DNA of 64,000 nt. Origin: Streptomyces durocortorensis (lineage in GTDB: Bacteria > Actinomycetota > Actinomycetes > Streptomycetales > Streptomycetaceae). The notes beneath the pieces are model-generated. The model was not told where the DNA came from. It made no database searches and worked only from the letters and a program-made list of their open reading frames with translations. Where the stretch lies: positions 6,262,001 to 6,326,000 of the forward strand of contig NZ_CP134500.1 in NCBI RefSeq assembly GCF_031760065.1. The letters are read 5' to 3'. Shown here piece by piece: positions 1 through 64,000 of this stretch (positions are counted from its first letter, which is position 1; each line of letters opens with the position of its first letter). Made by a program: the position numbers and the translations under genes.

Positions 1-171
1 CCGCTCGCCGGCGGACTGACCGGCGCCCTCGTCGTCCTCGCGTCCGACGTCCTCGCACGCGAACTGATCCCCGGCACCGAACTGCCCGTCGGGATCGTCA
101 CCGGAGTGCTCGGCGCCCCGGTGCTGCTCTGGCTGCTCATCCGCGTCAACCGCGCGGGCTCAGGAGGCTGA
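1..171 (+). CDS. Iron-siderophore ABC transporter permease, C-terminal end (partial)
   Basis: The window opens inside a reading frame whose last 56 residues form a hydrophobic helix (LTGALVVLASDVLAREL) followed by the segment PGTELPVGIVTGVLGAP and a final membrane stretch. This ending is typical of FecCD-family permeases, which form the membrane channel for ferric-siderophore or B12 import. The stop lies three bases before the ATG of a FecE-type ATPase, so the two genes form an operon. The 5' part is outside the window. Family assignment is from the conserved tail and the neighbour. Confidence 0.8.
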   Translation, partial: PLAGGLTGALVVLASDVLARELIPGTELPVGIVTGVLGAPVLLWLLIRVNRAGSGG

Positions 172-174
172 CCG

Positions 175-1008
175 ATGACCACCGCCGAACCCGACCTGCG
201 GGCCGAGGGACTGCACCTGGGCTACGACGGCCGGGCCGTCGTCTCCGGCCTCGACCTGGCCGTCCCGCCCGGCCGCATCACCGCCGTCATCGGCGCCAAC
301 GCCTGCGGGAAGTCGACCCTGTTGCGCGCCCTGGCCCGGCTGCTGGCCCCCCGCGAAGGAGCGGTGAGCCTGGACGGCCGCGCCCTGCACACCATCCCCA
401 CCCGGGAGCTTGCCCAGCGGCTCGGTATCCTCCCGCAGTCCCCGGTCGCCCCGGAGGGCCTCACCGTCATCGACCTGGTCAACCGGGGCCGCTCCCCGCA
501 CCAGACGTGGTGGCGGCAGTGGACCAAGGCCGACGAGCAGGCGGTGCGCGACGCGCTCGCCGCCACCGGCACCACCGACCTCGCCGACCGCGCGGTGGAC
601 GAACTCTCCGGCGGCCAGCGCCAGCGCGCCTGGATCGCCATGGCCGTCGCCCAGGGAACCCCGGTTCTCCTCCTCGACGAGCCGACCACGTATCTCGACC
701 TCGCCCACCAGATCGACGTCCTGGACCTGGTCGTCGACCTCAACCGCCGCGAGGGGCGCACGGTCGTGATGGTCCTGCACGACCTCAACCAGGCCTGCCG
801 GTACGCCGATCACGTCATCGCGATGAAGAAGGGCAGCGTCGTCGCCGAAGGCGCGCCCGCCGACGTCATCACCGCCGAAACCGTCGAGGACGTCTTCGGC
901 CTCCGCTGCCAGGTGGCCACGGACCCGGTGAGCCGGACCCCGCTGGTGATCCCGGTGGGCCGCCACCACACCCCTGACCCCGACCAGCCGCAAAAGACGC
1001 TCGCCTGA
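175..1008 (+). CDS. Iron-siderophore ABC transporter ATP-binding protein (FecE family)
   Basis: A 277-residue cytoplasmic ATPase that would power ferric-siderophore uptake through the upstream FecCD permease. Visible motifs: Walker A GANACGKST near residues 40-48, signature LSGGQRQR near residue 143, Walker B VLLLDEPT, and the switch His in VMVLHDLNQ. The segment LAQRLGILPQSP, with its Q-loop glutamine, and the DLVNRGRSPHQ region fit the FecE/FepC subfamily. The ATG follows the permease stop by three bases, so translation is probably coupled. No iron box is visible because the operon promoter lies outside the window. The substrate cannot be named from sequence. Confidence 0.9.
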   Translation: MTTAEPDLRAEGLHLGYDGRAVVSGLDLAVPPGRITAVIGANACGKSTLLRALARLLAPREGAVSLDGRALHTIPTRELAQRLGILPQSPVAPEGLTVIDLVNRGRSPHQTWWRQWTKADEQAVRDALAATGTTDLADRAVDELSGGQRQRAWIAMAVAQGTPVLLLDEPTTYLDLAHQIDVLDLVVDLNRREGRTVVMVLHDLNQACRYADHVIAMKKGSVVAEGAPADVITAETVEDVFGLRCQVATDPVSRTPLVIPVGRHHTPDPDQPQKTLA

Positions 1009-1054
1009 CGGGCGGCCGCACGTAACGGCCGTACGGCAGCCCGTCCGTCCGGAC

Positions 1055-1531
1055 TCAGATGCCCGCGGACGCCATCTCGATGATGGAGCGGTAGTAGGCG
1101 GCGGTCGAGACCACGCACGCACGGTAGGTGCGGTTGTCCTTCACCACCAGGAAGTAGTCCCGCAGGTTCTTCCAGTACTGGACGAGATACCCGAGGCCCG
1201 GTACGAAGCCCGGCGGCCGGGGGACGAGGGCGAACGCCTCCGAGCACTGGAGGATGCGTTCGGTCGCCTGCGAGAGCACCCCGGCGACCTCGGCGTTCAT
1301 GTTCCATCCGGCGGCCAGCTGCGGCGTCCAGATCGCGCCCGCGATCTCCCTCAGACGCTCCTGCTCCTCGGGCGTCGGATCGGCCTGGAGCCGGAACGCC
1401 TCGGCGGTCGTCGGCGCACCTGAGTGCCCGCTGCCGACGGCCAGGGCGGGCGCGGCCGCCCCGGCGGTGAGCAGCGCGCCGGACAGCACCAGCGCCAACG
1501 CCGGAATCGTCGTGGACCTGCGTCTTCTCAT
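1055..1531 (-). CDS. Secreted protein of unknown function
   Basis: A 158-residue protein with a clear Sec signal peptide: a run of arginines at the N-terminus, a hydrophobic core and an APALA-type cleavage site near residue 31. The mature part is about 127 residues, rich in Trp and Tyr, with two cysteines (LQCSEAF and RACVVS) that could form a disulfide outside the cell. I chose the ATG at 1531 because GGGAGGGG lies just upstream; a longer in-frame start at 1606 would place an unlikely extension before the signal peptide. I do not recognise the family. It converges with the FecE gene. Confidence 0.7.
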   Translation of the reverse strand: MRRRRSTTIPALALVLSGALLTAGAAAPALAVGSGHSGAPTTAEAFRLQADPTPEEQERLREIAGAIWTPQLAAGWNMNAEVAGVLSQATERILQCSEAFALVPRPPGFVPGLGYLVQYWKNLRDYFLVVKDNRTYRACVVSTAAYYRSIIEMASAGI

Positions 1532-1735
1532 GATGGTTCCCCTCCCGGACGCCCGCCGTGCCGACGGGACCGCGCACGGTCGTTCCGCGCGAACCGACGC
1601 TGACATGAGGCCCGTTGCTCGTCAACGGCGCCTGTTCGGCCGTTCCCGCACCTGGCAGGCGTACCGAAGTGGCCCACCGCACCAGGTACTCATTGGCCCG
1701 GGAGCCCACACCAATCACTGCCTAGGCTGAGGCGC

Positions 1736-2371
1736 ATGAGCACGCACCGCCCCGCCTCCGCCCCCGCCCGCACCTCCGTCGACTTCTACTTCGACCCGGC
1801 CTGCCCGTTCGCCTGGATCACCTCCCGCTGGATGCTGGAGGTGGAGCAGCAACGGGACATCGAGCTCCGCTTCCGCCCCATGAGCCTGTATCTGCACAAC
1901 CAGGGAAACGAACTGCCCGACTGGTATCGCGAACTGGTCGACAGATCGATCGGCCCCGTCCGCGTCGCCGTCGCCGCGGCCGCGGCCCACGGCGACGGCA
2001 TCCTGCGGGACCTCTACACCGCCCTCGGCACCCGCATCCACCGGCACAAGGAGGAGGACTTCGACGCGGTGATCGCCGCCGCCCTCGCCGAACTGGGCCT
2101 GCCCGCCGCCCTGGCGGAGGCCGCGCACTGCACGGCGTACGACGAAGAGGTCGCCCGCTGCCATGACGCGGGCAAGGACCCGGAGCAGGAGGCGTACGTG
2201 GGCACGCCGACGATCCACGTCGACGGCACGGTGTGGTTCGGCCCGGTCCTCAACGCGATCCCGCGCGGCGAGGAGGCGGCGGAGCTCTTCGACAGCTTCC
2301 GGGTGCTGGCCAACCACCATGGGTTCTTCGAGCTCAAGCGGGCGCGCTCGGGTGGGCTGTCCTACGACTGA
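1736..2371 (+). CDS. DsbA-fold protein, mycothiol-dependent nitroreductase-like (Rv2466c family)
   Basis: A 211-residue cytoplasmic thioredoxin-fold protein. The N-terminal VDFYFDPACPFAWITSRW segment, the all-helical insert and the cis-Pro region VGTPTIHVDG match the actinobacterial DsbA/FrnE-like family that includes Mycobacterium Rv2466c, a mycothiol-dependent reductase. Where Rv2466c carries a CPWC active site, this protein has CPFA, so only the first active-site cysteine remains; a monothiol mechanism with mycothiol is possible (inference). It is preceded by a 200-base gap shared with the divergent secreted protein. No operon partner is evident. Confidence 0.75.
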   Translation: MSTHRPASAPARTSVDFYFDPACPFAWITSRWMLEVEQQRDIELRFRPMSLYLHNQGNELPDWYRELVDRSIGPVRVAVAAAAAHGDGILRDLYTALGTRIHRHKEEDFDAVIAAALAELGLPAALAEAAHCTAYDEEVARCHDAGKDPEQEAYVGTPTIHVDGTVWFGPVLNAIPRGEEAAELFDSFRVLANHHGFFELKRARSGGLSYD

Positions 2372-2382
2372 GCCGCTGGGAG

Positions 2383-2511
2383 GTGTCCCGTGCGCGAACG
2401 CGGTCGCCCGGCCCCGGCGTGCTGGAGCGGCGCTTCACCTGGTCGGTCGCGGCGGAAACCCTGGCGGGCGCGGCAGTCGGCTGCGCGATCAGCGGGCTGG
2501 TCGTGGTGTAG
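2383..2511 (+). CDS. Possible small hydrophobic peptide
   Basis: A short frame (42 codons from GTG 2383, or 30 from GTG 2419) lies between the convergent DsbA-like and CbiX-like genes. It ends in a hydrophobic stretch (AGAAVGCAISGLVVV) that could span a membrane. Third positions are G/C-rich as in real genes, but there is no well-placed ribosome site and the product is unrecognised. Without conservation data it may be chance. Confidence 0.2.
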   Translation: MSRARTRSPGPGVLERRFTWSVAAETLAGAAVGCAISGLVVV

Positions 2512-2513
2512 CG

Positions 2514-3278
2514 CTACGCCGACAACGACGCCCCCACCGTCACCCGCGCCTCGTCGTACCGGTCCAGCAGCAGCCGCGCCAGCTCCGGCGCGGGGCCCAG
2601 CACGCCGGCCAGCACATCCGCCCCGGCCGCCTCGGCGCCCGCCGCGATGCGGTCGGGGAGCCGTCCTGGAGCGATGACGTAAGGGGCCACCGCCACCCGG
2701 CGGACCCCCTCGGCGCGCAGGGCCCGTACCGCGTCCTCGGTACGGGAGAAGCCGCCGGCATGAACAGCGGAGGCGAACGCAGGCCGCACGGCGCACCAAC
2801 CGGTGTGCCGCAGCTCCCGCGCGATTTCAGCGATCACTGCGATCGCCTCCGGGTCTGTGGATCCCGCCGAGGCCAGGACGAGCCCGGTCCGGGGGAGGTC
2901 GCCGGGACGGACCCCGGCCTCCCGCAGCCGCCGGGTCAGAGTGGCGTTGAGCAGCGGGGAGGGGCCGAGTACGTCCGCCTGGCGGATGTGCAGCCGCGGC
3001 AGCCGGGCCCGGGCCTCGCGCAGGACCGAGGGGATGTCGGTCTTGGCGTGGAACGCCCGGGTCAGGAGCAGGGGCAGGGCGGTCACCTCGTCCGCCCCCT
3101 CCGCGGCCAGGCGCTCCAGCACCCGGGGCACGGAAGGAGCGTTGAACTCCAGGAATCCCGTCTCCACGCGCAGCCCCGGCCGCTCGGCCCGCACCCGCTC
3201 GGTGAGCGCGTGCACGGTGGCGGCGTGCCGCGGGTCGCGGCTGCCGTGGGCGATGAGGAGAAGAACGGGCTGGGACAT
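2514..3278 (-). CDS. Sirohydrochlorin chelatase-like protein (CbiX/SirB family)
   Basis: A 254-residue two-domain CbiX-type protein. It begins with the family signature LLLIAHGSRDPRH, whose His is a metal ligand, and has the second conserved patch ALPLLLTRAFHAKTDIP around residues 90-106. The C-terminal half repeats the fold (VAPYVIAPGRLPDRI). Known family members insert iron or cobalt into sirohydrochlorin. As the last gene of the sulfate reduction operon it most likely makes siroheme for the sulfite reductase encoded at its head. It starts 8 bases after the permease gene. Iron rather than cobalt is inferred from this context. Confidence 0.85.
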   Translation of the reverse strand: MSQPVLLLIAHGSRDPRHAATVHALTERVRAERPGLRVETGFLEFNAPSVPRVLERLAAEGADEVTALPLLLTRAFHAKTDIPSVLREARARLPRLHIRQADVLGPSPLLNATLTRRLREAGVRPGDLPRTGLVLASAGSTDPEAIAVIAEIARELRHTGWCAVRPAFASAVHAGGFSRTEDAVRALRAEGVRRVAVAPYVIAPGRLPDRIAAGAEAAGADVLAGVLGPAPELARLLLDRYDEARVTVGASLSA

Positions 3279-3286
3279 GGCGTGAC

Positions 3287-4213
3287 TCAGTTCTTGACGA
3301 GGAGTCCGCGGCTGCGCAGCACCCACCGCTCCAGCGGACTGAAGATCAGCAGGTCGATCGCGATGCCGACGAACAGGATGAGCAGGATGGAGAGGAAGAT
3401 CCCGGGCATGTCGAAGTTGCTGCGACCGTTCTCCAGCAACTGGCCGAGTCCCAGGCCGAGGTCGGGCGAGGAGACGATGATCTCGGCGGCCATCAGCGAG
3501 CGCCAGGAGAAGGCCCAGCCCTGCTTGAGGCCCGCCAGATAGCCGGGCAGCGCGGCCGGGAGCACGATGTGCCAGGTCCCGCGGACGCCGGTCGCGCCCA
3601 GGGTGCGGCCCGCCCGCAGGAACAGCGGCGGCACCTGGTCCACGCCCGATACCAGCCCGTTGGCGATCGAGGGCACCGCGCCCAGCAGGATCACCGCGAA
3701 CATCATCTGGTCGTTCAGCCCGAGCCAGATCACCGCCGGGGCCACCCACGCCACCGACGGCAGCGACTGGAGCCCGGCCAGGATCGGCCCGATCGCCGCC
3801 CGGACCAGCTTCACCCGGGCGACCAGCAGCCCCAGCGGCGTACCGATGGCCACCGCGAGGAGGAAGCCGAGCAGACCACGAGAGACGCTGGTCCAGACGA
3901 CCTCCAGGAGTGTCCCCTTGAGCCACATGTCCCTCGCGCTGTCCCACACCGCGGACGGCGGCGGCAGCTTGTGGACCTCGGTGACCTCGGCGCGGACCAG
4001 CAGCTCCCAGACGACGAGGACCAGGGCCACCGCCACGACCGGCGGCAGCACCTTGTTCCGCAGGACCTCGCCGACGGGGGTGCGGCGGATCTGCACCGCG
4101 TCCAGGGCGTCGAGGCCCGCCTCCAGGCCCGCCAGGTCGTCGGGCCTCGCGTCGTCCAGGCCGTCCGGCCCGTCCGGCCGCTTCCGGCCGGACGTGATGT
4201 CAGTGCTGGCCAT
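3287..4213 (-). CDS. ssuC: Sulfonate/sulfate ABC transporter permease (SsuC/TauC type)
   Basis: A 308-residue inner-membrane permease with a hydrophilic N-terminal tail of about 55 residues, then roughly six membrane helices. The cytoplasmic loop that contacts the ATPase is visible as TWHIVLPAALPGYLAGLKQG, the EAA-like motif of BPD_transp_1 proteins. The ATG at 4213 overlaps the end of the ATPase gene by 14 bases, so translation is probably coupled. With the neighbouring ATPase and lipoprotein it forms an importer for organosulfur compounds. Aliphatic sulfonates are the likely substrate, but taurine or another sulfur ester is possible. Confidence 0.85.
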   Translation of the reverse strand: MASTDITSGRKRPDGPDGLDDARPDDLAGLEAGLDALDAVQIRRTPVGEVLRNKVLPPVVAVALVLVVWELLVRAEVTEVHKLPPPSAVWDSARDMWLKGTLLEVVWTSVSRGLLGFLLAVAIGTPLGLLVARVKLVRAAIGPILAGLQSLPSVAWVAPAVIWLGLNDQMMFAVILLGAVPSIANGLVSGVDQVPPLFLRAGRTLGATGVRGTWHIVLPAALPGYLAGLKQGWAFSWRSLMAAEIIVSSPDLGLGLGQLLENGRSNFDMPGIFLSILLILFVGIAIDLLIFSPLERWVLRSRGLLVKN

Positions 4214-4991
4214 GTCGGCGGATCTCCCCACGCAGTTGTTCGGTGATCTCGACGGACAGCTCCGCCACCGCCTTGTCCTCGATGCGGCGCGGCTGCTCGA
4301 TGTCGACCGTCCACTCCCGGGCGATCCGGCCCGGCCTCGACGACAGCAGCACGACGCGCTGCGCGAGCCGTACCGCCTCACGCACGTTGTGGGTGACGAA
4401 GAGGACCGAGGCGTTCGTCTCCCGCCAGATCCGGGTCAGCTCGTCGTGCAGCACATCGCGGGTGATCGCGTCCAGCGCTGCGAACGGCTCGTCCATCAGG
4501 AGCAGTTGGCTGTCCTGGGCGAGCGCGCGCGCCATCGCCACCCGCTGCCGCATACCGCCCGAGAGCTCGTGCACCCGCTTGCCGTACGCGCCGCCGAGTC
4601 GGACGAGGCCGAGCAGCCGCTCGGCCTCGCCGCGGCGCTCCGACTTGGGCACCCCGCGCAGCCGCAGGGCCAGTTCGATGTTCTTGCCCGCGGTCAGCCA
4701 CGGGAAGAGGGCGTGCTCCTGGAACATCAGGGCCGGTCGCCCGCCGGGGGTCTCGATGGACCCCGCGGACGGGCGGTCGAGTCCGGCCACCAGATTGAGC
4801 AGCGTCGACTTTCCGCACCCGGAGGCCCCCAGGAGGGTGACGAACTCACCCGGAGCGACATCGAGGTTGATGTCGTCCAGGACGAGCTGCTGCCCAGTGG
4901 GCCCGGCGAAGGACTTCGAGACGTGTGTGAGACGGGCGGCGTGCTCGACCGCCGTACGGTCCTCGGCCTTGGTGAGGGTGCTGGTCGCCAT
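4200..4991 (-). CDS. ssuB: Sulfonate/sulfate ABC transporter ATP-binding protein (SsuB/TauB type)
   Basis: A 263-residue ABC ATPase with Walker A GASGCGKSTLL near residue 55, the Q-loop region ALMFQEHALFPWLT, signature LSGGMRQRVAMARAL, Walker B LLLMDEPFAALD and the His switch VLFVTHNVREAV. The FQEHALFPW and THNVREAV patches are characteristic of the nitrate/sulfonate/taurine family. The ATG at 4991 was chosen because a purine-rich ribosome site (CCAGGAGGTGACGACC) precedes it; the longer in-frame extension is the antisense of other coding sequence. It sits between the lipoprotein and permease genes. Confidence 0.9.
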   Translation of the reverse strand: MATSTLTKAEDRTAVEHAARLTHVSKSFAGPTGQQLVLDDINLDVAPGEFVTLLGASGCGKSTLLNLVAGLDRPSAGSIETPGGRPALMFQEHALFPWLTAGKNIELALRLRGVPKSERRGEAERLLGLVRLGGAYGKRVHELSGGMRQRVAMARALAQDSQLLLMDEPFAALDAITRDVLHDELTRIWRETNASVLFVTHNVREAVRLAQRVVLLSSRPGRIAREWTVDIEQPRRIEDKAVAELSVEITEQLRGEIRRHGQH

Positions 4992-5032
4992 GGTCGTCAC
5001 CTCCTGGGATTCCTGGGTCCTGTACGGGTTGG

Positions 5033-6145
5033 CTACTTGACGCCGAGACCGGCGTCGGCGACCTCGGGCCGGCCCTCGGCCTTGAGGATCTTGTTCAGCG
5101 GGCCCAGGTCGTAGATGCCCGACAGCTTCGGGTCCTCCAGCAGACCGGCCCGCACCGAGTGCCCCGCCTGCGTCCTGAGCGTGGTGGCCAGCGGGTCGCT
5201 GGTGAACTCGATGGACTCCCACGCCGGATCGAGGATCTCGGTGGGCAGCGGTTTGCCGCTCAGCTTCTCCAGCGCCTTGTTCGCGGACGCCTTGGCCTCT
5301 TCGGGGTTGTCGTCGATCCACTTGTTGGTGGACATCGACCCCTTGATCACGGCCTCGACGACGTCGGGGTGCCTGTCGAGGAACTTCTGCGACACGACGA
5401 TGTGCGTGATCACGAACTTCTTGTCCGGCCACAGGTCCCTCTCGTCGAGAAGCACCTTCGCGCCCTCGGAGACCAGCTTCGACGCGGTCGGCTCGGGGAC
5501 CCAGGCGCCGTCCAGGGAACCGGCCCGGTAGGCGTCGGGCGTCACCTTGTTGTCCGAGCGGACCACGGAGAGATCGCCCCCGCCGCTCTGCGGGTCGACC
5601 TTCCAGCCCTTCTCGGCGATCCAGTTGAGGAAGGCCACGTCCTGGGTGTTGCCGATCTGCGGGGTCGCGATCCGCTTGCCCCTCAGGTCGTCCACGGTCT
5701 TGATCTTCTCCGGGTCGACCACCAGCTTCACCCCGCCGGAGGCCGAACCGGCCACGATCCGCAGGCCCTTGCCCTGGGTCCTGACGTAGGCGTTGATGGC
5801 GGGGGAGGGGCCGATGAAGCCGATGTCGATGGACCCGGCGTTGAGCGCCTCGATCTCGGAGGGGCCGGCGTTGAAGGCCGTCGACTCGACCTCGGTGCCG
5901 CCCAGCTCCTTCTGGATGGTGCCTTCCTGGATACCGACCAGGGCGGTGGCGTGCGTGATGTTCGGAAGGTAGCCGACCCTCACGGTGTCCGCGGAGAGCT
6001 TCCTGCCACCGGTGGAGACGTTCGCCCTCGCGTCGTCGGCCTGGGCCTGGGAGCCGTAGCCGCAGGCGGTGGCGGCCAGGGCGAGCAGGGGCAGGGCGGC
6101 GGCGGCGACCAGGCCGCGGCGAACGCTGGAACGTGGGGCAGACAC
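5033..6145 (-). CDS. ssuA: Sulfonate-type ABC transporter substrate-binding lipoprotein (SsuA family)
   Basis: A lipoprotein of about 370 residues: arginine-rich start, hydrophobic segment and lipobox ending ALAATAC, so it would be attached to the membrane outer face. The mature part has features of the SsuA/NMT1 fold: VRVGYLPNITHATALVG, IEALNAGSIDIGFIGPSPAIN, and the DLRGKRIATPQIGNTQ patch. I chose GTG 6145, which has AAGGAGAGG about 10 bases upstream; GTG 6178 is an alternative. It captures the sulfur compound for the two following transporter genes. Confidence 0.87.
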   Translation of the reverse strand: MSAPRSSVRRGLVAAAALPLLALAATACGYGSQAQADDARANVSTGGRKLSADTVRVGYLPNITHATALVGIQEGTIQKELGGTEVESTAFNAGPSEIEALNAGSIDIGFIGPSPAINAYVRTQGKGLRIVAGSASGGVKLVVDPEKIKTVDDLRGKRIATPQIGNTQDVAFLNWIAEKGWKVDPQSGGGDLSVVRSDNKVTPDAYRAGSLDGAWVPEPTASKLVSEGAKVLLDERDLWPDKKFVITHIVVSQKFLDRHPDVVEAVIKGSMSTNKWIDDNPEEAKASANKALEKLSGKPLPTEILDPAWESIEFTSDPLATTLRTQAGHSVRAGLLEDPKLSGIYDLGPLNKILKAEGRPEVADAGLGVK

Positions 6146-6289
6146 GGAAGGTGTTCCTCTCCTTGGCCCGGTGCTCACGTCCCGCTGGTGCTCAGGGGGG
6201 CGCGGCCGGGAGATCGGCAGGTCTTCGGCGGTAGGGACGCTGCGGGTGCGGGTGGTACGGGTGGGCGCGCAAGCGGTGCGCGTACGTCA

Positions 6290-6388
6290 TCACGCACATC
6301 GCCCGACCCCGCCCTGGCCACTGCCGAGGGCGCCGCTGCCCACGCGGCCGCCCTCCTTCGCGAAGGTGGAGAAGAAGTCGCCGGCCAT
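6290..6388 (-). CDS. Possible 32-residue peptide coupled to cysN
   Basis: Immediately after cysN, an ATG at 6388 shares its A with the cysN stop (ATGA-type junction TGATGG) and opens a 32-codon frame starting MAGDFFSTFAKEGGRV and ending GRCA. All other close junctions in this operon are real couplings, so the same geometry here is suggestive. The product is Gly-rich, has one Cys two residues from the end and is not recognised. It could equally be a chance frame in the 240-base gap before the lipoprotein gene. Confidence 0.3.
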   Translation of the reverse strand: MAGDFFSTFAKEGGRVGSGALGSGQGGVGRCA

Positions 6389-7731
6389 CAGAAGTCCCAC
6401 TCGGCGTCGTCGGCCGCGCTGCCGCCTGCTTCGGCCACCGCGGCGAAGGACGCCCCGGCCATACCGGCGCTCAGCGTCGTACCGTCCGCCGGGTCGATCA
6501 GCAGGAAGGAGCCGGTGCGCCGGGAGTCCGCGTAGGCGTCGAGCGCGAGCGGCTCGGCGGTCCGCACGACGACCCGGCCGATGTCGTTGGCGACCAGCTG
6601 CCCGGGGGCCGGGTGCTGGGACAGGTCGTCCAGGGTGAGCCGGGAGGGGATGTCCTTGACGATCGCCTTGACCGTACGGGTGGTGTGCTTGAGCAGCACC
6701 CGCTGGCCCACCGAGAGCGGCTGGTCGGCCACATGGCAGACGGTCGCCTCGACGTCCTGGGTGACCGGCGGCGCGTCGACGGCGGGGGCGATCAGGTCGC
6801 CGCGCGAGATGTCGATGTCGTCGGCCAGCCGGAGCGTCACCGACTGCGGCGCCCAGGCGATGTCCACGCTTTCGCCGAGCGCGTCGATGCCCGTGATCGT
6901 CGTGGTGCGCCCGGAGGGAAGCACCGAGACGGACTCGCCTACGCGGAAGGCCCCGGCGGCGATCTGACCGGCGTAACCCCGGTAGTCGGGGTGCTCGGCG
7001 CTCTGCGGGCGGATCACGTACTGCACGGGGAAGCGCGCGTGGCAGGCGGTCAGGTCGTGGCTGACCGGGACCGTCTCCAGGTGCTCCAGGACGGTCGGCC
7101 CGCCGTACCAGTCCATGTGCGCGGACGGCTCCACCACGTTGTCCCCGGCCAGCGCCGAGATCGGGATCGCGGTGATCTCCGGGACGCCGAGCGAAGCGGC
7201 GTACGCGGTGAACTCCTCGGCGATCGCGGCGAACACGGGCTCCGCGTAGTCGACCAGGTCCATCTTGTTGACGGCCAGCACCACGTGCGGGACGCGCAGC
7301 AGGGCTGCGACGGCGGCGTGCCTGCGGGTCTGCTCGACGACCCCGTTGCGGGCGTCGACCAGGACCACGGCCAGCTCGGCGGTGGAGGCGCCCGTCACCA
7401 TGTTGCGGGTGTACTGCACATGGCCCGGGGTGTCGGCGAGGATGAACCGGCGGCGGGCGGTGGCGAAGTAGCGGTACGCGACATCGATGGTGATGCCCTG
7501 CTCGCGCTCGGCCCGCAGCCCGTCGGTCAGCAGCGCCAGGTCCGGCGCATCCTGGCCGCGGCTCAGCGAGGCCTGCTCGACGGCCTCCAGCTGGTCGGTG
7601 AGGACCGACTTGGAGTCGTGCAGGAGGCGCCCCACGAGGGTGGACTTGCCGTCGTCGACCGACCCGGCGGTGGCGAACCGCAGAAGGGTGGTGGCCGACA
7701 ACTGCTCGGCCGACAGGATGGGTGTGGTCAT
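6388..7731 (-). CDS. cysN: Sulfate adenylyltransferase subunit 1 (CysN GTPase)
   Basis: A 447-residue EF-Tu-like GTPase. G1 is GSVDDGKSTL near residues 18-27, the switch region includes EREQGITIDVAYR, G3 is DTPGH and G4 NKMDLVD. Two beta-barrel domains follow (around residues 230-430). With CysD it forms the ATP sulfurylase that makes adenylyl sulfate from sulfate and ATP, driven by GTP hydrolysis. It is a stand-alone CysN, because the adenylylsulfate kinase is a separate gene here. The ATG is one base after the cysD stop, consistent with tight co-expression. Confidence 0.95.
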   Translation of the reverse strand: MTTPILSAEQLSATTLLRFATAGSVDDGKSTLVGRLLHDSKSVLTDQLEAVEQASLSRGQDAPDLALLTDGLRAEREQGITIDVAYRYFATARRRFILADTPGHVQYTRNMVTGASTAELAVVLVDARNGVVEQTRRHAAVAALLRVPHVVLAVNKMDLVDYAEPVFAAIAEEFTAYAASLGVPEITAIPISALAGDNVVEPSAHMDWYGGPTVLEHLETVPVSHDLTACHARFPVQYVIRPQSAEHPDYRGYAGQIAAGAFRVGESVSVLPSGRTTTITGIDALGESVDIAWAPQSVTLRLADDIDISRGDLIAPAVDAPPVTQDVEATVCHVADQPLSVGQRVLLKHTTRTVKAIVKDIPSRLTLDDLSQHPAPGQLVANDIGRVVVRTAEPLALDAYADSRRTGSFLLIDPADGTTLSAGMAGASFAAVAEAGGSAADDAEWDF

Positions 7732-7732
7732 C

Positions 7733-8668
7733 TTAGAAGTACCCCTCGCGCTTGCGGTCTTCCATCGCGGCCTCGGACATCTTGTCGTCGGCGCGGGTCG
7801 CCCCCCGCTCGGTGAGCCGGGAGGCGGCGATCTCGGTGATCACGGCGTCCAGCGTGGTGGCGTCGGAGTCGACGGCACCGGTGCAGGACATGTCGCCGAC
7901 CGTGCGGTAGCGCACCAGACGGGTCTCGGTGACCTCGTGGTCCTTGGGCCCGCCCCAGTGACCGGCCGTCAGCCACATGCCGTTGCGGTTGAACACCTCG
8001 CGCTCGTGGGCGAAGTAGATCTCCGGCAGCTCGATGCCCTCGCGCTCGATGTACTGCCAGACGTCCAGCTCGGTCCAGTTGGAGATCGGGAAGACCCGGA
8101 CGTGCTCACCGGGGGCGTGCCGCCCGTTGTACAGCTGCCACAGCTCGGGGCGCTGGCGGCGCGGGTCCCACTGCGAGAACTCGTCCCGCAGCGAGAACAC
8201 CCGCTCCTTGGCGCGAGCCTTCTCCTCGTCGCGCCGCCCGCCGCCGAACACCGCGTCGAAGCGGTGCTGTTGGATCGCCTCCGTGAGCGGAACGGTCTGG
8301 AGCGGGTTGCGGGTGCCGTCGGGGCGCTCGCGGAGCTTCCCGGCGTCGATGTACTCCTGCACGGAGGCGACGTGCAGCCGCAGCCCGTGCTTCTCCACCG
8401 TACGGTCGCGGTAGTCCAGGACCTCGGGGAAGTTGTGCCCGGTGTCCACGTGCAGCAGCGTGAACGGCACCGGCGCGGGCGCGAACGCCTTCAGCGCCAG
8501 GTGCAGCATCACGATGGAGTCCTTGCCGCCGGAGAACAGGATCACCGGCCGCTCGAACTCTCCCGCCACCTCACGGAAGATGTGGACCGCCTCGGACTCC
8601 AGCGAGTCCAGGTGGCTGAGCGCGTACGGATTGACGGTGCCCTCCGGCACGGTGGTGACGGCACTCAC
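7733..8668 (-). CDS. cysD: Sulfate adenylyltransferase subunit 2 (CysD)
   Basis: A 311-residue nucleotide alpha-hydrolase. The PP-loop motif ILFSGGKDSIVMLHLA lies near residues 40-55. Other CysD hallmarks are LLHVDTGHNFPE, FGGGRRDEEKARAKER and the C-terminal SCTGAVDS and RKREGYF tail. It adenylates sulfate together with CysN. The GTG at 8668 shares bases with the cysC stop (GTGA junction), indicating translational coupling. Confidence 0.95.
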   Translation of the reverse strand: MSAVTTVPEGTVNPYALSHLDSLESEAVHIFREVAGEFERPVILFSGGKDSIVMLHLALKAFAPAPVPFTLLHVDTGHNFPEVLDYRDRTVEKHGLRLHVASVQEYIDAGKLRERPDGTRNPLQTVPLTEAIQQHRFDAVFGGGRRDEEKARAKERVFSLRDEFSQWDPRRQRPELWQLYNGRHAPGEHVRVFPISNWTELDVWQYIEREGIELPEIYFAHEREVFNRNGMWLTAGHWGGPKDHEVTETRLVRYRTVGDMSCTGAVDSDATTLDAVITEIAASRLTERGATRADDKMSEAAMEDRKREGYF

Positions 8669-9210
8669 GCCAGGCCCCTCTCGGTGAGCAGCGCGTGGAG
8701 CGCCGCCGCTGACTCCTGCACGGTCTGCTGGTGCGACTCGATCCGCAGGTCGGGCGATTCGGGGGCCTCGTAGGGGTCGTCGACCCCGGTGAGACCGCTG
8801 ATCTCGCCCGCGGCCTGCTTGGCGTACAGCCCCTTCACATCGCGTACGGAGCACACCTCGACGGGTGTCGCGACGTGCACCTCCAGGTAGGTGGTGGACT
8901 CGGCGGCGTGCCGCTTGCGGACCGCCTCGCGGCTGTCGGCGAACGGGGCGATGACGGGGACCAGCACCTTCACGCCGTTGGCGGCGAGCAGCTCGGCGAC
9001 GAAGCCGATCCGGGCCACGTTGGTGTGCCGGTCCTCGCGGGAGAAGCCGAGGCCCGCGGAGAGGAACTCCCGGATCTCGTCGCCGTCGAGCACCTCCACC
9101 TTGTGGCCCTCGGTCCGCAGCCGGCCCGCCAGCTCGTACGCGATGGTGGTCTTGCCCGCGCTCGGCAGACCGGTGAGCCAGATCGTGGCTCCCGTCTCCG
9201 TCACGCTCAT
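8665..9210 (-). CDS. cysC: Adenylylsulfate kinase (CysC)
   Basis: An enzyme of about 181 residues that phosphorylates adenylyl sulfate to PAPS. The P-loop is GLPSAGKTT, followed by VLDGDEIREFLSAGLGFSREDR, the substrate-binding patch NVARIGFVAELLA, and VKGLYAKQAAGEISGLTGVDDPYE, all typical of CysC. I prefer ATG 9210, which has AGGAGAG seven bases upstream; ATG 9234 would give 8 extra residues and an ATGA overlap with cysH. The kinase is not strictly needed if CysH uses APS directly, so PAPS may feed sulfotransferases (inference). Confidence 0.93.
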   Translation of the reverse strand: MSVTETGATIWLTGLPSAGKTTIAYELAGRLRTEGHKVEVLDGDEIREFLSAGLGFSREDRHTNVARIGFVAELLAANGVKVLVPVIAPFADSREAVRKRHAAESTTYLEVHVATPVEVCSVRDVKGLYAKQAAGEISGLTGVDDPYEAPESPDLRIESHQQTVQESAAALHALLTERGLA

Positions 9211-9233
9211 CGAACTCTCCTGATCAGTCGTCA

Positions 9234-9950
9234 TCAGCCGTGCAGCCCGCATTCGGTCTTGCCCCGGCCCGCCCAGCGGCCGGCCCGCGCGTCCTCGCCC
9301 TCCAGCACCCGGCGGGTGCAGGGCGCGCAGCCGACGGAGGCGTAACCGTCCATCAGCAGCGGGTTGGTGAGCACCCCGTGCTCGGCGACGTAGGCGTCCA
9401 CGTCGTCCTGGGTCCAGCGGGCGATGGGGGAGACCTTCACCTTGCGGCGCTTGGCGTCCCAGCCCACGACCGGGGTGTTCGCCCGGGTCGGGGACTCGTC
9501 GCGCCGCAGCCCCGTCGCCCACGCCGCGTACGCGGTCAGGCCGTCCTCCAACGGCTTGACCTTGCGCAGCGCGCAGCACAGGTCCGGGTCGCGGTCGTGC
9601 AGCTTCTCGCCGTGCTCCGCGTCCTGCTCGGCGACCGTCTGCCGCGGGGTGATCGTGATGACGTTGACGTCCATCACCGCGTCCACCGCGTCCCGGGTCC
9701 CGATGGTCTCCGGGAAGTGGTAGCCGGTGTCCAGGAAGACCACGTCCACGCCCGGCAGCACCCGCGACGCCAGGTGCGCGACCACGGCGTCCTCCATCGA
9801 GGAGGTGACGCAGAAGCGCGGCCCGAAGGCGTCGGTCGCCCACTTCAGGATCTCGGTCGCGGAGGCGCCCTCCAGCTCCCGTCCGGCCTGCTCGGCCAGC
9901 TCCTGGAGCTCCCGGTCGGTGAGCTCTCCACTCAGCAGAGTGTCCGTCAT
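9234..9950 (-). CDS. cysH: Adenylylsulfate (APS) reductase, CysH
   Basis: A 238-residue reductase of the PP-loop family. It has FLDTGYHFPET and the C-terminal catalytic signature ending ECGLHG. It also carries the paired cysteines CCALRK and CAPC that bind a 4Fe-4S cluster. That cluster marks the assimilatory APS-reducing type common in actinobacteria, rather than the cluster-free enterobacterial PAPS reductase. It reduces APS to sulfite using thioredoxin or a similar donor. The ATG overlaps the stop of the upstream zinc-ribbon gene (ATGA). Confidence 0.94.
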   Translation of the reverse strand: MTDTLLSGELTDRELQELAEQAGRELEGASATEILKWATDAFGPRFCVTSSMEDAVVAHLASRVLPGVDVVFLDTGYHFPETIGTRDAVDAVMDVNVITITPRQTVAEQDAEHGEKLHDRDPDLCCALRKVKPLEDGLTAYAAWATGLRRDESPTRANTPVVGWDAKRRKVKVSPIARWTQDDVDAYVAEHGVLTNPLLMDGYASVGCAPCTRRVLEGEDARAGRWAGRGKTECGLHG

Positions 9951-10126
9951 ATCCGGTCCTCTCCAACGTCGTTGCGCTGAACGCCCCGGGTCAGCAGGCC
10001 CAGGAACTTCAGCTGGAACGCACGGTTGCAGGAGGCACATTCCCAGGCGCCGTGGCCGGTCTCGTTGGGACGGAGGTCCTCGTCGCCGCAGTACGGGCAG
10101 TAGAACGGGGCGGCTCGCTCGCTCAT
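9947..10126 (-). CDS. Small zinc-ribbon protein between sulfite reductase and cysH
   Basis: A 59-residue frame that begins MSERAAPFYCPYCGDEDLR and contains two metal-binding knuckles, CPYC and CASC, separated by about 22 residues, as in a rubredoxin-like zinc ribbon. Its ATG overlaps the sulfite reductase stop (ATGA) and its own stop overlaps the cysH ATG in the same way. Being coupled on both sides in a sulfur operon argues that it is translated and works with one of the flanking enzymes. Such short genes are easily missed. The role is unknown; metal delivery or regulation of the reductase is only a guess. Confidence 0.75.
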   Translation of the reverse strand: MSERAAPFYCPYCGDEDLRPNETGHGAWECASCNRAFQLKFLGLLTRGVQRNDVGEDRI

Positions 10127-11820
10127 GACAGCGACTCCGCACTGGCGCGCGCCGCCCAGGCCGCGAAGCGCTCACCGTCCTCGCGCTCCTCCTGGAAACG
10201 GCCGAGCACCCGCTCGATGTAGTCCGGCAGTTCGGCCGAAGTGACCTTCAGACCACGGACCTTGCGGCCGAACCCGGCCTCCAGCCCGAGCGCGCCACCG
10301 AGGTGCACCTGATAGCCCTCGACCTGGTTGCCCTCGTCGTCCAGCATCAGCTGGCCCTTGAGACCGATGTCCGCGACCTGGATACGGGCGCAGGCGTTCG
10401 GGCAGCCGTTGATGTTGATGGTGATCGGGTGGTCGAACTCCGGGATGCGGCGCTCCAGTTCGTCGATGAGGGACGCGCCGCGCGCCTTCGTCTCGACGAT
10501 CGCCAGCTTGCAGAACTCGATGCCGGTGCAGGCCATCGTGCCGCGCCGGAACGGGGAGGGCGTGACCCGCAGGTCCAGCGCCTCCAGACCGGCGACCAGG
10601 GACTCGACCTGCTCCTCGGCCACGTCCAGGACGATCATCTTCTGCTCGGCGGTGGTCCGCACCCGGCCGGAGCCGTGCTGGTCCGCCAGGTCGGCGATCT
10701 TGGTGAGCGTGGTCCCGTCGACCCGGCCCACCCGCGCGGCGAAGCCGACGTAGAAGCGGCCGTCCTTCTGCCGGTGCACCCCGAGGTGGTCGCGCCAGGT
10801 CTGGGCGGGCTGCTCGGGCGCGGGCCCGTCGACCAGCTTGCGCTTGAGGTACTCGTCCTCCAGGACCTGGCGGAACTTCTCCGCGCCCCAGTCCGCGACC
10901 AGGAACTTCAGGCGGGCGCGGGTGCGCAGCCGCCGGTAGCCGTAGTCGCGGAAGATCCCGATGACCCCGCCGTACACGTCGGCCACCTCGTCCAGCGGCA
11001 CCCAGGCGCCGAGCCGGACCCCGAGCTTGGGGTTGGTGGACAGGCCGCCGCCGACCCAGAGGTCGAAGCCGGGGCCGTGCTCCGGGTGGTTCACGCCGAC
11101 GAAGGCGATGTCGTTGATCTCGTGCGCCACGTCCAGCTGCGGGGAGCCGGAGACCGCGGACTTGAACTTGCGGGGCAGGTTGGAGAAGTCGGGGTTGCCG
11201 ATGAACCGGCGCTGGATCTCATCGATCGCGGGCGTGCCGTCGATGATCTCGTTCTCGGCGATGCCCGCGACGGGGGAGCCGAGGATCACGCGGGGCGTGT
11301 CACCGCAGGCCTCGGTGGTGGACAGGCCCACCTCTTCGAGGCGCCGCCAGATCTCGGGCACGTCCTCGATCCGGATCCAGTGGTACTGCACGTTCTGCCG
11401 GTCGGTGAGGTCGGCGGTACCGCGCGCGAACTCCTGGGAGATCTCACCGATCACCCGCAGCTGCTGCGTGGTCAGCCGGCCCCCGTCGATGCGGACGCGC
11501 AGCATGAAGTACTCGTCGTCCAGCTCCTCCGGCTCAAGGACGGCCGTCTTGCCGCCGTCGATGCCGGGCTTGCGCTGGGTGTACAGCCCCCACCAGCGCA
11601 TACGTCCGCGCAGGTCGTTCGGGTCGATGGAGTCGAAGCCGCGCTTGGAGTAGATCGTCTCAATACGTGTCCGTACGTTGAGACCGTCGTCGTCCTTCTT
11701 GAACTGCTCGTTCCCGTTCAGGGGGGTGTGGTGGCCCACGGCCCACTGACCCTCACCACGGTGGCGTCCGGCCTTGCGGCGGGGTGTGGTGGTCGCAGGC
11801 TGTTCCGGGGTAGCGGCCAT
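10123..11820 (-). CDS. sir: Ferredoxin-dependent assimilatory sulfite reductase (nitrite/sulfite reductase family)
   Basis: A 565-residue siroheme and 4Fe-4S protein with the duplicated ferrite-reductase architecture. The cluster cysteines are visible as CTGIEFC and, about 40 residues later, CPNAC within NGCPNACAR. Substrate-binding arginines and lysines appear in RLRTRARLKFL and LPRKFKSAVSG. It reduces sulfite to sulfide. The nitrite reductase alternative is disfavoured by the cysH-cysC-cysDN context and by the cysteine-type leader upstream. I chose ATG 11820, preceded by GAAGGACG; an upstream in-frame start at 11868 lacks such a site. Confidence 0.92.
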   Translation of the reverse strand: MAATPEQPATTTPRRKAGRHRGEGQWAVGHHTPLNGNEQFKKDDDGLNVRTRIETIYSKRGFDSIDPNDLRGRMRWWGLYTQRKPGIDGGKTAVLEPEELDDEYFMLRVRIDGGRLTTQQLRVIGEISQEFARGTADLTDRQNVQYHWIRIEDVPEIWRRLEEVGLSTTEACGDTPRVILGSPVAGIAENEIIDGTPAIDEIQRRFIGNPDFSNLPRKFKSAVSGSPQLDVAHEINDIAFVGVNHPEHGPGFDLWVGGGLSTNPKLGVRLGAWVPLDEVADVYGGVIGIFRDYGYRRLRTRARLKFLVADWGAEKFRQVLEDEYLKRKLVDGPAPEQPAQTWRDHLGVHRQKDGRFYVGFAARVGRVDGTTLTKIADLADQHGSGRVRTTAEQKMIVLDVAEEQVESLVAGLEALDLRVTPSPFRRGTMACTGIEFCKLAIVETKARGASLIDELERRIPEFDHPITININGCPNACARIQVADIGLKGQLMLDDEGNQVEGYQVHLGGALGLEAGFGRKVRGLKVTSAELPDYIERVLGRFQEEREDGERFAAWAARASAESLS

Positions 11821-11936
11821 GACAGTACGTCCTTCGGGACTGCAGGAGGGCGGCTCTGAGCGGCGCACTCGCGCTGAGGCGCGGCGGTGCGCAGGGGCGG
11901 TTCAGAGGTAAGAGGGTGCGGCGGGTGCTGAGGCTC

Positions 11937-12020
11937 TCAGCTCGCCGGACAGATGGCGCTGGACATGCGGCCGAGGTCGACGTGGCGTCGACTCACCAAG
12001 GCAATTCCAGTTCCAGACAT
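11937..12020 (-). CDS. Cysteine-type leader peptide upstream of sulfite reductase operon
   Basis: A 27-residue frame, ATG 12020 to TGA 11937, containing IALVSRRHVDLGRMSS and ending AICPAS. This VSRRHVDLGR...SSAIC pattern is a recognisable family of putative leader peptides found before sulfur genes in Streptomyces and relatives. The single Cys codon comes just before the end, about 117 bases upstream of the sulfite reductase start. By analogy with the cysteine-responsive upstream ORFs shown in mycobacteria, slow translation at that Cys codon when cysteine is scarce could increase downstream expression. No strong ribosome site is visible. Confidence 0.75.
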   Translation of the reverse strand: MSGTGIALVSRRHVDLGRMSSAICPAS

Positions 12021-12051
12021 GACGGAAGCGTGTCACGCGCATCTCGGGACA

Positions 12052-12076
12052 GTCCACCACTATCCATTATGTGGAC
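12052..12076 (-). promoter_or_regulatory. Probable promoter/operator of the sulfate assimilation operon
   Basis: A perfect 6-base dyad GTCCAC-N13-GTGGAC sits 32 bases before the leader peptide ATG. The AT-rich spacer, read on the minus strand, includes CATAAT, which resembles a -10 hexamer; transcription would then start near 12059. No convincing -35 is visible, so an activator or repressor bound to the dyad is plausible. The rest of the 390-base gap 11821-12210 contains the leader peptide and no other feature I can support. Confidence 0.4.
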
Positions 12077-12210
12077 GCCATGGTCCCGAAGGGTGAGATG
12101 GTGTGGTGCCGGTCACAGGGGTCGCCCGTGGCATTGGCGACAAAACGCCCAGAGAGGGAGGCCGGGGCCCGGAAGCAAGGGGGCGGTGGCTCCACCGCCC
12201 CGGGCCTCGG

Positions 12211-12807
12211 TCAGGAGCCGTACGCCCCGGGCCACGGTCCGGGCGTCGCCACCTCGGGCTCCACCTCGGTCCTCGTGTCGAAGAGCCGGAAACCGCGCCG
12301 CAGATAGTTGTCCATCGCGTGCGGACCATCGTTCGAGCAGGTGTGCAGCCACACCCGCTTCGTCGCGGGCCGCCCCGGCCAGCGCTCCGCCAGGTCCCAG
12401 GCGCGCGCCGCTGCGTACGACAGGAGATGGCCGCCGATCCGCCGCCCCCGGAACGCCGGGATCAGCCCGAAGTACATGATCTCGACCACGCCGTCGTCCT
12501 GCGGGTCCAGCTCCGCATACCCGGCCGGAGTCCCGTTCGCGTACGCCACCCAGGTCTCCGCCCCGGGCCGCTCCAGTGTCGCCTGCCACTGGGCGTACGT
12601 CATCACCAGCCGGTCCGTCCACCGGATGTCGCCGCCCACGGCCGTATAGAGGAAGCGGCTGAACTCCGGCAGCGGCACCTCGGACCGGACGATGCGTACG
12701 TCCCCCTCCGGCACGGCCGACGGAAGCAGATCGGCGGGCGAGGTCTGCTCCAGCGACCAGACGGTCACCTCGGTGGTCGGCGCTGCGGGCTGCGGGAAGT
12801 CGCTCAT
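12211..12807 (-). CDS. GNAT-family N-acetyltransferase
   Basis: A 198-residue cytoplasmic acetyltransferase. The acetyl-CoA pyrophosphate loop is visible as PAFRGRRIGGHLL (motif A, Arg-x-x-Gly-x-Gly like), preceded by the beta strand VEIMYFGLI and followed by the YLRRGFRLFDTRTE C-terminal motif B region. The N-terminal 60 residues are more variable. The substrate cannot be deduced. It lies between the sulfur operon and a GAF regulator without close coupling to either; the 50-base gap to the regulator on the same strand could allow readthrough from it. Confidence 0.8.
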   Translation of the reverse strand: MSDFPQPAAPTTEVTVWSLEQTSPADLLPSAVPEGDVRIVRSEVPLPEFSRFLYTAVGGDIRWTDRLVMTYAQWQATLERPGAETWVAYANGTPAGYAELDPQDDGVVEIMYFGLIPAFRGRRIGGHLLSYAAARAWDLAERWPGRPATKRVWLHTCSNDGPHAMDNYLRRGFRLFDTRTEVEPEVATPGPWPGAYGS

Positions 12808-12856
12808 GACCGCCAGAAAACCATGCCGCCGGACCCCCGCACACGGCGGCCCCGCC

Positions 12857-14161
12857 TCAGCCGGCCCCCGCTCTCCCGCGGGCGCCCGTCACCACCGGCG
12901 CCTTCGAGTGCGGCAGCAGATCGCCCGGGTGCTCCGGGTGGACCACTTCCACCTCCACCCCGTCCCCGAAGCGGTACGGGCGGTGCGCCAGCACCGGGGC
13001 CAGATGGCGCCGCAGCCGGGAGATCTCGGCCCGGACCGTCACCGTCCGGGTCGCGTCCCCGAAGATGTCCCGCGCGAGCTCGGACGCCGTCCGCCCCTCC
13101 CGGTGCACGGACAGCGCGAACAGCAGCTCCGCGTGGCGCGGCGAGAGCCGCTGGGTGCTGGTGCCCAGCGGACCTGTCAGATGCACCGCGAGCCCCCGGG
13201 GCCGGCTCAGATCCAGCACCACCCGGCGGGGCGGCCCCTCCGCCCCGCCGTCGCTCACCTGCACCAGCCAGCCGCCCGGCAGCGGCTCCACCCGGCACAT
13301 GCCGAGCGAGGGCAGCCACACCCGGCCCGGCCGCAGCGACTTCGGCAGCGGCAGCCGGTCCACCGGAGGCATCCCCGTCACCGCCGCCAGCCGCCCATGT
13401 GTGTCCACCGCCAGCGCCCGCCCGCCGATCCGGCACAGGATCGGCGCGGCCACCGCACGCAGCCGCTCGATCTCCGCCAGGTGTCGGTTGCGGATCTCGC
13501 CCTCGGCGAGCCGGGCCACCGAGTCGACCAGCGCCAGCGTCGCCGGATGGAACGTGGACGCCGGGCCGCTGATGTCCACGACCCCGATCAGCCGTCCGTC
13601 GCGCGGATCGCGCACCGGGGCCGCCGCACAGGTCCAGCCGTGCAGCGCCCGGATGAAGTGCTCGGCCGAGTGCACCTGGATGGGGGCCCGGGCCGCCAGC
13701 GCCGTACCGATCGCGTTCGTCCCCGTCGCCGCCTCCGCCCAGGCCGCCCCCTCCTCCAGGCAGATGTCGTGGGCCCGGCGCAGTACTCCGGTGTTGCCCT
13801 GCCGCCACAGCACCCGGCCCTCGGTGTCGGTGACCACCATGATCTGCTGCGCGGCGTCCGCGATCGAGGCGAGCCCCGACCGCAGCAGCGGCATCAGCTC
13901 ACCGAGCGCCGTGCTGCGCCGCCGGTGCTCGATCTCGTCCGCCTCCAGCAGCTCGCTCTCCGGCGACTGCTCCGGGTCTATGCCGCTGCGCACCACGCGG
14001 TTCCAGGAGGCGTCGATCTCGGCCCGGGGCGCGACCCTGGTCCGCTCACCCGTCAGCCGGGCCTCCCGGGCCCGGTGGAGCAGCCGCGTCGCCCCGCGGT
14101 CCGCCCCTTCGCCGGTCACCCGCACCACCCCGGCAGAACCCTTCTCCGCCATGGCCGCCAT
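12857..14161 (-). CDS. GAF-domain transcriptional regulator with C-terminal winged helix
   Basis: A 434-residue regulator resembling the sensory half of AcoR-type activators but lacking the AAA+ sigma-54 domain. A GAF domain spans roughly residues 60-200 (VVTDTEGRVLWRQG, GTNAIGTALAARAPIQVHS, APVRDPRDGRLIGVVDISG). The C-terminal 100 residues contain a winged helix, TASELARDIFGDATRTVTV followed by EISRLRRHL. The ligand is unknown; AcoR relatives answer to acetoin or aldehydes. The ATG at 14161 is preceded by GGGGGAACGGGGG. The repeated TTGCAA motif just upstream may be its own operator. Confidence 0.85.
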   Translation of the reverse strand: MAAMAEKGSAGVVRVTGEGADRGATRLLHRAREARLTGERTRVAPRAEIDASWNRVVRSGIDPEQSPESELLEADEIEHRRRSTALGELMPLLRSGLASIADAAQQIMVVTDTEGRVLWRQGNTGVLRRAHDICLEEGAAWAEAATGTNAIGTALAARAPIQVHSAEHFIRALHGWTCAAAPVRDPRDGRLIGVVDISGPASTFHPATLALVDSVARLAEGEIRNRHLAEIERLRAVAAPILCRIGGRALAVDTHGRLAAVTGMPPVDRLPLPKSLRPGRVWLPSLGMCRVEPLPGGWLVQVSDGGAEGPPRRVVLDLSRPRGLAVHLTGPLGTSTQRLSPRHAELLFALSVHREGRTASELARDIFGDATRTVTVRAEISRLRRHLAPVLAHRPYRFGDGVEVEVVHPEHPGDLLPHSKAPVVTGARGRAGAG

Positions 14162-14220
14162 CCCCCGTTCCCCCGAGTCCCCCGTTCCCCCCGAACGCTT
14201 CCGCCCAGTGCACACAATGG

Positions 14221-14236
14221 TTGCAACCCTTTGCAA
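14221..14236. promoter_or_regulatory. Tandem TTGCAA operator-like repeat
   Basis: Two self-complementary TTGCAA hexamers (14221-14226 and 14231-14236) are separated by CCCT, a ten-base period that puts both on the same face of DNA. They sit about 60 bases upstream of the GAF regulator start. The arrangement suggests cooperative binding by a dimer pair, most simply autoregulation by the GAF protein (inference). The rest of this 305-base gap contains only a hairpin at 14324-14357. Confidence 0.4.
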
Positions 14237-14323
14237 CTCTGGCGACGCGACGCGCGACTGTACGAGAGTGGCGGAACACCGTGGGCCGGGCCTGTTCCGG
14301 CTCTTCGGTGGTGCAGAAGCATG

Positions 14324-14357
14324 GAGGGTGGTGCCGTGTCGGCGCAGCACCACCCTC
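14324..14357 (-). terminator. Hairpin downstream of the AidB-like gene
   Basis: A perfect 11-base stem (GAGGGTGGTGC with GCACCACCCTC) and 12-base loop lies 110 bases past the AidB stop on its transcript. There is no clear U-run, which is common for Streptomyces terminators. It would separate the dehydrogenase transcript from the GAF regulator. Confidence 0.5.
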
Positions 14358-14466
14358 TGTCGCTCGCCCGCCCCCGGTTCTCCCGGATCTCGAACTCCAT
14401 CGCATCCCCTGAGCTGGGGTGTTGCGACGACCACTAGAACTCAAGCGTTCCTCGGGGGCTCACGGC

Positions 14467-16104
14467 CTACGAGGCGTCCGGCCGGGCCCGTGCCACCACC
14501 GACGCCAGATCCAGCGTGTGCGGCAGCGTCCCGAACGCCGCGCCCCAGTCCCCGCCGAGCCGCGAGGCGCAGAAGGCGTCGGAGACCTCCGGCGGCGCCC
14601 AGCGCACCAGCAGCGAACCCTGGAGCACCAGCGCGATGCGCTCCACCAGCCGCCGGGCCCGCGCCTCGATGCCCTCCAGGTCAGCCAGTTCGGTCAGCAG
14701 ATCCTTGATCGCCGCGTCCAGCCGGTGATCCGCCCCGCGCGCCTTCCCGACCTCACGCAGGAACGCGTCCAGCGCCTGCGGCTCCCGTTGCAGCGCGCGC
14801 AGCACATCCAGCGCCTGGACGTTGCCGGAGCCCTCCCAGATCGAGTTCAGCGGCGCCTCCCGCAACAGCCGGGGCATCCCCGACTCCTCCACGTACCCGT
14901 TGCCGCCCAGGCACTCCAGCGCCTCGCCCACCACGGCCGTGCACCGCTTGGTGACCCAGTACTTCGCGGCGGGCACCGCGAGCCGCAGGAAGGCCCGCTC
15001 CTCCTCGGTGTCCGTGTCGTACGCCGAGGCCAGCCGCATCGCCAGGACCGTCGCCGCCTCCGACTCCAGCGCCAGGTCGGCCAGCACGTTGCGCATCAGC
15101 GGCTTCTCGATCAGCAGCCCCCCGAACGCGCTGCGGTACGCGCTGTGATGGATCGCCTGCGCCACCGCCTGCCGCATCAGCGCCGCCGAACCGACCACGC
15201 AGTCGAGCCGGGTGGCCGCCACCATCTCGATGATGGTGCGCACCCCGCGCCCCTCCTCGCCGACCCGGCGGGCCCACGTCCCGTCGAACTCGACCTCGCT
15301 GGACGCGTTCGACTTGTTGCCCAGCTTGTCCTTCAGCCGCTGGATCGCGAACACGTTGCGCGTACCGTCCGGGAGCACACGCGGCACCAGGAAGCAGCTC
15401 AGCCCGCCCGGCGCCTGCGCGAGCACCAGGAAACCGTCCGACATCGGCGCCGAACAGAACCACTTGTGCCCGGTGAGCAGATACTCGCCCTCGCCGGACA
15501 GCGGCTCCGCCCGCGTGGTGTTGGACCGCACGTCGGTGCCGCCCTGCTTCTCCGTCATGCCCATCCCGAAGAGCACCCCGCTCTTCCGCACGGCGGGCCG
15601 CAGCCCCTCCTCGTACGTGTGCGAGGTCAGCAGCGGCTCCCACTCGGCGGCCAGCGCCGGATCGGTCCGCAGCGCGGGCACCGCGGCATGCGTCATCGAC
15701 AGCGGGCAGCCGTGCCCCGCCTCGGCCTGCGTCCAGACCAGGAACCCGGCCGCGCGCCGCACGTGACCGGCCGGACGCCCCCAGGCGTCCGTCAGACCGG
15801 CCGACACGGCATGGCTCAGCAGCCGGTGCCAGGACGGATGGAACTCCACTTCGTCGATCCGATTCCCATAACGGTCATGGGTGCGCAGAACGGGTGGGTA
15901 CGTATTCGCCTGCGCCCCCCATTCCTGGGCCTGGGCGGAGCCCGCGGACCGGCCGAGCTCCCCGAGCTCCGCCAGCGCCCCGGGCAGAACTCCGGTCGCG
16001 ATGTGCCGTTCGACGGCCTCGGTCAGGGCCCGGTCGGCGGCAAAGACGTCATAGCCGACCAGCGGCGGAACCTGATTGGTCACTGTGTGGGTGGTGGCTG
16101 CCAT
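14467..16104 (-). CDS. AidB-like acyl-CoA dehydrogenase family protein
   Basis: A 545-residue flavoprotein with the AidB layout: extended N-terminal domain of about 170 residues, then TEKQGGTDVRSNTTRAEP (FAD and substrate contact), HKWFCSAPMSDGFLVLAQ, and the C-terminal helical bundle with CLGGNGYVEESGMPRLLRE and NSIWEGSGNV. AidB proteins bind DNA and are linked to alkylation stress in E. coli; whether this one acts on acyl-CoA is uncertain. The ATG at 16104 lies exactly 7 bases from a palindromic -10 element, so its mRNA may be leaderless. Divergent from the BrkB-like gene. Confidence 0.85.
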   Translation of the reverse strand: MAATTHTVTNQVPPLVGYDVFAADRALTEAVERHIATGVLPGALAELGELGRSAGSAQAQEWGAQANTYPPVLRTHDRYGNRIDEVEFHPSWHRLLSHAVSAGLTDAWGRPAGHVRRAAGFLVWTQAEAGHGCPLSMTHAAVPALRTDPALAAEWEPLLTSHTYEEGLRPAVRKSGVLFGMGMTEKQGGTDVRSNTTRAEPLSGEGEYLLTGHKWFCSAPMSDGFLVLAQAPGGLSCFLVPRVLPDGTRNVFAIQRLKDKLGNKSNASSEVEFDGTWARRVGEEGRGVRTIIEMVAATRLDCVVGSAALMRQAVAQAIHHSAYRSAFGGLLIEKPLMRNVLADLALESEAATVLAMRLASAYDTDTEEERAFLRLAVPAAKYWVTKRCTAVVGEALECLGGNGYVEESGMPRLLREAPLNSIWEGSGNVQALDVLRALQREPQALDAFLREVGKARGADHRLDAAIKDLLTELADLEGIEARARRLVERIALVLQGSLLVRWAPPEVSDAFCASRLGGDWGAAFGTLPHTLDLASVVARARPDAS

Positions 16105-16109
16105 GCGGA

Positions 16110-16116
16110 TACGGTA
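16110..16116. promoter_or_regulatory. Palindromic -10 element shared by two divergent leaderless genes
   Basis: TACGGTA reads as TACGGT on the plus strand and TACCGT on the minus strand, both fitting the TANNNT -10 consensus. The plus-strand hexamer ends 7 bases before the GTG at 16122 and the minus-strand hexamer ends 7 bases before the ATG at 16104. That is the usual -10 to +1 distance, so both start codons would be the first transcribed bases. The -35 regions are not convincing on either side. Confidence 0.45.
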
Positions 16117-16121
16117 AGGAG

Positions 16122-17294
16122 GTGCAGGCAGCAAATGAAACACCCGAGCGGCCATCGGGCCGGCTCCACCGGGCGCGAGTGCTCTACCGCAACGTCTCCA
16201 AGCGGCAGATGGCATGGCACTTGCTCAAGGACACCGTCAACTCGTGCATCGAGTACCGCATCCTGGGACTCGCGGCCGAGGCGGCGTTCTTCACGCTTCT
16301 CTCGCTGCCCCCGCTGCTGCTCGGCCTGATCGGACTGCTCGGCTACGTCGACGAGTGGACGACCACCACCACGGTCGCCTCCATCGAGCGCAACATCCTC
16401 TCCGCCGCCCAGACCGTGCTCTCCGAGCGCGGGGTCAACGACTTCGCCAAACCGCTGCTCGCCGACGTCACGACCGGGGCCCGCCCCGACATCATCTCCA
16501 TCGGCTTCGCCATCGCCCTGTGGTCCGGCTCCCGCGCGGTGAACGTCTTCATCGACACCATCACCGTGATGTACGGACTCGACGGCCACCGCGGGATCGT
16601 CAAGACCCGGCTGCTCGCCTTCCTGCTCTACGTCGTCGCCCTGCTGCTGGGCGCGGTGGTGCTGCCGCTCCTGGTCGTCGGGCCGGACCGGGTGGTCGAG
16701 TTCGTCCCCTGGGGCACCGAGGTCATAGCCGTCCTGTACTGGCCGCTCGTCATGGTGCTGACCATCGCGTTCCTCACCACGCTCTACCACGTGTCCGTCC
16801 CCGTGCGTTCGCCCTGGATCGAGGACGTCCCCGGAGCGCTCGTGGCGCTCGGCATGTGGGTGTTCGGCAGTTTCCTGCTGCGCATCTACCTCACCAACAC
16901 GGTCGAAGGCCCCACGATCTACGGTTCGTTGGCAGCGCCCATCGCCGTCCTGCTCTGGATCGGCATCTCCGCCTTCGCGGTCCTGGTCGGCGCGGCGGTC
17001 AACGCGGCCATCGACCGGGTGTGGCCCTCGCTCGCCACCGCCGAAGCCCGCGAGGCATCCGAACGCGTCCGGGCCGCGCAGGCCGCCGAGTTCGTCGCCC
17101 GGACCCGCGCGACCGCCTACGAGAGCACGGACACGGAAGACGACGAGGACGACGGCCCCGCGTACATGCCCTCCGAGTTCCCCGAGCGCTGGTCCCGCTT
17201 CCTGCCGCCCGACGACGTGAAGTCCCGGCTGCACGCGACCTGGGAGAAGGACTCCAAGGAGTCCAGGACCTCCAGGGAACCGCCGTCGTCCTGA
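16122..17294 (+). CDS. YihY/BrkB-family integral membrane protein
   Basis: A 390-residue membrane protein with about six helices between residues 40 and 310. The family signature is seen in YRILGLAAEAAFFTLLSLPP at the first helix, LWSGSRAVNVFID, and RIYLTNTVEGPTIYGSLAAP before the last helices. The C-terminal 80 residues are charged and acidic (TEDDEDDGPAYMPSEFP). YihY/BrkB members were first called ribonuclease BN, an assignment later withdrawn; their function is unknown. GTG 16122 directly follows AAGGAGG with no spacing, so translation is either leaderless from this GTG or starts at GTG 16179. Confidence 0.85.
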   Translation: MQAANETPERPSGRLHRARVLYRNVSKRQMAWHLLKDTVNSCIEYRILGLAAEAAFFTLLSLPPLLLGLIGLLGYVDEWTTTTTVASIERNILSAAQTVLSERGVNDFAKPLLADVTTGARPDIISIGFAIALWSGSRAVNVFIDTITVMYGLDGHRGIVKTRLLAFLLYVVALLLGAVVLPLLVVGPDRVVEFVPWGTEVIAVLYWPLVMVLTIAFLTTLYHVSVPVRSPWIEDVPGALVALGMWVFGSFLLRIYLTNTVEGPTIYGSLAAPIAVLLWIGISAFAVLVGAAVNAAIDRVWPSLATAEAREASERVRAAQAAEFVARTRATAYESTDTEDDEDDGPAYMPSEFPERWSRFLPPDDVKSRLHATWEKDSKESRTSREPPSS

Positions 17295-17314
17295 CGCCGC
17301 GCTAGCGTGGAAGC

Positions 17315-18079
17315 ATGCCCCGCCAGAGGTACGAGGAGAGGCCGTCCCGGCTGGACGGCGCCGTCGTCTGGACCCTGGACGCCCCGCCCGGCTCCCAGCA
17401 GCCCGCCCGGTCCGTGCTCCCCGACGGCTGCATGGACCTGATCTGGACCGGCGGCCGCCTGATCGTCGCCGGACCCGACAGCCACGCCTTCGAGGTGGAC
17501 CCGCGGAACCGGGGCTCCTGCGCCGCGATCCGCTTCGCCCCCGGCACCGCGCCGACGCTCCTGGGCGTACCGGCACACGAGCTGCGCGACCACCGGGTGG
17601 AGCTGGACGCCCTCTGGCCCCGGCCCGCCGCCCGCAGGCTCGTCGAGCGGATCGACCGGGCCCCCGACCCCGCCGCCGCCCTGGAGGACGCCGCCCTGGA
17701 CCTGGCCGCCGGCACCGGACCGCCGGACCCGCTCACCGTGGCGGTCGCGGACCGGCTGCGACGCGGCCGGTCCGTCGCCGCGACGGCCGCCGAGGTCGGC
17801 CTCGGAGCCCGCCAGCTGCACCGCCGCTCCCTCGCGGCCTTCGGCTACGGCCCCAAGCTCCTGGCCCGAATCCTCCGCCTCCAGCGCGCCCTGACCCTCA
17901 TCCGCACCGGCCTCCCGTACGCCGAGGCGGCATGCCGGGCGGGCTGCACCGACCAGGCCCACCTGGCCCGAGAGATGCGCGACCTCGCCGGAACGACGCT
18001 CGGGGCCTACTTCGCAGCAGGGGACGCGGAGGCGAACAGCGAGACCCCGCAGCCGTCCGGGTCCAGCACCACCGCATAG
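17315..18079 (+). CDS. AraC-family transcriptional regulator
   Basis: A 254-residue regulator. The N-terminal 140 residues (VLPDGCMDLIWTGGRLIVAGPDS, the DUF6597-like sensor) resemble those of many actinobacterial AraC proteins. The C-terminal double HTH is at about 150-240: SVAATAAEVGLGARQLHRRS and PYAEAACRAGCTDQAHLARE, followed by GTTLGAYF. It starts 20 bases after the BrkB-like gene. Its last 73 bases overlap the 3' end of the convergent VOC gene, so the two may influence each other by antisense transcription. The effector is unknown. Confidence 0.85.
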   Translation: MPRQRYEERPSRLDGAVVWTLDAPPGSQQPARSVLPDGCMDLIWTGGRLIVAGPDSHAFEVDPRNRGSCAAIRFAPGTAPTLLGVPAHELRDHRVELDALWPRPAARRLVERIDRAPDPAAALEDAALDLAAGTGPPDPLTVAVADRLRRGRSVAATAAEVGLGARQLHRRSLAAFGYGPKLLARILRLQRALTLIRTGLPYAEAACRAGCTDQAHLAREMRDLAGTTLGAYFAAGDAEANSETPQPSGSSTTA

Positions 18080-18411
18080 CGCTGCCCCCACTCCGCGTCC
18101 CAGGGCTTCGCATGGCCCCGGTGACCGGCCTCGACGAGGTCCGCGTACAGGGCGTCGACCTCCGCCGGGTCCTCGCAGGCGAACGCCAGCCCGAGCCGCT
18201 CGCCGCCCGCCGGGCGCTTCCAGGCGGGGTCGAACGAGGCGATGACCTCCTCGGTGTCCCACAGCAGCCGCTGCCCGCCCGGCAGGGTCACCTCGACATG
18301 GGGCGCGGATTCCGCCCCCTCGGGGATGTCGAGGCCGAGCCGCCGGTAGAAGGCGAGCGAGGCCGCCAGGTCCGCCGTGATGATGCCGATCGCGTCGAGT
18401 CGTGGAGTCAT
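18007..18411 (-). CDS. VOC (glyoxalase/bleomycin-resistance fold) protein
   Basis: A 134-residue single vicinal-oxygen-chelate unit pair: ITADLAASLAFYRRLGLDIPE, the PGGQRLLWDT strand, LGLAFACEDPAEVDALYADL and the C-terminal AVVLDPDGCGVSLFA. Candidate metal ligands are fewer than in true glyoxalase I, so it may bind a ligand rather than catalyse. It lies 64 bases beyond the 3-hydroxyacyl-CoA dehydrogenase and on the same strand, possibly as the last operon gene. Its end overlaps the convergent AraC gene by 73 bases. Confidence 0.8.
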   Translation of the reverse strand: MTPRLDAIGIITADLAASLAFYRRLGLDIPEGAESAPHVEVTLPGGQRLLWDTEEVIASFDPAWKRPAGGERLGLAFACEDPAEVDALYADLVEAGHRGHAKPWDAEWGQRYAVVLDPDGCGVSLFASASPAAK

Positions 18412-18475
18412 GCCCCGACCGTAGGAGCACGCCGTCCCGGCCGTCTTGTACGAATCGGACGTCCGACCCCGCCCC

Positions 18476-20026
18476 TCATTCCAGGCAGTCCGCGGGCGAG
18501 GTCCCCGGGTCGGTCAGGGCCAGGCCCAGGGCGGCCCGTTCGGTGATCCACCGCGTCGGCCGGTGGCGCGGGTCGCCCGTCGTCGCGTGCAGTGCCCGCT
18601 GGAGCTCCAGCATTCCCGCGGCCCCGATCCGCTCGCCCCATGCCAGCGGCCCGGCCGGATAGCCGAGGCCCGCGGTCACCGCGAGATCGATATCGGCCGG
18701 CGCGGCCAGCGAGCGCTCCGCGATCGAACAGCCGACCGCGACGACGGAGGACAGCAGCCGCTGCGCGACCGACCCCGCCGTGTCCCGCACCACCGACACC
18801 CCGTACGGCTCCCCGCCCTCGGCGGACCGCGCCAGCACCCCACGCGCGTCGCGGGCGGCCCCCCGGTCGGAGGCGGGCGTCACCGCGAGCACCCGCCGCC
18901 GCCCGGCCGAGGGCAGCACCTCGACCCCGAACGTACGCTCCCGGGGGAGCCCGCCCTCCGCGATCGCCGCCGCCACCGACGTCCCCCACACCGGCACCAG
19001 CACCACGGCCTCCGCCGACGGCCCGCCGCCGCGCTCGACGCGGACCCCCGCCGCCTCCAGCGAGCCGGTCAGCCCCTCCTCGTACGCCGCGACCTCCCGC
19101 CGCCCGGACGTGGCCAGGAACACCGGGCGCTCCGCGTTCCCGCCGACCGGGCCCTCCGGCGCGGGGCCGGACGCCCCGTCCCCGTACGCGTACCAGCCCC
19201 GGCCCGTCTTGCGGCCGTGCAGCCCCGCCACCACCCGGTTCGGGGTGAGGAAGGAGGGGCGCAGCCGGTCCTCGTACCGGAAGCCCTCCCAGATCGAGTC
19301 GATCACCGCGGCCGTCACATCGAGACCGGTCAGGTCCATCAGCTCGAAGGGGCCCATCCGCAGCCCCAGGACGTCCCGGGCGATCCGGTCGATCTCCGCC
19401 GGGTCCGCCACCGACTCCTCCAGCAGCGCCAGCGCCTCGGTCACCAGCCCCCGCCCGGCGTGGTTGACCAGGAATCCGGGGGTGTCGGCGACGGTGACCG
19501 CCCGGTGGCCGCACCCCTCGACCAGCTCGGTCAGCCGGGCCGGGATGTCCGGACGGGTCGCCGCGCCCGGCACCACCTCCACGATCCTCATCAGCGGCAC
19601 GGGGTTGAAGAAGTGCAGCCCGGCCAGGCGCGAGGGGTCCTGGAGCGTCGCCGCGATCCGGGTCACCGACAGGGACGAGGTGTTCGTCGCGAAGACGGCG
19701 GACGAGGGCAGCGCCCGCTCCAGCTTCCCGAACACCTCGGCCTTGGTGGCCAGGTCCTCCCGTACCGCCTCGATGACCAGCTCCACCTCCGGACCGGCCG
19801 CCCAAGGATCACCGAGCGGCACCAGCCGGGCCACCGCCCCGTCCCGGTCCGCGGCGGTCATCCGGCCCTTGGCAACCGCCCGGTCCAGCATCGAGGCGAC
19901 GAAGTCCAGGGCCTCCGTCACCGCCTCGGGCCGTACGTCGGCGAGTTCCACGGTGTGCCCGGCGCTCGCCGCCCACTGGGCGATGCCACGGCCCATGGCC
20001 CCGGCTCCGACGATCCTGATACGCAT
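18476..20026 (-). CDS. 3-hydroxyacyl-CoA dehydrogenase (PaaH type, tandem C-terminal domains)
   Basis: A 516-residue NAD-dependent dehydrogenase. The Rossmann motif GAGAMGRGIAQWAASAGH lies at residues 7-24, the catalytic His in LAGLHFFNPVPLMRIVEVVPG near 140, and a first 3HCDH domain at about 190-285. A second, degenerate 3HCDH domain fills the last 100 residues, as in PaaH, the 3-hydroxyadipyl-CoA dehydrogenase of about 500 residues. It oxidises 3-hydroxyacyl-CoA to 3-oxoacyl-CoA, which the nearby thiolase would cleave. The gene starts 37 bases after the CoA-transferase beta gene, in one likely operon. Confidence 0.88.
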   Translation of the reverse strand: MRIRIVGAGAMGRGIAQWAASAGHTVELADVRPEAVTEALDFVASMLDRAVAKGRMTAADRDGAVARLVPLGDPWAAGPEVELVIEAVREDLATKAEVFGKLERALPSSAVFATNTSSLSVTRIAATLQDPSRLAGLHFFNPVPLMRIVEVVPGAATRPDIPARLTELVEGCGHRAVTVADTPGFLVNHAGRGLVTEALALLEESVADPAEIDRIARDVLGLRMGPFELMDLTGLDVTAAVIDSIWEGFRYEDRLRPSFLTPNRVVAGLHGRKTGRGWYAYGDGASGPAPEGPVGGNAERPVFLATSGRREVAAYEEGLTGSLEAAGVRVERGGGPSAEAVVLVPVWGTSVAAAIAEGGLPRERTFGVEVLPSAGRRRVLAVTPASDRGAARDARGVLARSAEGGEPYGVSVVRDTAGSVAQRLLSSVVAVGCSIAERSLAAPADIDLAVTAGLGYPAGPLAWGERIGAAGMLELQRALHATTGDPRHRPTRWITERAALGLALTDPGTSPADCLE

Positions 20027-20063
20027 GGCAGTGGGGCCCTTTCAGCAGAGGCAGGCACGGTCT

Positions 20064-20909
20064 TCAGCGGAGGTAGACACGGTTCGGGTCGACATCGTCG
20101 CGCAGGAGCCGGAGCTCCGCGGGTGTGGGCGGGGCCGTCGTCGCGACCCGGTCGGCGGCCTCCAGCTCCCAGCCGGTCGCCGCCCGGACCTGCTCGACGG
20201 TGACCCCGGGGTGCACGGCGACCAGCCGAAGTTCGTCCCCGACGCCCTCGCGGGCGAGGACGCCCAGCTCGGTGACGACCCGGGTGACGCCGACGCCGAG
20301 CGGACGGATTCCGTCCGCGAGCGCCCGGTCCGGGCCCGGCGTGGTGCAGAAGTCCAGCGCGGCGGCGAAGGAACGCGGGGTGTGGCGGCGCATCACCACG
20401 AACACCTCACGGGCGTTCGCCATCACCTCGACCGCGCCCCCGGAGCCCGGCAGCCGCACCGACGGACGACACGGGTCCCCGATGACCGAGGTGTTGAGGT
20501 TGCCCCAGCGGTCGATCTGCGCGGCCCCCAGGAACCCCACGTCGATATGCCCGCCCTGGAGCACCGAACCGAACAGGGCGGGCATCGACACGACCGCCTC
20601 GGCGCCCGTGATCAGGACCGCGTCCGCGATGGTCTCCGGGAGGTGGGAGGGGTGCGCCCCGCACACCCCGGACTCGTACACCACATCGATGCCCGGCGCG
20701 ACGGTCAGCCGCGCCAGCTCGGCCGCGAGCGTCGGGAGCCCGATCCCCGCGAACACGGTGCGCCGCCCGGCCAGTTCACGGGAGGCGACGACGGACAGCA
20801 GCTCGGAGGAGGTGACAGGCACGGCGGAACCGCCCCCGTCCACCGGGCCGGCCCGACCGTGACCGCGCACAGCCCCGGCCCCCTCCTCCGCCGGGCCCGG
20901 CCCGCTCAC
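20064..20909 (-). CDS. CoA-transferase beta subunit
   Basis: A family I CoA-transferase subunit. The motif VVYESGVCGAHP carries the Glu of the E-S-G signature that forms the glutamyl-CoA thioester in this family. Other features: FAGIGLPTLAAELARL near the start and GGHIDVGFLGAAQIDRWGN in the middle. GTG 20909 overlaps the alpha-subunit stop (GTGA) and would give 281 residues with a Gly/Pro-rich start. GTG 20822, giving 252 residues, matches the usual family length and is the main alternative. The partner is the alpha subunit; the substrate is probably a 3-oxoacid. Confidence 0.82.
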   Translation of the reverse strand: MSGPGPAEEGAGAVRGHGRAGPVDGGGSAVPVTSSELLSVVASRELAGRRTVFAGIGLPTLAAELARLTVAPGIDVVYESGVCGAHPSHLPETIADAVLITGAEAVVSMPALFGSVLQGGHIDVGFLGAAQIDRWGNLNTSVIGDPCRPSVRLPGSGGAVEVMANAREVFVVMRRHTPRSFAAALDFCTTPGPDRALADGIRPLGVGVTRVVTELGVLAREGVGDELRLVAVHPGVTVEQVRAATGWELEAADRVATTAPPTPAELRLLRDDVDPNRVYLR

Positions 20910-21862
20910 AGCCGCCGCCCGTAGTTCACCGGGGCGCTCAGCGCCTCGCCCACCGCGAGCCCCGCCCAGTACTCCTCGCCGAGCTTCGCTACGTACTCCG
21001 CGTGGTCGGCGGTGCCGTACACCCACTCCGCCAGCCACTCCCGCAGCCGGACCGGATCCCGGCTGATCGCGGACCAGGACCGGTAGAAGGCGTTGTCCCG
21101 GTCGTAGTAGCCCTGCGCGAAGGAGGGGTGCGCCCCGCGCGGGCAGACCACCACCGCGTCGACCGCGTGCGCCGGGATCAGCGTCCGGTTCGGGTCCGAG
21201 CGGACCACCTCGTCCCCGACCAGCTCCTCCACGACCACGACCGCCCGGTCCGCCGCGTACACCGCCTCGGCCTGGACCCCGGTCAGTCCCCAGATCTGGG
21301 TGTTGCCCCGGCGGTCGGCGCGCTGGGCGTGGACGATCGTCACATCCGGATTGACCGGCGGTACGACGTAGATCTGTTCGGGAGGCTGCCCGTCCGGCCC
21401 GGGGTAGGGCGACGTCACCTTGCGGATACCGGGGTTGACGGACGGCAGATCGCTCCCGCCGTACGAGCGGAGCGGATGGAACGGCAGTCGCTGCGCACCG
21501 GCGAGATAGCGGCAGACCATCCCGTAGTGGCTGTACTCCTCGAACGCCAGCGGCTCGGGGTCCGCCCGCTCGATCCGCCGCCGCAGCTCACCGAGCGAAC
21601 CGGCGGAGGAGTTGCCGACGAAGGAGGAGACCAGCCGGGTGACACAGCCCGCCGCCACCATCTGGTCCACCACGATGTCCGCCGTCATCCGCACGACCGT
21701 CAGTCCGCGACGGCCCTGCCGGATGATCTCGTGCCCGGCTGCGGTCGGGATGAGATGGGTGAACCCTTCGAGGCTCACGGTGTCCCCGTCGTGGACGAAG
21801 GCGGCGACGGCCTCCCTCATCGACATGACCTTGTCGGCCGTCCGGTCCACAGTGCTCCCCAT
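20906..21862 (-). CDS. CoA-transferase alpha subunit
   Basis: A 318-residue partner of the beta subunit. The start region DGDTVSLEGFTHLIPTAAGH contains the glycine-rich CoA loop, and VNPDVTIVHAQRADRRGNTQ is conserved in alpha subunits of the succinyl-CoA:3-oxoacid transferase and IpdA families. At this length it resembles the long IpdA/GctA-like alpha chains rather than short PcaI. It is the first gene of the minus-strand operon with beta, the dehydrogenase and perhaps the VOC gene. ATG 21862 is chosen; ATG 21826 is possible, as no strong ribosome site marks either. Confidence 0.82.
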   Translation of the reverse strand: MGSTVDRTADKVMSMREAVAAFVHDGDTVSLEGFTHLIPTAAGHEIIRQGRRGLTVVRMTADIVVDQMVAAGCVTRLVSSFVGNSSAGSLGELRRRIERADPEPLAFEEYSHYGMVCRYLAGAQRLPFHPLRSYGGSDLPSVNPGIRKVTSPYPGPDGQPPEQIYVVPPVNPDVTIVHAQRADRRGNTQIWGLTGVQAEAVYAADRAVVVVEELVGDEVVRSDPNRTLIPAHAVDAVVVCPRGAHPSFAQGYYDRDNAFYRSWSAISRDPVRLREWLAEWVYGTADHAEYVAKLGEEYWAGLAVGEALSAPVNYGRRL

Positions 21863-21907
21863 CGTCCGCATGCGCCGGTACCACGGTGTCAGCCCCCATT
21901 GATGGCT

Positions 21908-21918
21908 GTCCAATACCG
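21908..21918. promoter_or_regulatory. LysR operator-like copy in the divergent LysR/CoA-transferase gap
   Basis: GTCCAATACCG in the 108-base divergent region is the exact reverse complement of an 11-base segment found again upstream of the thiolase gene (22918-22928). Its placement between the LysR gene and the first CoA-transferase gene fits a LysR binding site controlling both directions. Confidence 0.4.
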
Positions 21919-21970
21919 AATTAGGGTCGGACCGAGACGCGAGGAGTATCAAAGACGCGAGGAGCGCCCC

Positions 21971-22987
21971 ATGGAACTGCGCCATCTGAAGGCCTTCCTC
22001 GCCGTGGCCGAAGAACTGCACTTCGGCCGCGCCGCCAAGCGCCTCCAGATGGCGCAGCCGCCGCTGAGCCAGCAGATCCGGCAGCTGGAGAAGGAGCTCG
22101 GCGTGCAGCTCTTCCGCCGCAACACGCGCTCCGTCCGGCTCACCGGCGCGGGGGAGGCCTTCCTCGAACCCGTGACGAAGGTCCTCGACGACCTCGACAC
22201 GGCCGTACGGGCCGCCCGCTCGGCCGGCCGGGGCGAGTACGGCCGGGTCACCATCGGCTTCGCCGGAGCCTCCAGCCACGAGACGCTGCCCCGGCTCACC
22301 CGCGCCGTACGCGCCGCCCACCCCGGCCTCGAACTGGTCATGACCGGCCAGACGTACGCCAACGTCGCGCTGTCCCGGGTGGCCGACGGCTCGCTCGACC
22401 TCGGCTTCGTCCGCCTGCCGGTCACCCGTGCGGGAGTGTCCTACCGGGTGATCGACGAGGAGGAACTGCTCTGCGCCCTGCCCTTCGACCACCCCCTCGC
22501 CCGGTGCGAGGCGGTGCCGCTCGGCGAACTGGCCGACGAACCGTTCGTCTCCTTCCCCGCCAACACCGGCTCCACGGTCCGCGACGCGATGACCGAGGCC
22601 TGCGAGAGCGCCGGGTTCACCCCGCGCGTCGTCCAGGAGGCCCCCGACTCGTACACGATCATGGCGCTCGTCGCGGCCGGGGTCGGCGTCACCCTCACGG
22701 TCACCTCCGTCCGCCACATCCAGCAGAGCGGACTCGTCTACCGGCCCCTTACCGGACCGCCCATCCGCCGACAGGCGGCCCTCGCCTGGCGCGCGGACAA
22801 CCCCTCGGCCGCCCTGCACGCCGTGCTCGCCGTCGCCCGGGACGCCCTTCCGACACCCGTACGCGGACCGGACGGCGAACCGACTGAGACGCCGGGCCTC
22901 TCGATCCGGAGCCGATCCGGTATTGGACCGGCTCAGTCACCGGATGCGAAGGTCACCCCACCACCCGCGCCCCGCCCGTCGCCCTGA
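21971..22987 (+). CDS. LysR-family transcriptional regulator
   Basis: A 338-residue LysR protein. The N-terminal winged helix is MELRHLKAFLAVAEELHFG, then RAAKRLQMAQPPLSQQIRQL and LGVQLFRRNTRSVRLT. The effector domain begins at about 90 (VTIGFAGASSHETLPRL). The opening sequence is of the CatR/BenM/CbnR subgroup, whose members control aromatic or short acid degradation in answer to pathway intermediates. GAGGAGCG precedes the ATG. It is divergent from the CoA-transferase operon and 14 bases upstream of the thiolase, so it probably regulates both. Confidence 0.9.
   Translation: MELRHLKAFLAVAEELHFGRAAKRLQMAQPPLSQQIRQLEKELGVQLFRRNTRSVRLTGAGEAFLEPVTKVLDDLDTAVRAARSAGRGEYGRVTIGFAGASSHETLPRLTRAVRAAHPGLELVMTGQTYANVALSRVADGSLDLGFVRLPVTRAGVSYRVIDEEELLCALPFDHPLARCEAVPLGELADEPFVSFPANTGSTVRDAMTEACESAGFTPRVVQEAPDSYTIMALVAAGVGVTLTVTSVRHIQQSGLVYRPLTGPPIRRQAALAWRADNPSAALHAVLAVARDALPTPVRGPDGEPTETPGLSIRSRSGIGPAQSPDAKVTPPPAPRPSP
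22917..22931. promoter_or_regulatory. Second LysR operator-like palindrome
   Basis: CCGGT-ATTGG-ACCGG is an interrupted perfect dyad within the last codons of the LysR gene, 71 bases before the thiolase GTG. It contains CGGTATTGGAC, identical in reverse complement to the copy at 21908. Its location suggests a site for a thiolase promoter inside the regulator gene. Confidence 0.4.
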
Positions 22988-23001
22988 AGGAAGGCCCGCC
23001 C

Positions 23002-24222
23002 GTGCCGCTCGACGTCGTCATCTGCGAACCCCTGCGCACCCCGATCGGCCGGTTCGGCGGGGCGTTCGCCCAGCAGACACCGGCCGCGCTGGCCGCACGC
23101 GTCATCGCGGAGATCGTCACCCGCACCGGCATCGACCCCGACCGGGTCGACGAGGTGATCCTCGGCCACGCCTACCCGACCAGCGAGGCCCCCGCCATCG
23201 GCCGCGTCGCCGCCCTGGACGCCGGACTGCCCACCACGGTCACCGGCTCCCAGATCGACCGCCGCTGCGGCTCGGGGCTCCAGGCGGTCCTGGACGCGGC
23301 GATGCAGATCCGCGCCGGGTTCAGCGACGTCGTGATCGCGGGCGGCGTCGACGTCATGAGCGGCGCCCCCTACTACACCCACGACGGACGCTGGGGAATC
23401 AAGGGCCCCGGCCTCCAGCTCCACGACGCCCTCGCCCGGGGCCGGGTCACCGCGGGCGGCCTCAACCACCCGGTCCCCGGCGGCATGATCGAGACGGCGG
23501 AGAACCTGCGCCGGGAGTACGGCATCAGCCGCGCCGACCAGGACGCCCTGGCCCTGCGCTCGCAGCAGCGGGCCGCGCGCGCCGCCGCCGAGGGGCGCTA
23601 CGACGCGGAGACCGTCCCCGTCACCGTACGCACCCGCAAGGGCGAGACCGTCGTCACCGCCGACGAACACCCCCGCCCCGACACCACCGCCGAACAACTC
23701 GCCGCCCTCCGCCCGGTGATGACCAAGTCCGATCCGGAGGCCACCGTCACGGCGGGCAACGCCAGCGGCCAGAACGACGCGGCGGCCGCCTGCCTGGTCA
23801 CCAGCGCCGGAACCGCCGAACGCCTCGGCCTCACCCCGCTCGTCCGCCTGGTCTCCTTCGCCCGGGCCGGGGTCCCCGCCGCGACGATGGGCATCGCACC
23901 CGTAGCCGCCACCCGCACCGCCCTCGACCGGGCAGGTCTCTCGCTCGCCGACCTCGACCTGATCGAGCTGAACGAGGCCTTCGCCGCCCAGGTCCTGTCC
24001 TGCACACGGGAGTTGGACCTCGGCGAGAAGGACCACGAGGAGCGGATCAACGTCAACGGCTCGGGCATCTCGCTCGGCCACCCGGTCGGCGCCACCGGAG
24101 CCCGTATCCTCGCCACCCTCACCCGCGAACTCCACCGCCGCGAGGCCCGCTACGGCCTGGAGACGATGTGCATCGGCGGCGGCCAGGGCCTCGCGGCGGT
24201 CTTCGAACGGATCGCGGCCTGA
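23002..24222 (+). CDS. Thiolase (acetyl-CoA acyltransferase, 3-oxoadipyl-CoA thiolase-like)
   Basis: A 406-residue thiolase. The acylated Cys is in DRRCGSGLQAVLDAA near residue 90. The second substrate-handling His is in NVNGSGISLGHPVGATGARI near 355, and the proton-shuttling Cys is in the CIGGGQGLAAVFE tail. It cleaves 3-oxoacyl-CoA to acetyl-CoA and a shortened acyl-CoA. Neighbouring CoA-transferase and hydroxyacyl-CoA dehydrogenase genes support a degradative role, for example for adipyl or oxoadipyl intermediates. GTG 23002 has GAAGGAAGG upstream and lies 14 bases after the LysR stop. Confidence 0.9.
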   Translation: MPLDVVICEPLRTPIGRFGGAFAQQTPAALAARVIAEIVTRTGIDPDRVDEVILGHAYPTSEAPAIGRVAALDAGLPTTVTGSQIDRRCGSGLQAVLDAAMQIRAGFSDVVIAGGVDVMSGAPYYTHDGRWGIKGPGLQLHDALARGRVTAGGLNHPVPGGMIETAENLRREYGISRADQDALALRSQQRAARAAAEGRYDAETVPVTVRTRKGETVVTADEHPRPDTTAEQLAALRPVMTKSDPEATVTAGNASGQNDAAAACLVTSAGTAERLGLTPLVRLVSFARAGVPAATMGIAPVAATRTALDRAGLSLADLDLIELNEAFAAQVLSCTRELDLGEKDHEERINVNGSGISLGHPVGATGARILATLTRELHRREARYGLETMCIGGGQGLAAVFERIAA

Positions 24223-24374
24223 GGGGATTCGGGGACATCACGGCCTCACCGGCCGACCGGCGCACCAGCATCCGGCGCGGCCGGGCCCGGCGACGGCACG
24301 GCCCCACGGCTCCCGGCCATCATCCACCGATCGGCCCGCACCCCGGGAGAAACCGGTCACCGCACACGACGAAA

Positions 24375-24410
24375 GGCCCGGCCGGACAGTCCCCGCTGTC
24401 CGGCCGGACC
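24375..24410. terminator. Terminator between thiolase and long chaplin genes
   Basis: A 15-base stem with one mismatch (GGCCCGGCCGGACAG with CTGTCCGGCCGGACC) and a 6-base loop, followed on the plus strand by TCGTTTT and flanked on the other by CTTTCG. The genes converge here, so it can serve both directions. Confidence 0.75.
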
Positions 24411-24437
24411 TCGTTTTCACGCAGTCGCGGTGGTGAT

Positions 24438-25163
24438 TCAGTCCCGCGCGTCACGGGTACGGCGCATCAGCACCGCCCCGCCGAGCAGCAGCGCGGCGCT
24501 CGCACCGGCGGCCAGTCCCAGATCGGCGGCACCGGTGTCGGCCAGGTGTGCACCCGGGGTGTTGGAGCCGGGCGTACCGGAACCGGGGGTGTCGGCACCA
24601 GGAGTGTCCGTGCCGGGGGTGTCGGTCGGAGGCATGTCCACGGGCGGCTCGTCGACCGGGGGCTCGTCGACCGGGGGCTCGTCCACGGGCGGCTCGTCGA
24701 CCGGCGGCTCATCTACGGGCGGCTCGTCGACCGGGGGCTCGTCGACCGGGGGCTCGTCCACGGGCGGCTCGTCGACCGGCGGCTCATCTACGGGCGGCTC
24801 GTCGACCGGGGGCTCGTCGACCGGGGGCTCGTCCACGGGCGGCTCGTCGACCGGGGGCTCGTCGACCGGCGGCTCATCTACGGGCGGCTTGTCCACAGGC
24901 GGGTGGTCGTGCTTCGGGCCGTCGGCGTTCACGCACTTGTTGCCGAAGGCCGGGTTCAGCAGGGCGATCACATTGACCGTGTTGCCGCACACGTTGACGG
25001 GGATGTTCACCGGAGCCTGCAGGGTGTTGCCCGAACCGACGCCCGGCGAGCCGACGGCAGCGCCTTCGGCCGACGCGTCGGCGTGTGCGGTGCCGCCGAC
25101 CGCGGCCAGGAGACCTGAGGCGGCCGCCACGACGATGAAGCTCTTGTTCAAGACTTGTCGCAT
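24438..25163 (-). CDS. chp: Long chaplin with single chaplin domain, Pro-Val-Asp repeat spacer and sortase signal
   Basis: A 241-residue secreted surface protein. An N-terminal signal peptide ends near AHA-D. One chaplin domain follows at about residues 43-80, ending PVNVCGNTVN...NPAFGNKCVN with the two conserved cysteines. Next come 18 tandem PPVDx pentapeptides (16 of them PPVDE), a Thr/Pro-rich linker, and a C-terminal LADTG sortase motif with hydrophobic helix and Arg tail. Long chaplins are covalently fixed to the wall of aerial hyphae and anchor the hydrophobic layer of short chaplins. Described long forms usually have two chaplin domains; this has one. Confidence 0.92.
   Translation of the reverse strand: MRQVLNKSFIVVAAASGLLAAVGGTAHADASAEGAAVGSPGVGSGNTLQAPVNIPVNVCGNTVNVIALLNPAFGNKCVNADGPKHDHPPVDKPPVDEPPVDEPPVDEPPVDEPPVDEPPVDEPPVDEPPVDEPPVDEPPVDEPPVDEPPVDEPPVDEPPVDEPPVDEPPVDEPPVDMPPTDTPGTDTPGADTPGSGTPGSNTPGAHLADTGAADLGLAAGASAALLLGGAVLMRRTRDARD
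24631..24900 (-). repeat. 15-base tandem repeat encoding PPVDx, with 75-base higher-order period
   Basis: Eighteen contiguous 15-base units (consensus GGCTCGTCGACCGGG on the plus strand) encode the proline-rich spacer of the long chaplin. Unit variants recur in the same order every five units (24646-24720 and 24721-24795 are nearly identical). That pattern shows recent block duplication and predicts copy-number variation between strains. There are no spacers, so this is not a CRISPR array. Confidence 0.9.
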
Positions 25164-25513
25164 TACTTGTTACTTGCCCTTCCCTCACACATGCGCGCTG
25201 GACGACTGCCATAACGACCGAGGGCTGTGGGGGAAACTTGGAGTGGCGTGAAAATTTTGCCATCACCCGGATGGCTGGCGTGTACGGATCCCGCACTTCC
25301 CGGTCCACGGGTAAAGAAAAACGATTCCGCCGGTACGAACGGGCGGACGTACGAACGGAGGTGGGGCGATGTGTGCGAATCCGTGCGGCGGTCGCGCTCC
25401 GGTGCCGCACGCCCCCGTGCCCGGCATTCGGGTGAATGGGCGGAACCAAACGCCGGGCGCCGAGTTGATCAGGATGCTCCGCCGCGGGGCAACCAGTGCG
25501 AGAAGGGTTAATC
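25164..25513. promoter_or_regulatory. Divergent control region between long chaplin and first rodlin
   Basis: A 350-base gap with no gene. GGGAAGGG, the chaplin ribosome site, is at its left edge and AGAAGGG, the rodlin site, at its right. A sigma-BldN-like promoter for the rodlin lies at 25441-25468. An AT-rich patch, GTGAAAATTTTGCC near 25248, stands out in this GC-rich DNA. I see no matching promoter for the chaplin side. Confidence 0.5.
25441..25468 (+). promoter_or_regulatory. Sigma-BldN-like promoter of rodlin 1
   Basis: CGGAAC, 16 bases, AGTTGA, ending 45 bases before the rodlin start. The same arrangement occurs before the second rodlin and a near copy before the third. It resembles the CGTAAC-N16-CGTTGA type that I recall for BldN-controlled genes, and chaplin and rodlin genes are known BldN targets in S. 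coelicolor and S. venezuelae. Confidence 0.5.
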
Positions 25514-25915
25514 GTGATCAAGAAGGTTCTGGCTACGGGCGCTGTCGCCGCCTCCGTCCTCGGCCTCGGCGCCACGCAGGCCATGGCGATCGCCAACGAC
25601 GGGGGCACCACCTCGATCAACGGCAACGGCGCTTCGCAGTCCTTCGGCAACGCCGAGACCCACGGTGACTGGAGCCCGCAGTTCGGCCTGGTCCAGGGGT
25701 CGCTGAACAAGCCCTGTGTCGGTCTTCCGCTGAAGGGCAACGTCGGTTCGCTCGTCGGCGTCGTGCCGGTCACCGTCCAGGACATCAACGTCCTGTCCTC
25801 CCCGCAGAACCAGCAGTGCACCGAGAACTCCACCCAGGCCAAGGGCGACGAGGCTCTGTCGCACATCCTGGACGACATCCCGATCCTCTCGGGCAACGGT
25901 GCCGGCAACGGCTGA
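25514..25915 (+). CDS. rdl: Rodlin (Rdl) protein, copy 1
   Basis: A 133-residue secreted protein. A signal peptide of about 25 residues ends at AMA. The mature part starts AIANDGGTTSINGNGASQSFG and has the rodlin hallmarks: [32 protein letters not shown] and [20 protein letters not shown]. Two cysteines are conserved. Rodlins organise chaplin fibrils into the rodlet pattern on aerial hyphae and spores. The start is GTG 25514 with AGAAGGG upstream. This copy and copy 2 are closest to each other. Confidence 0.9.
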   Translation: MIKKVLATGAVAASVLGLGATQAMAIANDGGTTSINGNGASQSFGNAETHGDWSPQFGLVQGSLNKPCVGLPLKGNVGSLVGVVPVTVQDINVLSSPQNQQCTENSTQAKGDEALSHILDDIPILSGNGAGNG

Positions 25916-25929
25916 TACGGCTGAATACC

Positions 25930-25974
25930 CGGGTCCGGGCCCTCGGAGTTCCTCCACCGAGCGGCCCGGGCCCG
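25930..25974 (+). terminator. Terminator after rodlin 1
   Basis: A stem of about 16 base pairs with small imperfections (CGGGTCCGGGCCCTCGG with CCGAGCGGCCCGGGCCCG) begins 15 bases after the stop and is followed by GCCGCTTTT. It separates rodlin 1 from the short chaplin. Confidence 0.7.
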
Positions 25975-26158
25975 CCGCTTTTCCCGGGAATGTGCGGTGG
26001 CTTTCTGGGCGCCTCCATTCCCGTAACCCACGCCGAATCGACGTTGCGTCATTCGGGCGGTTCTCCGGGATTCCGCTTCCCGGGCAGTTTCGATTCCGGC
26101 CGTTCATCGTTACGAATGACAGCGCCGGAGTCACGAGCGATCAATATCGGGCTCGGGC

Positions 26159-26177
26159 GGCACGAAAGTCGTGACCG
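26159..26177 (+). promoter_or_regulatory. Conserved GGCACG-N5-CGTGACCG element before the short chaplin
   Basis: This element ends 31 bases before the short chaplin start. The same motif, with N4, ends exactly 31 bases before the neighbouring secreted protein gene (26631-26648). The GGCACG/CGTGACC halves form an imperfect dyad. It may be a regulator site or a core promoter used by both genes. The 293-base gap it lies in holds nothing else beyond the rodlin 1 terminator. Confidence 0.45.
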
Positions 26178-26208
26178 CGCCGGACTCCGCCGAGGAAAGG
26201 GACACAAA

Positions 26209-26442
26209 GTGAAGTACACCAAGGTTGCCGCCGTCGCCGCCGGAACGCTCATGGCGATGGGCACCGCCGCGCCGGCCATGGCCGACTCGGGCGCCGAGGC
26301 CGTTGCCGCGCACTCCCCGGGCGTGCTGTCCGGCAACATCCTCCAGGCCCCGATCCACGTTCCGGTCAACGTCTGCGGCAACACCGTCAACCTGGCCGGT
26401 GCGCTGAACCCGGCCTTCGGCAACACCTGCATCAACCAGTGA
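26209..26442 (+). CDS. chp: Short chaplin
   Basis: A 77-residue secreted protein. The signal peptide ends at AMA near residue 26, leaving a chaplin domain of about 50 residues. It has the family pattern GNILQAPIHVPVNVCGNTVN, then LAGALNPAFGNTCIN, including the two cysteines that form an intramolecular disulfide in ChpE-H type proteins. Short chaplins assemble into amyloid-like fibrils at the air interface. The start is GTG 26209, preceded by GAGGAAAGGGAC. Divergent from no gene; followed by its own terminator. Confidence 0.93.
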   Translation: MKYTKVAAVAAGTLMAMGTAAPAMADSGAEAVAAHSPGVLSGNILQAPIHVPVNVCGNTVNLAGALNPAFGNTCINQ

Positions 26443-26480
26443 ACAACTGACCGGCCGGGCGGACAGCCCGGGACCGGTCG

Positions 26481-26513
26481 GCCCCGGACGGCAACCGCCG
26501 TCCGGGGCCTTTT
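26481..26513 (+). terminator. Terminator after the short chaplin
   Basis: A perfect 12-base stem (GCCCCGGACGGC with GCCGTCCGGGGC), AACC loop and CCTTTT tail, 38 bases after the stop. This is a classic intrinsic terminator. Confidence 0.85.
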
Positions 26514-26630
26514 CCTTGAACGGCCGCCGTCGACGGCAGAGAAAAGATGACGCCGCACAGTTTCCCGAATGCGGCCTGATCGTTGTCCAAGGAGAAAGCG
26601 GCAGAAGTCACAGGTAAAGAAAGCTTGTGC

Positions 26631-26648
26631 GGCACGGGAACGTGACCG
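26631..26648 (+). promoter_or_regulatory. Conserved GGCACG-N4-CGTGACCG element before the secreted orphan
   Basis: Second copy of the element seen before the short chaplin, at the same 31-base distance from the start codon. The match in sequence and position suggests common control of the two genes, which sit either side of the strong chaplin terminator. Confidence 0.45.
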
Positions 26649-26679
26649 AAACAGATGCCGCGCAGAAGGGAACACCGAA

Positions 26680-26970
26680 GTGAAGTACGCGAAGACCGCC
26701 GCGATCGTTGCCGGTTCCGTGGCCGCCCTCGGAACGGCTGCCCCCGCCTTCGCCGTTACTGACGCCATGGCCCCCAACTTCAGCCTCGACCGGGGCCTCA
26801 ACCAGGTCGTGGCCAGCGCCCCGCAGGTAGTGGACCCGCTGGTCGACACCGTCGGCGACACCACCGAGACGGTCTCGAAGGACGGCACGGTCGGCAAGCT
26901 GGCCGGTGAGGCCACCGGCGCGGCCGGAGGCGCCGCCCCACTGCTCGGCGGAGTGCCCATCGGCGGCTGA
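26680..26970 (+). CDS. Small secreted cysteine-free protein in the chaplin-rodlin locus
   Basis: A 96-residue protein starting at GTG 26680 (GAAGGGAACACC upstream). Its first 25 residues, VKYAKTAAIVAGSVAALGTA then APAFA, form a signal peptide that closely resembles that of the neighbouring short chaplin. The mature 71 residues have no cysteine and no chaplin or rodlin motif. They contain a Val/Asp/Thr-rich amphipathic middle (QVVDPLVDTVGDTTETVS) and a Gly/Ala-rich end. I do not recognise the family. Location and shared upstream element suggest a third type of surface-layer component or helper. Confidence 0.75.
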   Translation: MKYAKTAAIVAGSVAALGTAAPAFAVTDAMAPNFSLDRGLNQVVASAPQVVDPLVDTVGDTTETVSKDGTVGKLAGEATGAAGGAAPLLGGVPIGG

Positions 26971-27098
26971 CCGCCGCGGAACGGCAGCCCTCTCAGCGCT
27001 TTCGCCGCCCCCCCATTCCTCCGGTTCCGACTCCTCCCGTGCCGGCCTCGCATTCTCCGTGAACGCACGGCGGGAATAACACCGTTCGAGTGAATGGG

Positions 27099-27126
27099 CA
27101 TAACCAGACCCGCCGAGCCGAGTTGA
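27099..27126 (+). promoter_or_regulatory. Sigma-BldN-like promoter of rodlin 2
   Basis: CATAAC, 16 bases, AGTTGA, ending 51 bases before the rodlin 2 start. The sequence around it (GTGAATGGGC before, GCAGAATGCTCC after) is close to the rodlin 1 region, so the upstream region was duplicated with the gene. Confidence 0.5.
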
Positions 27127-27177
27127 GCAGAATGCTCCGGACAGGCGGGCACACGTTTCATCCCAGAAGGGTTTTTC

Positions 27178-27588
27178 ATGATCAAGAAGATTATGGCCTC
27201 GGCGGCCGTCGCTGCCTCGGTCGTCGGTGCCTCCGCTGCGGCCGCCCCGTCCGCCATGGCGATCGCCAACGACGGCGGCACCACGTCGATCAACGGCAAC
27301 GGCGCCTCTCAGGCCTATGGCAACTCCGCGACCCACGGCGACTGGAGCCCGCAGTTCGCGCTCATCCAGGGCTCGCTGAACAAGCCCTGCATCGGCCTGC
27401 CCGCCAAGGCGAACATCGGCTCCCTCGTCGGCCTCGTGCCCGTCACGGTCCAGGACATCAACATCCTGTCCTCCCCGCAGAACCAGCAGTGCACCGAGAA
27501 CTCCACCCAGGCCAAGGGTGACGAGGCTCTGTCGCACATCCTGAACGACATCCCGATCCTCTCGGGCAACGGCGCCGCCAACAACTGA
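27178..27588 (+). CDS. rdl: Rodlin (Rdl) protein, copy 2
   Basis: A 136-residue secreted rodlin starting at ATG 27178 with AGAAGGG upstream. The signal peptide ends at AMA; the mature start AIANDGGTTSINGNGASQAYG and the patches GDWSPQFALIQGSLNKPC and [20 protein letters not shown] are nearly the same as copy 1. Differences cluster in the signal peptide and in GLPAKANIGSLVGLVPV. It follows the secreted orphan but has its own promoter-like block and terminator, so it is probably a separate transcript. Confidence 0.92.
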   Translation: MIKKIMASAAVAASVVGASAAAAPSAMAIANDGGTTSINGNGASQAYGNSATHGDWSPQFALIQGSLNKPCIGLPAKANIGSLVGLVPVTVQDINILSSPQNQQCTENSTQAKGDEALSHILNDIPILSGNGAANN

Positions 27589-27611
27589 CGCCGCACAGAC
27601 CGACCCACGCG

Positions 27612-27665
27612 GGGCCAGTCCCCCCGTCCGGCGAACACTCTTCGCCGGACGGGACGGGCTGGCCC
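27612..27665 (+). terminator. Terminator after rodlin 2
   Basis: An inner perfect 13-base stem (CCCGTCCGGCGAA, 27623-27635, with TTCGCCGGACGGG, 27641-27653) is extended by an outer GGGCCAG/CTGGCCC pairing. It begins 24 bases after the rodlin stop and ends before TTCGTCG. Confidence 0.8.
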
Positions 27666-27781
27666 TTCGTCGTGCGAGGGCGCGTCCGGCGCCGTGTCCG
27701 ACGGGCGCGGGCGGTGCGGGGGTTGGGCCGGATGCCGTAGCACCGGCTGACGGTCCGGCCCCGTCCGGGTAGAGCCTCTCC

Positions 27782-27979
27782 ATGGACCCGTACGGCAGCC
27801 AGCCCCCGCAGCGCAGAGAGCAGCCCCCACCGAGCGGCACACCGATCTTCGACCGGCTCGTCGCCGAGTGGCGGGCGGCCGGATGCGACCCCGTTCCGCA
27901 AGCACCTCAGCAGCCGACCGCACACCGCGGCGGCTTCGTCCCGGCGGCCCGCACCTCGGACGAGGTGGCCGAGAACTGA
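27782..27979 (+). CDS. Small hypothetical protein
   Basis: A 65-residue hydrophilic protein. The first half is rich in Pro, Gln and Arg; the middle FDRLVAEWRAAGCDP could form a short helix. It has no signal peptide or membrane segment, so it would stay in the cytoplasm, unlike its neighbours. Third positions are strongly G/C. It lies between rodlins 2 and 3, with an independent start and no obvious coupling. Function unknown. Confidence 0.5.
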   Translation: MDPYGSQPPQRREQPPPSGTPIFDRLVAEWRAAGCDPVPQAPQQPTAHRGGFVPAARTSDEVAEN

Positions 27980-28027
27980 GCAGCGGCGTCGACCTTGCGC
28001 CGGATCGAACCCATTTGAGTGGTACTG

Positions 28028-28056
28028 CGCAACCGATCGCGGTCCGCGTCGGTTGA
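28028..28056 (+). promoter_or_regulatory. Sigma-BldN-like promoter of rodlin 3
   Basis: CGCAAC, 17 bases, GGTTGA, ending 42 bases before rodlin 3. The spacing is one base longer than in copies 1 and 2 and the surrounding sequence has diverged, yet both hexamers are kept. Confidence 0.4.
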
Positions 28057-28098
28057 TCAGTACGTTCCACACCGGGACGCTCCGAAAGGTGAAGCTTG

Positions 28099-28506
28099 AT
28101 GAAGAAGATGATGGCCGGCGCTGCAGTGGCCGTGTCCATGCTCGGTCTGTCCGCGGTCGCGGCTCCCGCGGCCATGGCGATCGGTAACGACGGTGGCACC
28201 ACCACGGTCAACGGCAACGGCGCCGAGTCGAAGTTCGGCAACGCTGTGACCAAGGGTGACTGGAGCCCGCAGACCCAGGTTGTTCAGGGCACCCTGAACA
28301 AGCTCTGCATCGGCCTGCCCGCCAAGGTCAACGTCGGCTCGCTCGTCGGCGTCGTGCCGGTCACGGTCCAGGACATCAACGTTCTGTCCAACCCGCAGAA
28401 CCAGCAGTGCGCCGACAACTCCACCCAGGCCAAGGGCGACGAGCCGCTGTCGCACATCCTGGACGACATCCCGGTGCTCTCGGGCAACGGCGTCGGCAAC
28501 AACTGA
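28099..28506 (+). CDS. rdl: Rodlin (Rdl) protein, copy 3
   Basis: A 135-residue rodlin, starting at ATG 28099 (GAAAGGTGAAGC upstream; an in-frame TTG lies one codon before). The mature start is [21 protein letters not shown]. It has [22 protein letters not shown] and [20 protein letters not shown]. It differs from copies 1 and 2 at many positions but keeps both cysteines and the GNGVGNN end. Three rodlins in one locus is one more than in S. coelicolor, where RdlA and RdlB are described. Confidence 0.92.
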
Positions 28507-28516
28507 CGTAGCGAGC

Positions 28517-28552
28517 ACGGGCGGTCCTGAGGTCACCCTCCGGACCGCCCGT
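28517..28552 (+). terminator. Terminator after rodlin 3
   Basis: A perfect 11-base stem (ACGGGCGGTCC with GGACCGCCCGT) and 14-base loop, starting 11 bases after the stop and followed by CCTCGTTT. Confidence 0.75.
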
Positions 28553-28589
28553 CCTCGTTTCCGCGCTTCCGCGGCACGCCGCACGACCG

Positions 28590-28653
28590 GCACCGCCGCA
28601 CGACGAGGCCCACCACTCCACGGGGGGTGGTGGGCCTCGCCGTGCGGCGGTGC
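28590..28653. terminator. Very long hairpin between rodlin 3 and the DUF5949-like gene
   Basis: A 27-base-pair stem with a single mismatch (arms 28590-28616 and 28627-28653) and a 10-base loop lies between convergent genes, 8 bases from the DUF5949-like stop. It is a strong two-way terminator in addition to the one at 28517. Confidence 0.8.
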
Positions 28654-28660
28654 GGGGCGG

Positions 28661-29161
28661 TCAGCCCAGGGAAAGGACCGGGAGCAGACAGTGTGCGGAG
28701 GTGCGGACGACCTCCTCGTCGGCCGCGAAGGCCCGCAGCTGGTCCTCGCTGACCGGCTGCCCCGGCACGGCCTCCGGCCACGGGGCGGTGGCGAACATGC
28801 CGTACACCTGGCCCTGTGCCTGGGCGGCCGCCAGCCACTCGGCGGGGGCGGGGTACTGCGCCTTGAGGTGAGGCAGCGTCAGGACGGCCTGGCCCGCCTG
28901 GACGAGGAGCTTCGCCTGGATGCCGGGGGACGTAGCCGCGTCCTGGATCGAGCCGCCGACCTGGAGGCCCGCACGCTCCAGCGCGCTGCGCAGGGCCTCG
29001 CGGCCGACCTCCGGGCCGTCCTGCCCGTCGCCCAGCGAATAGGAGAGGAGGAAGGCGGTGTCCTGGTCGGCGTCGGGCTGCCGGCCGCTCCAGCCGATCA
29101 GAATCTGGGTGCCCAACTGGGCCGGTGTGAACGTGCCGGTGGAGGTCTGGGGTGTGGTCAT
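28661..29161 (-). CDS. DUF5949-like protein
   Basis: A 166-residue acidic cytoplasmic protein. The pattern LGTQILIGWSGRQPDADQD, AFLLSYSLGDGQDGPE and PAEWLAAAQAQGQVYGMFATAPWPE resembles a Streptomyces family that I recall as DUF5949, whose role is unknown. No catalytic motif or membrane segment is apparent. The start ATG 29161 gives the family-like N-terminus (MTTPQTSTG). It ends next to the long hairpin shared with the rodlin locus. Confidence 0.7.
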   Translation of the reverse strand: MTTPQTSTGTFTPAQLGTQILIGWSGRQPDADQDTAFLLSYSLGDGQDGPEVGREALRSALERAGLQVGGSIQDAATSPGIQAKLLVQAGQAVLTLPHLKAQYPAPAEWLAAAQAQGQVYGMFATAPWPEAVPGQPVSEDQLRAFAADEEVVRTSAHCLLPVLSLG

Positions 29162-29251
29162 GCTCGGCACCCTAACGGCCATGGACCAGCAGCTATGCAT
29201 GCGTATCACCCGATCGAGGGAGATCTGGGGTAACTCCGGCGAAAAAAACTG

Positions 29252-29282
29252 TTGGCGCCGCTCCCGGGGGCCGGTCTAGGGT
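29252..29282 (+). promoter_or_regulatory. Probable promoter upstream of the leader ORF and rsgA
   Basis: TTGGCG, 19 bases, TAGGGT fits a vegetative Streptomyces promoter with a slightly long spacer. A start near 29289 would leave about 60 bases before the small ORF at 29350. Confidence 0.45.
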
Positions 29283-29349
29283 GAACACCGTTCCGCATGC
29301 CGCAGTGACGCGTGCGGCAGGCAAGAGGAATCAGGAGGTGAGGACATTG

Positions 29350-29421
29350 ATGACTGTCGTTGTGATGGGCACTGCCCACAACCGGAAGAGCATCGTCCTC
29401 ATCCCCGTGGCCACCGGCTGA
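29350..29421 (+). CDS. Short leader-type ORF upstream of rsgA
   Basis: A 23-residue frame (ATG 29350, TGA 29419-29421) reading MTVVVMGTAHNRKSIVLI and then PVATG. It is preceded by AGGAGGTGAGGACATTG, a much stronger ribosome site than that of rsgA itself. Its position between the probable promoter and rsgA, 60 bases from the rsgA start, suggests a translated leader. It could control rsgA by coupling, or be an independent micropeptide. No family recognised. Confidence 0.5.
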   Translation: MTVVVMGTAHNRKSIVLIPVATG

Positions 29422-29481
29422 CCACTCTCGTAACTCCCGCGCCGAGCGCGCGTGCCGGGGCCACCCTGTGAAGGGTTTCCC

Positions 29482-30645
29482 TTGTCTTTCTCGTCTTCTC
29501 CGGCAGCTTCGTCCTGCTCTCCTTCTTCGCACCCGCTGGCCCCGTACGGCTGGGACGAGGACTGGGCGGCCGCCTCCTCCCCGTACGCCGAGCAGGGGCT
29601 CGTCCCGGGGCGGGTGGTGCGGGTGGACCGCGGTCAGTGTGACGTGATCACCGCTGACGGCCCGGTCCGCGCCGACACCGCGTTCGTGGTGCCGCGTGAT
29701 CCGATGCGGATCGTCTGCACCGGTGACTGGGTGGCGCTCGACGCGGACGGCGACCCGCGCTTCGTCCGTACGTTGCTGCCGCGCCGTACCGCCTTCGTCC
29801 GCTCGACCTCCTCGCAGCGGTCCGAGGGGCAGGTGCTCGCCACCAACATCGACCACATCGCCATCTGCGTCTCGCTCGCCGTCGAACTGGACCTCGGACG
29901 CCTGGAGCGCTTCCTCGCGCTCGCCCTGTCCAGCTCCAGCGGCGCCGCCCTGCTCGGTGACGGACGGGAGACCGAGCACCAGCCCGAAGTGATCGTGCTC
30001 CTCACCAAGGCGGACCTGGTGCCCGACGCGGCCACCGTCTCCCACCTGGTCCGGGACGTCGAGGCGATCGCCCCCGGCGTCCAGGTGCTGCCCGTCAGCT
30101 CCACCACGGGCGAGGGGCTCGACGTCTTCGGCGCCCTCGTCTCCGGCGGTACGAGCGTGCTGCTCGGCATCTCCGGCGCGGGCAAGTCGACCCTGGCCAA
30201 CACCCTGCTCGGTATGGACGTGATGGAGGTGCGGGCCGCCCGGGAGGTCGACGGCAAGGGCCGGCACACCACAACGACCCGCAACCTGCTCGTCCTGCCG
30301 CACGGGGGCGTCCTCATCGACACCCCCGGCCTGCGCGGCGTCGGCCTCTTCGACGCCGGGGCAGGGGTCGGCGGGGTGTTCTCCGAGATCGAGGAGCTGG
30401 CCGCGCGGTGCCGGTTCCACGACTGCGCCCACACGGTCGAACCGGGATGCGCCGTGCTCGGCGCGCTGGAGGACGGCACCCTGCCCGAGCGCCGCCTCGA
30501 CAGCTACCGCAAGCTGCTCCGCGAGAACCAGCGGATCGTTGCCAAGACCGACGCGCGCGTGCGCAGCGAGATCCTGCGGGACTGGAAGCGCAAGGGCTCC
30601 GAGGGGCGGGCGGCGATGCAGGCCAAGCGGGGCCGGGTGCGGTAG
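29482..30645 (+). CDS. rsgA: Ribosome small-subunit-dependent GTPase A (RsgA)
   Basis: A 387-residue circularly permuted GTPase that checks maturation of the 30S subunit. An OB-fold domain (residues 40-110) precedes the GTPase, whose motifs come in the order G4 (LTKADLV), G5 (SSTTGEG), G1 (GISGAGKSTLAN), G3 (DTPGLRG). A C-terminal zinc knuckle C-x5-H-x-C appears in CRFHDCAHTVEPGCAV. TTG 29482 is chosen because GAAGGG lies six bases upstream and other in-frame starts lack a site. The Ser-rich first 20 residues are not conserved in the family. Confidence 0.92.
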   Translation: MSFSSSPAASSCSPSSHPLAPYGWDEDWAAASSPYAEQGLVPGRVVRVDRGQCDVITADGPVRADTAFVVPRDPMRIVCTGDWVALDADGDPRFVRTLLPRRTAFVRSTSSQRSEGQVLATNIDHIAICVSLAVELDLGRLERFLALALSSSSGAALLGDGRETEHQPEVIVLLTKADLVPDAATVSHLVRDVEAIAPGVQVLPVSSTTGEGLDVFGALVSGGTSVLLGISGAGKSTLANTLLGMDVMEVRAAREVDGKGRHTTTTRNLLVLPHGGVLIDTPGLRGVGLFDAGAGVGGVFSEIEELAARCRFHDCAHTVEPGCAVLGALEDGTLPERRLDSYRKLLRENQRIVAKTDARVRSEILRDWKRKGSEGRAAMQAKRGRVR

Positions 30646-30717
30646 CCGCAGGCGTACGGCTCGATGTCCGAAAACCGCGAGTGCGGCAGCGGCGGCTGCC
30701 GCACACTGGACGGTGTG

Positions 30718-32082
30718 ATGGACGAACGGACCAGGTACGAGGCGGTGAGCAGCCGCGACGCACGGTTCGACGGAGTGTTCTTCTTCGCCGTGGTGACCAC
30801 CGGCATCTACTGCCGGCCGAGCTGCCCCGCCGTCACTCCCAAACGCGCCAATGTGCGCTTCTACGCCACCGCCGCTGCCGCCCAGACGGGCGGCTTCCGG
30901 GCCTGCCGCCGCTGCCGCCCGGACGCCGTGCCCGGCTCCGCCGAGTGGAACGTCCGCGCGGACGTCGTCGGCCGGGCCATGCGCCTGATCGGCGACGGCG
31001 TGGTGGACCGCGAAGGGGTGCCCGGGCTCGCCGGGCGGCTCGGCTACAGCGCCCGCCATGTCCAGCGCCAGCTGAACACCGAGCTGGGCGCGGGACCCGC
31101 CGCGCTCGCCCGTGCCCAGCGCTCCCACACCGCCCGGGTGCTCCTCCAGACCACCCGGCTGCCGGTCACCGAGATCGCCTTCGCCGCCGGGTTCGCCAGC
31201 GTCCGGCAGTTCAACGACACCATCCGGCAGATCTACGCCCGCACCCCCAGCGCCCTGCGCGCCGAGGCCGGGACGGGGCTCGGCGGCGGACGCCGCGAGG
31301 GAGCGCGGGCCGGGGTGCCGCTGCGGCTCGCCCACCGGCGCCCGTACGCCACCGCCGCCATGTTCGACCTGCTGGCCGCGGAGGCGGTCGCCCGGGTCGA
31401 GGAGGTCGTGGGGGAACCGGGGCGCCGTACCTACCGGCGCACCCTGCGGCTGCCGTACGGCTCCGGGCTCGTCGCGGTCGACGAGGCGTCTCCGGGCCCA
31501 TGGCTGGAGGCCCGCATCCAGCTCACCGACCTGCGTGACCTGACCACCGCCGTCCAGCGGCTGCGCCGGCTCCTCGACCTGGACGCCGACCCGTACGCCG
31601 TGGACGAGGCCCTCGCGGCCGACCCCCATCTCGCCCCGCTGGTCGCCGCCCGCCCCGGACTGCGCTCGCCGGGCGCGGCGGACCCGGAAGAGGCCGCCGT
31701 ACGGGCCTTGGTGGGGCGGGAGCGGGCCCGGGAGCTGGTGGAGCGGTACGGAAAGGCGCTGGACGTGCCGTGCGGCGGGCTCACCCATGTGTTCCCCGAG
31801 CCGGGCGCGCTCGCCGGTTCTGTCGAGGATCCGGCGCTCGACGCCCTGGCCGCCGCGCTCGCCGACGGGCGGCTGCGGCTGGACGCCGGCGCCGACCGGG
31901 ACGAGGCGGAGCGGACGCTGCTGACGCTCCCCGGGGTCGGCCGCCGCACCGCCGCGCTGATCCGGATGCGGGCGCTGGGCGACCCCGACGTGGATCCGTA
32001 CGGGATGCCCGGGGGCGAGGACTGGCGGCCCTGGCGTTCCTATGCCGTACGCCACCGGGAAGCGGCCGCGGCTCCCCGCTGA
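30718..32082 (+). CDS. Ada-AlkA fusion (metal-binding/AraC regulator plus DNA glycosylase) with shortened C-terminus
   Basis: A 454-residue protein in three parts. Residues 1-80 are the Ada metal-binding domain (TTGIYCRPSCPA and CRRCRPD). Residues 90-185 are an AraC-type HTH. Residues 200-454 are AlkA_N followed by the HhH-GPD glycosylase core (LTLPGVGRRTAALIRMRALGDPD). After GDPDV, about 30 residues normally follow, including the LPxD catalytic Asp, before the WRPWRSY motif; here they are missing and the tail ends RHREAAAAPR. The glycosylase may therefore be inactive. ATG 30718 is preferred; ATG 30664 is possible. Confidence 0.85.
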   Translation: MDERTRYEAVSSRDARFDGVFFFAVVTTGIYCRPSCPAVTPKRANVRFYATAAAAQTGGFRACRRCRPDAVPGSAEWNVRADVVGRAMRLIGDGVVDREGVPGLAGRLGYSARHVQRQLNTELGAGPAALARAQRSHTARVLLQTTRLPVTEIAFAAGFASVRQFNDTIRQIYARTPSALRAEAGTGLGGGRREGARAGVPLRLAHRRPYATAAMFDLLAAEAVARVEEVVGEPGRRTYRRTLRLPYGSGLVAVDEASPGPWLEARIQLTDLRDLTTAVQRLRRLLDLDADPYAVDEALAADPHLAPLVAARPGLRSPGAADPEEAAVRALVGRERARELVERYGKALDVPCGGLTHVFPEPGALAGSVEDPALDALAAALADGRLRLDAGADRDEAERTLLTLPGVGRRTAALIRMRALGDPDVDPYGMPGGEDWRPWRSYAVRHREAAAAPR

Positions 32083-32110
32083 CCGCCCCCGCCGCACCCC
32101 GGGCGGTCAG
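32079..32110. terminator. Bidirectional hairpin spanning both stop codons
   Basis: A perfect 10-base stem (CTGACCGCCC with GGGCGGTCAG) whose arms each contain the stop codon of one of the two convergent genes, Ada-AlkA and the DUF456 protein. The loop is 12 bases. Confidence 0.6.
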
Positions 32111-32589
32111 CCCCAGAGCACCGCGCCCAGCCAGGCGCCCGCCACCAGCAGGCAGGCGAACAGCTCCACCAGCACCGCGTAGCCGGTGGCCCGCATCACC
32201 GAGCGCACCGACGTCCAGGCCGCGCCCCGGCTGCCCAGCCGCAGCCGCTCCGCGCCGAAGATCGCCCCCACATACCCGAGGAGCGCGCCCACCACGGGCA
32301 CCACGAAGAACCCCCCGATCGCCGCGACCCCGCCGAGCATCAACGTCCGGCGGGGGGCGCCCGACTCACCCGGGCGGCGCGGCGGCAGCAGGGGCTTGAG
32401 GGCCTGGTTCAGCAGCATCAGGGCCGTCGCGCCGATCAGGACGCCCCAGGCCGCCGTCGTCATGTCCGTCAGCGCCCACCACAGCACCGCCGCCCAGACG
32501 ATCGCCTGCCCGGGGACGCCCGGCAGCAGCACCCCGACCAGGCCCAGCAGCATGACCAGGCCGACGGCGACGAGCTGCCACACACTCAT
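32107..32589 (-). CDS. DUF456-domain membrane protein
   Basis: A 160-residue protein with about four to five membrane helices (LVAVGLVMLLGLVGVLLPG, VIWAAVLWWALTD, and two Gly-rich helices near GGVAAIGGFFVVPVVGALLG). The glycine-rich central segment GVLLPGVPG is characteristic of DUF456. Function is unknown, and no operon partner shares its strand: the next gene on that strand starts after an 82-base gap. It converges with the Ada-AlkA gene at the shared hairpin. Confidence 0.8.
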   Translation of the reverse strand: MSVWQLVAVGLVMLLGLVGVLLPGVPGQAIVWAAVLWWALTDMTTAAWGVLIGATALMLLNQALKPLLPPRRPGESGAPRRTLMLGGVAAIGGFFVVPVVGALLGYVGAIFGAERLRLGSRGAAWTSVRSVMRATGYAVLVELFACLLVAGAWLGAVLWG

Positions 32590-32671
32590 CTGACCAGCGT
32601 GCCGGAGAGTGCACCGCCGCGCCCGTCAGCGCATCCGGGGCACCCGCGTCCACCTGCATCGGTCCACCCCC

Positions 32672-33661
32672 TCAGGAGGCGGTGGTACGGGACACCCAGC
32701 CGCGTTCGTACGCGTGCCAGCCCAGCTGGAGGCGGGTGGAGACCCCGGTCAGCTCCATCAGGCCCTTGACCCGGCGCTGCACGGTCCGCAGCCCCAGGTC
32801 CAGCTGCTTGGCCACACTGGCGTCCGTCAGCCCCGCCAGCAGCAGCGACAGGACCTCCAGGTCCGTCGGGTCGGGCCCGACCCCGTCCTCGCGCACCCCG
32901 CCGCCCTCGCCCAGCCGTAGCGGCATCGCCTCCCGCCACACCGCCTCGAAGAGGCCCATCAGCGACTCCAGCAGACCGCTGGCATGAACGACCAGGGCGG
33001 CGGGCTCCTCGCCCCGCCCGGTCAGCGGGACCATCGCGAGGCTGCCGTCGGCGACGACCAGCTTCGTCGGTACCCGGTCCACCACCCGGCACTGCTCGTC
33101 CCGGCTCAGCGCCGTCGACAGCTCCAGAATCCCGTACGGCATCGACAGCACCTCGCGCTCGACCACCACCCGGTAGCTCACGCCGCGCGAGGTGGCGCGC
33201 TCCTCGGACTCGTTCTCCATGCCGGTCACCGCGACCGTCTTCCCGGTGACCAGGGCGCACACCTCGGACACCGCGCCCAGCTGCAACTGGTGGAAGCGCT
33301 GGGTGACGGCGCTCGCCCCCGTCACCACCTCCACCAGGTCGTGTACCGCGGGCTCGCTCGCCTCCGCCCGGTACTCCTCGGCGAGCAGCGCGGACGCCAG
33401 CTCCGCCTGCTCCAGCTCGTGCCGCTGCTGGATCAGCAGCGCACCCAGGGCCACCCCGGGCGGAGCGGCCACCCAGCGGCCCGGCCGGGCCGAGGACTGG
33501 GCGGCCAGACCCTGCTGCTCCAGCCGGCGCAGCACCCGCTCGGTGTCCGCCTCGGGAAGGGCCAGCCGGTGCGCGAGATCGGTGAGCTCGGCCGCTCCCG
33601 CCGCGACGAGTGCGCGGTACGTGGCTTCCTGTCTCTCGTCGAGACCTATGGCCCCCAGCAT
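32672..33661 (-). CDS. TrmB/LuxR-like transcriptional regulator divergent from the subtilisin gene
   Basis: A 329-residue regulator. The N-terminus carries a TrmB-like winged helix (LGAIGLDERQEATYRALVAA, LTDLAHRLALPEADTERVLR). The C-terminus carries a LuxR-type HTH (LEVLSLLLAGLTDASVAKQL, LGLRTVQRRVKGLMELTGV). The middle 150 residues may sense a ligand. Such two-HTH regulators are common next to secreted subtilases in Streptomyces, and this one is divergent from one over a 208-base gap, so local control is likely (inference). GGGAGGGCCGGAGA precedes ATG 33661. Confidence 0.85.
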   Translation of the reverse strand: MLGAIGLDERQEATYRALVAAGAAELTDLAHRLALPEADTERVLRRLEQQGLAAQSSARPGRWVAAPPGVALGALLIQQRHELEQAELASALLAEEYRAEASEPAVHDLVEVVTGASAVTQRFHQLQLGAVSEVCALVTGKTVAVTGMENESEERATSRGVSYRVVVEREVLSMPYGILELSTALSRDEQCRVVDRVPTKLVVADGSLAMVPLTGRGEEPAALVVHASGLLESLMGLFEAVWREAMPLRLGEGGGVREDGVGPDPTDLEVLSLLLAGLTDASVAKQLDLGLRTVQRRVKGLMELTGVSTRLQLGWHAYERGWVSRTTAS

Positions 33662-33869
33662 TCTCCGGCCCTCCCGTGTGGTGATCGCGCATCGCGGCGC
33701 CCCTGCCCGCGGGTCCCGCGTGGCGGGAAGAGGCCACGGCGTAAACCCGCCGCTCACATCATCCCCCGTACCCCTGGTCGCTCTGCCACTGTGGCGCCAC
33801 CGCAGCACCAACAACCTCCGGGATGCGGCCTCTTGGGCTGATTCGTTCCGGATTGACCTGGGGAGAGCG

Positions 33870-36800
33870 ATGCGCCCGATATCGCGTACGGCACTCGGAG
33901 CGGCGACCGCCGCCGTGCTCGCCGTCACCGCTATCGCACCGTCCGTGGCAGCGCCATCGGACGCGCGATACGCGAAGAGACCGCTCACCGGCAGTGCGGC
34001 CGCCGCCACGGATGCCACGCCCGTCACCCTGACGCTCGTCACCGGCGACAAGGTGCTGGTGACCACCGACGCCTCGGGAGCGTCCGCCGCCACCGCCCTG
34101 CCCCGCGAGGACGGCAGTGTCCCTCTCGTCCAGACCCGGCAGTCCGGCTCCGACCTGTACGTCTACCCGGAGTCCGCCGTGGCCGCGCTCGCCGCGGGTA
34201 CCGTCGACGAGGAGCTCTTCAACGTCACCGGACTGATCCGCCAGGGCTACGACGACAGCCGCGCCGACTCCGTCCCGCTGATCGCCACCTACACCGGCGA
34301 CGCTGCCCGCCGCACCCTCGTCACCCCGCGCGGGGCGGAGCGCGGCCAGAGGCTCGACGTCATCGACGGACTCGCGCTGAAGGCCGACAAGAAGCGCACC
34401 GCCGACTTCTGGGCCGACCTCACCGCCCCCCGCTCCCGGGCGGCCTCCGGCCTCAAGAAGCTCTGGCTCGATCGAAAGGTTCAGGCCAGTCTCGACAAGT
34501 CGACGAAGCAGGTCGGCGCGGACCTTGCCTGGGCGGCCGGTCACGACGGCACCGGCACCAGGGTCGCCGTCCTGGACACCGGCGCCGACGCCGAACACCC
34601 CGACCTCCAGGGCCGGATCACCGCATCCGAGAACTTCACCGACTCCGACACCACCGACGACCGCCAGGGCCACGGCACCCATGTCGCGTCCACCGTCGGA
34701 GGCTCCGGCGCGGCGAGCGACGGCAAGAACAAGGGCGTCGCCCCCGGCGCCGACCTCATGGTCGGCAAGGTCCTCAACGACAGCGGGTCCGGCGCCGCCT
34801 CCTGGATCATCGCGGGCATGCAGTGGGCCGTCGACAACAAGGCCGACGTCGTCTCCATGAGCCTCGGCAGCGCGGAGCCCACCGACTGCACCGACCCGAT
34901 GAGTCTGGCCGCCGAGGAACTCGGCAAGAACAAGGACACCCTGTTCGTGGTCGCCGCGGGGAACCTCGGCCCGTCCCTGAACACCGTCTCCTCGCCCGGC
35001 TGCGCCGCCGGCGTGCTGACGGTGGGGGCGGTGGACCGCGACGACTCCACCGCGAACTTCTCCAGCCGCGGCCCCACGATCGGCTCGCACACGCTCAAGC
35101 CGGAGATCGCCGCACCCGGCGTCGCCATCTCCGCCGCCGCGGCGGGCGGCCGGGGCTCACAGGCGTACCGGTCGATGTCCGGTACGTCGATGGCCACCCC
35201 GCACGTCGCGGGCGCCGCCGCCGTCGTCAAGCAGCGCCACCCGGACTGGACGGCCCAGCAGATCAAGGCGGCCCTGGTCTCCTCGGCGCACAGCGCCGTG
35301 CCCGGCGACGTACGCGAGACCGGCGGCGGCCGCCTCGACGTGGACCGCGCCGTCCGTACGCCCGTGACCGGTGCGCCCGCCGTCCAGGGCGGCACCTTCA
35401 ACTGGCCCCAGGACAGGAGCGATCGCACCACCGTTGCCCTGCCCTACACCAACACGGGCGGCAAGCCGGTCAAGCTCTCGCTGAAGGTCTCGGGCGTCAC
35501 CGGCAACGACGGCTCCGCCGTCGGCTCCAAGGTCGCCGCCCTCGGCCGGAAGTCCATCACCGTGCCCGCCGGGGCGACGGTCGAGGTCCCCCTCGAACTC
35601 GACCCCGACGCACGGCTGGCCGCCGCCCAGTACGGTGACGTCACCGGGCGCGTCCTCGCCACAGCACCCGGGGGAGTGCAGGTCTCCACGCCGTTCTCCC
35701 TCTATGTGGCACCGGAGACCGTCACCCTGCGCGTCAAGCTCATCGACCGCACCGGCAAGCCCGCCGGCGGAGTCTCCTCGGTCGACCTCATCGGCACCGA
35801 CACCGCCTCCGGCGAACGCCGCTTCAACGAGGGCGCCACCGACCAGACCTACCGGGTCCGCCCCGGCGCGTACTTCGTATCCAGCTTCATCGCCTCGCCC
35901 GACACCACCGATCCGACCGGTCAACTCGTGGGCTCCGTCGGCTATCTGGCACGCCCTCAGCTGAACCTCACCAAGGACAGCACGCTCGTCCTCGACGCCC
36001 GCAAGGCCCACCGCCTGAAAGTGAGGACCCAGGACCGGGCGGCCGAGACGCGCGGCGCGACCCTCGCCTTCGGGCGCACCTGGGACAACTGGCTGCACTC
36101 GGGGTCCATCTCGGGCAACGAACTGATCAAGGACTATCTGGTCGACGTCCAGGGCAAGCCCCGTGACGGCGACTTCGAGTTCGCCTCCTTCTGGCGCGCC
36201 TACGCCCCCCAGATCCAGAAGTTCTCCCTCGTCGGCGGAGCCGATCTGCACCCCCGTCCCGCCACCACGGGGTCGGTCAACCTGGACGGCAAGGGCCGCG
36301 CCGAGGTCGTCGACGCCGGTGAGGGCAGCACGGCAGAGCTGGAGGCCGCAGGGGTCAGGGGCCGGATCGCCCTGGTGAAGGTCGCGGACGACTCCTCCAA
36401 CGTCCTCGCCCAGGCACGCGCCGCGGAGGCCGCCGGGGCGAAGGCGCTCCTGGTGTACCGGCCCTCGGCCGGCGACTGGAAGCCCGGCATCGGTTACGGG
36501 GCGGCGCCCCTGCCGGTCCTCGGCCTGCGGGCCGACGAGGCCGCCGTACTGACCGCTGCGCTCGCCAAGGGCCGGGCGGACGTCACCTGGAAGGCCACGG
36601 CGGTCAGCCCGTTCGTCTACAACCTGTCGTTCCCGGAGAAGGGGCGGATCACCTCGGACCGCACCTACAAGGTCCGCGACAAGAAGCTCGGTTCGGTCGT
36701 CTCCACGCACGAGTCCATGGGCGTGGCCGCCGACTTCGTCGACACGCTCCTGGTCTCCCGCCCCTACGGCGGAACGTTCGGCGCGTCCTCCCTCGCTCTG

Positions 36801-37634
36801 GTCGCCGCCCCCGGCAAGCGCACCGAGTACTACACGGCGGGCGACACCGTCTGGCAGAAGATGCTCTCCTCCAGCTTCCCCTGGGGCGAGCTGATGACCG
36901 GCAACCCCCGTACGTACAAGGCGGGTCGGGCCACGGCGGAGGAGTGGTACCGAGGTCTGATCGTCCCGGGCGCCCCGCGCGACGCGGCGGGCGGGGAACT
37001 GCTGGCGGGTGAACGGCAGGACAACCTGATCGGCGTCGCCCCGGCGTTCATGACCGACTCCGAACACGTGGGACAGCAAGGCTCGTTCGGTGACATCGGC
37101 AACATGCGGCTCAGCCGTGACGGACAGCTCATCGGCACCAGTGCCTACCCGTTCGGTGTGTTCACCGTGCCGGCCGAGGACGCCGCGTACGAACTCACCA
37201 TGATGACCACGAAGGTCGGCTCGCCCGCCCAGGTCTGGAAGCGGTCCACGCAGACGCAGACCACCTGGAAGTTCCGTTCCGAGCGGAAGCCGCACGTGGC
37301 CTCGCAGGGGCTGCCGTTGCTCTTCCCGCGCTATGACCTGCCGTCGGACGGGATGAAGACCCTGCCCGCCAGGGACGGCCAGCGGATCGGCCTCGGTGCG
37401 ACCGGGCACGCCGGATACACTCCCGGCAAGCTCACCGGCGCGAAGGTCTCCTTCTCCTACGACGGCGGCGAGACCTGGCACACGGCCACCACCGCGCAGC
37501 GTGGCGGCCGGTGGACCGCGACCGTGGACCACGCGGACGCGACCGGACGGTCCGTCACCCTGCGGACCGAGCTGACCGACGCGAACGGCAACGCCGTCGT
37601 CCAGACCGTCAACGACGCGTACGCCGTGAGGTAA
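33870..37634 (+). CDS. Secreted subtilisin-like serine protease (S8) of 1254 residues
   Basis: A large exported protease. A Sec signal peptide ends near SVAA (residue 28), followed by a propeptide of about 190 residues. The catalytic triad is Asp236 (VAVLDTGAD), His268 (GHGTHVAS) and Ser440 (SMSGTSMATPH), with oxyanion Asn365 in VVAAGN. The 780 residues after the catalytic domain include beta-rich modules and a protease-associated domain near 807-895 (RIALVKVADDSS). No wall anchor is seen at the end, so it is probably released. GGGGAGAGCG precedes ATG 33870. Large size is typical of Streptomyces subtilases used in nutrient scavenging or development. Confidence 0.92.
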   Translation: MRPISRTALGAATAAVLAVTAIAPSVAAPSDARYAKRPLTGSAAAATDATPVTLTLVTGDKVLVTTDASGASAATALPREDGSVPLVQTRQSGSDLYVYPESAVAALAAGTVDEELFNVTGLIRQGYDDSRADSVPLIATYTGDAARRTLVTPRGAERGQRLDVIDGLALKADKKRTADFWADLTAPRSRAASGLKKLWLDRKVQASLDKSTKQVGADLAWAAGHDGTGTRVAVLDTGADAEHPDLQGRITASENFTDSDTTDDRQGHGTHVASTVGGSGAASDGKNKGVAPGADLMVGKVLNDSGSGAASWIIAGMQWAVDNKADVVSMSLGSAEPTDCTDPMSLAAEELGKNKDTLFVVAAGNLGPSLNTVSSPGCAAGVLTVGAVDRDDSTANFSSRGPTIGSHTLKPEIAAPGVAISAAAAGGRGSQAYRSMSGTSMATPHVAGAAAVVKQRHPDWTAQQIKAALVSSAHSAVPGDVRETGGGRLDVDRAVRTPVTGAPAVQGGTFNWPQDRSDRTTVALPYTNTGGKPVKLSLKVSGVTGNDGSAVGSKVAALGRKSITVPAGATVEVPLELDPDARLAAAQYGDVTGRVLATAPGGVQVSTPFSLYVAPETVTLRVKLIDRTGKPAGGVSSVDLIGTDTASGERRFNEGATDQTYRVRPGAYFVSSFIASPDTTDPTGQLVGSVGYLARPQLNLTKDSTLVLDARKAHRLKVRTQDRAAETRGATLAFGRTWDNWLHSGSISGNELIKDYLVDVQGKPRDGDFEFASFWRAYAPQIQKFSLVGGADLHPRPATTGSVNLDGKGRAEVVDAGEGSTAELEAAGVRGRIALVKVADDSSNVLAQARAAEAAGAKALLVYRPSAGDWKPGIGYGAAPLPVLGLRADEAAVLTAALAKGRADVTWKATAVSPFVYNLSFPEKGRITSDRTYKVRDKKLGSVVSTHESMGVAADFVDTLLVSRPYGGTFGASSLALVAAPGKRTEYYTAGDTVWQKMLSSSFPWGELMTGNPRTYKAGRATAEEWYRGLIVPGAPRDAAGGELLAGERQDNLIGVAPAFMTDSEHVGQQGSFGDIGNMRLSRDGQLIGTSAYPFGVFTVPAEDAAYELTMMTTKVGSPAQVWKRSTQTQTTWKFRSERKPHVASQGLPLLFPRYDLPSDGMKTLPARDGQRIGLGATGHAGYTPGKLTGAKVSFSYDGGETWHTATTAQRGGRWTATVDHADATGRSVTLRTELTDANGNAVVQTVNDAYAVR

Positions 37635-37677
37635 GCGGATGAACAGCTGATACGCCGATACGGCGATCACCTGGACC

Positions 37678-37724
37678 GGTCTGCCGGGCGTCCCTCCCCT
37701 GGGGGTGGGGAAGCCCGGCAGACC
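37678..37724 (+). terminator. Terminator after the subtilisin gene
   Basis: A perfect 12-base stem (GGTCTGCCGGGC with GCCCGGCAGACC), a 23-base loop that itself can pair (CCCTCCCC with GGGGTGGGG), then TCGTT. It starts 43 bases after the stop. Confidence 0.8.
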
Positions 37725-37803
37725 TCGTTCACAGGCCGCGATTACGGGCCACTTTTTCCCGATGCCCCGTTTTCGGGCGCTGTCCGCGGTGGACAATAAG
37801 GGC

Positions 37804-39609
37804 ATGAGTCAGCAGGGGGAGAAGCCCGCCGCCCATGAGGACGACTGGTGGCGGAAGCTGTACGACGAGACCGCGCCGGACACCGGTCCCAGCAGCGCGC
37901 CCGACAGCCTCGACGACCGCTTCGACTCCGTGTCGTACACGGTGGGCAGGACGGTGGGCGACCGCCGGGACATACACCGGCCGCCGGAGGCGGACACGGG
38001 CAGGGGCGCGGGGGCCGCGTGGGACCCGGAGGCGGACAGAGCGGCGCTGTGGGACCCGGAAACGGACCCCGACCTCACGCCGGACCCGGGCCTCACGCCG
38101 GACCCGGGCCTCACGCCGGACTCGCACCTCACGCCGGACCCCGACCTCACACCGGACCCGCGGTCCGCCTGGGACCCGTATGCGAAGCGCGACACGATCC
38201 CGGAGCCCGACCGGCGCCCGGCCGCACCCGCACCCGCCATCGACCGGGCCACCTCGGCGCCCGGGGCTCGGGCTGGGGCGGGGCCGGAGGCGGGCACGGG
38301 CCACGGACCGGTCGCCTTGCCGGAGCCGCGCGACGCCGCTCCGGCCGGGCTGCCGAACCGCCGGGCAGCCAGGCCCGGGACCGACGCCATCCCACCCCGC
38401 CCGGCCGCCGCTTCCGTACCGCCGTCGACGCCCGCAGCCACGTCCGCCCCGCCCCCGCTCCCCACCGCTCCCCGCACCACCGTCTTCCCGGCTCCCTGGG
38501 AGCCGCCCGCCGGGCGGAGCGGTCCGCGGACGTTCGCCGCGCCCCGGCCGCCCGGACCCCCGGCCGCGCCCGAGCCGGCCGTCGCGGCCGACCCGAGCGC
38601 CCTGCACGCACTGCCGCCGGACCCCGCGGCCGCCGGGGCCCCCGGCGCGCGACCGGTCGTCGGGCACCTCGGGGACCGGCCGCCCACCTACGACGCCGAG
38701 CCCGCCGCCCTGCCCTCCGCCACCTCGGACAACCTGGACGGCCTGGTCCCCGACACCGTGCTGGACGGCGCGCGGTACGGGACGTACACCCTGCGCGTCG
38801 CGTCCGTGCGGGGCGACTCCGCCCGGTTCCGCGGCGAACCCCGGCGCGACGGGCTGCTCACCGCCCGGTTCGGGGCGGGCGAGAGCGCCCTCGTGCTCGT
38901 CGCCGTCGCCGGGGGCGCGCGGGCCAGTGAGGCGGCGCACCTCGCCGCGGCCGACGCCTGCCGCTGGATCGGCGGGGCCGTCGCCCGCAGCCACGCCCGG
39001 CTCTCCGAGGACATAGGGGCGGGCCGCCGGGGCGACCTGAAGTCGGGGCTGCACCGGCTCACCGACCGTACCTACGGCAAGCTCCGCGCCCGCGCCGCCG
39101 AACTGGGCGTCGAACCCGCCGAGTACACCGCGAGCCTGCGCTGTCTGCTGCTGTCCGCCGACCCCGACTGCCGCACCCGCGTCTTCTTCGGCGTCGGCAG
39201 CGGAGGACTGTTCCGGCTCCGCGACGGCCTCTGGCAGGACCTGGAACCCCTGGTCCCGGAGGGCAGCGCCCCACAGGCGGCGGGCGAACAGGAGGAAGGG
39301 CCGGACGGGGACCGGCTGACCATGGACCTCCAGATCACGCCCCCGTCGCCGCCCGCCCAGGGCTCCGTCCCACCGCCCGCCCAGCCCTTCCGCTTCCGGG
39401 CCTCCGTCGCCCGCCCCGGTGACACGCTGCTCCTGTGCAGCAACGGGCTCGCCGAGCCGATGCGCGGCGAGGCGGCGCTCCCGGGAGAGCTGGCCGAACG
39501 CTGGGGGACCGGCGGACCGCCCGGGCTGCCGGCCTTTCTCGCCGACACCCAGCTCCGGATCAAGGGGTACGCCGACGACCGCACCTGTGCCGCCGTCTGG
39601 GAGGCGTAA
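37804..39609 (+). CDS. PP2C-like phosphatase-fold protein with long disordered N-terminus
   Basis: A 601-residue cytoplasmic protein. The first 300 residues are disordered, rich in Pro, Asp and Ala, and include five LTPDPx repeats. The C-terminal part (about 310-600) has PP2C_2 features: FGAGESALVLVAVAGGARASEAAH, ADACRWIGGAVARSH, and RPGDTLLLCSNGLAEPM. The Asp residues that bind metal in active PP2C enzymes are not obvious, notably in the first motif, so activity is doubtful. It is not coupled to its neighbours, and the gene ends before a hairpin at 39631. Confidence 0.75.
   Translation: MSQQGEKPAAHEDDWWRKLYDETAPDTGPSSAPDSLDDRFDSVSYTVGRTVGDRRDIHRPPEADTGRGAGAAWDPEADRAALWDPETDPDLTPDPGLTPDPGLTPDSHLTPDPDLTPDPRSAWDPYAKRDTIPEPDRRPAAPAPAIDRATSAPGARAGAGPEAGTGHGPVALPEPRDAAPAGLPNRRAARPGTDAIPPRPAAASVPPSTPAATSAPPPLPTAPRTTVFPAPWEPPAGRSGPRTFAAPRPPGPPAAPEPAVAADPSALHALPPDPAAAGAPGARPVVGHLGDRPPTYDAEPAALPSATSDNLDGLVPDTVLDGARYGTYTLRVASVRGDSARFRGEPRRDGLLTARFGAGESALVLVAVAGGARASEAAHLAAADACRWIGGAVARSHARLSEDIGAGRRGDLKSGLHRLTDRTYGKLRARAAELGVEPAEYTASLRCLLLSADPDCRTRVFFGVGSGGLFRLRDGLWQDLEPLVPEGSAPQAAGEQEEGPDGDRLTMDLQITPPSPPAQGSVPPPAQPFRFRASVARPGDTLLLCSNGLAEPMRGEAALPGELAERWGTGGPPGLPAFLADTQLRIKGYADDRTCAAVWEA
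38074..38163 (+). repeat. Five 18-base tandem repeats in the PP2C gene
   Basis: Units of CTCACGCCGGACCCGGGC type encode LTPDPG, LTPDPG, LTPDSH, LTPDPD and LTPDPR. The first two are identical. They lie in the disordered N-terminal part of the phosphatase-like protein and are likely to vary in number. Confidence 0.85.
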
Positions 39610-39630
39610 CCGCGCCCGCCGTGGGTTGAT

Positions 39631-39674
39631 GGACTGCGGAGCCCGATCCGCCGGAGTCTCGGGTTCCGCAGTCC
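39631..39674 (+). terminator. Terminator after the PP2C-like gene
   Basis: A 16-base stem with one mismatch (39631-39646 GGACTGCGGAGCCCGA with 39659-39674) and 12-base loop, 22 bases after the stop and 47 bases before the pyruvate oxidase start. Confidence 0.75.
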
Positions 39675-39720
39675 GGACAGCCGAAGTGCACGGAGCACGG
39701 GCAAGGAAGGGTGCGCATCC

Positions 39721-41463
39721 ATGGCCAAGCAGAACGTGGCGGAGCAGTTCGTCGACATCCTCGCCAGGGCAGGCGTCAAACGTCTGTACGGTGTCGTCGG
39801 TGACAGCCTGAACCCCGTGGTGGACGCCGTCCGGCGTAATCCGTCCATCGACTGGATCCACGTCCGCCACGAGGAGACCGCCGCCTTCGCGGCCGGTGCG
39901 GAGGCCCAGGTCACCGGCAGCCTCGCGGCCTGTGCCGGCTCCTGCGGGCCCGGCAATCTGCACCTCATCAACGGCCTGTACGACGCCCACCGCTCCATGG
40001 CCCCGGTGCTCGCCCTCGCCTCGCACATCCCCTCCAGCGAGATCGGCCTCGGCTACTTCCAGGAGACCCATCCGGAACTGCTGTTCCAGGAGTGCAGCCA
40101 CTACAACGAGATGATCTCCAACCCGGAACAGATGCCCAGGCTCCTCCAGACGGCGATCCAGCACGCCATCGGGCGCGGCGGCGTCAGCGTCGTCTCGATG
40201 CCGGGGGACGTCGCCTCCAAGGCGGCACCCGAGAAGAGCATCGAGCACGCGCTCGTCACCGAACGGCCGACCGTCCGGCCCGGCGACGACGAGATCGACC
40301 AGCTCTGCCGGATGGTGGACGAGGCCAAACGGGTGACGCTGTTCTGCGGCAGCGGCACCGCCGGGGCGCACCCCGAGGTCATGGAGTTCGCCGGGAAGAT
40401 CAAGTCACCGGTCGGGCACGCCCTGCGCGGCAAGGAGTGGATCCAGTACGACAATCCGTACGACGTGGGGATGAGCGGGCTGCTCGGCTACGGCGCCGCC
40501 TACGAGGCGACCCACGAGTGCGACCTCCTCATCCTGCTCGGCACCGACTTTCCCTACAACGCCTTCCTCCCGGACGATGTGAAGATCGTCCAGGTGGACG
40601 TCCGCCCCGAGCGCCTCGGCCGCCGCTCCAAGCTCGACCTCGCGGTCTGGGGCGATGTACGTGAGACCCTGCGCTGTCTGACGCCCCGGGTGAAGCCCAA
40701 GACCGACCGCAAGTTCCTCGACCGGATGCTGAAGAAGCATGCGAACGCCCTGGAGGGCGTGGTCAAGGCCTACACCCGCAAGGTCGAGAAGCACACCCCG
40801 ATCCACCCCGAGTACGTCGCCTCCGTGCTGGACGAAGTCGCCGACCCGGAGGCCGTGTTCACCGTCGACACCGGCATGAACAATGTCTGGGCAGCCCGCT
40901 ATCTGACGCCCAACGGCAAGCGGCGGGTGATCGGTTCGTTCAGCCACGGCTCGATGGCCAACGCACTGCCGCAGGCGATCGGCGCGCAGTTCACCGACCG
41001 TGGGCGGCAGGTCGTCGCGATGTCCGGCGACGGCGGATTCTCCATGCTGATGGGCGACTTCCTCACCCTGGTCCAGTACGACCTGCCGGTGAAGGTCGTA
41101 CTGTTCAACAACTCCTCCCTGGGCATGGTCGAGTTGGAGATGCTCGTCGCGGGACTGCCCTCGTACGGGACGACGAACAAGAACCCGGACTTCGCCGCGA
41201 TCGCCCGTGCGGCCGGTGCCTACGGCGTCCGCGTGGAGAAGCCCAAGCAGGTGCAGGGCGCGCTCAAGGACGCGTTCAAGCACAAGGGGCCCGCGCTCGT
41301 CGACGTCGTCACCGACCCGAACGCGCTCTCCATCCCGCCGAAGATCAGCGCCGACATGGTCACCGGCTTCGCGCTCTCCGCCAGCAAGATCGTGCTGGAC
41401 GGCGGAGTGGGCCGGATGCTCCAGATGGCCCGCTCCAACCTCCGTAACGTGCCCCGCCCCTGA
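39721..41463 (+). CDS. poxB: Thiamine-diphosphate enzyme, pyruvate dehydrogenase (quinone)/pyruvate oxidase PoxB-like
   Basis: A 580-residue ThDP flavoenzyme. The cofactor-activating Glu is in VRHEETAAFAAGAEAQ near residue 50. The ThDP motif is GDGGFSMLMGDFLTLVQ to NNSSLGM around 435-465, and the FAD/central domain contains LLILLGTDFPYNAFLP. The family includes PoxB, which decarboxylates pyruvate to acetate and passes electrons to quinone at the membrane, and acetolactate synthases; the VVGDSLNPVVDAVR opening and length favour PoxB. PoxB-type membrane binding by the C-terminus is not evident, so oxidase activity is possible too. Monocistronic, with a hairpin overlapping its stop. Confidence 0.88.
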   Translation: MAKQNVAEQFVDILARAGVKRLYGVVGDSLNPVVDAVRRNPSIDWIHVRHEETAAFAAGAEAQVTGSLAACAGSCGPGNLHLINGLYDAHRSMAPVLALASHIPSSEIGLGYFQETHPELLFQECSHYNEMISNPEQMPRLLQTAIQHAIGRGGVSVVSMPGDVASKAAPEKSIEHALVTERPTVRPGDDEIDQLCRMVDEAKRVTLFCGSGTAGAHPEVMEFAGKIKSPVGHALRGKEWIQYDNPYDVGMSGLLGYGAAYEATHECDLLILLGTDFPYNAFLPDDVKIVQVDVRPERLGRRSKLDLAVWGDVRETLRCLTPRVKPKTDRKFLDRMLKKHANALEGVVKAYTRKVEKHTPIHPEYVASVLDEVADPEAVFTVDTGMNNVWAARYLTPNGKRRVIGSFSHGSMANALPQAIGAQFTDRGRQVVAMSGDGGFSMLMGDFLTLVQYDLPVKVVLFNNSSLGMVELEMLVAGLPSYGTTNKNPDFAAIARAAGAYGVRVEKPKQVQGALKDAFKHKGPALVDVVTDPNALSIPPKISADMVTGFALSASKIVLDGGVGRMLQMARSNLRNVPRP

Positions 41464-41481
41464 GCCTCTTCAAGGGCGGGG
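41452..41481. terminator. Hairpin between pyruvate oxidase and mannosidase genes
   Basis: An 8-base stem (CCCCGCCC with GGGCGGGG) spans the pyruvate oxidase stop and lies 8 bases before the convergent mannosidase stop. Short but well placed for both genes. Confidence 0.5.
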
Positions 41482-41488
41482 CGGGTGC

Positions 41489-44400
41489 TCACGCCGGTGT
41501 CAGGCGCACCGTCAGGATCTGGAACGGCCGCAGTTCCAGGACGAGTTCCTCCCCGTCGGTCACCGCCGGGTGCAGCGGCCGCTCCAGCAGGTCGGTGATC
41601 CGCGCTCCCGCTACCGGGAAGGACACCGCCAGCCGCGCCCGCGCCCGGCCGCCCGCCGATTCGTAGATCCGTACGATCACATCACCGCCGCGGTCGTCGG
41701 CGAGCTTGACCGACTCGACCGTCACCGCCGGATGGCCCGTCGCCACGAGCGCGGGCACCACCGGGGCCACCGCCGCCCGCAGCGGAAGGTTCAGCGCCAG
41801 CCCCTCCCGTACGGCATCGGTCACCTCCGCGCCGGGCGCGAGTGCGTAGCGGAAGCGGTGCGTGCCGAGATCGGTGAGCGGGTCCGGGCTGTGCGGGGCG
41901 CGCAGCAGGGTGAGCCGGACCGTGGTGCCCAGCCCCTCCGGGTGCGGGGTCCGCGTCACCTCGTGCCCGTACGTCGAGTCATTGAGCAGCGCGACACCGT
42001 ATCCGGGTTCGGCGACCCGCAGCCAGCGGTGCGCGCAGATCTCGAACCGGGCCGCGTCCCACGACGTGTTGTCATGGGTCGCCCGGTGGACATGGCCGAA
42101 CTGGATCTCGGCGGTGGACCGTTCGGCGTGCACGTCGAGGGGGAAGGCCGCCTTGAGGACCTTCTCCGACTCCTGCCAGTCCACCTCGGTCTCGATGTCG
42201 AGCTGCCGGCTGCCCCCCGCGAGCCGCAGCTCCTGGACGACGGTGGACCGCCCGAAGGACCGCACCACCCGCACCGCCGCCCGCAACGGGCCCTCCTCCA
42301 CCAGAGACACGGCATCGGCCGCGGTGAGATCGGTGCGGGACCGCTGGTAGTGCCGGTCGATGTCCCAGGCGTCCCAGTGGTTGGGGTGGTCCGGGTGCAG
42401 CTGGAGGAGGTTGGCACGGGCGCCCGGGGCCAGTACCTCACGCCCGGCGGCCACGTCGTACACCGAAGCGATCAGCCCGTCGCCGTCCACCCCGACCCGC
42501 AGCAGTCCGTTGTCCAGCACGATTCCGCGGCTGCCGGACGCCTCCGCCGTCACCGGGAGCTCCGGGACCGCCGCACCGTCCAGCGGGCCCGCGCCGAGCC
42601 CCGGACTCCGGGCGAGCACCGCCGCCCGGCCCTCACCCAGTTCCTGGACCTGGGCCCCGGACGGCAGCACCCCGGCCGCCTCGGCGTCCAGCTCGATCAC
42701 CTGAACGCGTTCGTACGGAGAGGAGTTGAGCGCCACCATGGCCTCGGCCGGGCCCAGCGAGGCCACCGCGTCCGCCACGATGTCCGCCAGTTCGGCACGT
42801 ACCTCCTCATAGGTCTCCCGCGCCTCGCGGTGCACCCAGGCGATCGACGAGCCGGGCAGGATGTCGTGGAACTGGTGCAGCAGCACCGTCTTCCACACCT
42901 GGTCGAGACGCCCGTGGGGATAGGTGTAGGCGGGGGAGCGCAGGGCGGCAGCCGTCGCCCACAACTCCGCCTCCCGCAGCAGGTGTTCACTGCGGCGGTT
43001 GCCCTGCTTGGTCTTCGCCTGCGTGGTGTACGTCCCCCGGTGCAGCTCCAGGTACAGCTCGCCCGACCAGACGGGTGCCTGCTTCCCGTACTCCTCCTCG
43101 GCCGCGGCGAAGAAGGCCGAGGGTCTCTCGATCGTCACCCGGGGTGAGCCCTCCAGATCTCGCAGTCTGCGGGCCCGCTCCAGCATCTCGCGGGTCGGAC
43201 CGCCGCCGCCGTCGCCCCAGCCGAACGGGACCAGGGAGCGGGTGGCCCGGCCCTTGTCGGCGAAATTCCGCTCGGCGTGCGCCAGTTGGCGGGCGTTGAG
43301 CTGGGCGTTGTAGGTGTCGACGGGCGGGAAGTGGGTGAAGACCCGGGTGCCGTCGATGCCCTCCCACCAGAAGGTGTGGTGCGGCATCCTGTTGTGCTGG
43401 TTCCACGACAGCTTCTGGGTGAGGAACCACCGCACCCCGGCCAGCCGTGCCAGTTGGGGGAAGGCGGCGGTGTAGCCGAAGGAGTCGGGGAGCCAGATCT
43501 CCTCCGTGTCGACGCCGAGCTCATCGCGGAAGAACCGCTTGCCGTGGACGAGTTGACGCGCCAGCGCCTCGCCGCCCGGCAGGTTGGCGTCCGACTCCAC
43601 CCACATCGAGCCGACCGGCGACCACTGCCCCGCCGCCACGGCCTCCTTGATCCGGTCCCAGATGTGCGGCTGGTGCTCCTTCACCCAGGCGTACTGCTGG
43701 GCCTGCGAACACGCGAAGACCAGCTCCGGGTACTCCTTGGCGAGGGCGGTGACATTGGCGAACGTACGGGAGGCCTTGCGGACCGTCTCGCGCAGCGGCC
43801 ACAGCCAGGCCGAGTCGATGTGTGCGTGGCCGGCCGCCGAGATCCGGTGCGCGCTCGCGGAGGCGGGCCGGGCCAGCACCTCGGCCAGCTCCGCCCGCGC
43901 CGCCGCCGCGGTGCCGGAGACCTCGTGCAGGTCCAGCGCGTCGAGCATGGACTCCAGGGCCCGCAGGATCTCGTGCCGCCGCGACCGGTCGGCGGGCAGC
44001 TCGTACATCAGCTCGGACAGCACCTCGATGTCCAGGACCAGCTGCCAGACCTCCTCGTCCAGCACCGAGAGGTCGGCCGAGGCGAAGCGGTACAGGGGGC
44101 GGTCACCGGAGGTCAGGACGTCACCGAGCGGGGTCGGCTCGAAGCCGTGCTCCAGGACGGCCGGATTGGCCGCCGCCTCCAGGAGGAGAGCGACCGGTTC
44201 GCCGCCCGCCGCCGGGCGGGCGACGGTCAGGTGCCGGTTGCGGGGATGAACACCCTTGAGGGGGACGCCCAGATGGTCGTACAGCATCCCCTCCGCCTGG
44301 AAGCCGGGCCCCTGTCCGGTGAACCCCGGGTCCACGACCACCTCCACCCGGCGCCCCGCCCAGACCTCGGGCACTGTTCCTTCGAGCCGGAACCAACTCG

Positions 44401-44602
44401 TGGACCAGGGCCTTCCCCACTCCGTACCGACCGAGAAGGGTTCGAAGCCCGCGCCCCGGGCCTCACCTACCGGCACCGGCTCGCCCGGCACATGCCACAC
44501 GGACAGGGCGAGCGGAGTGCGGGCGGCGTACTGCGCCGGGCGGAGGAACTGGTTCAGGGCCCGCTCCAGGCGGCCCTCCACCAGGGTGCGGTCGTCGTGC
44601 AT
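41489..44602 (-). CDS. Alpha-mannosidase, glycoside hydrolase family 38
   Basis: A 1037-residue cytoplasmic enzyme with no signal peptide. The GH38 catalytic domain shows the zinc-site motif AGHAHIDSAWLWPLRE near residue 260 and the nucleophile region EIWLPDSFGYTAAFPQ near 370, with FTHFPPVDTYNAQ further on. The middle helical domain and the C-terminal beta domains (from about 680) complete the usual 1000-residue layout. It removes alpha-linked mannose; intracellular turnover of mannosides or oligosaccharides taken up is the likely role. ATG 44602 has GAGGAG upstream. No transporter or regulator is beside it. Confidence 0.92.
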   Translation of the reverse strand: MHDDRTLVEGRLERALNQFLRPAQYAARTPLALSVWHVPGEPVPVGEARGAGFEPFSVGTEWGRPWSTSWFRLEGTVPEVWAGRRVEVVVDPGFTGQGPGFQAEGMLYDHLGVPLKGVHPRNRHLTVARPAAGGEPVALLLEAAANPAVLEHGFEPTPLGDVLTSGDRPLYRFASADLSVLDEEVWQLVLDIEVLSELMYELPADRSRRHEILRALESMLDALDLHEVSGTAAAARAELAEVLARPASASAHRISAAGHAHIDSAWLWPLRETVRKASRTFANVTALAKEYPELVFACSQAQQYAWVKEHQPHIWDRIKEAVAAGQWSPVGSMWVESDANLPGGEALARQLVHGKRFFRDELGVDTEEIWLPDSFGYTAAFPQLARLAGVRWFLTQKLSWNQHNRMPHHTFWWEGIDGTRVFTHFPPVDTYNAQLNARQLAHAERNFADKGRATRSLVPFGWGDGGGGPTREMLERARRLRDLEGSPRVTIERPSAFFAAAEEEYGKQAPVWSGELYLELHRGTYTTQAKTKQGNRRSEHLLREAELWATAAALRSPAYTYPHGRLDQVWKTVLLHQFHDILPGSSIAWVHREARETYEEVRAELADIVADAVASLGPAEAMVALNSSPYERVQVIELDAEAAGVLPSGAQVQELGEGRAAVLARSPGLGAGPLDGAAVPELPVTAEASGSRGIVLDNGLLRVGVDGDGLIASVYDVAAGREVLAPGARANLLQLHPDHPNHWDAWDIDRHYQRSRTDLTAADAVSLVEEGPLRAAVRVVRSFGRSTVVQELRLAGGSRQLDIETEVDWQESEKVLKAAFPLDVHAERSTAEIQFGHVHRATHDNTSWDAARFEICAHRWLRVAEPGYGVALLNDSTYGHEVTRTPHPEGLGTTVRLTLLRAPHSPDPLTDLGTHRFRYALAPGAEVTDAVREGLALNLPLRAAVAPVVPALVATGHPAVTVESVKLADDRGGDVIVRIYESAGGRARARLAVSFPVAGARITDLLERPLHPAVTDGEELVLELRPFQILTVRLTPA

Positions 44603-44831
44603 CACAGCTCCTCGGGGGAGGGGGCGTCCTGCGTGGTAGCTCAGTCTCGTGCTCCGGCCGGGGCTGCGCCCGGGTGATGACGGTGTGCGCGGGTGGGGTG
44701 TCCCGTGCGCCCCTCACCGCTCCCGCCCATTCACTTATTGATGAGTCGACAAGCGTGACCGTGTGCGCACAGGGGCATGCATCCCGTGAGGCTGTTCGAG
44801 GGGGCAGCCGGACGGAGGAGGTCGGTTCACT

Positions 44832-45311
44832 GTGCGGGCGGGGGAAATGGCGAAGCGTCAGAAGAGGGCCGGCGTCGTCGAGGGGTGCGGCCCCCGGGGC
44901 CGGAGACCGGGTCAGGCGCCGCAGGCGGCCCGGATGCGCCGCAGAGTGGGTCATACGGAACGGTCGGCGGTGGGGGAAGTACGCCGAGAGCTGCGGGAGT
45001 TCCTGCGACATCGCTCCTGTCCCCTGGAGCGGACGGAGGAGGCGGAGCTCCTGGTGAGCGAACTGGTGACCAACGCGCTGATCCACACCCGGCACGGGGC
45101 GGTCGTCACCGCGACGGCGACACCCGCCACGCTGCGCGTGGAGGTTCAGGACTTTGAAGCGGACCTGCCCGCGCCGTACGTACCGAACGCCGACGACGGT
45201 ACGCACGGCAGGGGCCTGATCCTGGTCCGCAGCCTGGCCGACGCCTGGGGCGTGGAGGCACGGGCCCTGGGCAAGGTGGTCTGGTTCGAGCTGCACGGCG
45301 AAAGGCCCTGA
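44832..45311 (+). CDS. HATPase_c ATP-binding protein (anti-sigma factor/regulatory kinase-like)
   Basis: A 159-residue protein whose last 120 residues form a GHKL fold of the RsbW type: EEAELLVSELVTNALIHTRHG (N box), LRVEVQDFEA, and GTHGRGLILVRSLADAWGVE (G box). Streptomyces has many such small ATPases, which bind anti-anti-sigma partners or regulate sigma factors; no sigma factor is nearby, so the partner is unknown. GTG 44832 has GGAGGAGG 10 bases upstream. ATG 44847 and ATG 44934 are alternative starts that would remove the basic, likely disordered N-terminus. Confidence 0.8.
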   Translation: MRAGEMAKRQKRAGVVEGCGPRGRRPGQAPQAARMRRRVGHTERSAVGEVRRELREFLRHRSCPLERTEEAELLVSELVTNALIHTRHGAVVTATATPATLRVEVQDFEADLPAPYVPNADDGTHGRGLILVRSLADAWGVEARALGKVVWFELHGERP

Positions 45312-45335
45312 GGGTCCCTCCACCGCGCAGTGAGC

Positions 45336-46436
45336 TCAGCCGAACTGCTGCTCCAGATCCTTGAGTTTCTGTTCCAGTGAATCGAGCCGCGGAAGCGTCT
45401 GGGTGTCGTCCTCGGCGGTGAGGTCGACCGTCCGCGGGTCATGTCCCTGGTTCGAAGCGTCCAGGCTCTTCGAGCTCGAACCGTCCGCCGACGGCTTCGG
45501 GCCGACGGCTTGCAGGGATGGCCGGGGTCGCAGAGGCAGCTGTCCCGGCTCTGCTATGGCAGGCTCCGCGACGGGCGGCGGGGCGCCGCCCGAAGCCGGG
45601 GGGAGGCTCTGGACCTCCATCCGGTGGCCGGTGCGGCCGCGCCCCCAGGCGCGGTTCTGCCGGTTCAGGGCCTTGATGCGGGCCCGGTCCAGCTTCGCCT
45701 GCTCCCTTCGGCGCAGCCGGTTCTGCTCCTGCTCCTTGCGGTCCTCCCGCACCTCGTCGACCGCCTCGTCCAGCGTGCGTACGCCTTCGAGGAGCATCAG
45801 CGACCAGGCGCCGAAGGTCTCCCGGGGCGCCCGCAGCCAGCGGACGATCCGGATCTGCGGCAACGGACGGGGCACCAGGCCCTGTTCGCGCAGCGCGGCC
45901 CGGCGGGTCTGCTTCAGCGCGCGGTCGAAGAGCACCGCGGCCGAGAGGGACATCCCGGCGAAGAAGTGCGGAGCGCCCGCGTGGTCCATGCCCCGGGGCG
46001 CGTGCACCCAGTTGAACCAGGCGGCGGCCCCGGCGAACGTCCACACCAGCAGCCGGGAGCCGAGCGCCGCGTCTCCGTGGCTCGCCTCCCGTACCGCCAG
46101 CACGGAACAGAACATCGCGGCACCGTCCAGCCCGAACGGGACCAGATACTCCCAGCCTCCGGTGAGGTTCAGGTTCTGCCGACCGAAGCCGACGAGCCCG
46201 TGGAAGGAGAGCGCGGCGGCGACCGCCGCGCAGCAGAACAGCAGGACGTACGAGGCGGTGGCGTAGAGCGCTTCCTTGCGTCTGCGGCGTTCCTCGCTGC
46301 GTTCCCAGGAGTCGTCGGCCGCGGCCTTGCCGGCGGCACGCTTGCCGCGTGCGACCACCGTCACCGCCGCCATGACCCCCACGAGCAGCACGGCGCCCGG
46401 AAGCAGCCAGTCAAGCGATATGTCGGTCAGTCTCAT
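45336..46436 (-). CDS. DUF2637-domain membrane protein
   Basis: A 366-residue protein. After an N-terminal helix (WLLPGAVLLVGVMAAVTVVA), a four-helix DUF2637 domain occupies about residues 55-185 (ASYVLLFCCAAVAAALSFHG, YLVPFGLDGAAMFCSVLA, FAGAAAWFNWVHAPRG). A basic coiled region follows (RKEQEQNRLRRREQAKLDR), then a Pro/Ser-rich C-terminus. DUF2637 resembles the SpdB-like membrane proteins tied to spread of Streptomyces plasmids, although here it is chromosomal and alone. The cytoplasmic tail may bind another protein. Function unknown. Confidence 0.82.
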   Translation of the reverse strand: MRLTDISLDWLLPGAVLLVGVMAAVTVVARGKRAAGKAAADDSWERSEERRRRKEALYATASYVLLFCCAAVAAALSFHGLVGFGRQNLNLTGGWEYLVPFGLDGAAMFCSVLAVREASHGDAALGSRLLVWTFAGAAAWFNWVHAPRGMDHAGAPHFFAGMSLSAAVLFDRALKQTRRAALREQGLVPRPLPQIRIVRWLRAPRETFGAWSLMLLEGVRTLDEAVDEVREDRKEQEQNRLRRREQAKLDRARIKALNRQNRAWGRGRTGHRMEVQSLPPASGGAPPPVAEPAIAEPGQLPLRPRPSLQAVGPKPSADGSSSKSLDASNQGHDPRTVDLTAEDDTQTLPRLDSLEQKLKDLEQQFG

Positions 46437-46664
46437 GCGCGGTCCCTTGCGTCACGTAGGGCGTTTCGTGCGCCATCGTGACGGAATTCCCGTCCCGCTC
46501 CGGGGGTTTCGGGACAAGAGCACGCCATGGGGGTGGGAGAGGCTATCGATGGGTGGAATCTTCTCGAACTCCCGCCCGGTTCAACCGGGTTGCGTTCGAT
46601 TCCTCGTCCTCCGGACGGGCGGTGTGGATCAGGAAGCCGCGGCTGAGGGCTGTCCCGCCAGGGA

Positions 46665-47513
46665 TTACGGGGCAGCCCTCAGCTTCCGCACGCGGTCCGC
46701 GTCGCAGGTACGCGGGCAGGTCACACAGGTGTCCTCGGGGCGCAGGGTGTAGAAGAGGCAGCAGCTCGCCCGGTCGCGGGTCGGCAGGGGCTGACCCTCG
46801 GGCCCGGTCAGTTCACGGAACCCGGCCGTGCCGACGTACGGCTTCGTGGTGCCGGGGAGCAGCAGCTCCAGCTCGGCCATCGCGCGCCGCTCCTCGCCCA
46901 GTAGATGCGCGATGTACCAGAGGCCCTCGACGATCTCGTCCGTCGCCATCCCCCACAGCGCCCGCTTGCCGCGCCGCATGCGTGGCCCGAAGCCCTCCAG
47001 GACGGGGGCGAGGTGCTCGGTCAGGGAAGCCAGGACCTCCGCCCGCAGCGCCGCCTCGTCCGGGACGACCTTGGCCCCGGGGAGTCCGGCCGCCGGGTCG
47101 TCCGGCAGGCAGGCGAATTCCCTCACCCGCACGGTCAGGTGCCCCAGCGCCCGCTGGAAGGAGACGTCCTCGACCGGGATGCGCACCACCCGCCGCTGGA
47201 GGAACCAGGGCACCGTCACCAGCAGGCAGGCGGGCCAGGCATACCGGTGCAGACCGAAGCTGGCCACCACGTCCGGGCGGGCCTGCTGGCCGTAGTCGCG
47301 CAGCACCTGGGCGTTGTCCCAGGCCAGGAAGGTGTCCACGGCGGCCCCGCCGGCTGCCAGCTCGGCCGCGCCGACCCAGCCCGCGCCGGACGGAGCGACC
47401 GCGTCGCCGTCGAGCACGTCGGCGCGCAGACCGGGGAAGACCTCGGTCAGTCGGGCGTACGCGGCGGTCACGGGGGACGTCGCGGTACCGGTGAACGGCG
47501 GGGAGAGGGTCAT
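46665..47513 (-). CDS. FhuF-like (2Fe-2S) ferric-siderophore reductase
   Basis: A 282-residue cytoplasmic protein ending in the cysteine pattern CC-x10-C-x2-C (SCCLFYTLRPEDTCVTC then PRTC), which binds a 2Fe-2S cluster in FhuF-type ferric iron reductases. The middle, FGLHRYAWPACLLVTVPWFL, and the ALWGMATDEIVEGLWYIAHL helix match the actinobacterial group. It would release iron from imported siderophores. The promoter region contains an iron box at 47543-47557, 30 bases upstream of the ATG, so iron repression by a DmdR1/IdeR-type regulator is likely. Confidence 0.88.
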   Translation of the reverse strand: MTLSPPFTGTATSPVTAAYARLTEVFPGLRADVLDGDAVAPSGAGWVGAAELAAGGAAVDTFLAWDNAQVLRDYGQQARPDVVASFGLHRYAWPACLLVTVPWFLQRRVVRIPVEDVSFQRALGHLTVRVREFACLPDDPAAGLPGAKVVPDEAALRAEVLASLTEHLAPVLEGFGPRMRRGKRALWGMATDEIVEGLWYIAHLLGEERRAMAELELLLPGTTKPYVGTAGFRELTGPEGQPLPTRDRASCCLFYTLRPEDTCVTCPRTCDADRVRKLRAAP

Positions 47514-47542
47514 GCAGGGACCACCGAATCGGGATCGTGTGC

Positions 47543-47557
47543 AGGTAAGGCTTACCT
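47543..47557 (-). promoter_or_regulatory. Iron box (DmdR1/IdeR-type operator)
   Basis: AGGTAAG-G-CTTACCT is a perfect 15-base palindrome directly before the FhuF-like reductase. It fits the actinobacterial iron box consensus (TTAGGTTAGGCTAACCTAA class). Binding of the iron-loaded regulator would block transcription of the reductase. Confidence 0.8.
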
Positions 47558-47658
47558 TACCCGATGCCGTCGATGTTTGAACTGCAGCCTCCTGCCTCTA
47601 TCGTGCACAGGAGGTTCGGCGTACGCGAGTCGGCCCGCGGCAGGTGGAGGAGGTCCCG

Positions 47659-48438
47659 GTGGAGCAGGGCAGCGCGCGCGAGGGCGCACGTCCGGCGTAC
47701 GCTCCCGGCGCGTCCCCGCACACGCAAGAAGGGGAGGGCCGGGTGCCGCATCAGGCGCGCGGCGAGGCCTTCGCCCGGGGCGAGCACACCCACAGTGAAC
47801 CGCCCGCCCCCCGGGTGGTGCGGCGCCACTCCGTCCGGGGGCAGATTCTGGAGTCCCTGCGCGCCGCGCTCGTCGACGGCGAGCTGATCCCCGGCCAGGT
47901 GTACTCCGCCCCGGTCCTCGGCGGCCGCTTCGGGGTCTCCGCGACGCCGGTGCGCGAGGCGATGCAGCAGCTGGCCCTTGAGGGCGCCGTCGAGGTCGTG
48001 CCGAACCGCGGCTTCCGGGTCACCGAGCGCGGCCCCCGCGAGCTGGCCGAGCTGGCCGAGGTGCGCGCCCTGATCGAGGTCCCGGTGATGCTGCGTCTGG
48101 CCCGTACGGTTCCGGTCGCCCGCTGGGGCGTGCTGCGCCCGCTCGCGGACGCCACGGTCGCGGCGGCCGCCGTGGGCGACAGGGCGAGCTACGCCGAGTC
48201 CGACCGGGCCTTCCACCGCGCGGTCCTCGCGCTCTCGGGCAACGAGCAGCTGGTCGCGATCGCCGACGAGCTCCACCGGCGCTCCCAGTGGCCGTTGGTC
48301 TCGGGTCCCGCCACCCGCCGGGCCGATCTGCTGGCGGACGCGGCCGAGCACACCGCCCTGCTCGACGCCCTCATCGCCCAGGACCTCACCGTCGTCCAGG
48401 CCCTGGTCCGCGAGCACTTCGCCGGCGCCGACGGCTGA
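47659..48438 (+). CDS. GntR-family transcriptional regulator (FCD-type)
   Basis: A 259-residue regulator. A disordered, His/Glu-rich N-terminus of 50 residues precedes the winged helix (SVRGQILESLRAALVDGELI, SAPVLGGRFGVSATPVREAM, LALEGAVEVVPNRGF). The C-terminal all-helical FCD domain (ELAELAEVRALIEVPVMLRLA, SDRAFHRAVLALSGN, DAAEHTALLDALIAQD) has an Asp and His pattern able to bind a metal and small acids. GTG 47659 has GGAGGAGG five bases upstream. The downstream lipoprotein starts more than 110 bases later. The regulated genes are unknown. Confidence 0.87.
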   Translation: MEQGSAREGARPAYAPGASPHTQEGEGRVPHQARGEAFARGEHTHSEPPAPRVVRRHSVRGQILESLRAALVDGELIPGQVYSAPVLGGRFGVSATPVREAMQQLALEGAVEVVPNRGFRVTERGPRELAELAEVRALIEVPVMLRLARTVPVARWGVLRPLADATVAAAAVGDRASYAESDRAFHRAVLALSGNEQLVAIADELHRRSQWPLVSGPATRRADLLADAAEHTALLDALIAQDLTVVQALVREHFAGADG

Positions 48439-48555
48439 CCGGTACGGCCCGCGTATCCACCCGGCCGCCCTGCGGATAGGGTGTGCCCGCACCGCGCGAT
48501 CATGATCGTTTCCGCGCGGCGGAGAGCGCGGGAAGCGCGGGAAGCGGGGGCGGGG

Positions 48556-49068
48556 ATGATGCGTACGGAGTCGGCGACGGTACGAAGACGCGCGCGGGGG
48601 CCGGTCGCCGGGGCGCTGGCCGCGGCCGCCCTGGCCGTGGGACTCGCGGGCTGCTCCGGCGGGGCGGACGACCGTACGCCCCCCGCCCGGACGCCTTCGC
48701 CGACGCAGAGCGGGTCCACCGGCACGCCGACCCCCGGCACGAGCACGTCACCGAGCCCGAGCCCGAGTCGGAGCGCTTCGCCGAGCCCCACCGCCGTCCC
48801 CGCTCCCACGGAGACCGCCCCGCCCCGGCCCTCGCCCGCGGCGACCCTGCCCCTGCCGCGCACGGCCAAGCCGGAACCGCCCAAGGCGCCGGTCCCGCCC
48901 CCGCCCCGGAACGGCGGCGGCGCGGGCTCCGGGTCCGCCGCCGTACCGCAGAACCCCAACAGGGGCCCGAACCCGCCGCCCGCGCCGCCGCGCCCGACCC
49001 CGAAGCCGGACTGGACCGACGCGCGCTGGAGACCGGGAGACCCGGTCGACGACCGCACCCAGGGCTGA
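48556..49068 (+). CDS. Proline/serine-rich lipoprotein
   Basis: A 170-residue protein with an Arg-rich start, hydrophobic segment and lipobox LAGC at about residue 36, so it would be lipid-anchored to the outer face of the membrane. The mature part is low complexity: Ser/Pro/Thr repeats (SPSPSPSRSASPSPT) and a PPPAPP-rich stretch, ending WTDARWRPGDPVDDRTQG. No domain is recognised. Homopolymer-like Pro/Ser-rich tails often extend through the cell wall. ATG 48556 is chosen among adjacent starts. Confidence 0.7.
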   Translation: MMRTESATVRRRARGPVAGALAAAALAVGLAGCSGGADDRTPPARTPSPTQSGSTGTPTPGTSTSPSPSPSRSASPSPTAVPAPTETAPPRPSPAATLPLPRTAKPEPPKAPVPPPPRNGGGAGSGSAAVPQNPNRGPNPPPAPPRPTPKPDWTDARWRPGDPVDDRTQG

Positions 49069-49241
49069 CCGACGCCGGCCCGGCCCGGGTCCGTACCAGC
49101 CAGGGCCACCCCGCCCCGTACCAGCCGGGCCGGAACCCGTGTGAGCCCGGCCTCGGACCGCAGGGGCCCGGCCCGGAGCCGGCCCGGCCGCCCCGGCCCG
49201 ATCCGGCCCGGGCACCTGGACCGGCACCCGGCCCGCCCGCC

Positions 49242-50039
49242 TCAGCTCGCCTCGGCCGTCCGCTGGGCCGGAGGTCCCAGGTACGGGGCCAGCCAGGTGG
49301 GCACGCCGCCGAGGAGGCGGAACAGCCGCCCGGCCTCGGCGCGCAGCCGGGCCGCCTCCGGTTCCGGCTCCGCCCCCGCGAGGGAGATCAGGGCCGGGGC
49401 CGTACCGACCAGGAAGCCCAGCTCCTCGCGTATCCGCAGGGACTCCGCGAAGCCGTGCCGGGCCTCCGCCAGCTCGCCCTCCCGCAGGGCCAGGGCGGCC
49501 AGATGCCGCCAGGTGGAGGACAGCAGCAGCTCGTCGCCCTGGTTGGCCGCCCCGGCGTGCGCCCGGCGGAACGCGGCGCGCGCCGACTGCGGCGAGTCCG
49601 CGATGTTCTGGGCGATCAGCCCGCGCCGGAAGTCCAGCAGCGGCCGCGCGGGGGACGCGGGGGCCAGCAGGGCCGCCGACCGGCTGAGCGCCACGCTCGC
49701 CTCGTCGGCCCGGTCCCGTACCGCGAGGAGCGTCGAGGCGTACGCCAGGTGCCCCCGCTCGCAGGCGGCCGCACCGCGTTCGTCGTCGGTGCGGGCGATG
49801 GCCTCCGCCGTGCGCAGCGCGTCCTCGGCTTCGGTCCAGCCCTGTCCGGTGTACAGACACCGTTCGGTCAGCAGGGCGGTGCGCTGGAGCGCGGCCGCCG
49901 GGTCGGTCGCCGCATGCGGCTCCAGCAGGGCGGCCGCGTCCAGCCAGCAGGCGCGGGACCGCAGCCGCCATACCGCTGTCTGGAGCGGCGGATCGTCATC
50001 TGCTGTCGTTCCGGAACCAGACATGGCGGTATGCGCCAC
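49242..50039 (-). CDS. Tetratricopeptide-like helical protein
   Basis: A 265-residue protein made of helix pairs with TPR-like periodicity: AALLEPHAATDPAAALQRTA, AEDALRTAEAIARTDDER, and LALREGELAEARHGFAESLR. There is no signal peptide or enzyme motif. Proteins of this sort are scaffolds in regulatory complexes, but no partner is indicated by the neighbours, the lipoprotein (convergent) and PucR. GTG 50039 is preferred because GGGGAGGG lies five bases upstream; the downstream ATG 50024 would remove five residues. Confidence 0.7.
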   Translation of the reverse strand: MAHTAMSGSGTTADDDPPLQTAVWRLRSRACWLDAAALLEPHAATDPAAALQRTALLTERCLYTGQGWTEAEDALRTAEAIARTDDERGAAACERGHLAYASTLLAVRDRADEASVALSRSAALLAPASPARPLLDFRRGLIAQNIADSPQSARAAFRRAHAGAANQGDELLLSSTWRHLAALALREGELAEARHGFAESLRIREELGFLVGTAPALISLAGAEPEPEAARLRAEAGRLFRLLGGVPTWLAPYLGPPAQRTAEAS

Positions 50040-50206
50040 ATTGCCCTCCCCGAGCGCGCCATTGTGCTGTTGAGTGCTTGAGTACCGCCGCATCTCAGCA
50101 CGGATTGGCACGCCGGGCCAAGGGGTCCGGACAATGTCAGGTGAAAGAATTCACAATCGGCGGGAACTCGACGAAGGCCGGGAGGACCCCCACGCGGGCC
50201 GGAGGA

Positions 50207-51997
50207 TCAGCTCATGCGCAGGGCGAGGAAGAAGTCGAGCTTGTCCTCCAGGCGCGAAAGGTCACGCCCCGTCAACTGCTCGATACGCCCGACGCGGTAG
50301 CGCAGTGTGTTGACGTGGAGGTGCAGCCGGGCCGCGCAGCGGGTCCAGGACCCGTCGCAGTCCAGGAAGGCCTCCAGCGTCTCGATCAGCTCCGCGCGGT
50401 GGCGCCGGTCGTAGTCGCGCAGCGGGTCCAGCAGCCGGGCGGTGAAGGCGCGCCGGACGTCGTCGGGGACGAACGGCAGCAGCAGCACGTGCGAGGCCAG
50501 CTCGTGGTGACCGGCCGCGCAGACCCGCCCCGGACGGGCCGCGGCCACCCGGCGGGCGTGCCGGGCCTCCTCCAGCGCGCCGCGCAGCCCTTCGGCGGAA
50601 TGCACAGCCGCGCTGACACCCAGTGTCAGCCGGCCGTCGTCGGCGAGCCCGGCCGAGAGCGGTTCGCGGACGGCGGCCAGCAGGGCGTCGGCGTGCAGCG
50701 CGGGGTCCCCGTCGGCCGTCTCGGCGTCCTCGTCGGACTCCGCGCCGAGGCCCTGCGCCGCCTCCTCCCCGGCCTCCGGCAGGGGGGCGGTCAGGGCAGG
50801 CAGCGGGACGAGGGCGATGGCTTCCTCGCCCGTGTGGGCGACGGCGATCCGGTCGGCGGAGTCGGGGCCGCTGACCGCCGGGTCGACGAGGATCTCCTCC
50901 AGCAGCGCCTGGGCCACCGGGCCGCTCGCGATCTCCCCGGCCGCGGGAGCCGTGGAGCCCGCGATGACCGCCGAGCCCTGGGCGGAGGCCGCCCCCGGGG
51001 CGGTCCAGTCGACCCGGGCCACCACGACCTGCCACTGCGGGGCCACCCCCAGCCCGGGCAGCAGGACCGGTGCGGCGACCCGCAGCCTGGCGGCGATCTC
51101 GGCCGGTGCGGCGCCCGTCTGGACCAGCTCCAGGACCTCCTGGGCGAGCCTGCGGCGTACCGTACGGGCCGCGTCGCGGCGGTCGCGTTCGACCGCGATC
51201 AGCTGGGTGACGCCCTGGAGCAGGTCGAGCCGGGGCGCCGGCCAGTCCGACGCGTCCGCCTCGACGGCCAGCAGCCAGTCCGAGAGCACCGACTCGCGTA
51301 CGTCGCGGGCGGCCGGGACCGCGCCCCGGCCGGTGTTGCGGATCGGGAAGAGCGAGTACGTCGTACCGGCGACGGACGCCCGGTGCGGGCCCCGGCGGCC
51401 GGTGCGGGTGGCCGCCAGATGGTGCCCGGCCAGGGTCGCGCCCAGCGGTCCGGGCAGCGGTTCGCCCGCGCCGGCGATCTGCCGGCCGGTGGGGGACAGC
51501 ACCCAGGCCCGCAGGTCCAGGTCGGAGGTGAGCAGATCCAGGACGACCTCGGGGCCGCCGCCCGCCGGGCCCGCGGTCATCAGCCTGCGGTGCCGGTCCA
51601 CCACGGCCGCCAGATCGCCCGCCCGTTCGCCGGAGACCTGGCGCACGACATGCTCGGTGATGGTTGCAAAGGCCACGGTCTCGTGCACGGCGAAGAGTGG
51701 GAGGCGGTGGTGCAGACACGCCTCGACCAGGTCGGCGGGGATGTCGCCGAGCTCCGCTTCACCGGCCGCGAGACCGGCCACCCCGGCGCCCGCCAGGATG
51801 CGGATGAACGGCTCGGAGTCCGCCGCGTCCCGGCGCCAGGCGAGGCCCGTCAGCACGAGCTCGCCGCCGGAGAGGTAGCGGCTTGGGTCGCGCAGGTCGG
51901 TGGTCATGACGCCCCGGACCGTGCGGTCCAGCTCGTCCTCGCCGCCGAGCAGCCGCAGGCCCAGCGCGTCGGTCTCCAGCAGTGCGCGCAGCCGCAT
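50207..51997 (-). CDS. pucR: PucR-family transcriptional regulator of purine catabolism
   Basis: A 596-residue regulator with an N-terminal PucR sensor domain (LLETDALGLRLLGGEDELDR, VRGVMTTDLRDPSRYLSGGE) and a C-terminal PucR-type HTH (HRAELIETLEAFLDCDGSW, then CAARLHLHVNTLRYRVGRIEQ). PucR proteins control purine and ureide breakdown. It is divergent from xdhB-xdhA-type genes, so control of xanthine dehydrogenase is very likely. ATG 51997 begins the conserved MRLRALLE; an in-frame start further upstream would add 30 unlikely residues. Confidence 0.9.
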   Translation of the reverse strand: MRLRALLETDALGLRLLGGEDELDRTVRGVMTTDLRDPSRYLSGGELVLTGLAWRRDAADSEPFIRILAGAGVAGLAAGEAELGDIPADLVEACLHHRLPLFAVHETVAFATITEHVVRQVSGERAGDLAAVVDRHRRLMTAGPAGGGPEVVLDLLTSDLDLRAWVLSPTGRQIAGAGEPLPGPLGATLAGHHLAATRTGRRGPHRASVAGTTYSLFPIRNTGRGAVPAARDVRESVLSDWLLAVEADASDWPAPRLDLLQGVTQLIAVERDRRDAARTVRRRLAQEVLELVQTGAAPAEIAARLRVAAPVLLPGLGVAPQWQVVVARVDWTAPGAASAQGSAVIAGSTAPAAGEIASGPVAQALLEEILVDPAVSGPDSADRIAVAHTGEEAIALVPLPALTAPLPEAGEEAAQGLGAESDEDAETADGDPALHADALLAAVREPLSAGLADDGRLTLGVSAAVHSAEGLRGALEEARHARRVAAARPGRVCAAGHHELASHVLLLPFVPDDVRRAFTARLLDPLRDYDRRHRAELIETLEAFLDCDGSWTRCAARLHLHVNTLRYRVGRIEQLTGRDLSRLEDKLDFFLALRMS

Positions 51998-52322
51998 CTC
52001 GTCGCCGCCGATCTTTTCCGTAGGGGAGGAGCAGGTGGATGAAGGGGTTCGTGGGTGGGGGAGCGCTGAGGTCGGGGGGTATCTGTGAATTGCGGTGAGG
52101 TTACTGATCTCCGCCATTCGTTCGAATCTACAAGACAAGGGCGGAGACCAGCCAACTCCTTCAGTGTTTCGGTGACTGCACCGGTCGGAGCTGGGCTTGT
52201 GTACTGGGCCACACAGAACATGAACGCCACGTGAACGAGCCAGACAAGCCAGAACGAGCCAGTCGAGGGCCGGCCGTCCCCAGCCCCAGCGAACGACCCG
52301 ATTGAGAAGAAGAGAGCCACTC
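51998..52322. promoter_or_regulatory. Divergent control region between pucR and the xanthine dehydrogenase operon
   Basis: A 325-base gap. It contains a direct repeat GAACGAGCCAG at 52233-52243 and 52252-52262 (19-base period), and a TTCGTTCGAA patch near 52120. These are candidate PucR or RNA polymerase sites, but no standard promoter pair is convincing. The AAGAGAG ribosome site of the operon is at the right end. No gene is seen. Confidence 0.35.
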
Positions 52323-53213
52323 ATGGACTTCCTTCGCCCCGCCAGCTGGGAGGAGGCGCTCGCCGCCAAGGCCGAGCACCCCACGGCCGTGCCCATCGCG
52401 GGCGGCACCGATGTGATGGTCGAGATCAACTTCGACCACCGGCGGCCCGAGTACCTCCTGGACCTGAACCGCATCGGTGAGCTGTCCGAGTGGGAGGTGG
52501 GCCAGGAGAGCGTGCGGCTCGGCGCCTCCGTGCCGTACAGCAGCATCATGGACCACCTGCGGGCCGAGCTGCCCGGCCTGGCGCTGGCCTCGCACACCGT
52601 CGCCTCGCCGCAGATCCGCAACCGCGGCGGCGTCGGGGGCAACCTCGGCACCGCCTCGCCGGCGGGTGACGCCCACCCGGCGCTGCTCGCCGCGGGCGCC
52701 GAGGTCGAGGCCGAATCCGTACGCGGAATCCGGCTGATTCCTATCGACGCTTTCTACACAGGCGTCAAGCGCAACGCCCTGGAGCCGGACGAGCTGATCC
52801 GGGCCGTGCACATCAAGAAGGCCGACGGGCCGCAGCAGTACTCCAAGGTCGGCACCCGTAACGCGATGGTCATCGCCGTCTGCGCCTTCGGCCTCGCGCT
52901 GCACCCCGAGACCCGCACCGTGCGCACAGGCATCGGCTCCGCCGCCCCGACGCCCATCCGGGCCAAGGAGGCCGAGAGCTTCCTGAACGCCGCGCTCGAA
53001 GAGGGCGGGTTCTGGGAGAGCGGCAAGATCATCACCCCCGCGATCGCCAAGCAGTTCGCCGCTCTCGCATCCGGCGCCTGCAACCCGATCGACGACGTAC
53101 GCGGCACGGCGAAGTACCGCAGGCACGCGGTCGGCATCATGGCGCGCCGCACGCTCGGCTGGACCTGGGAGCAGTACCGCGGCGCGGGCCGCACGCTGGA
53201 AGGAGCTGCGTAA
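52323..53213 (+). CDS. Xanthine dehydrogenase family FAD-binding subunit
   Basis: A 296-residue FAD subunit (CoxM/XdhB type). FAD contacts are visible as VPIAGGTDVMVEINF near residue 30 and ASPQIRNRGGVGGNLGTASPAGD near 100-120. The C-terminal CO_deh_flav_C part (KVGTRNAMVIAV) follows. It passes electrons from the 2Fe-2S subunit to its acceptor. Gene order FAD, FeS, molybdenum subunit, then a purine permease and divergent pucR, makes xanthine/hypoxanthine oxidation the likely job rather than CO. The next gene starts two bases after its stop. Confidence 0.9.
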   Translation: MDFLRPASWEEALAAKAEHPTAVPIAGGTDVMVEINFDHRRPEYLLDLNRIGELSEWEVGQESVRLGASVPYSSIMDHLRAELPGLALASHTVASPQIRNRGGVGGNLGTASPAGDAHPALLAAGAEVEAESVRGIRLIPIDAFYTGVKRNALEPDELIRAVHIKKADGPQQYSKVGTRNAMVIAVCAFGLALHPETRTVRTGIGSAAPTPIRAKEAESFLNAALEEGGFWESGKIITPAIAKQFAALASGACNPIDDVRGTAKYRRHAVGIMARRTLGWTWEQYRGAGRTLEGAA

Positions 53214-53215
53214 CC

Positions 53216-53815
53216 ATGCGAGTCAATTTCACGGTCAACGGCCGTCAGCAGGAAGCCGACGACGTGTGGGAGGGCGAGTCCCTCCTGTACGTCCTGCGTG
53301 AGCGCATGGGCCTGCCCGGCTCCAAGAACGCCTGCGAGCAGGGGGAGTGCGGCTCCTGCACGGTCCGCCTGGACGGCGTCCCCGTGTGTTCCTGTCTGGT
53401 CGCCGCCGGTCAGGTCGAGGGCCGCGAGGTCGTCACCGTCGAGGGCCTGGCCGACTACGCCAAGCACCGCGAGGACGCCCACCCGGGCGGCGGCTGCGCC
53501 TCCGGCGCGTGCGGCACCACCCTGGACGCCGCCAAGCGCTGGCAGGCCCGGCCCGCCGACGGCCAGACGGGCGAGGCCGCCCCGCTCTCCCCGATCCAGC
53601 AGGCGTTCATCGATGCCGGAGCCGTCCAGTGCGGCTTCTGCACCCCCGGCCTCCTCGTCGCCGCCGACGAGCTGCTGGAGAACACCCCCTCGCCGTCCGA
53701 CCAGGACATCCGTGAGGCGCTCTCCGGCAACCTGTGCCGCTGCACCGGCTACGAGAAGATCCTCGACGCGGTCCGCCTCGCGGCCGCCCGTCAGGAAGAG
53801 GCGGTCCAGTCATGA
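53216..53815 (+). CDS. Xanthine dehydrogenase family (2Fe-2S) subunit
   Basis: A 199-residue iron-sulfur protein. The plant-ferredoxin cluster cysteines are CEQGECGSCTV near 40-50. The second, all-helical cluster domain has CGFCTPG and CRCTGYEKI. Between them is an extra linker of about 40 residues (HREDAHPGGGCASGACG) that is longer than in typical CoxS-type subunits and contains two additional cysteines. It links the molybdenum and FAD subunits. Its stop overlaps the large-subunit ATG (ATGA). Confidence 0.9.
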   Translation: MRVNFTVNGRQQEADDVWEGESLLYVLRERMGLPGSKNACEQGECGSCTVRLDGVPVCSCLVAAGQVEGREVVTVEGLADYAKHREDAHPGGGCASGACGTTLDAAKRWQARPADGQTGEAAPLSPIQQAFIDAGAVQCGFCTPGLLVAADELLENTPSPSDQDIREALSGNLCRCTGYEKILDAVRLAAARQEEAVQS

Positions 53816-56229
53816 CCACGTCCCCGAAGGCCCAGACCGTACCGGCGGGCACCCCCACCGAGATCACCCAGGGTTCGCCCACCAAGGGCGGCATCGGCGA
53901 GTCCACGCTCCGCCCCGACGGCACCCTGAAGGTCACCGGAGAGTTCGCGTACTCCTCCGACATGTGGCACGAGGACATGCTGTGGGGCCAGACGCTGCGC
54001 TCCACCGTCGCGCACGCGGAGATCGTCTCCATCGACACCTCCGAGGCGCTGGCGACGTCCGGCGTCTACGCGGTGCTGACCTACGACGACCTCCCGGCCG
54101 AGATGAAGAACTACGGCCTGGAGATCCAGGACACCCCGGTTCTCGCCCACGGCAAGGTCCGCCACCACGGTGAGCCGGTCGCCATCGTGGCCGCCGACCA
54201 CCCGGAGACCGCGCGCCGCGCCGCCGCGAAGATCAAGATCGAGTACCGGGAACTGCCCGTCGTCACCGACGAGGCCTCCGCGCTCGCCGACGACGCGCCG
54301 CTGGTCCACGAGGGCCGCACGGACGAGTACATCAAGTACGTCCCGCACGCGAACGTCGTGCACAACCAGCCGATCATCCGCGGCGACGCGGAGAAGGCCG
54401 CCGAGCGGGCCGACGTCATCGTCAAGGGCGAGTACACCTTCGGCATGCAGGACCAGGCCTTCCTCGGCCCCGAGTCCGGCCTCGCCGTGCCCTCCGAGGA
54501 CGGCGGCGTCGAGCTGTACGTCGCCACCCAGTGGCTGCACTCGGACCTCGAACAGATCGCCCCGGTCCTCGGCCTCCCCGAGGAGAAGGTCCGTATGACG
54601 CTCTCCGGCGTCGGCGGCGCCTTCGGCGGTCGCGAGGACATCTCGATGCAGATCCACGCCTGCCTGCTGGCGCTCCGCACCGGCAAGCCCGTCAAGATCG
54701 TCTACAACCGGTTCGAGTCCTTCTTCGGCCACGTCCACCGGCACCCGGCGAAGCTCTACTACGAGCACGGCGCCACCAAGGACGGCAAGCTCACGCACAT
54801 GAAGTGCAGGATCGTGCTGGACGGCGGCGCCTACGCCTCCGCCTCCCCGGCGGTCGTCGGCAACGCCTCCTCGCTCTCGGTCGGCCCGTACAGGATCGAG
54901 GACGTCGAGATCGAGGCGGTCGCCCTCTACACCAACAACCCGCCCTGCGGCGCGATGCGCGGCTTCGGCGCGGTCCAGGCCTGCTTCGCCTACGAGGCGC
55001 AGATGGACAAGCTCGCCGCGAAGCTGGACATGGACCCGGTCGAGTTCCGGCAGCTCAACGCCATGGAGCAGGGCACCCTGCTGCCCACCGGACAAGCCTG
55101 TGACTCGCCGGCCCCGGTCGCCGAGCTGCTGCGCCTGGTCAAGGCCCGGCCGCTGCCGCCCGAGCAGGAGTGGCTGACGGCGGGCAGCGAAGGCACCGCC
55201 GTCGATGTCCGCTCGCTGCCCGGCGGGCTCTCCAACACCACGCACGGCGAAGGCGTCGTCCGAGGCGTCGGCTACGCGGTGGGCCTGAAGAACGTCGGCT
55301 TCTCCGAGGGCTTCGACGACTACTCCACCGCCCGCGTGCGGATGGAGGTCATCAACGGCGAGCCGGTCGCGACCGTGCACACCGCGATGGCCGAGGTCGG
55401 ACAGGGCGGCGTCACCGTGCACGCCCAGATCGCCCGTACCGAACTCGGCGTCAACCAGGTCACCATCCACCCCGCCGACACTCAGGTCGGCTCCGCCGGA
55501 TCGACCTCCGCCTCCCGCCAGACGTACGTCACCGGCGGCGCGGTCAAGAACTCCTGCGAGGCCGTCCGGGAACAGGTCCTGGAGATCGGCCGCCGCAAGT
55601 TCGGCACCTACCACCCGGCCTGGGCCACCGCCGAACTCCTCCTGGAGGGCGGCAAGGTCATCACCGACGGCGGTGAAGTGCTCGCCGACCTGGCCGACGT
55701 GCTGGAGGACGAGGCGATCGACATCGAGCTGGAGTGGCGCCACCGGCCCACCGTGGCGTTCGACAAGCGCACCGGACAGGGCAACGGCCACGTCCAGTAC
55801 TCCTTCGCCGCGCACCGCGCCGTCGTCGAGGTCGACACCGAACTCGGCCTGGTCAAGGTCATCGAACTGGCTTGCGCCCAGGACGTCGGCAAGGCGCTCA
55901 ACCCGCTCTCCGTCCTCGGCCAGATCCAGGGCGGCACGCTCCAGGGCATGGGCGTCGCCGTCATGGAGGAGATCATCGTCGACCCGAAGACCGCGAAGGT
56001 GCGCAACCCCTCCTTCACGGACTACCTCCTCCCCACGATCCTCGACACGCCGACGATCCCGGTCGACGTGCTCGAACTCGCCGACGAGCACGCCCCGTAC
56101 GGGCTGCGCGGCATCGGCGAGGCCCCCACCCTGTCGTCCACCCCGGCCGTCCTCGCGGCGATCCGGAACGCGACCGGGCTTGAGCTCAACAGGACACCGG
56201 TACGCCCCGAGCACCTCACCGGCACCTGA
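53812..56229 (+). CDS. Xanthine dehydrogenase family molybdenum-binding subunit
   Basis: An 805-residue catalytic subunit. It shows the molybdopterin-binding signatures of the xanthine oxidase group: GVGGAFGGRED near residue 265, GAMRGFGAVQACFAYE near 380, TAMAEVGQGGVTVH near 525, and ALNPLSVLGQIQGG near 690. The conserved Glu that starts hydroxylation lies in RGIGEAPTLS near the end. It oxidises hypoxanthine and xanthine to uric acid. The active-site Arg region GAMRGFG matches purine oxidisers better than CO dehydrogenases (which have a VAYRCSFR loop). Starts at ATG 53812, coupled to the upstream gene. Confidence 0.9.
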   Translation: MTTSPKAQTVPAGTPTEITQGSPTKGGIGESTLRPDGTLKVTGEFAYSSDMWHEDMLWGQTLRSTVAHAEIVSIDTSEALATSGVYAVLTYDDLPAEMKNYGLEIQDTPVLAHGKVRHHGEPVAIVAADHPETARRAAAKIKIEYRELPVVTDEASALADDAPLVHEGRTDEYIKYVPHANVVHNQPIIRGDAEKAAERADVIVKGEYTFGMQDQAFLGPESGLAVPSEDGGVELYVATQWLHSDLEQIAPVLGLPEEKVRMTLSGVGGAFGGREDISMQIHACLLALRTGKPVKIVYNRFESFFGHVHRHPAKLYYEHGATKDGKLTHMKCRIVLDGGAYASASPAVVGNASSLSVGPYRIEDVEIEAVALYTNNPPCGAMRGFGAVQACFAYEAQMDKLAAKLDMDPVEFRQLNAMEQGTLLPTGQACDSPAPVAELLRLVKARPLPPEQEWLTAGSEGTAVDVRSLPGGLSNTTHGEGVVRGVGYAVGLKNVGFSEGFDDYSTARVRMEVINGEPVATVHTAMAEVGQGGVTVHAQIARTELGVNQVTIHPADTQVGSAGSTSASRQTYVTGGAVKNSCEAVREQVLEIGRRKFGTYHPAWATAELLLEGGKVITDGGEVLADLADVLEDEAIDIELEWRHRPTVAFDKRTGQGNGHVQYSFAAHRAVVEVDTELGLVKVIELACAQDVGKALNPLSVLGQIQGGTLQGMGVAVMEEIIVDPKTAKVRNPSFTDYLLPTILDTPTIPVDVLELADEHAPYGLRGIGEAPTLSSTPAVLAAIRNATGLELNRTPVRPEHLTGT

Positions 56230-56233
56230 GAGC

Positions 56234-56269
56234 CTGCCGGGTGATCTCCCACCGGTCGTCACCCGGCAG
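56234..56269 (+). terminator. Terminator after the xanthine dehydrogenase large subunit
   Basis: A perfect 11-base stem (CTGCCGGGTGA with TCACCCGGCAG), starting five bases after the stop and followed by TTTCT. The same arms occur at 62453-62483. The remaining part of the 328-base gap to 56557 shows only short C-rich runs and GGGAGTC, the ribosome site of the permease; no promoter is evident. Confidence 0.75.
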
Positions 56270-56557
56270 TTTCTGAGCGGTCCCCCCGACTCTCCGGGCG
56301 GTGTGCTGAGCCGAGAACGTCACACTTTTCCGCATCCCGCACCGCCCGGAGACACCAAGCACCGCACCGCTCGCGGTTCTTCGCCGTGCTCCCCGCACGG
56401 CAGCGCCTCACGGACACCCGTGCCTCCGGCACATCCGTATCTGCTTCAACAGTTCGTCCCGGCCGTCCCCGGGTCGTGCAGCCGACGCAGTCATCCCAAA
56501 TCCCGCATTCAGGAATCTCCACGCGGGTGCCCCTGTGAACCTTGGGAGTCAGGCATC

Positions 56558-58015
56558 ATGACCCAGCAGTCAGTGGAACCGAAGACCAGCGCGGAGGCCG
56601 CGGGCCCCGGCTCGCGCGTCCCCGCCGGAAGATCATGGCTCGACCGTTACTTCCACATATCCGAACGAGGCTCCACGGTCGCGCGCGAAGTGCGCGGCGG
56701 CGTCACGACCTTCATGGCCATGGCGTACATTCTCCTCCTCAACCCGCTGATCCTCGGCGGGGAGGACGTCAACGAAGACCTCCTCAGCCAGAGCGGCCTG
56801 ATCACCGCGACCGCCTTCGCGGCGGCCGCGACGACCCTGCTCATGGGCTTCGTCGGCAAGGTGCCCCTGGCGCTCGCCGCCGGACTCAGCGTCTCCGGTG
56901 TGCTCGCCTCGCAGGTCGCGCCCAGCATGACCTGGCCGCAGGCCATGGGCATGTGTGTGATCTACGGTGTGGTGATCTGTCTCCTGGTGGTCACCGGCCT
57001 CCGCGAGATGATCATGAACGCGATCCCGCTCGCGCTCAAACACGGCATCACGATGGGCATCGGGCTCTTCATCGCCCTCATCGGCCTCTACAAGGCGGGC
57101 TTCGTCCACAAGGGCGAGGCGACCCCCGTCTCCCTCGGCCCGGCCGGGGAACTGGCCGGCTGGCCCGTTCTGATCTTCTGCGTGACGCTCCTGCTCATCT
57201 TCATGCTCCAGGCGCGCAACATCCCCGGCGCGATCCTGATCGGCATCATCGTCGGCACCATTGTCGCCATCGCCGTCAACGCGATCGTCGACATCGACGG
57301 CAAGGCCTGGAGCAGCGGCCCGCCCGCCCTGGAGGGCAGCGCGGTCGCCATGCCCGACTTCTCGCTCTTCGGGAACGTCGAGTTCGGCGGCTGGGGCGAC
57401 GTCGGCGTGATGACCGTCGGCATGATCGTCTTCACCCTGGTGCTGGCGGGCTTCTTCGACGCGATGGCCACCATCATCGGCGTCGGCACCGAGGCCAAGC
57501 TCGCCGACGAGAAGGGCCGTATGCCGGGCCTGTCCAAGGCGCTGTTCGTCGACGGCGCGGGCGGTGTCATCGGCGGTGTCGCCTCCGGCTCCGGCCAGAC
57601 GGTCTTCGTCGAGTCGGCCACCGGCGTCGGCGAGGGGGCCCGGACCGGGTTCGCGTCGGTCGTCACCGGCCTGTTCTTCGCCGCATGCCTCTTCTTCACC
57701 CCGCTCACCGCGATCGTCCCGACCGAGGTGGCCTCCGCCGCCCTCGTCGTCATCGGCGCGATGATGATGCAGAACGCCCGGCACGTGGACTGGAGCGACC
57801 GCTCGGTCGCCATCCCGGTCTTCCTGACCGTGGTCCTGATGCCCTTCACCTACACCATCACCACCGGTGTCGCCGCGGGTGTCATCTCGTACACCGCCAT
57901 CAAGGTCGCCCAGGGCCGGGCCCGAGAGATCGGGGCCTTCATGTGGGGGCTCACGGTGATCTTCATCGTCTTCTTCGCCCTCAACCCGATCGAGAGCTGG
58001 CTCGGCGTCCACTGA
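56558..58015 (+). CDS. NCS2 family purine permease (AzgA/PbuG-like)
   Basis: A 485-residue transporter with about 13 membrane segments. The N-terminus ERGSTVAREVRGGVTTFMAM and the motif GVASGSGQTVFVESATGVGEGARTG place it in the AzgA-like branch, which carries hypoxanthine, guanine or adenine by proton symport. The lone acidic residues in NPLILGGEDVNEDL and the VESATG motif are typical. As the gene next to xanthine dehydrogenase it probably imports purine bases. The start has GGGAGTCAGG upstream. Confidence 0.9.
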   Translation: MTQQSVEPKTSAEAAGPGSRVPAGRSWLDRYFHISERGSTVAREVRGGVTTFMAMAYILLLNPLILGGEDVNEDLLSQSGLITATAFAAAATTLLMGFVGKVPLALAAGLSVSGVLASQVAPSMTWPQAMGMCVIYGVVICLLVVTGLREMIMNAIPLALKHGITMGIGLFIALIGLYKAGFVHKGEATPVSLGPAGELAGWPVLIFCVTLLLIFMLQARNIPGAILIGIIVGTIVAIAVNAIVDIDGKAWSSGPPALEGSAVAMPDFSLFGNVEFGGWGDVGVMTVGMIVFTLVLAGFFDAMATIIGVGTEAKLADEKGRMPGLSKALFVDGAGGVIGGVASGSGQTVFVESATGVGEGARTGFASVVTGLFFAACLFFTPLTAIVPTEVASAALVVIGAMMMQNARHVDWSDRSVAIPVFLTVVLMPFTYTITTGVAAGVISYTAIKVAQGRAREIGAFMWGLTVIFIVFFALNPIESWLGVH

Positions 58016-58050
58016 CGCCCGACCTCCCTTCACGCCTGAGGAGACACGTG

Positions 58051-59193
58051 ATGCTGGACATCGCCGAAGAGCTGCACCGGTGGGTCTCGCAGGGACGCGA
58101 GTTCGCCGTCGCCACCGTGGTCGCGGTCGGCGGCAGCGCGCCCCGGCAGCCCGGTGCCGCCCTCGCCGTCGACCGGGACGGCACGGCCATCGGGTCGGTC
58201 TCCGGCGGATGCGTGGAGGGTGCGGTCTACGAACTGTGCCAACAGGCCCTCGATGACGGCAATTCCGTTCGCGAGCGCTTCGGCTACAGCGACGAGGATG
58301 CCTTCGCGGTCGGCCTGACCTGCGGCGGCGTCATCGACATCCTGGTCACACCGGTACGGGCGGACGACCCTGCCCGCCCGGTGTTCGCCGCCGCGCTCGC
58401 GGCCGCCGCCGAGGGGACGGCGGCCGCCCTGGCGCGGATCACGGACGGGCCCGAGGAACTGCTCGGGCTCCCGCTCCTGGTCCGCCCCGACGGCAGTTAC
58501 GAGGGCGGGCTCGGCGGCCACCCGGCGCTCGACCGGACCGCCGCCGCCGAGACCCGGGCCCTGCTGGACGCGGGCCGCACCGGACCGCTCGCCATCGGTG
58601 AGGAGGGCTCCCGCTGCGGCCGGCCCGTCCAGCTCCTGGTCGAGTCGAGCGTGCCGCCGCCCCGCATGATCGTGTTCGGCGCCATCGACTTCGCGGCGGC
58701 GCTGGTGCGGGCCGGGAAGTTCCTCGGCTACCGGGTGACCGTCTGCGACGCCCGACCGGTTTTCGCCACCGCGGCGCGCTTCCCGGAGGCCGACGAGATC
58801 GTCGTCGAATGGCCCCACCGCTACCTCGCCGGAACGGACACCGACGCCCGCACCGTGCTCTGCGTCCTCACGCACGACGCCAAGTTCGACGTACCGCTGC
58901 TGGAGGCCGCCCTGCGCCTCCCGGTCGCCTACGTCGGGGCGATGGGCTCGCGCCGCACCCACCTGGAGCGCAACGAACGGCTGCGCGAGGTCGGCCTCGG
59001 CGACCGTGAACTGGCCCGGCTGCACTCGCCGATCGGCCTGGACCTCGGAGCCCGTACGCCGGAGGAGACGGCGCTGTCCATCGCCGCCGAGATCGTCGCG
59101 GTGCGGCGCGGCGGCAGCGGCGTACCGCTCACCGGGGCGCACACCCCCATCCACCACGACAGCAGCGGACAGCCACTCGCCTCGGTGGCCTGA
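58051..59193 (+). CDS. XdhC-family molybdenum cofactor sulfuration/insertion factor
   Basis: A 380-residue protein of the XdhC/CoxI family. The N-terminal part has TVVAVGGSAPRQPGAALAVD and SVSGGCVEGAVYE. The Rossmann-like C-terminal part begins at MIVFGAIDFAAALVRAGKF and includes VAYVGAMGSRRTHLERNERL and SPIGLDLGARTPEETALSI. XdhC proteins deliver sulfurated molybdenum cofactor to xanthine dehydrogenase, which explains its place in this locus. It starts 35 bases after the permease and has GAGGAG upstream of ATG 58051. Confidence 0.88.
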   Translation: MLDIAEELHRWVSQGREFAVATVVAVGGSAPRQPGAALAVDRDGTAIGSVSGGCVEGAVYELCQQALDDGNSVRERFGYSDEDAFAVGLTCGGVIDILVTPVRADDPARPVFAAALAAAAEGTAAALARITDGPEELLGLPLLVRPDGSYEGGLGGHPALDRTAAAETRALLDAGRTGPLAIGEEGSRCGRPVQLLVESSVPPPRMIVFGAIDFAAALVRAGKFLGYRVTVCDARPVFATAARFPEADEIVVEWPHRYLAGTDTDARTVLCVLTHDAKFDVPLLEAALRLPVAYVGAMGSRRTHLERNERLREVGLGDRELARLHSPIGLDLGARTPEETALSIAAEIVAVRRGGSGVPLTGAHTPIHHDSSGQPLASVA

Positions 59194-59586
59194 GGTGCCC
59201 TGAAACACCGGTGGCCCGGGGGGCCTGAAAGATCCGTCCGCGCCGAGCGGTTGACCGCCACAGTGGTGCCACACCCGGTCCCGCACTCCGCCCGGGGTAC
59301 GGGACCAGGTGCGTGCGTCAGGCCTCGGCGGCCACGGGTACGGGTGACCGGCCGAACCGGGCCAGCAGATGCCAGACCCGCTTCAGGTCCTGCGCGTCGT
59401 GGCGCCCGGCCCGGACCGCGTCGCCGCGGAGACATGCCGCAGAGCGTTCTGCCGGGGCGAGCGGGGGTGGGCGTCCATCGCCACAGTCTGCCCGGCACCC
59501 TTCCGGGGGCGCACGCCCGTTCCGCCCGGCCGGGGCAGGGCCAGGGGCATGGCGGTCGCGTCCGGCCGTTGCGGTTGGATGAGCCC
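59194..59586. other. Gap after the purine locus with a possible gene remnant
   Basis: 393 bases without a supported gene. On the minus strand, 59318-59440 keeps coding-like codons (about 90% G/C at third positions). It reads RGDAVRAGRHDAQDLKRV, then WHLLARFGRSPVPVAAEA, ending in a stop at 59318-59320, but no start codon is in frame nearby. It may be the end of a decayed gene or a gene with an unseen start. Nothing else is evident. Confidence 0.25.
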
Positions 59587-60258
59587 ATGAGCGTTCACGA
59601 CGTGGCCCGCAGGCTGCCGGGCATACCCGCCCTCACCGATCTCTGCCGTTCCCTGGCGATGCTGGACGCGATCCTGCAGCCGGAGTGGGACCACCGCTGG
59701 CACAGCTTCGACGCGCGGTGGTCGCCCACGGAGGTGATGGCCGCGATGCGGGACGGGTCGGGAGGCGAGTACTCCGTGGTCTTCTCCGCCGCCGGCGCCT
59801 ACGCGCGCGGGTTCGACCACGAGTCCCCGATGAGCCCCTACGTGAACGACGCGCCCTGGCCCGGAGTGCTCGACGAGGTGCCCGCTGTATTCCGCCCTTA
59901 CGTGGACGAGCCGTCGTTCGCCGACGAGTTCGGCCTGCCCGTGGTCACCGCCTGCCTCTGGCGCGAGGCCGCCGACGACCGCTGGCGGGCGGGCAGTGTC
60001 GAGTTCCCGGAGGACGGTGAGGACTCCGACGGCGCCGACTGGCTCTTCCAGCTCCTTGTCGCGGGCACCCCCGAGTCGTACCAGGAGTGGGCGGAGGACT
60101 ACTTCGAGGTCTCCGTCGACCTGGAAGCGGTCCGTCACGTCTACGCCCTCCGGCCGCTCACCGACGAGGTCGTCGCCGCTCTCAACCCGGAGCGGGTCCT
60201 CGCCGAACTGGCCGAAGACGTCAAGGAGATCGGATACCCGGCCGACGCGGGGGAGTGA
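59587..60258 (+). CDS. Conserved hypothetical protein
   Basis: A 223-residue acidic cytoplasmic protein rich in Trp and Asp (PEWDHRWHSFDARWSPTEVMA, GGEYSVVFSAAGAYARGFDHES, LFQLLVAGTPESYQEWAEDYF). The alternating pattern suggests a compact alpha/beta fold, not recognised. No signal peptide or membrane segment is present. The start ATG 59587 lies close to GGTTGGATGAGCCC, a weak ribosome site. A role cannot be assigned; such proteins are often found as single genes in Streptomyces. Confidence 0.7.
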   Translation: MSVHDVARRLPGIPALTDLCRSLAMLDAILQPEWDHRWHSFDARWSPTEVMAAMRDGSGGEYSVVFSAAGAYARGFDHESPMSPYVNDAPWPGVLDEVPAVFRPYVDEPSFADEFGLPVVTACLWREAADDRWRAGSVEFPEDGEDSDGADWLFQLLVAGTPESYQEWAEDYFEVSVDLEAVRHVYALRPLTDEVVAALNPERVLAELAEDVKEIGYPADAGE

Positions 60259-60286
60259 GCGGCACCGCCCCCGGCGGCCGTAGCGG

Positions 60287-60658
60287 TCAGTCCGGCTCCG
60301 GGACCGACGCGTCGCGGCGGGCCAGGGCCTCGGCAGCGGGCACCCCGTCGCGGTCCGCCACGGCCAGCCGGGCCCGCACCTCCGCACGCGTGCGGGGGCG
60401 GAAGCGCGGCTCCTTGCCGCAGCCGCACACCTCCAGCCCCTCGTAGCGCAGGCCCGCGGCCAGGACGGCCGACACCGCGCCCCAGGCCGCGGTGTCACGG
60501 CGCGGCGGTGGGGCGAAGTCGTGACCCGCGCAGACGAGGGCGCGGCCGCAGTTCGGGCAGGGCTGCTCCCGGTCCTGCGCCGGATGCCGCTTGAAGCTGA
60601 CGCGGCAACCGACGCAGGCGAAGTGCAGCTTGTACCGGGTCATGGCGTAGTGGCACAC
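60287..60658 (-). CDS. Small zinc-ribbon hypothetical protein
   Basis: A 123-residue protein. The N-terminus has two knuckles, CVGC and CPNC, about 20 residues apart (HFACVGCRVSFKRH, EQPCPNCGRAL), forming a zinc ribbon. A VCGCGKE motif lies near residue 80, and the C-terminus is basic. GTG 60658 lies 7 bases after a -10-like TACCGT, so a leaderless start is possible; ATG 60643 would lose five residues. Function unknown. Converges with the preceding hypothetical gene. Confidence 0.7.
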   Translation of the reverse strand: MCHYAMTRYKLHFACVGCRVSFKRHPAQDREQPCPNCGRALVCAGHDFAPPPRRDTAAWGAVSAVLAAGLRYEGLEVCGCGKEPRFRPRTRAEVRARLAVADRDGVPAAEALARRDASVPEPD

Positions 60659-60722
60659 AGGGCGACGGTACCGGGGCGGGGGCGCGCACGGCAGTCCCGG
60701 GCGCCCCGCGCCGGTCCCCGCC

Positions 60723-62276
60723 TCACCGTCCGCCCTGCAACGCCTTCCACGTCTCCGGCCCCACCTTGCCGTCGACGCCCAGCTTGCGGCTGTTCTGATA
60801 GCCGCGTACCGCGGTTTCCGTGGCCGGGCCGAAGCTGCCGTCCGCGTCGACGGTGGTGCCGAGCGCCGCTGTCAGGGCGCGCTGGAGGCGCTTCACCGCG
60901 TCGCCCGAGCTGCCCTGGGACAGGAGCGGGGTCGTGCCCGCCGACAGCAGGGCCGTCCAGGTCTTCGGGCCGACGATGCCGTCGGCGCCGAGGGAGCGGG
61001 CCCGCTGGAACGCCTCCACCGCGCTCTTCGTGTTGGGCCCGAAGTGGCCGTCCACCGTGCCCGGCTCGTAACCCTGCTGGGTGAGCAGCGTCTGGACGGC
61101 CGTCACCTGCGGGCCCGCCGAGCCGGACTGCTGGGTCGTGTACACGGGGAAGGTCAGGCCGTCGCCGCCGTTGCCCGGGTCGCCGCCGATCAGCTCCATG
61201 TAGTAGTCCCAGTCCCAGTGGTCGCCCGGGTCGGTGTGGTCGTTGCCCGGAACCTCGCTGTGCCCGACGATGTGCGACCGGTTCTTCGGGATGTCGAACT
61301 TGGCGCTGAGGTGGGAGGTCAGGGCGGCCGAGGAGCGGTACATCGCGTCCGTGAACCAGGCCGGGTTGTCGACCCATCCCTCGTGCTCGATCCCGACGGA
61401 CGAGGCGTTGGCGCTGCGGGCGTGCCAAGCCGTGTCCTTGTCCCGGACCGTCTGGGTGACCTCGCCGTCCGAAGAGCGGATCACGTAGTGGGCGCTGACC
61501 TGGGAGGCAGGGTTCTGGAACCAGCTGATGGAGCCCGCGTACGAGCCCTGCGTGACATGAACGACCACCTTGTCGACGGTCGCGGATCGGCTGACGGTGT
61601 AGTTCGAGGAGTGGGCGGGCACCCAGCGCGCCGAGGGATAGTCCTGGCTCTGGGCGTAGAGGCCGGACGCCGACAGCGCCCCCTTGTCCGGGTCGACCGG
61701 GCGGGACGGTACGAGCACCTGCTCGCCGTCGCCCACCGTCGCGGTCACACCCTCGGCGAGGAACGTGAAGACGGCGTCCGCGTAGAGCGCGGCGGCCGGT
61801 CCGTCGGCGGCGCTGTACCGGGCGACCGCCGGGTACCAGGCGTTCACGTCGCGGCGCTCGGCGGCGTCCAGGCCCAGCGCGTCGGCGTGGTCGCGCAGGA
61901 CGGCCGCACCGCCGAGGATGTTGGCCGCGGTGTCCCGGCGCAGCCGCGCCGTGCTCTCGCCGGTCAGCTCGGAGGCCTTCTCCAGGGAGCGGTTCACCGG
62001 GTTGCTCGCCAGGTGCATCACGCCGTAGCCGTTCGCCTGGCTGGGCTCGCCCGCGTGACCGTTCAGCCGGGACTCGCCGTAGCCGACGGCGGCCAGCAGA
62101 TCGCGCGGTACGCCGTGCTCCTGGGCCGCTTCGGCGAAGGCGCGGTTCATCGGGTCGGCCGTGTCCCGTTGCGGTGCCGCGTTGGCCGGGTGCCCGGTGG
62201 CGAGGAGCGCCGTGGCGGTGAGGACCGCCAGGGCGCAGACCCGGGCCCGGGTGCGGGCTGCGGTGCGTAGGGGCAT
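60723..62276 (-). CDS. Secreted N-acetylmuramoyl-L-alanine amidase with peptidoglycan-binding repeats
   Basis: A 517-residue secreted wall hydrolase. A signal peptide of about 33 residues ends NAA. Residues 45-190 resemble a lytic-transglycosylase-like helical region (VPRDLLAAVGYGESRLNGH). Next is the amidase_2 domain, about 230-370, with zinc ligands in VVVHVTQG and DHTDPGDHWDW. Two PG_binding_1 repeats follow (GYEPGTVDGHFGPNTKSAVEA and TTVDADGSFGPATETAV). It cleaves the amide bond between muramic acid and the stem peptide. AGGAG precedes ATG 62276. The preceding 235 bases (62277-62511) hold no gene. Confidence 0.9.
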   Translation of the reverse strand: MPLRTAARTRARVCALAVLTATALLATGHPANAAPQRDTADPMNRAFAEAAQEHGVPRDLLAAVGYGESRLNGHAGEPSQANGYGVMHLASNPVNRSLEKASELTGESTARLRRDTAANILGGAAVLRDHADALGLDAAERRDVNAWYPAVARYSAADGPAAALYADAVFTFLAEGVTATVGDGEQVLVPSRPVDPDKGALSASGLYAQSQDYPSARWVPAHSSNYTVSRSATVDKVVVHVTQGSYAGSISWFQNPASQVSAHYVIRSSDGEVTQTVRDKDTAWHARSANASSVGIEHEGWVDNPAWFTDAMYRSSAALTSHLSAKFDIPKNRSHIVGHSEVPGNDHTDPGDHWDWDYYMELIGGDPGNGGDGLTFPVYTTQQSGSAGPQVTAVQTLLTQQGYEPGTVDGHFGPNTKSAVEAFQRARSLGADGIVGPKTWTALLSAGTTPLLSQGSSGDAVKRLQRALTAALGTTVDADGSFGPATETAVRGYQNSRKLGVDGKVGPETWKALQGGR

Positions 62277-62451
62277 GAGGGCTCCTGCTCTGTGGAGTGG
62301 GGAGAGAAGAGAAAAGCCCTCCGGCCGGGGTCGGCCAGAGGGACGTGGAGCACGGTCAGGCTATCGATACGGGCTGGGCATGACAACGAGTTGAAGGGGT
62401 GTGTCGGGCTGCAACGCCCTTAATTGCGAAGGGAGTTGAAAGTCCGGTGGG

Positions 62452-62484
62452 CCTGCCGGGTGAACACGGGCATCACCCGGCAGG
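62452..62484 (-). terminator. Terminator downstream of the nitroreductase gene
   Basis: A perfect 12-base stem (CCTGCCGGGTGA with TCACCCGGCAGG) and a 9-base loop, 30 bases beyond the nitroreductase stop on its transcript. The inner 11 bases match the arms of the terminator at 56234. Confidence 0.75.
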
Positions 62485-62513
62485 GGAGCCCGTGCCCGTT
62501 GACGAAACCTCGG

Positions 62514-63245
62514 CTACCAGCGGTCGCGGTGGATGACGTCGGCCACCGGGCGACGCCGTACGGGCCCGAAGTTGCCCCGCGGCCACCCCACCGGGATCGC
62601 GGCGAACGTCGCCATGTCCTCCGGGATGCCGAGCTCCTGCTTCCACTCCTGTTCGAGCATCAGATGCCAGATGGTGATGTTCGCCGCGAGCCCCAGTCCC
62701 CGGGCCGCGAGGAGCAGGTTCTGCACCCCGGGGTAGACACAGGAGCCCTCCGCCAGCGCCTGGAAGCGCGTCCGCGTGGTCATCATGTGCTCCGTGCCCG
62801 CCGGGCCCAGCGCCCGCGCCGAGGCCGCGAGCCCCTCCTCGTCCAGGCGCGGTTCCGGGAACCGGTAGCACGGCACGATCAGCACCGGCGTCTCGGCGAA
62901 GTGGTCGCGCTGGTACTCGATCGCCGCCACCATCCGGCCGTATGCCGCCTCGTCCATGCCCTCGGGCGCGTACTTCCCGGTCGTCGCCAGATACGCGTCC
63001 ACGCACCGCTTCCACAGCGGCGCCAGCCGCGCCATCACCTGACGGTCGGTCACCACCACGTACTCGTAACACTGCATGTTGCCGCCGCTGGGCCCCCAGA
63101 CGGCGGCCTGTATGAGCTGCTCCACCGTCTCGTCCGGCACCGCGTCCGGCTTGAGGCGGCGCATGGCGCGCATCGTGGACATGGTGGCGAAGAGGGCGGG
63201 GCCGCCGGAGGCGGACGGGTCGGTCTGAACCTTTTCCATGGTCAT
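62514..63245 (-). CDS. Nitroreductase-family flavoprotein
   Basis: A 243-residue member of the nitroreductase fold. The FMN-binding N-terminus MSTMRAMRRLKPDAVPD, the SGGNMQCYEYVVVTD strand after WGP, and the GLAANITIWHLMLE helix are typical, and the C-terminal IPVGWPRGNFGPVRRRP contacts the flavin. Substrates of the family range from nitroaromatics to quinones and cannot be fixed. ATG 63245 lies about nine bases after TACACT, so the message may be nearly leaderless; ATG 63239 is an alternative. Confidence 0.85.
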   Translation of the reverse strand: MTMEKVQTDPSASGGPALFATMSTMRAMRRLKPDAVPDETVEQLIQAAVWGPSGGNMQCYEYVVVTDRQVMARLAPLWKRCVDAYLATTGKYAPEGMDEAAYGRMVAAIEYQRDHFAETPVLIVPCYRFPEPRLDEEGLAASARALGPAGTEHMMTTRTRFQALAEGSCVYPGVQNLLLAARGLGLAANITIWHLMLEQEWKQELGIPEDMATFAAIPVGWPRGNFGPVRRRPVADVIHRDRW

Positions 63246-63328
63246 GATCGCGGAGTGTACGGTCCGGACCGGCCCGCCATCAGTGCTGCCGGACCGGGGC
63301 TGTCGGGGCCCGCCCCCGGCGGCCTCCC

Positions 63329-63775
63329 TCAGCGCCGTGTCAGCCGGACGACGGGGATGTCCCGCTCGGTGGCCGCCTGATACTGGGCGTAGCGCGGGAA
63401 CAGCTCCACCAGACCCGGCCACACCCGCGCCTTCTCCTCCGCCGGCAGGGTCGCCGCGATCGCCCCGAACCGCTCGGTCTCCACCCGGAGTTCGACCTCG
63501 GGATTCGCCAGGAGGTTCAGATACCACTGCGGCGGCCGTGCCGAGCCGCCGTTGGACGCCACGATCAAGTAGTCCTCGCCGTCCCGCCCGTAGATCAGCA
63601 CCGTGCGCCGGACGAGCCCGCTGCGCCGGCCCACGTAGTCCAGCAGCAGGCAGGGCACACCGAGCTGCGTGGTGCCCTTCGTGCCGCCGGAGGACTCGTA
63701 CAGCTCGGCCTGCCGGGCGACCCACTCGGTGGGGTTGAGCACGACCTCGCCGCGTCCGTCCTGCTCCGTCGTCAT
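63329..63775 (-). CDS. Deazaflavin (F420)-dependent nitroreductase-family protein
   Basis: A 148-residue split-barrel protein of the DUF385/Ddn type. Signature patches: GVPCLLLDYVGRRSGLVRRT, LIYGRDGEDYLIVASNGG, PPQWYLNLLANPEVELRV and the C-terminal FPRYAQYQAATERDIPVVRL. These proteins use reduced F420 to act on varied substrates and can also bind heme-breakdown products or quinones. ATG 63775 has AAGGAGC upstream. The gap to the next gene on this strand (nitroreductase) is 83 bases, possibly co-transcribed. Window bases 63776-64000 hold no gene that I can support. Confidence 0.87.
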   Translation of the reverse strand: MTTEQDGRGEVVLNPTEWVARQAELYESSGGTKGTTQLGVPCLLLDYVGRRSGLVRRTVLIYGRDGEDYLIVASNGGSARPPQWYLNLLANPEVELRVETERFGAIAATLPAEEKARVWPGLVELFPRYAQYQAATERDIPVVRLTRR

Positions 63776-64000
63776 CCGGTTTGCTCCTTCTCTCTCTCGC
63801 TCTCCCGTACGGGCTGCGCACCATCCTGGCACCCGCCCACCCCCGCAGCGGGGGATTCGCACACCTGGACTGACCGCCCTCCGCACGGGGGAACGCGGAC
63901 CGGGAACCCGTCCGCGAAGGCGTATAAAGGGTCCTTCCGGAGCAGCCGGCGTCCCCCGATGGCCCCTCCCCCCACCTCCCCTCACACGCGGCCGGCGTCA

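Follow-up and report, generated by a model that had tools for sequence, protein, structure and literature searches.

A family of small cysteine-free secreted-type proteins encoded beside chaplin and rodlin genes of Streptomyces, candidate accessories of the aerial sheath

The window, by which we mean the whole stretch of 64,000 nucleotides that was analyzed, belongs to a 7.3-Mb genome with Streptomyces-type genes. Pfam and NCBIfam matches define the gene order as a long chaplin on the minus strand followed by a rodlin, a short chaplin, the gene of a 96-residue protein, and two further rodlins. The long chaplin (24438-25163, minus strand) and the short chaplin (26209-26442, plus strand) match PF03777 at E values of 1.2e-27 and 8.4e-27, respectively. 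All three rodlins, located on the plus strand at 25514-25915, 27178-27588 and 28099-28506, match NF041022 at 4.2e-64 or better, the second of them at 1.9e-68. The open reading frame of the 96-residue protein (26680-26970, plus strand) is preceded by the short chaplin and followed by the second rodlin, as a preliminary description made from the sequence had stated.

The neighborhood has a few features of its own. In the long chaplin, a single chaplin-domain match is followed by 18 PPVD repeats and by a terminal LADTG that resembles a sorting signal, although the sorting-signal models scored below cut-off. A 65-residue open reading frame at 27782-27979 (plus strand), between the second and third rodlin and without a signal-peptide-like start, has counterparts of 40-98% identity in 46 of 61 loci carrying close relatives of the 96-residue gene, in none of 60 distant loci, and in none of 15 loci of a second genus (these sets are defined below). 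Relatives of the gene at 28661-29209 (minus strand), which we take to encode a DUF5949 protein, occur in 47 of the 61 and in 28 of the 60 distant loci, which suggests an old conserved neighborhood. A scan of positions 24000-29300 with Rfam yielded three sub-threshold matches, which were taken as chance. The long chaplin of the window differs from the long chaplins of S. coelicolor, which are described as two-domain proteins (PMC5650626).

The 96-residue gene starts with GTG and ends with TGA, included in the coordinates. A ribosome-binding-site-like GAAGGGA at 26665-26671 (plus strand) is invariant in 34 aligned upstream sequences. The product reads VKYAKTAAIVAGSVAALGTAAPAFA, followed by VTDAMAPNFSLDRGL, and ends with APLLGGVPIGG; it contains no cysteine. 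Its layout is a charged beginning, then a run of hydrophobic residues and a cleavage-type site AFA, after which come 71 residues. Judged from these features, the first 25 residues (26680-26754, plus strand) form a signal peptide that ends in AFA, with A23 and A25 invariant in two alignments. The mature part (26755-26967, plus strand) has an N-terminal SLxxG motif, a variable middle and a C-terminal LLGGxPxGG. The resemblance of its start to that of a chaplin, pointed out earlier, was borne out: the neighboring short chaplin begins with VKYTK and has a signal peptide of the same type. In a comparison with 39 gapless orthologues of 96 residues, the median pN/pS was 0.42 (range 0.25-0.63), with medians of 0.21 in the signal peptide and 0.47 in the mature part. 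The open frame, the homologues and the purifying selection are the reasons for counting 26680-26970 as a real gene, which on this sequence evidence it is.

Scans of the protein against Pfam and NCBIfam, the HMM search that had been proposed as a check, gave nothing above threshold (best E values 0.097 and 0.22, respectively, far below the cut-off), and a sequence search of the PDB returned a single chance-level match (E 0.23). The families named by the Pfam and NCBIfam matches, stomoxyn, a tape measure protein, the S-layer protein PS2, TrbC and AIDA, were dismissed, as they were far below the cut-off or concerned single members only. The absence of cysteine and of chaplin and rodlin motifs from the mature part, noted at the outset, was upheld by the sequence as regards cysteine and by the lack of any PF03777 or NF041022 match as regards the motifs. 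AlphaFold, supplied with 119 sequences, predicted short helices only and no confident fold, with a mean pLDDT of 51.5 and a pTM of 0.16; because of the low pLDDT the model was not used for a fold search. The prediction is consistent with a protein that either is disordered or folds only upon assembly.

A protein search with the 96-residue sequence revealed 140 homologues at E<=1e-3, and Streptomyces was the sole organism given among the matches listed (120 of the 140) in those names that state one. Among 295 sampled Streptomyces genomes, a profile of close relatives matched in 225 and a wider profile in 253, both at E<=1e-3. However, a chaplin signal peptide encoded in the window's own genome reaches an E value of 3.9e-5 with the wide profile, and therefore only matches at E<=1e-11 were counted as family, which left 211 of the 295 genomes; the 42 genomes with matches between 1e-3 and 1e-11 (9 with a rodlin, 33 without) were excluded from the positives. 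Scored with the wide profile, 7997 candidates from a database included 1137 proteins at E<=1e-3. When 200 genomes sampled from the bacterial family were searched, 80 genomes in 2 of 17 genera gave matches at E<=1e-5; these were 50 of 64 Streptomyces genomes and 30 genomes of a second genus.

Since signal peptides by themselves can mislead, they were removed by a simple rule and the mature parts of five clades were compared alone by hhalign. All 10 pairs of clades matched, with probabilities of 74.8-98.7% and E values of 2.6e-5 to 1.7e-16, whereas the 10 comparisons of family mature parts with rodlins or chaplins all remained at a probability of 0.4% or less. Of 211 family mature parts, 1 contains cysteine, as opposed to 46 of 46 chaplin and 36 of 36 rodlin mature parts. 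By the profile comparisons, the mature parts form one family, unrelated to chaplins or rodlins. The family is unnamed in Pfam and NCBIfam. Among papers retrieved from the open PubMed Central library, none names such a family in its title or at the beginning of its abstract; the sigma-BldN study of Bibb and others 2012 may list the gene, and the novelty of the family is limited to that extent. The excerpts of the PubMed Central literature consulted contain no expression, proteomic or mutant data tied to it. A further secreted-type protein of about 100 residues in the same genome (L003:1495-1797), downstream of what is presumably an adenosine-deaminase-like gene, ends with LLGGLP...IPLGG and might be a distant paralogue; the match was too weak for it to be included in the family (E 0.02 at first and 0.3 when the wide profile was used), and its genomic place is a different one.

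The linkage of the family to chaplin and rodlin genes was analyzed in three sets of loci. The first comprised 61 named loci found by the sequence of the 96-residue protein alone. Rodlins were present in 61 of 61 and chaplins in 60 of 61 of the fetched stretches, the one exception starting at a contig end. The 60 distant loci were taken from weaker matches, from the top down with skips, before their context was known. Within about 6 kb, a chaplin was found in 59 and a rodlin in 30 of them; the remaining locus (L135) displayed neither on 12 kb or on two further flanks. In the second genus, chaplins and rodlins surrounded the gene in all 15 loci fetched out of the 30 matching genomes, usually with a rodlin first, then a short chaplin, a further chaplin, the family gene and a rodlin. 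By our own estimate, a random gene would lie within 6 kb of a chaplin or rodlin in roughly 1% of cases, chaplin and rodlin genes occupying about four places in the window's genome. A divergent clade with MKNLKA- or MKTLKA-type starts (L222, L223, L224, L225 and L227) forms an exception: none of its five loci lies beside chaplins or rodlins, and its hosts are Streptomyces genomes in which no rodlin was detected. Three other members from rodlin-less Streptomyces have a chaplin nearby. The linkage is thus conserved in two genera, with the divergent clade excepted, and this genomic association is a direct observation. At L115 and similar distant loci, the gene is flanked on one side by a short chaplin and on the other by what we take to be a tyrosinase-like gene, with another chaplin beyond; in our view this order resembles that of SCO2699-SCO2705 in S. 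coelicolor. One report names SCO2704 among secretion or membrane genes that are overexpressed when argR is mutated, a mutant with elevated chaplins and rodlins as well (PMC5839063).

The preliminary description had also claimed a positioned upstream element common to the 96-residue gene and the short chaplin. Such an element is present and is larger than described. Both genes are preceded by a promoter-like box and by an inverted repeat. The box, GTTTC-N16-CGTT, occupies 26560-26584 (plus strand; -120 to -96) upstream of the 96-residue gene and 26087-26111 (plus strand; -122 to -98) upstream of the short chaplin; the long chaplin is preceded by another copy, the third (25213-25237, minus strand). 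In its loose form (spacer 14-19) the box occurs at 84 sites in the 7.3-Mb genome as compared with 28 for a reversed-pattern control, and is therefore not specific by itself. The strict form GTTTC-N15-TCGTT, read by eye, has four genomic sites, three of which are the boxes of this locus and the fourth of which lies inside a coding-like frame. Outside the locus there are 17 exact N16 sites, 8 within a coding-like frame and 9 not within a long one, so that the box alone identifies no regulon.

In a survey of the 200 bp upstream of starts for GTTTC-N14..18-CGTT, the box was found at 40 of 61 close and 56 of 60 distant family members and at 12 of 14 members of the second genus, where the script did not locate one of the 15 start sites; the other 21 close members are without a box of the exact form. 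Nine further members, including the five of the divergent clade and that of L135, all have it, two with a spacer of 17, and 6 of the 9 show no chaplin or rodlin match on the fetched stretch. The divergent clade, although unlinked, thus keeps the box as GTTTC-N16/17-CGTT. In the named loci the box also occurs at 87 of 117 chaplin starts, in contrast to 0 of 300 rodlin starts (some rodlins were counted repeatedly, with three queries) and to 0 of 117 starts belonging to four further types of gene; the reversed pattern was absent from all sets. Short chaplins were classed by pattern as MKY/MKF type, MSRI type and the rest. The box is present at MKY/MKF-type short chaplins in 35 of 50, 11 of 11 and 7 of 11 cases in three sets, at MSRI-type short chaplins in 0 of 70 and 0 of 4, and at the remaining short chaplins in 6 of 13, 11 of 32 and 0 of 6. 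Long chaplins carry it in the named loci (42 of 53) and lack it elsewhere (0 of 13 and 0 of 13). The possibility that the box is a general chaplin element was rejected because the MSRI-type chaplins are without it. Most of 30 rodlin upstream regions share a GTTGRTCAG-like stretch instead, and the sheath genes seem to fall into two promoter classes, with the box at MKY/MKF-type short chaplins and the 96-residue family and not at MSRI-type chaplins or rodlins.

According to three papers, chaplin and rodlin genes are direct targets of sigma-BldN in S. venezuelae (PMC4125116, PMC4255298, PMC12096830). The published sigma-BldN site at bldM reads CGTAAC-N16-CGTTGA (PMC2375139). The box has the same N16 spacing and the CGTT core, but its -35 half, GTTTC, agrees with CGTAAC only in part. 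On these similarities we incline, by a small step, to the view that the box is read by sigma-BldN or a close relative. A single simple regulon common to all these genes would be too strong a conclusion, because the box is confined to a subset of the chaplins and occurs at no rodlin examined.

The inverted repeat, CGG-CACG-loop-CGTG-A-CCG, lies about 50 bp before the starts of the 96-residue gene (26630-26648, plus strand) and of the short chaplin (26158-26177, plus strand; recognized by eye and also folded). It lies in the presumed 5' leader and may represent a hairpin or a protein site. For the leader alignment, 34 sequences were selected from the window and among the named loci, and 33 of them were distinct. 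In the 33 distinct leaders, the seven pairs of the repeat at 26630-26648 are paired in 230 of 230 cells, and one pair is compensatory (GC in 24, AU in 9). RNAalifold favors another fold. With a single two-sided change and a differing predicted fold, an RNA element was not adopted and the feature was kept as a conserved inverted repeat.

The presence of the family correlates with that of rodlins. A rodlin match at E<=1e-15 is present in 210 of the 295 Streptomyces genomes; 182 genomes contain both, 29 the family only, 28 a rodlin only and 56 neither. The odds ratio of 12.6 has a Fisher p of 1.4e-18, which is uncorrected for phylogeny and, because species are not independent, only indicative. 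Among the 64 Streptomyces genomes sampled for the bacterial family, the raw counts are 41 with both, 9 with the family only, 6 with a rodlin only and 8 with neither (p 0.006), and 5 of the 9 rodlin-less matches represent the unlinked divergent clade. In the second genus, 29 of 30 genomes carrying the family have a rodlin match. At the level of genera, rodlin matches extend to 12 of 17 (at E<=1e-10, a part of them not reaching the NCBI cut-off), as compared with 2 of 17 for the family (E<=1e-5). The correlation is accordingly not strict and the link is loose.

From placement, the shared box and co-occurrence with rodlins, the family very probably belongs to the same developmental gene set as the chaplins and rodlins. 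The preliminary description had gone further and assigned the protein to the hydrophobic sheath in a structural or assembly-assisting role; of this, membership of a secreted-type protein in the chaplin and rodlin gene set is supported, and the position in the sheath and the structural or assembly role stay at the level of inference. It is nevertheless probable that the protein is located at the aerial surface. The shared promoter-like box, the signal and the conserved ends lead us to favor an accessory sheath protein acting on assembly; the 96-residue protein represents an unnamed family of small, cysteine-free secreted-type proteins with a mature part of about 7 kDa, and an accessory function of this kind is a reading that we hold to be rather likely. 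It would be made when aerial hyphae form, together with a subset of the chaplins, be exported via the Sec route, and stay in the extracellular space, where it would be largely disordered and would join chaplin fibrils as an accessory protein. The conserved ends, SLNGG near the N-terminus and LLGGLPLGG at the C-terminus, might serve as contact motifs through which it tunes chaplin and rodlin assembly. An action on that assembly rather than elsewhere has a chance that we put slightly below even. Expression, location and mechanism are what we infer from the association.

Properties of the mature parts bear on this reading and on its alternatives. Of 211 mature parts scanned, 207 have an SLNGG-like (SLxxG-like) motif near the N-terminus and 197 a terminal LLGG-type (GG) motif, and the middle region and the charge vary across the family, with net charges of -9 to +7. 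A charge range of this width between members is unusual for a fixed structural part and counts against one. The clade means of GRAVY extend from -0.34 to 0.22. Such roughly neutral to mildly hydrophilic sequences of variable charge and middle region, together with the low predicted order, would also suit a filler or humectant in soluble form, occupying the water-filled space that separates the wall of aerial hyphae from their chaplin layer; such a protein would be secreted, disordered and co-expressed without being bound to fibrils. A mere filler has no need of two conserved ends, and we regard this alternative as unlikely. The short secreted form with its conserved ends and variable middle would likewise fit the precursor of a small secreted signal or of an antimicrobial peptide, with LLGGLPLGG as the product released at aerial growth, a stage at which extracellular signals are known in Streptomyces. 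This explanation is improbable: many species share one and the same C-terminus, whereas a peptide signal tends to be specific to its species, and no obvious receptor or exporter appears in the open reading frame lists, in which the neighbors are not systematically annotated. Improbable as well is a chimera in which the 5' end of a chaplin gene was copied before unrelated coding DNA, to be expressed with the chaplins without a role in the sheath, for although the neighboring short chaplin has a similar promoter box, a similar leader repeat and a similar signal peptide, the mature parts constitute one conserved family in two genera, with purifying selection in the window's clade, and the distant loci have the box at 56 of 60 family members but at a minority of chaplins, so that copying may have run the opposite way.

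The accessory sheath protein may also be considered in a bolder form. The aerial sheath is usually described as composed of chaplins, rodlins and SapB. The family could tentatively be viewed as a third class of sheath protein beside chaplins and rodlins, expressed from its own promoter class along with chaplins of the same signal-peptide type, and with a disordered mature part and conserved ends that guide the chaplin fibrils into the rodlin-ordered rodlet layer, a proposal that we advance as speculative. Such a class may have vanished unnoticed in deletions that took intervening genes along with the chaplin and rodlin cluster. In one study, chpDFG and rdlAB were replaced together with the intervening genes (PMC12096830), and deletions of this kind may have removed a further component, which deserves a warning. 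If the proposal is true, a third family would have to be added to the known components of a coat that serves as a model of functional amyloid. The family also bears on how accessory proteins order the rodlet layer, which is an open question; a section heading in one paper calls the role of RdlA elusive (PMC5314377).

Among known sheath proteins, the chaplins (PF03777) are likewise small secreted Streptomyces proteins encoded at the same loci, and a subset of them has the signal-peptide type and the promoter-like box of the family. The chaplin domain carries paired cysteines, and chaplins are characterized by amyloid fibrils that form where air and water meet. In contrast, the 96-residue protein has neither cysteine nor a PF03777 match, and its mature part aligns with chaplins at an hhalign probability of 0.1-0.4%. 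The rodlins RdlA and RdlB (NF041022), also small and secreted and characterized by their requirement for the paired rodlet pattern, share many of the loci and are correlated in their presence with the family; the 96-residue protein differs from them in the absence of an NF041022 match and in an hhalign probability of 0.1-0.4%, and the rodlins, unlike the family, contain cysteine in all 36 mature parts compared and have no box at the starts examined. SapB/RamS and NepA are further small proteins or peptides that occur outside the cell during aerial development. They are set apart from the family by their descriptions, RamS being a lanthionine peptide that is modified and encoded in an operon of its own and NepA the product of a separate gene.
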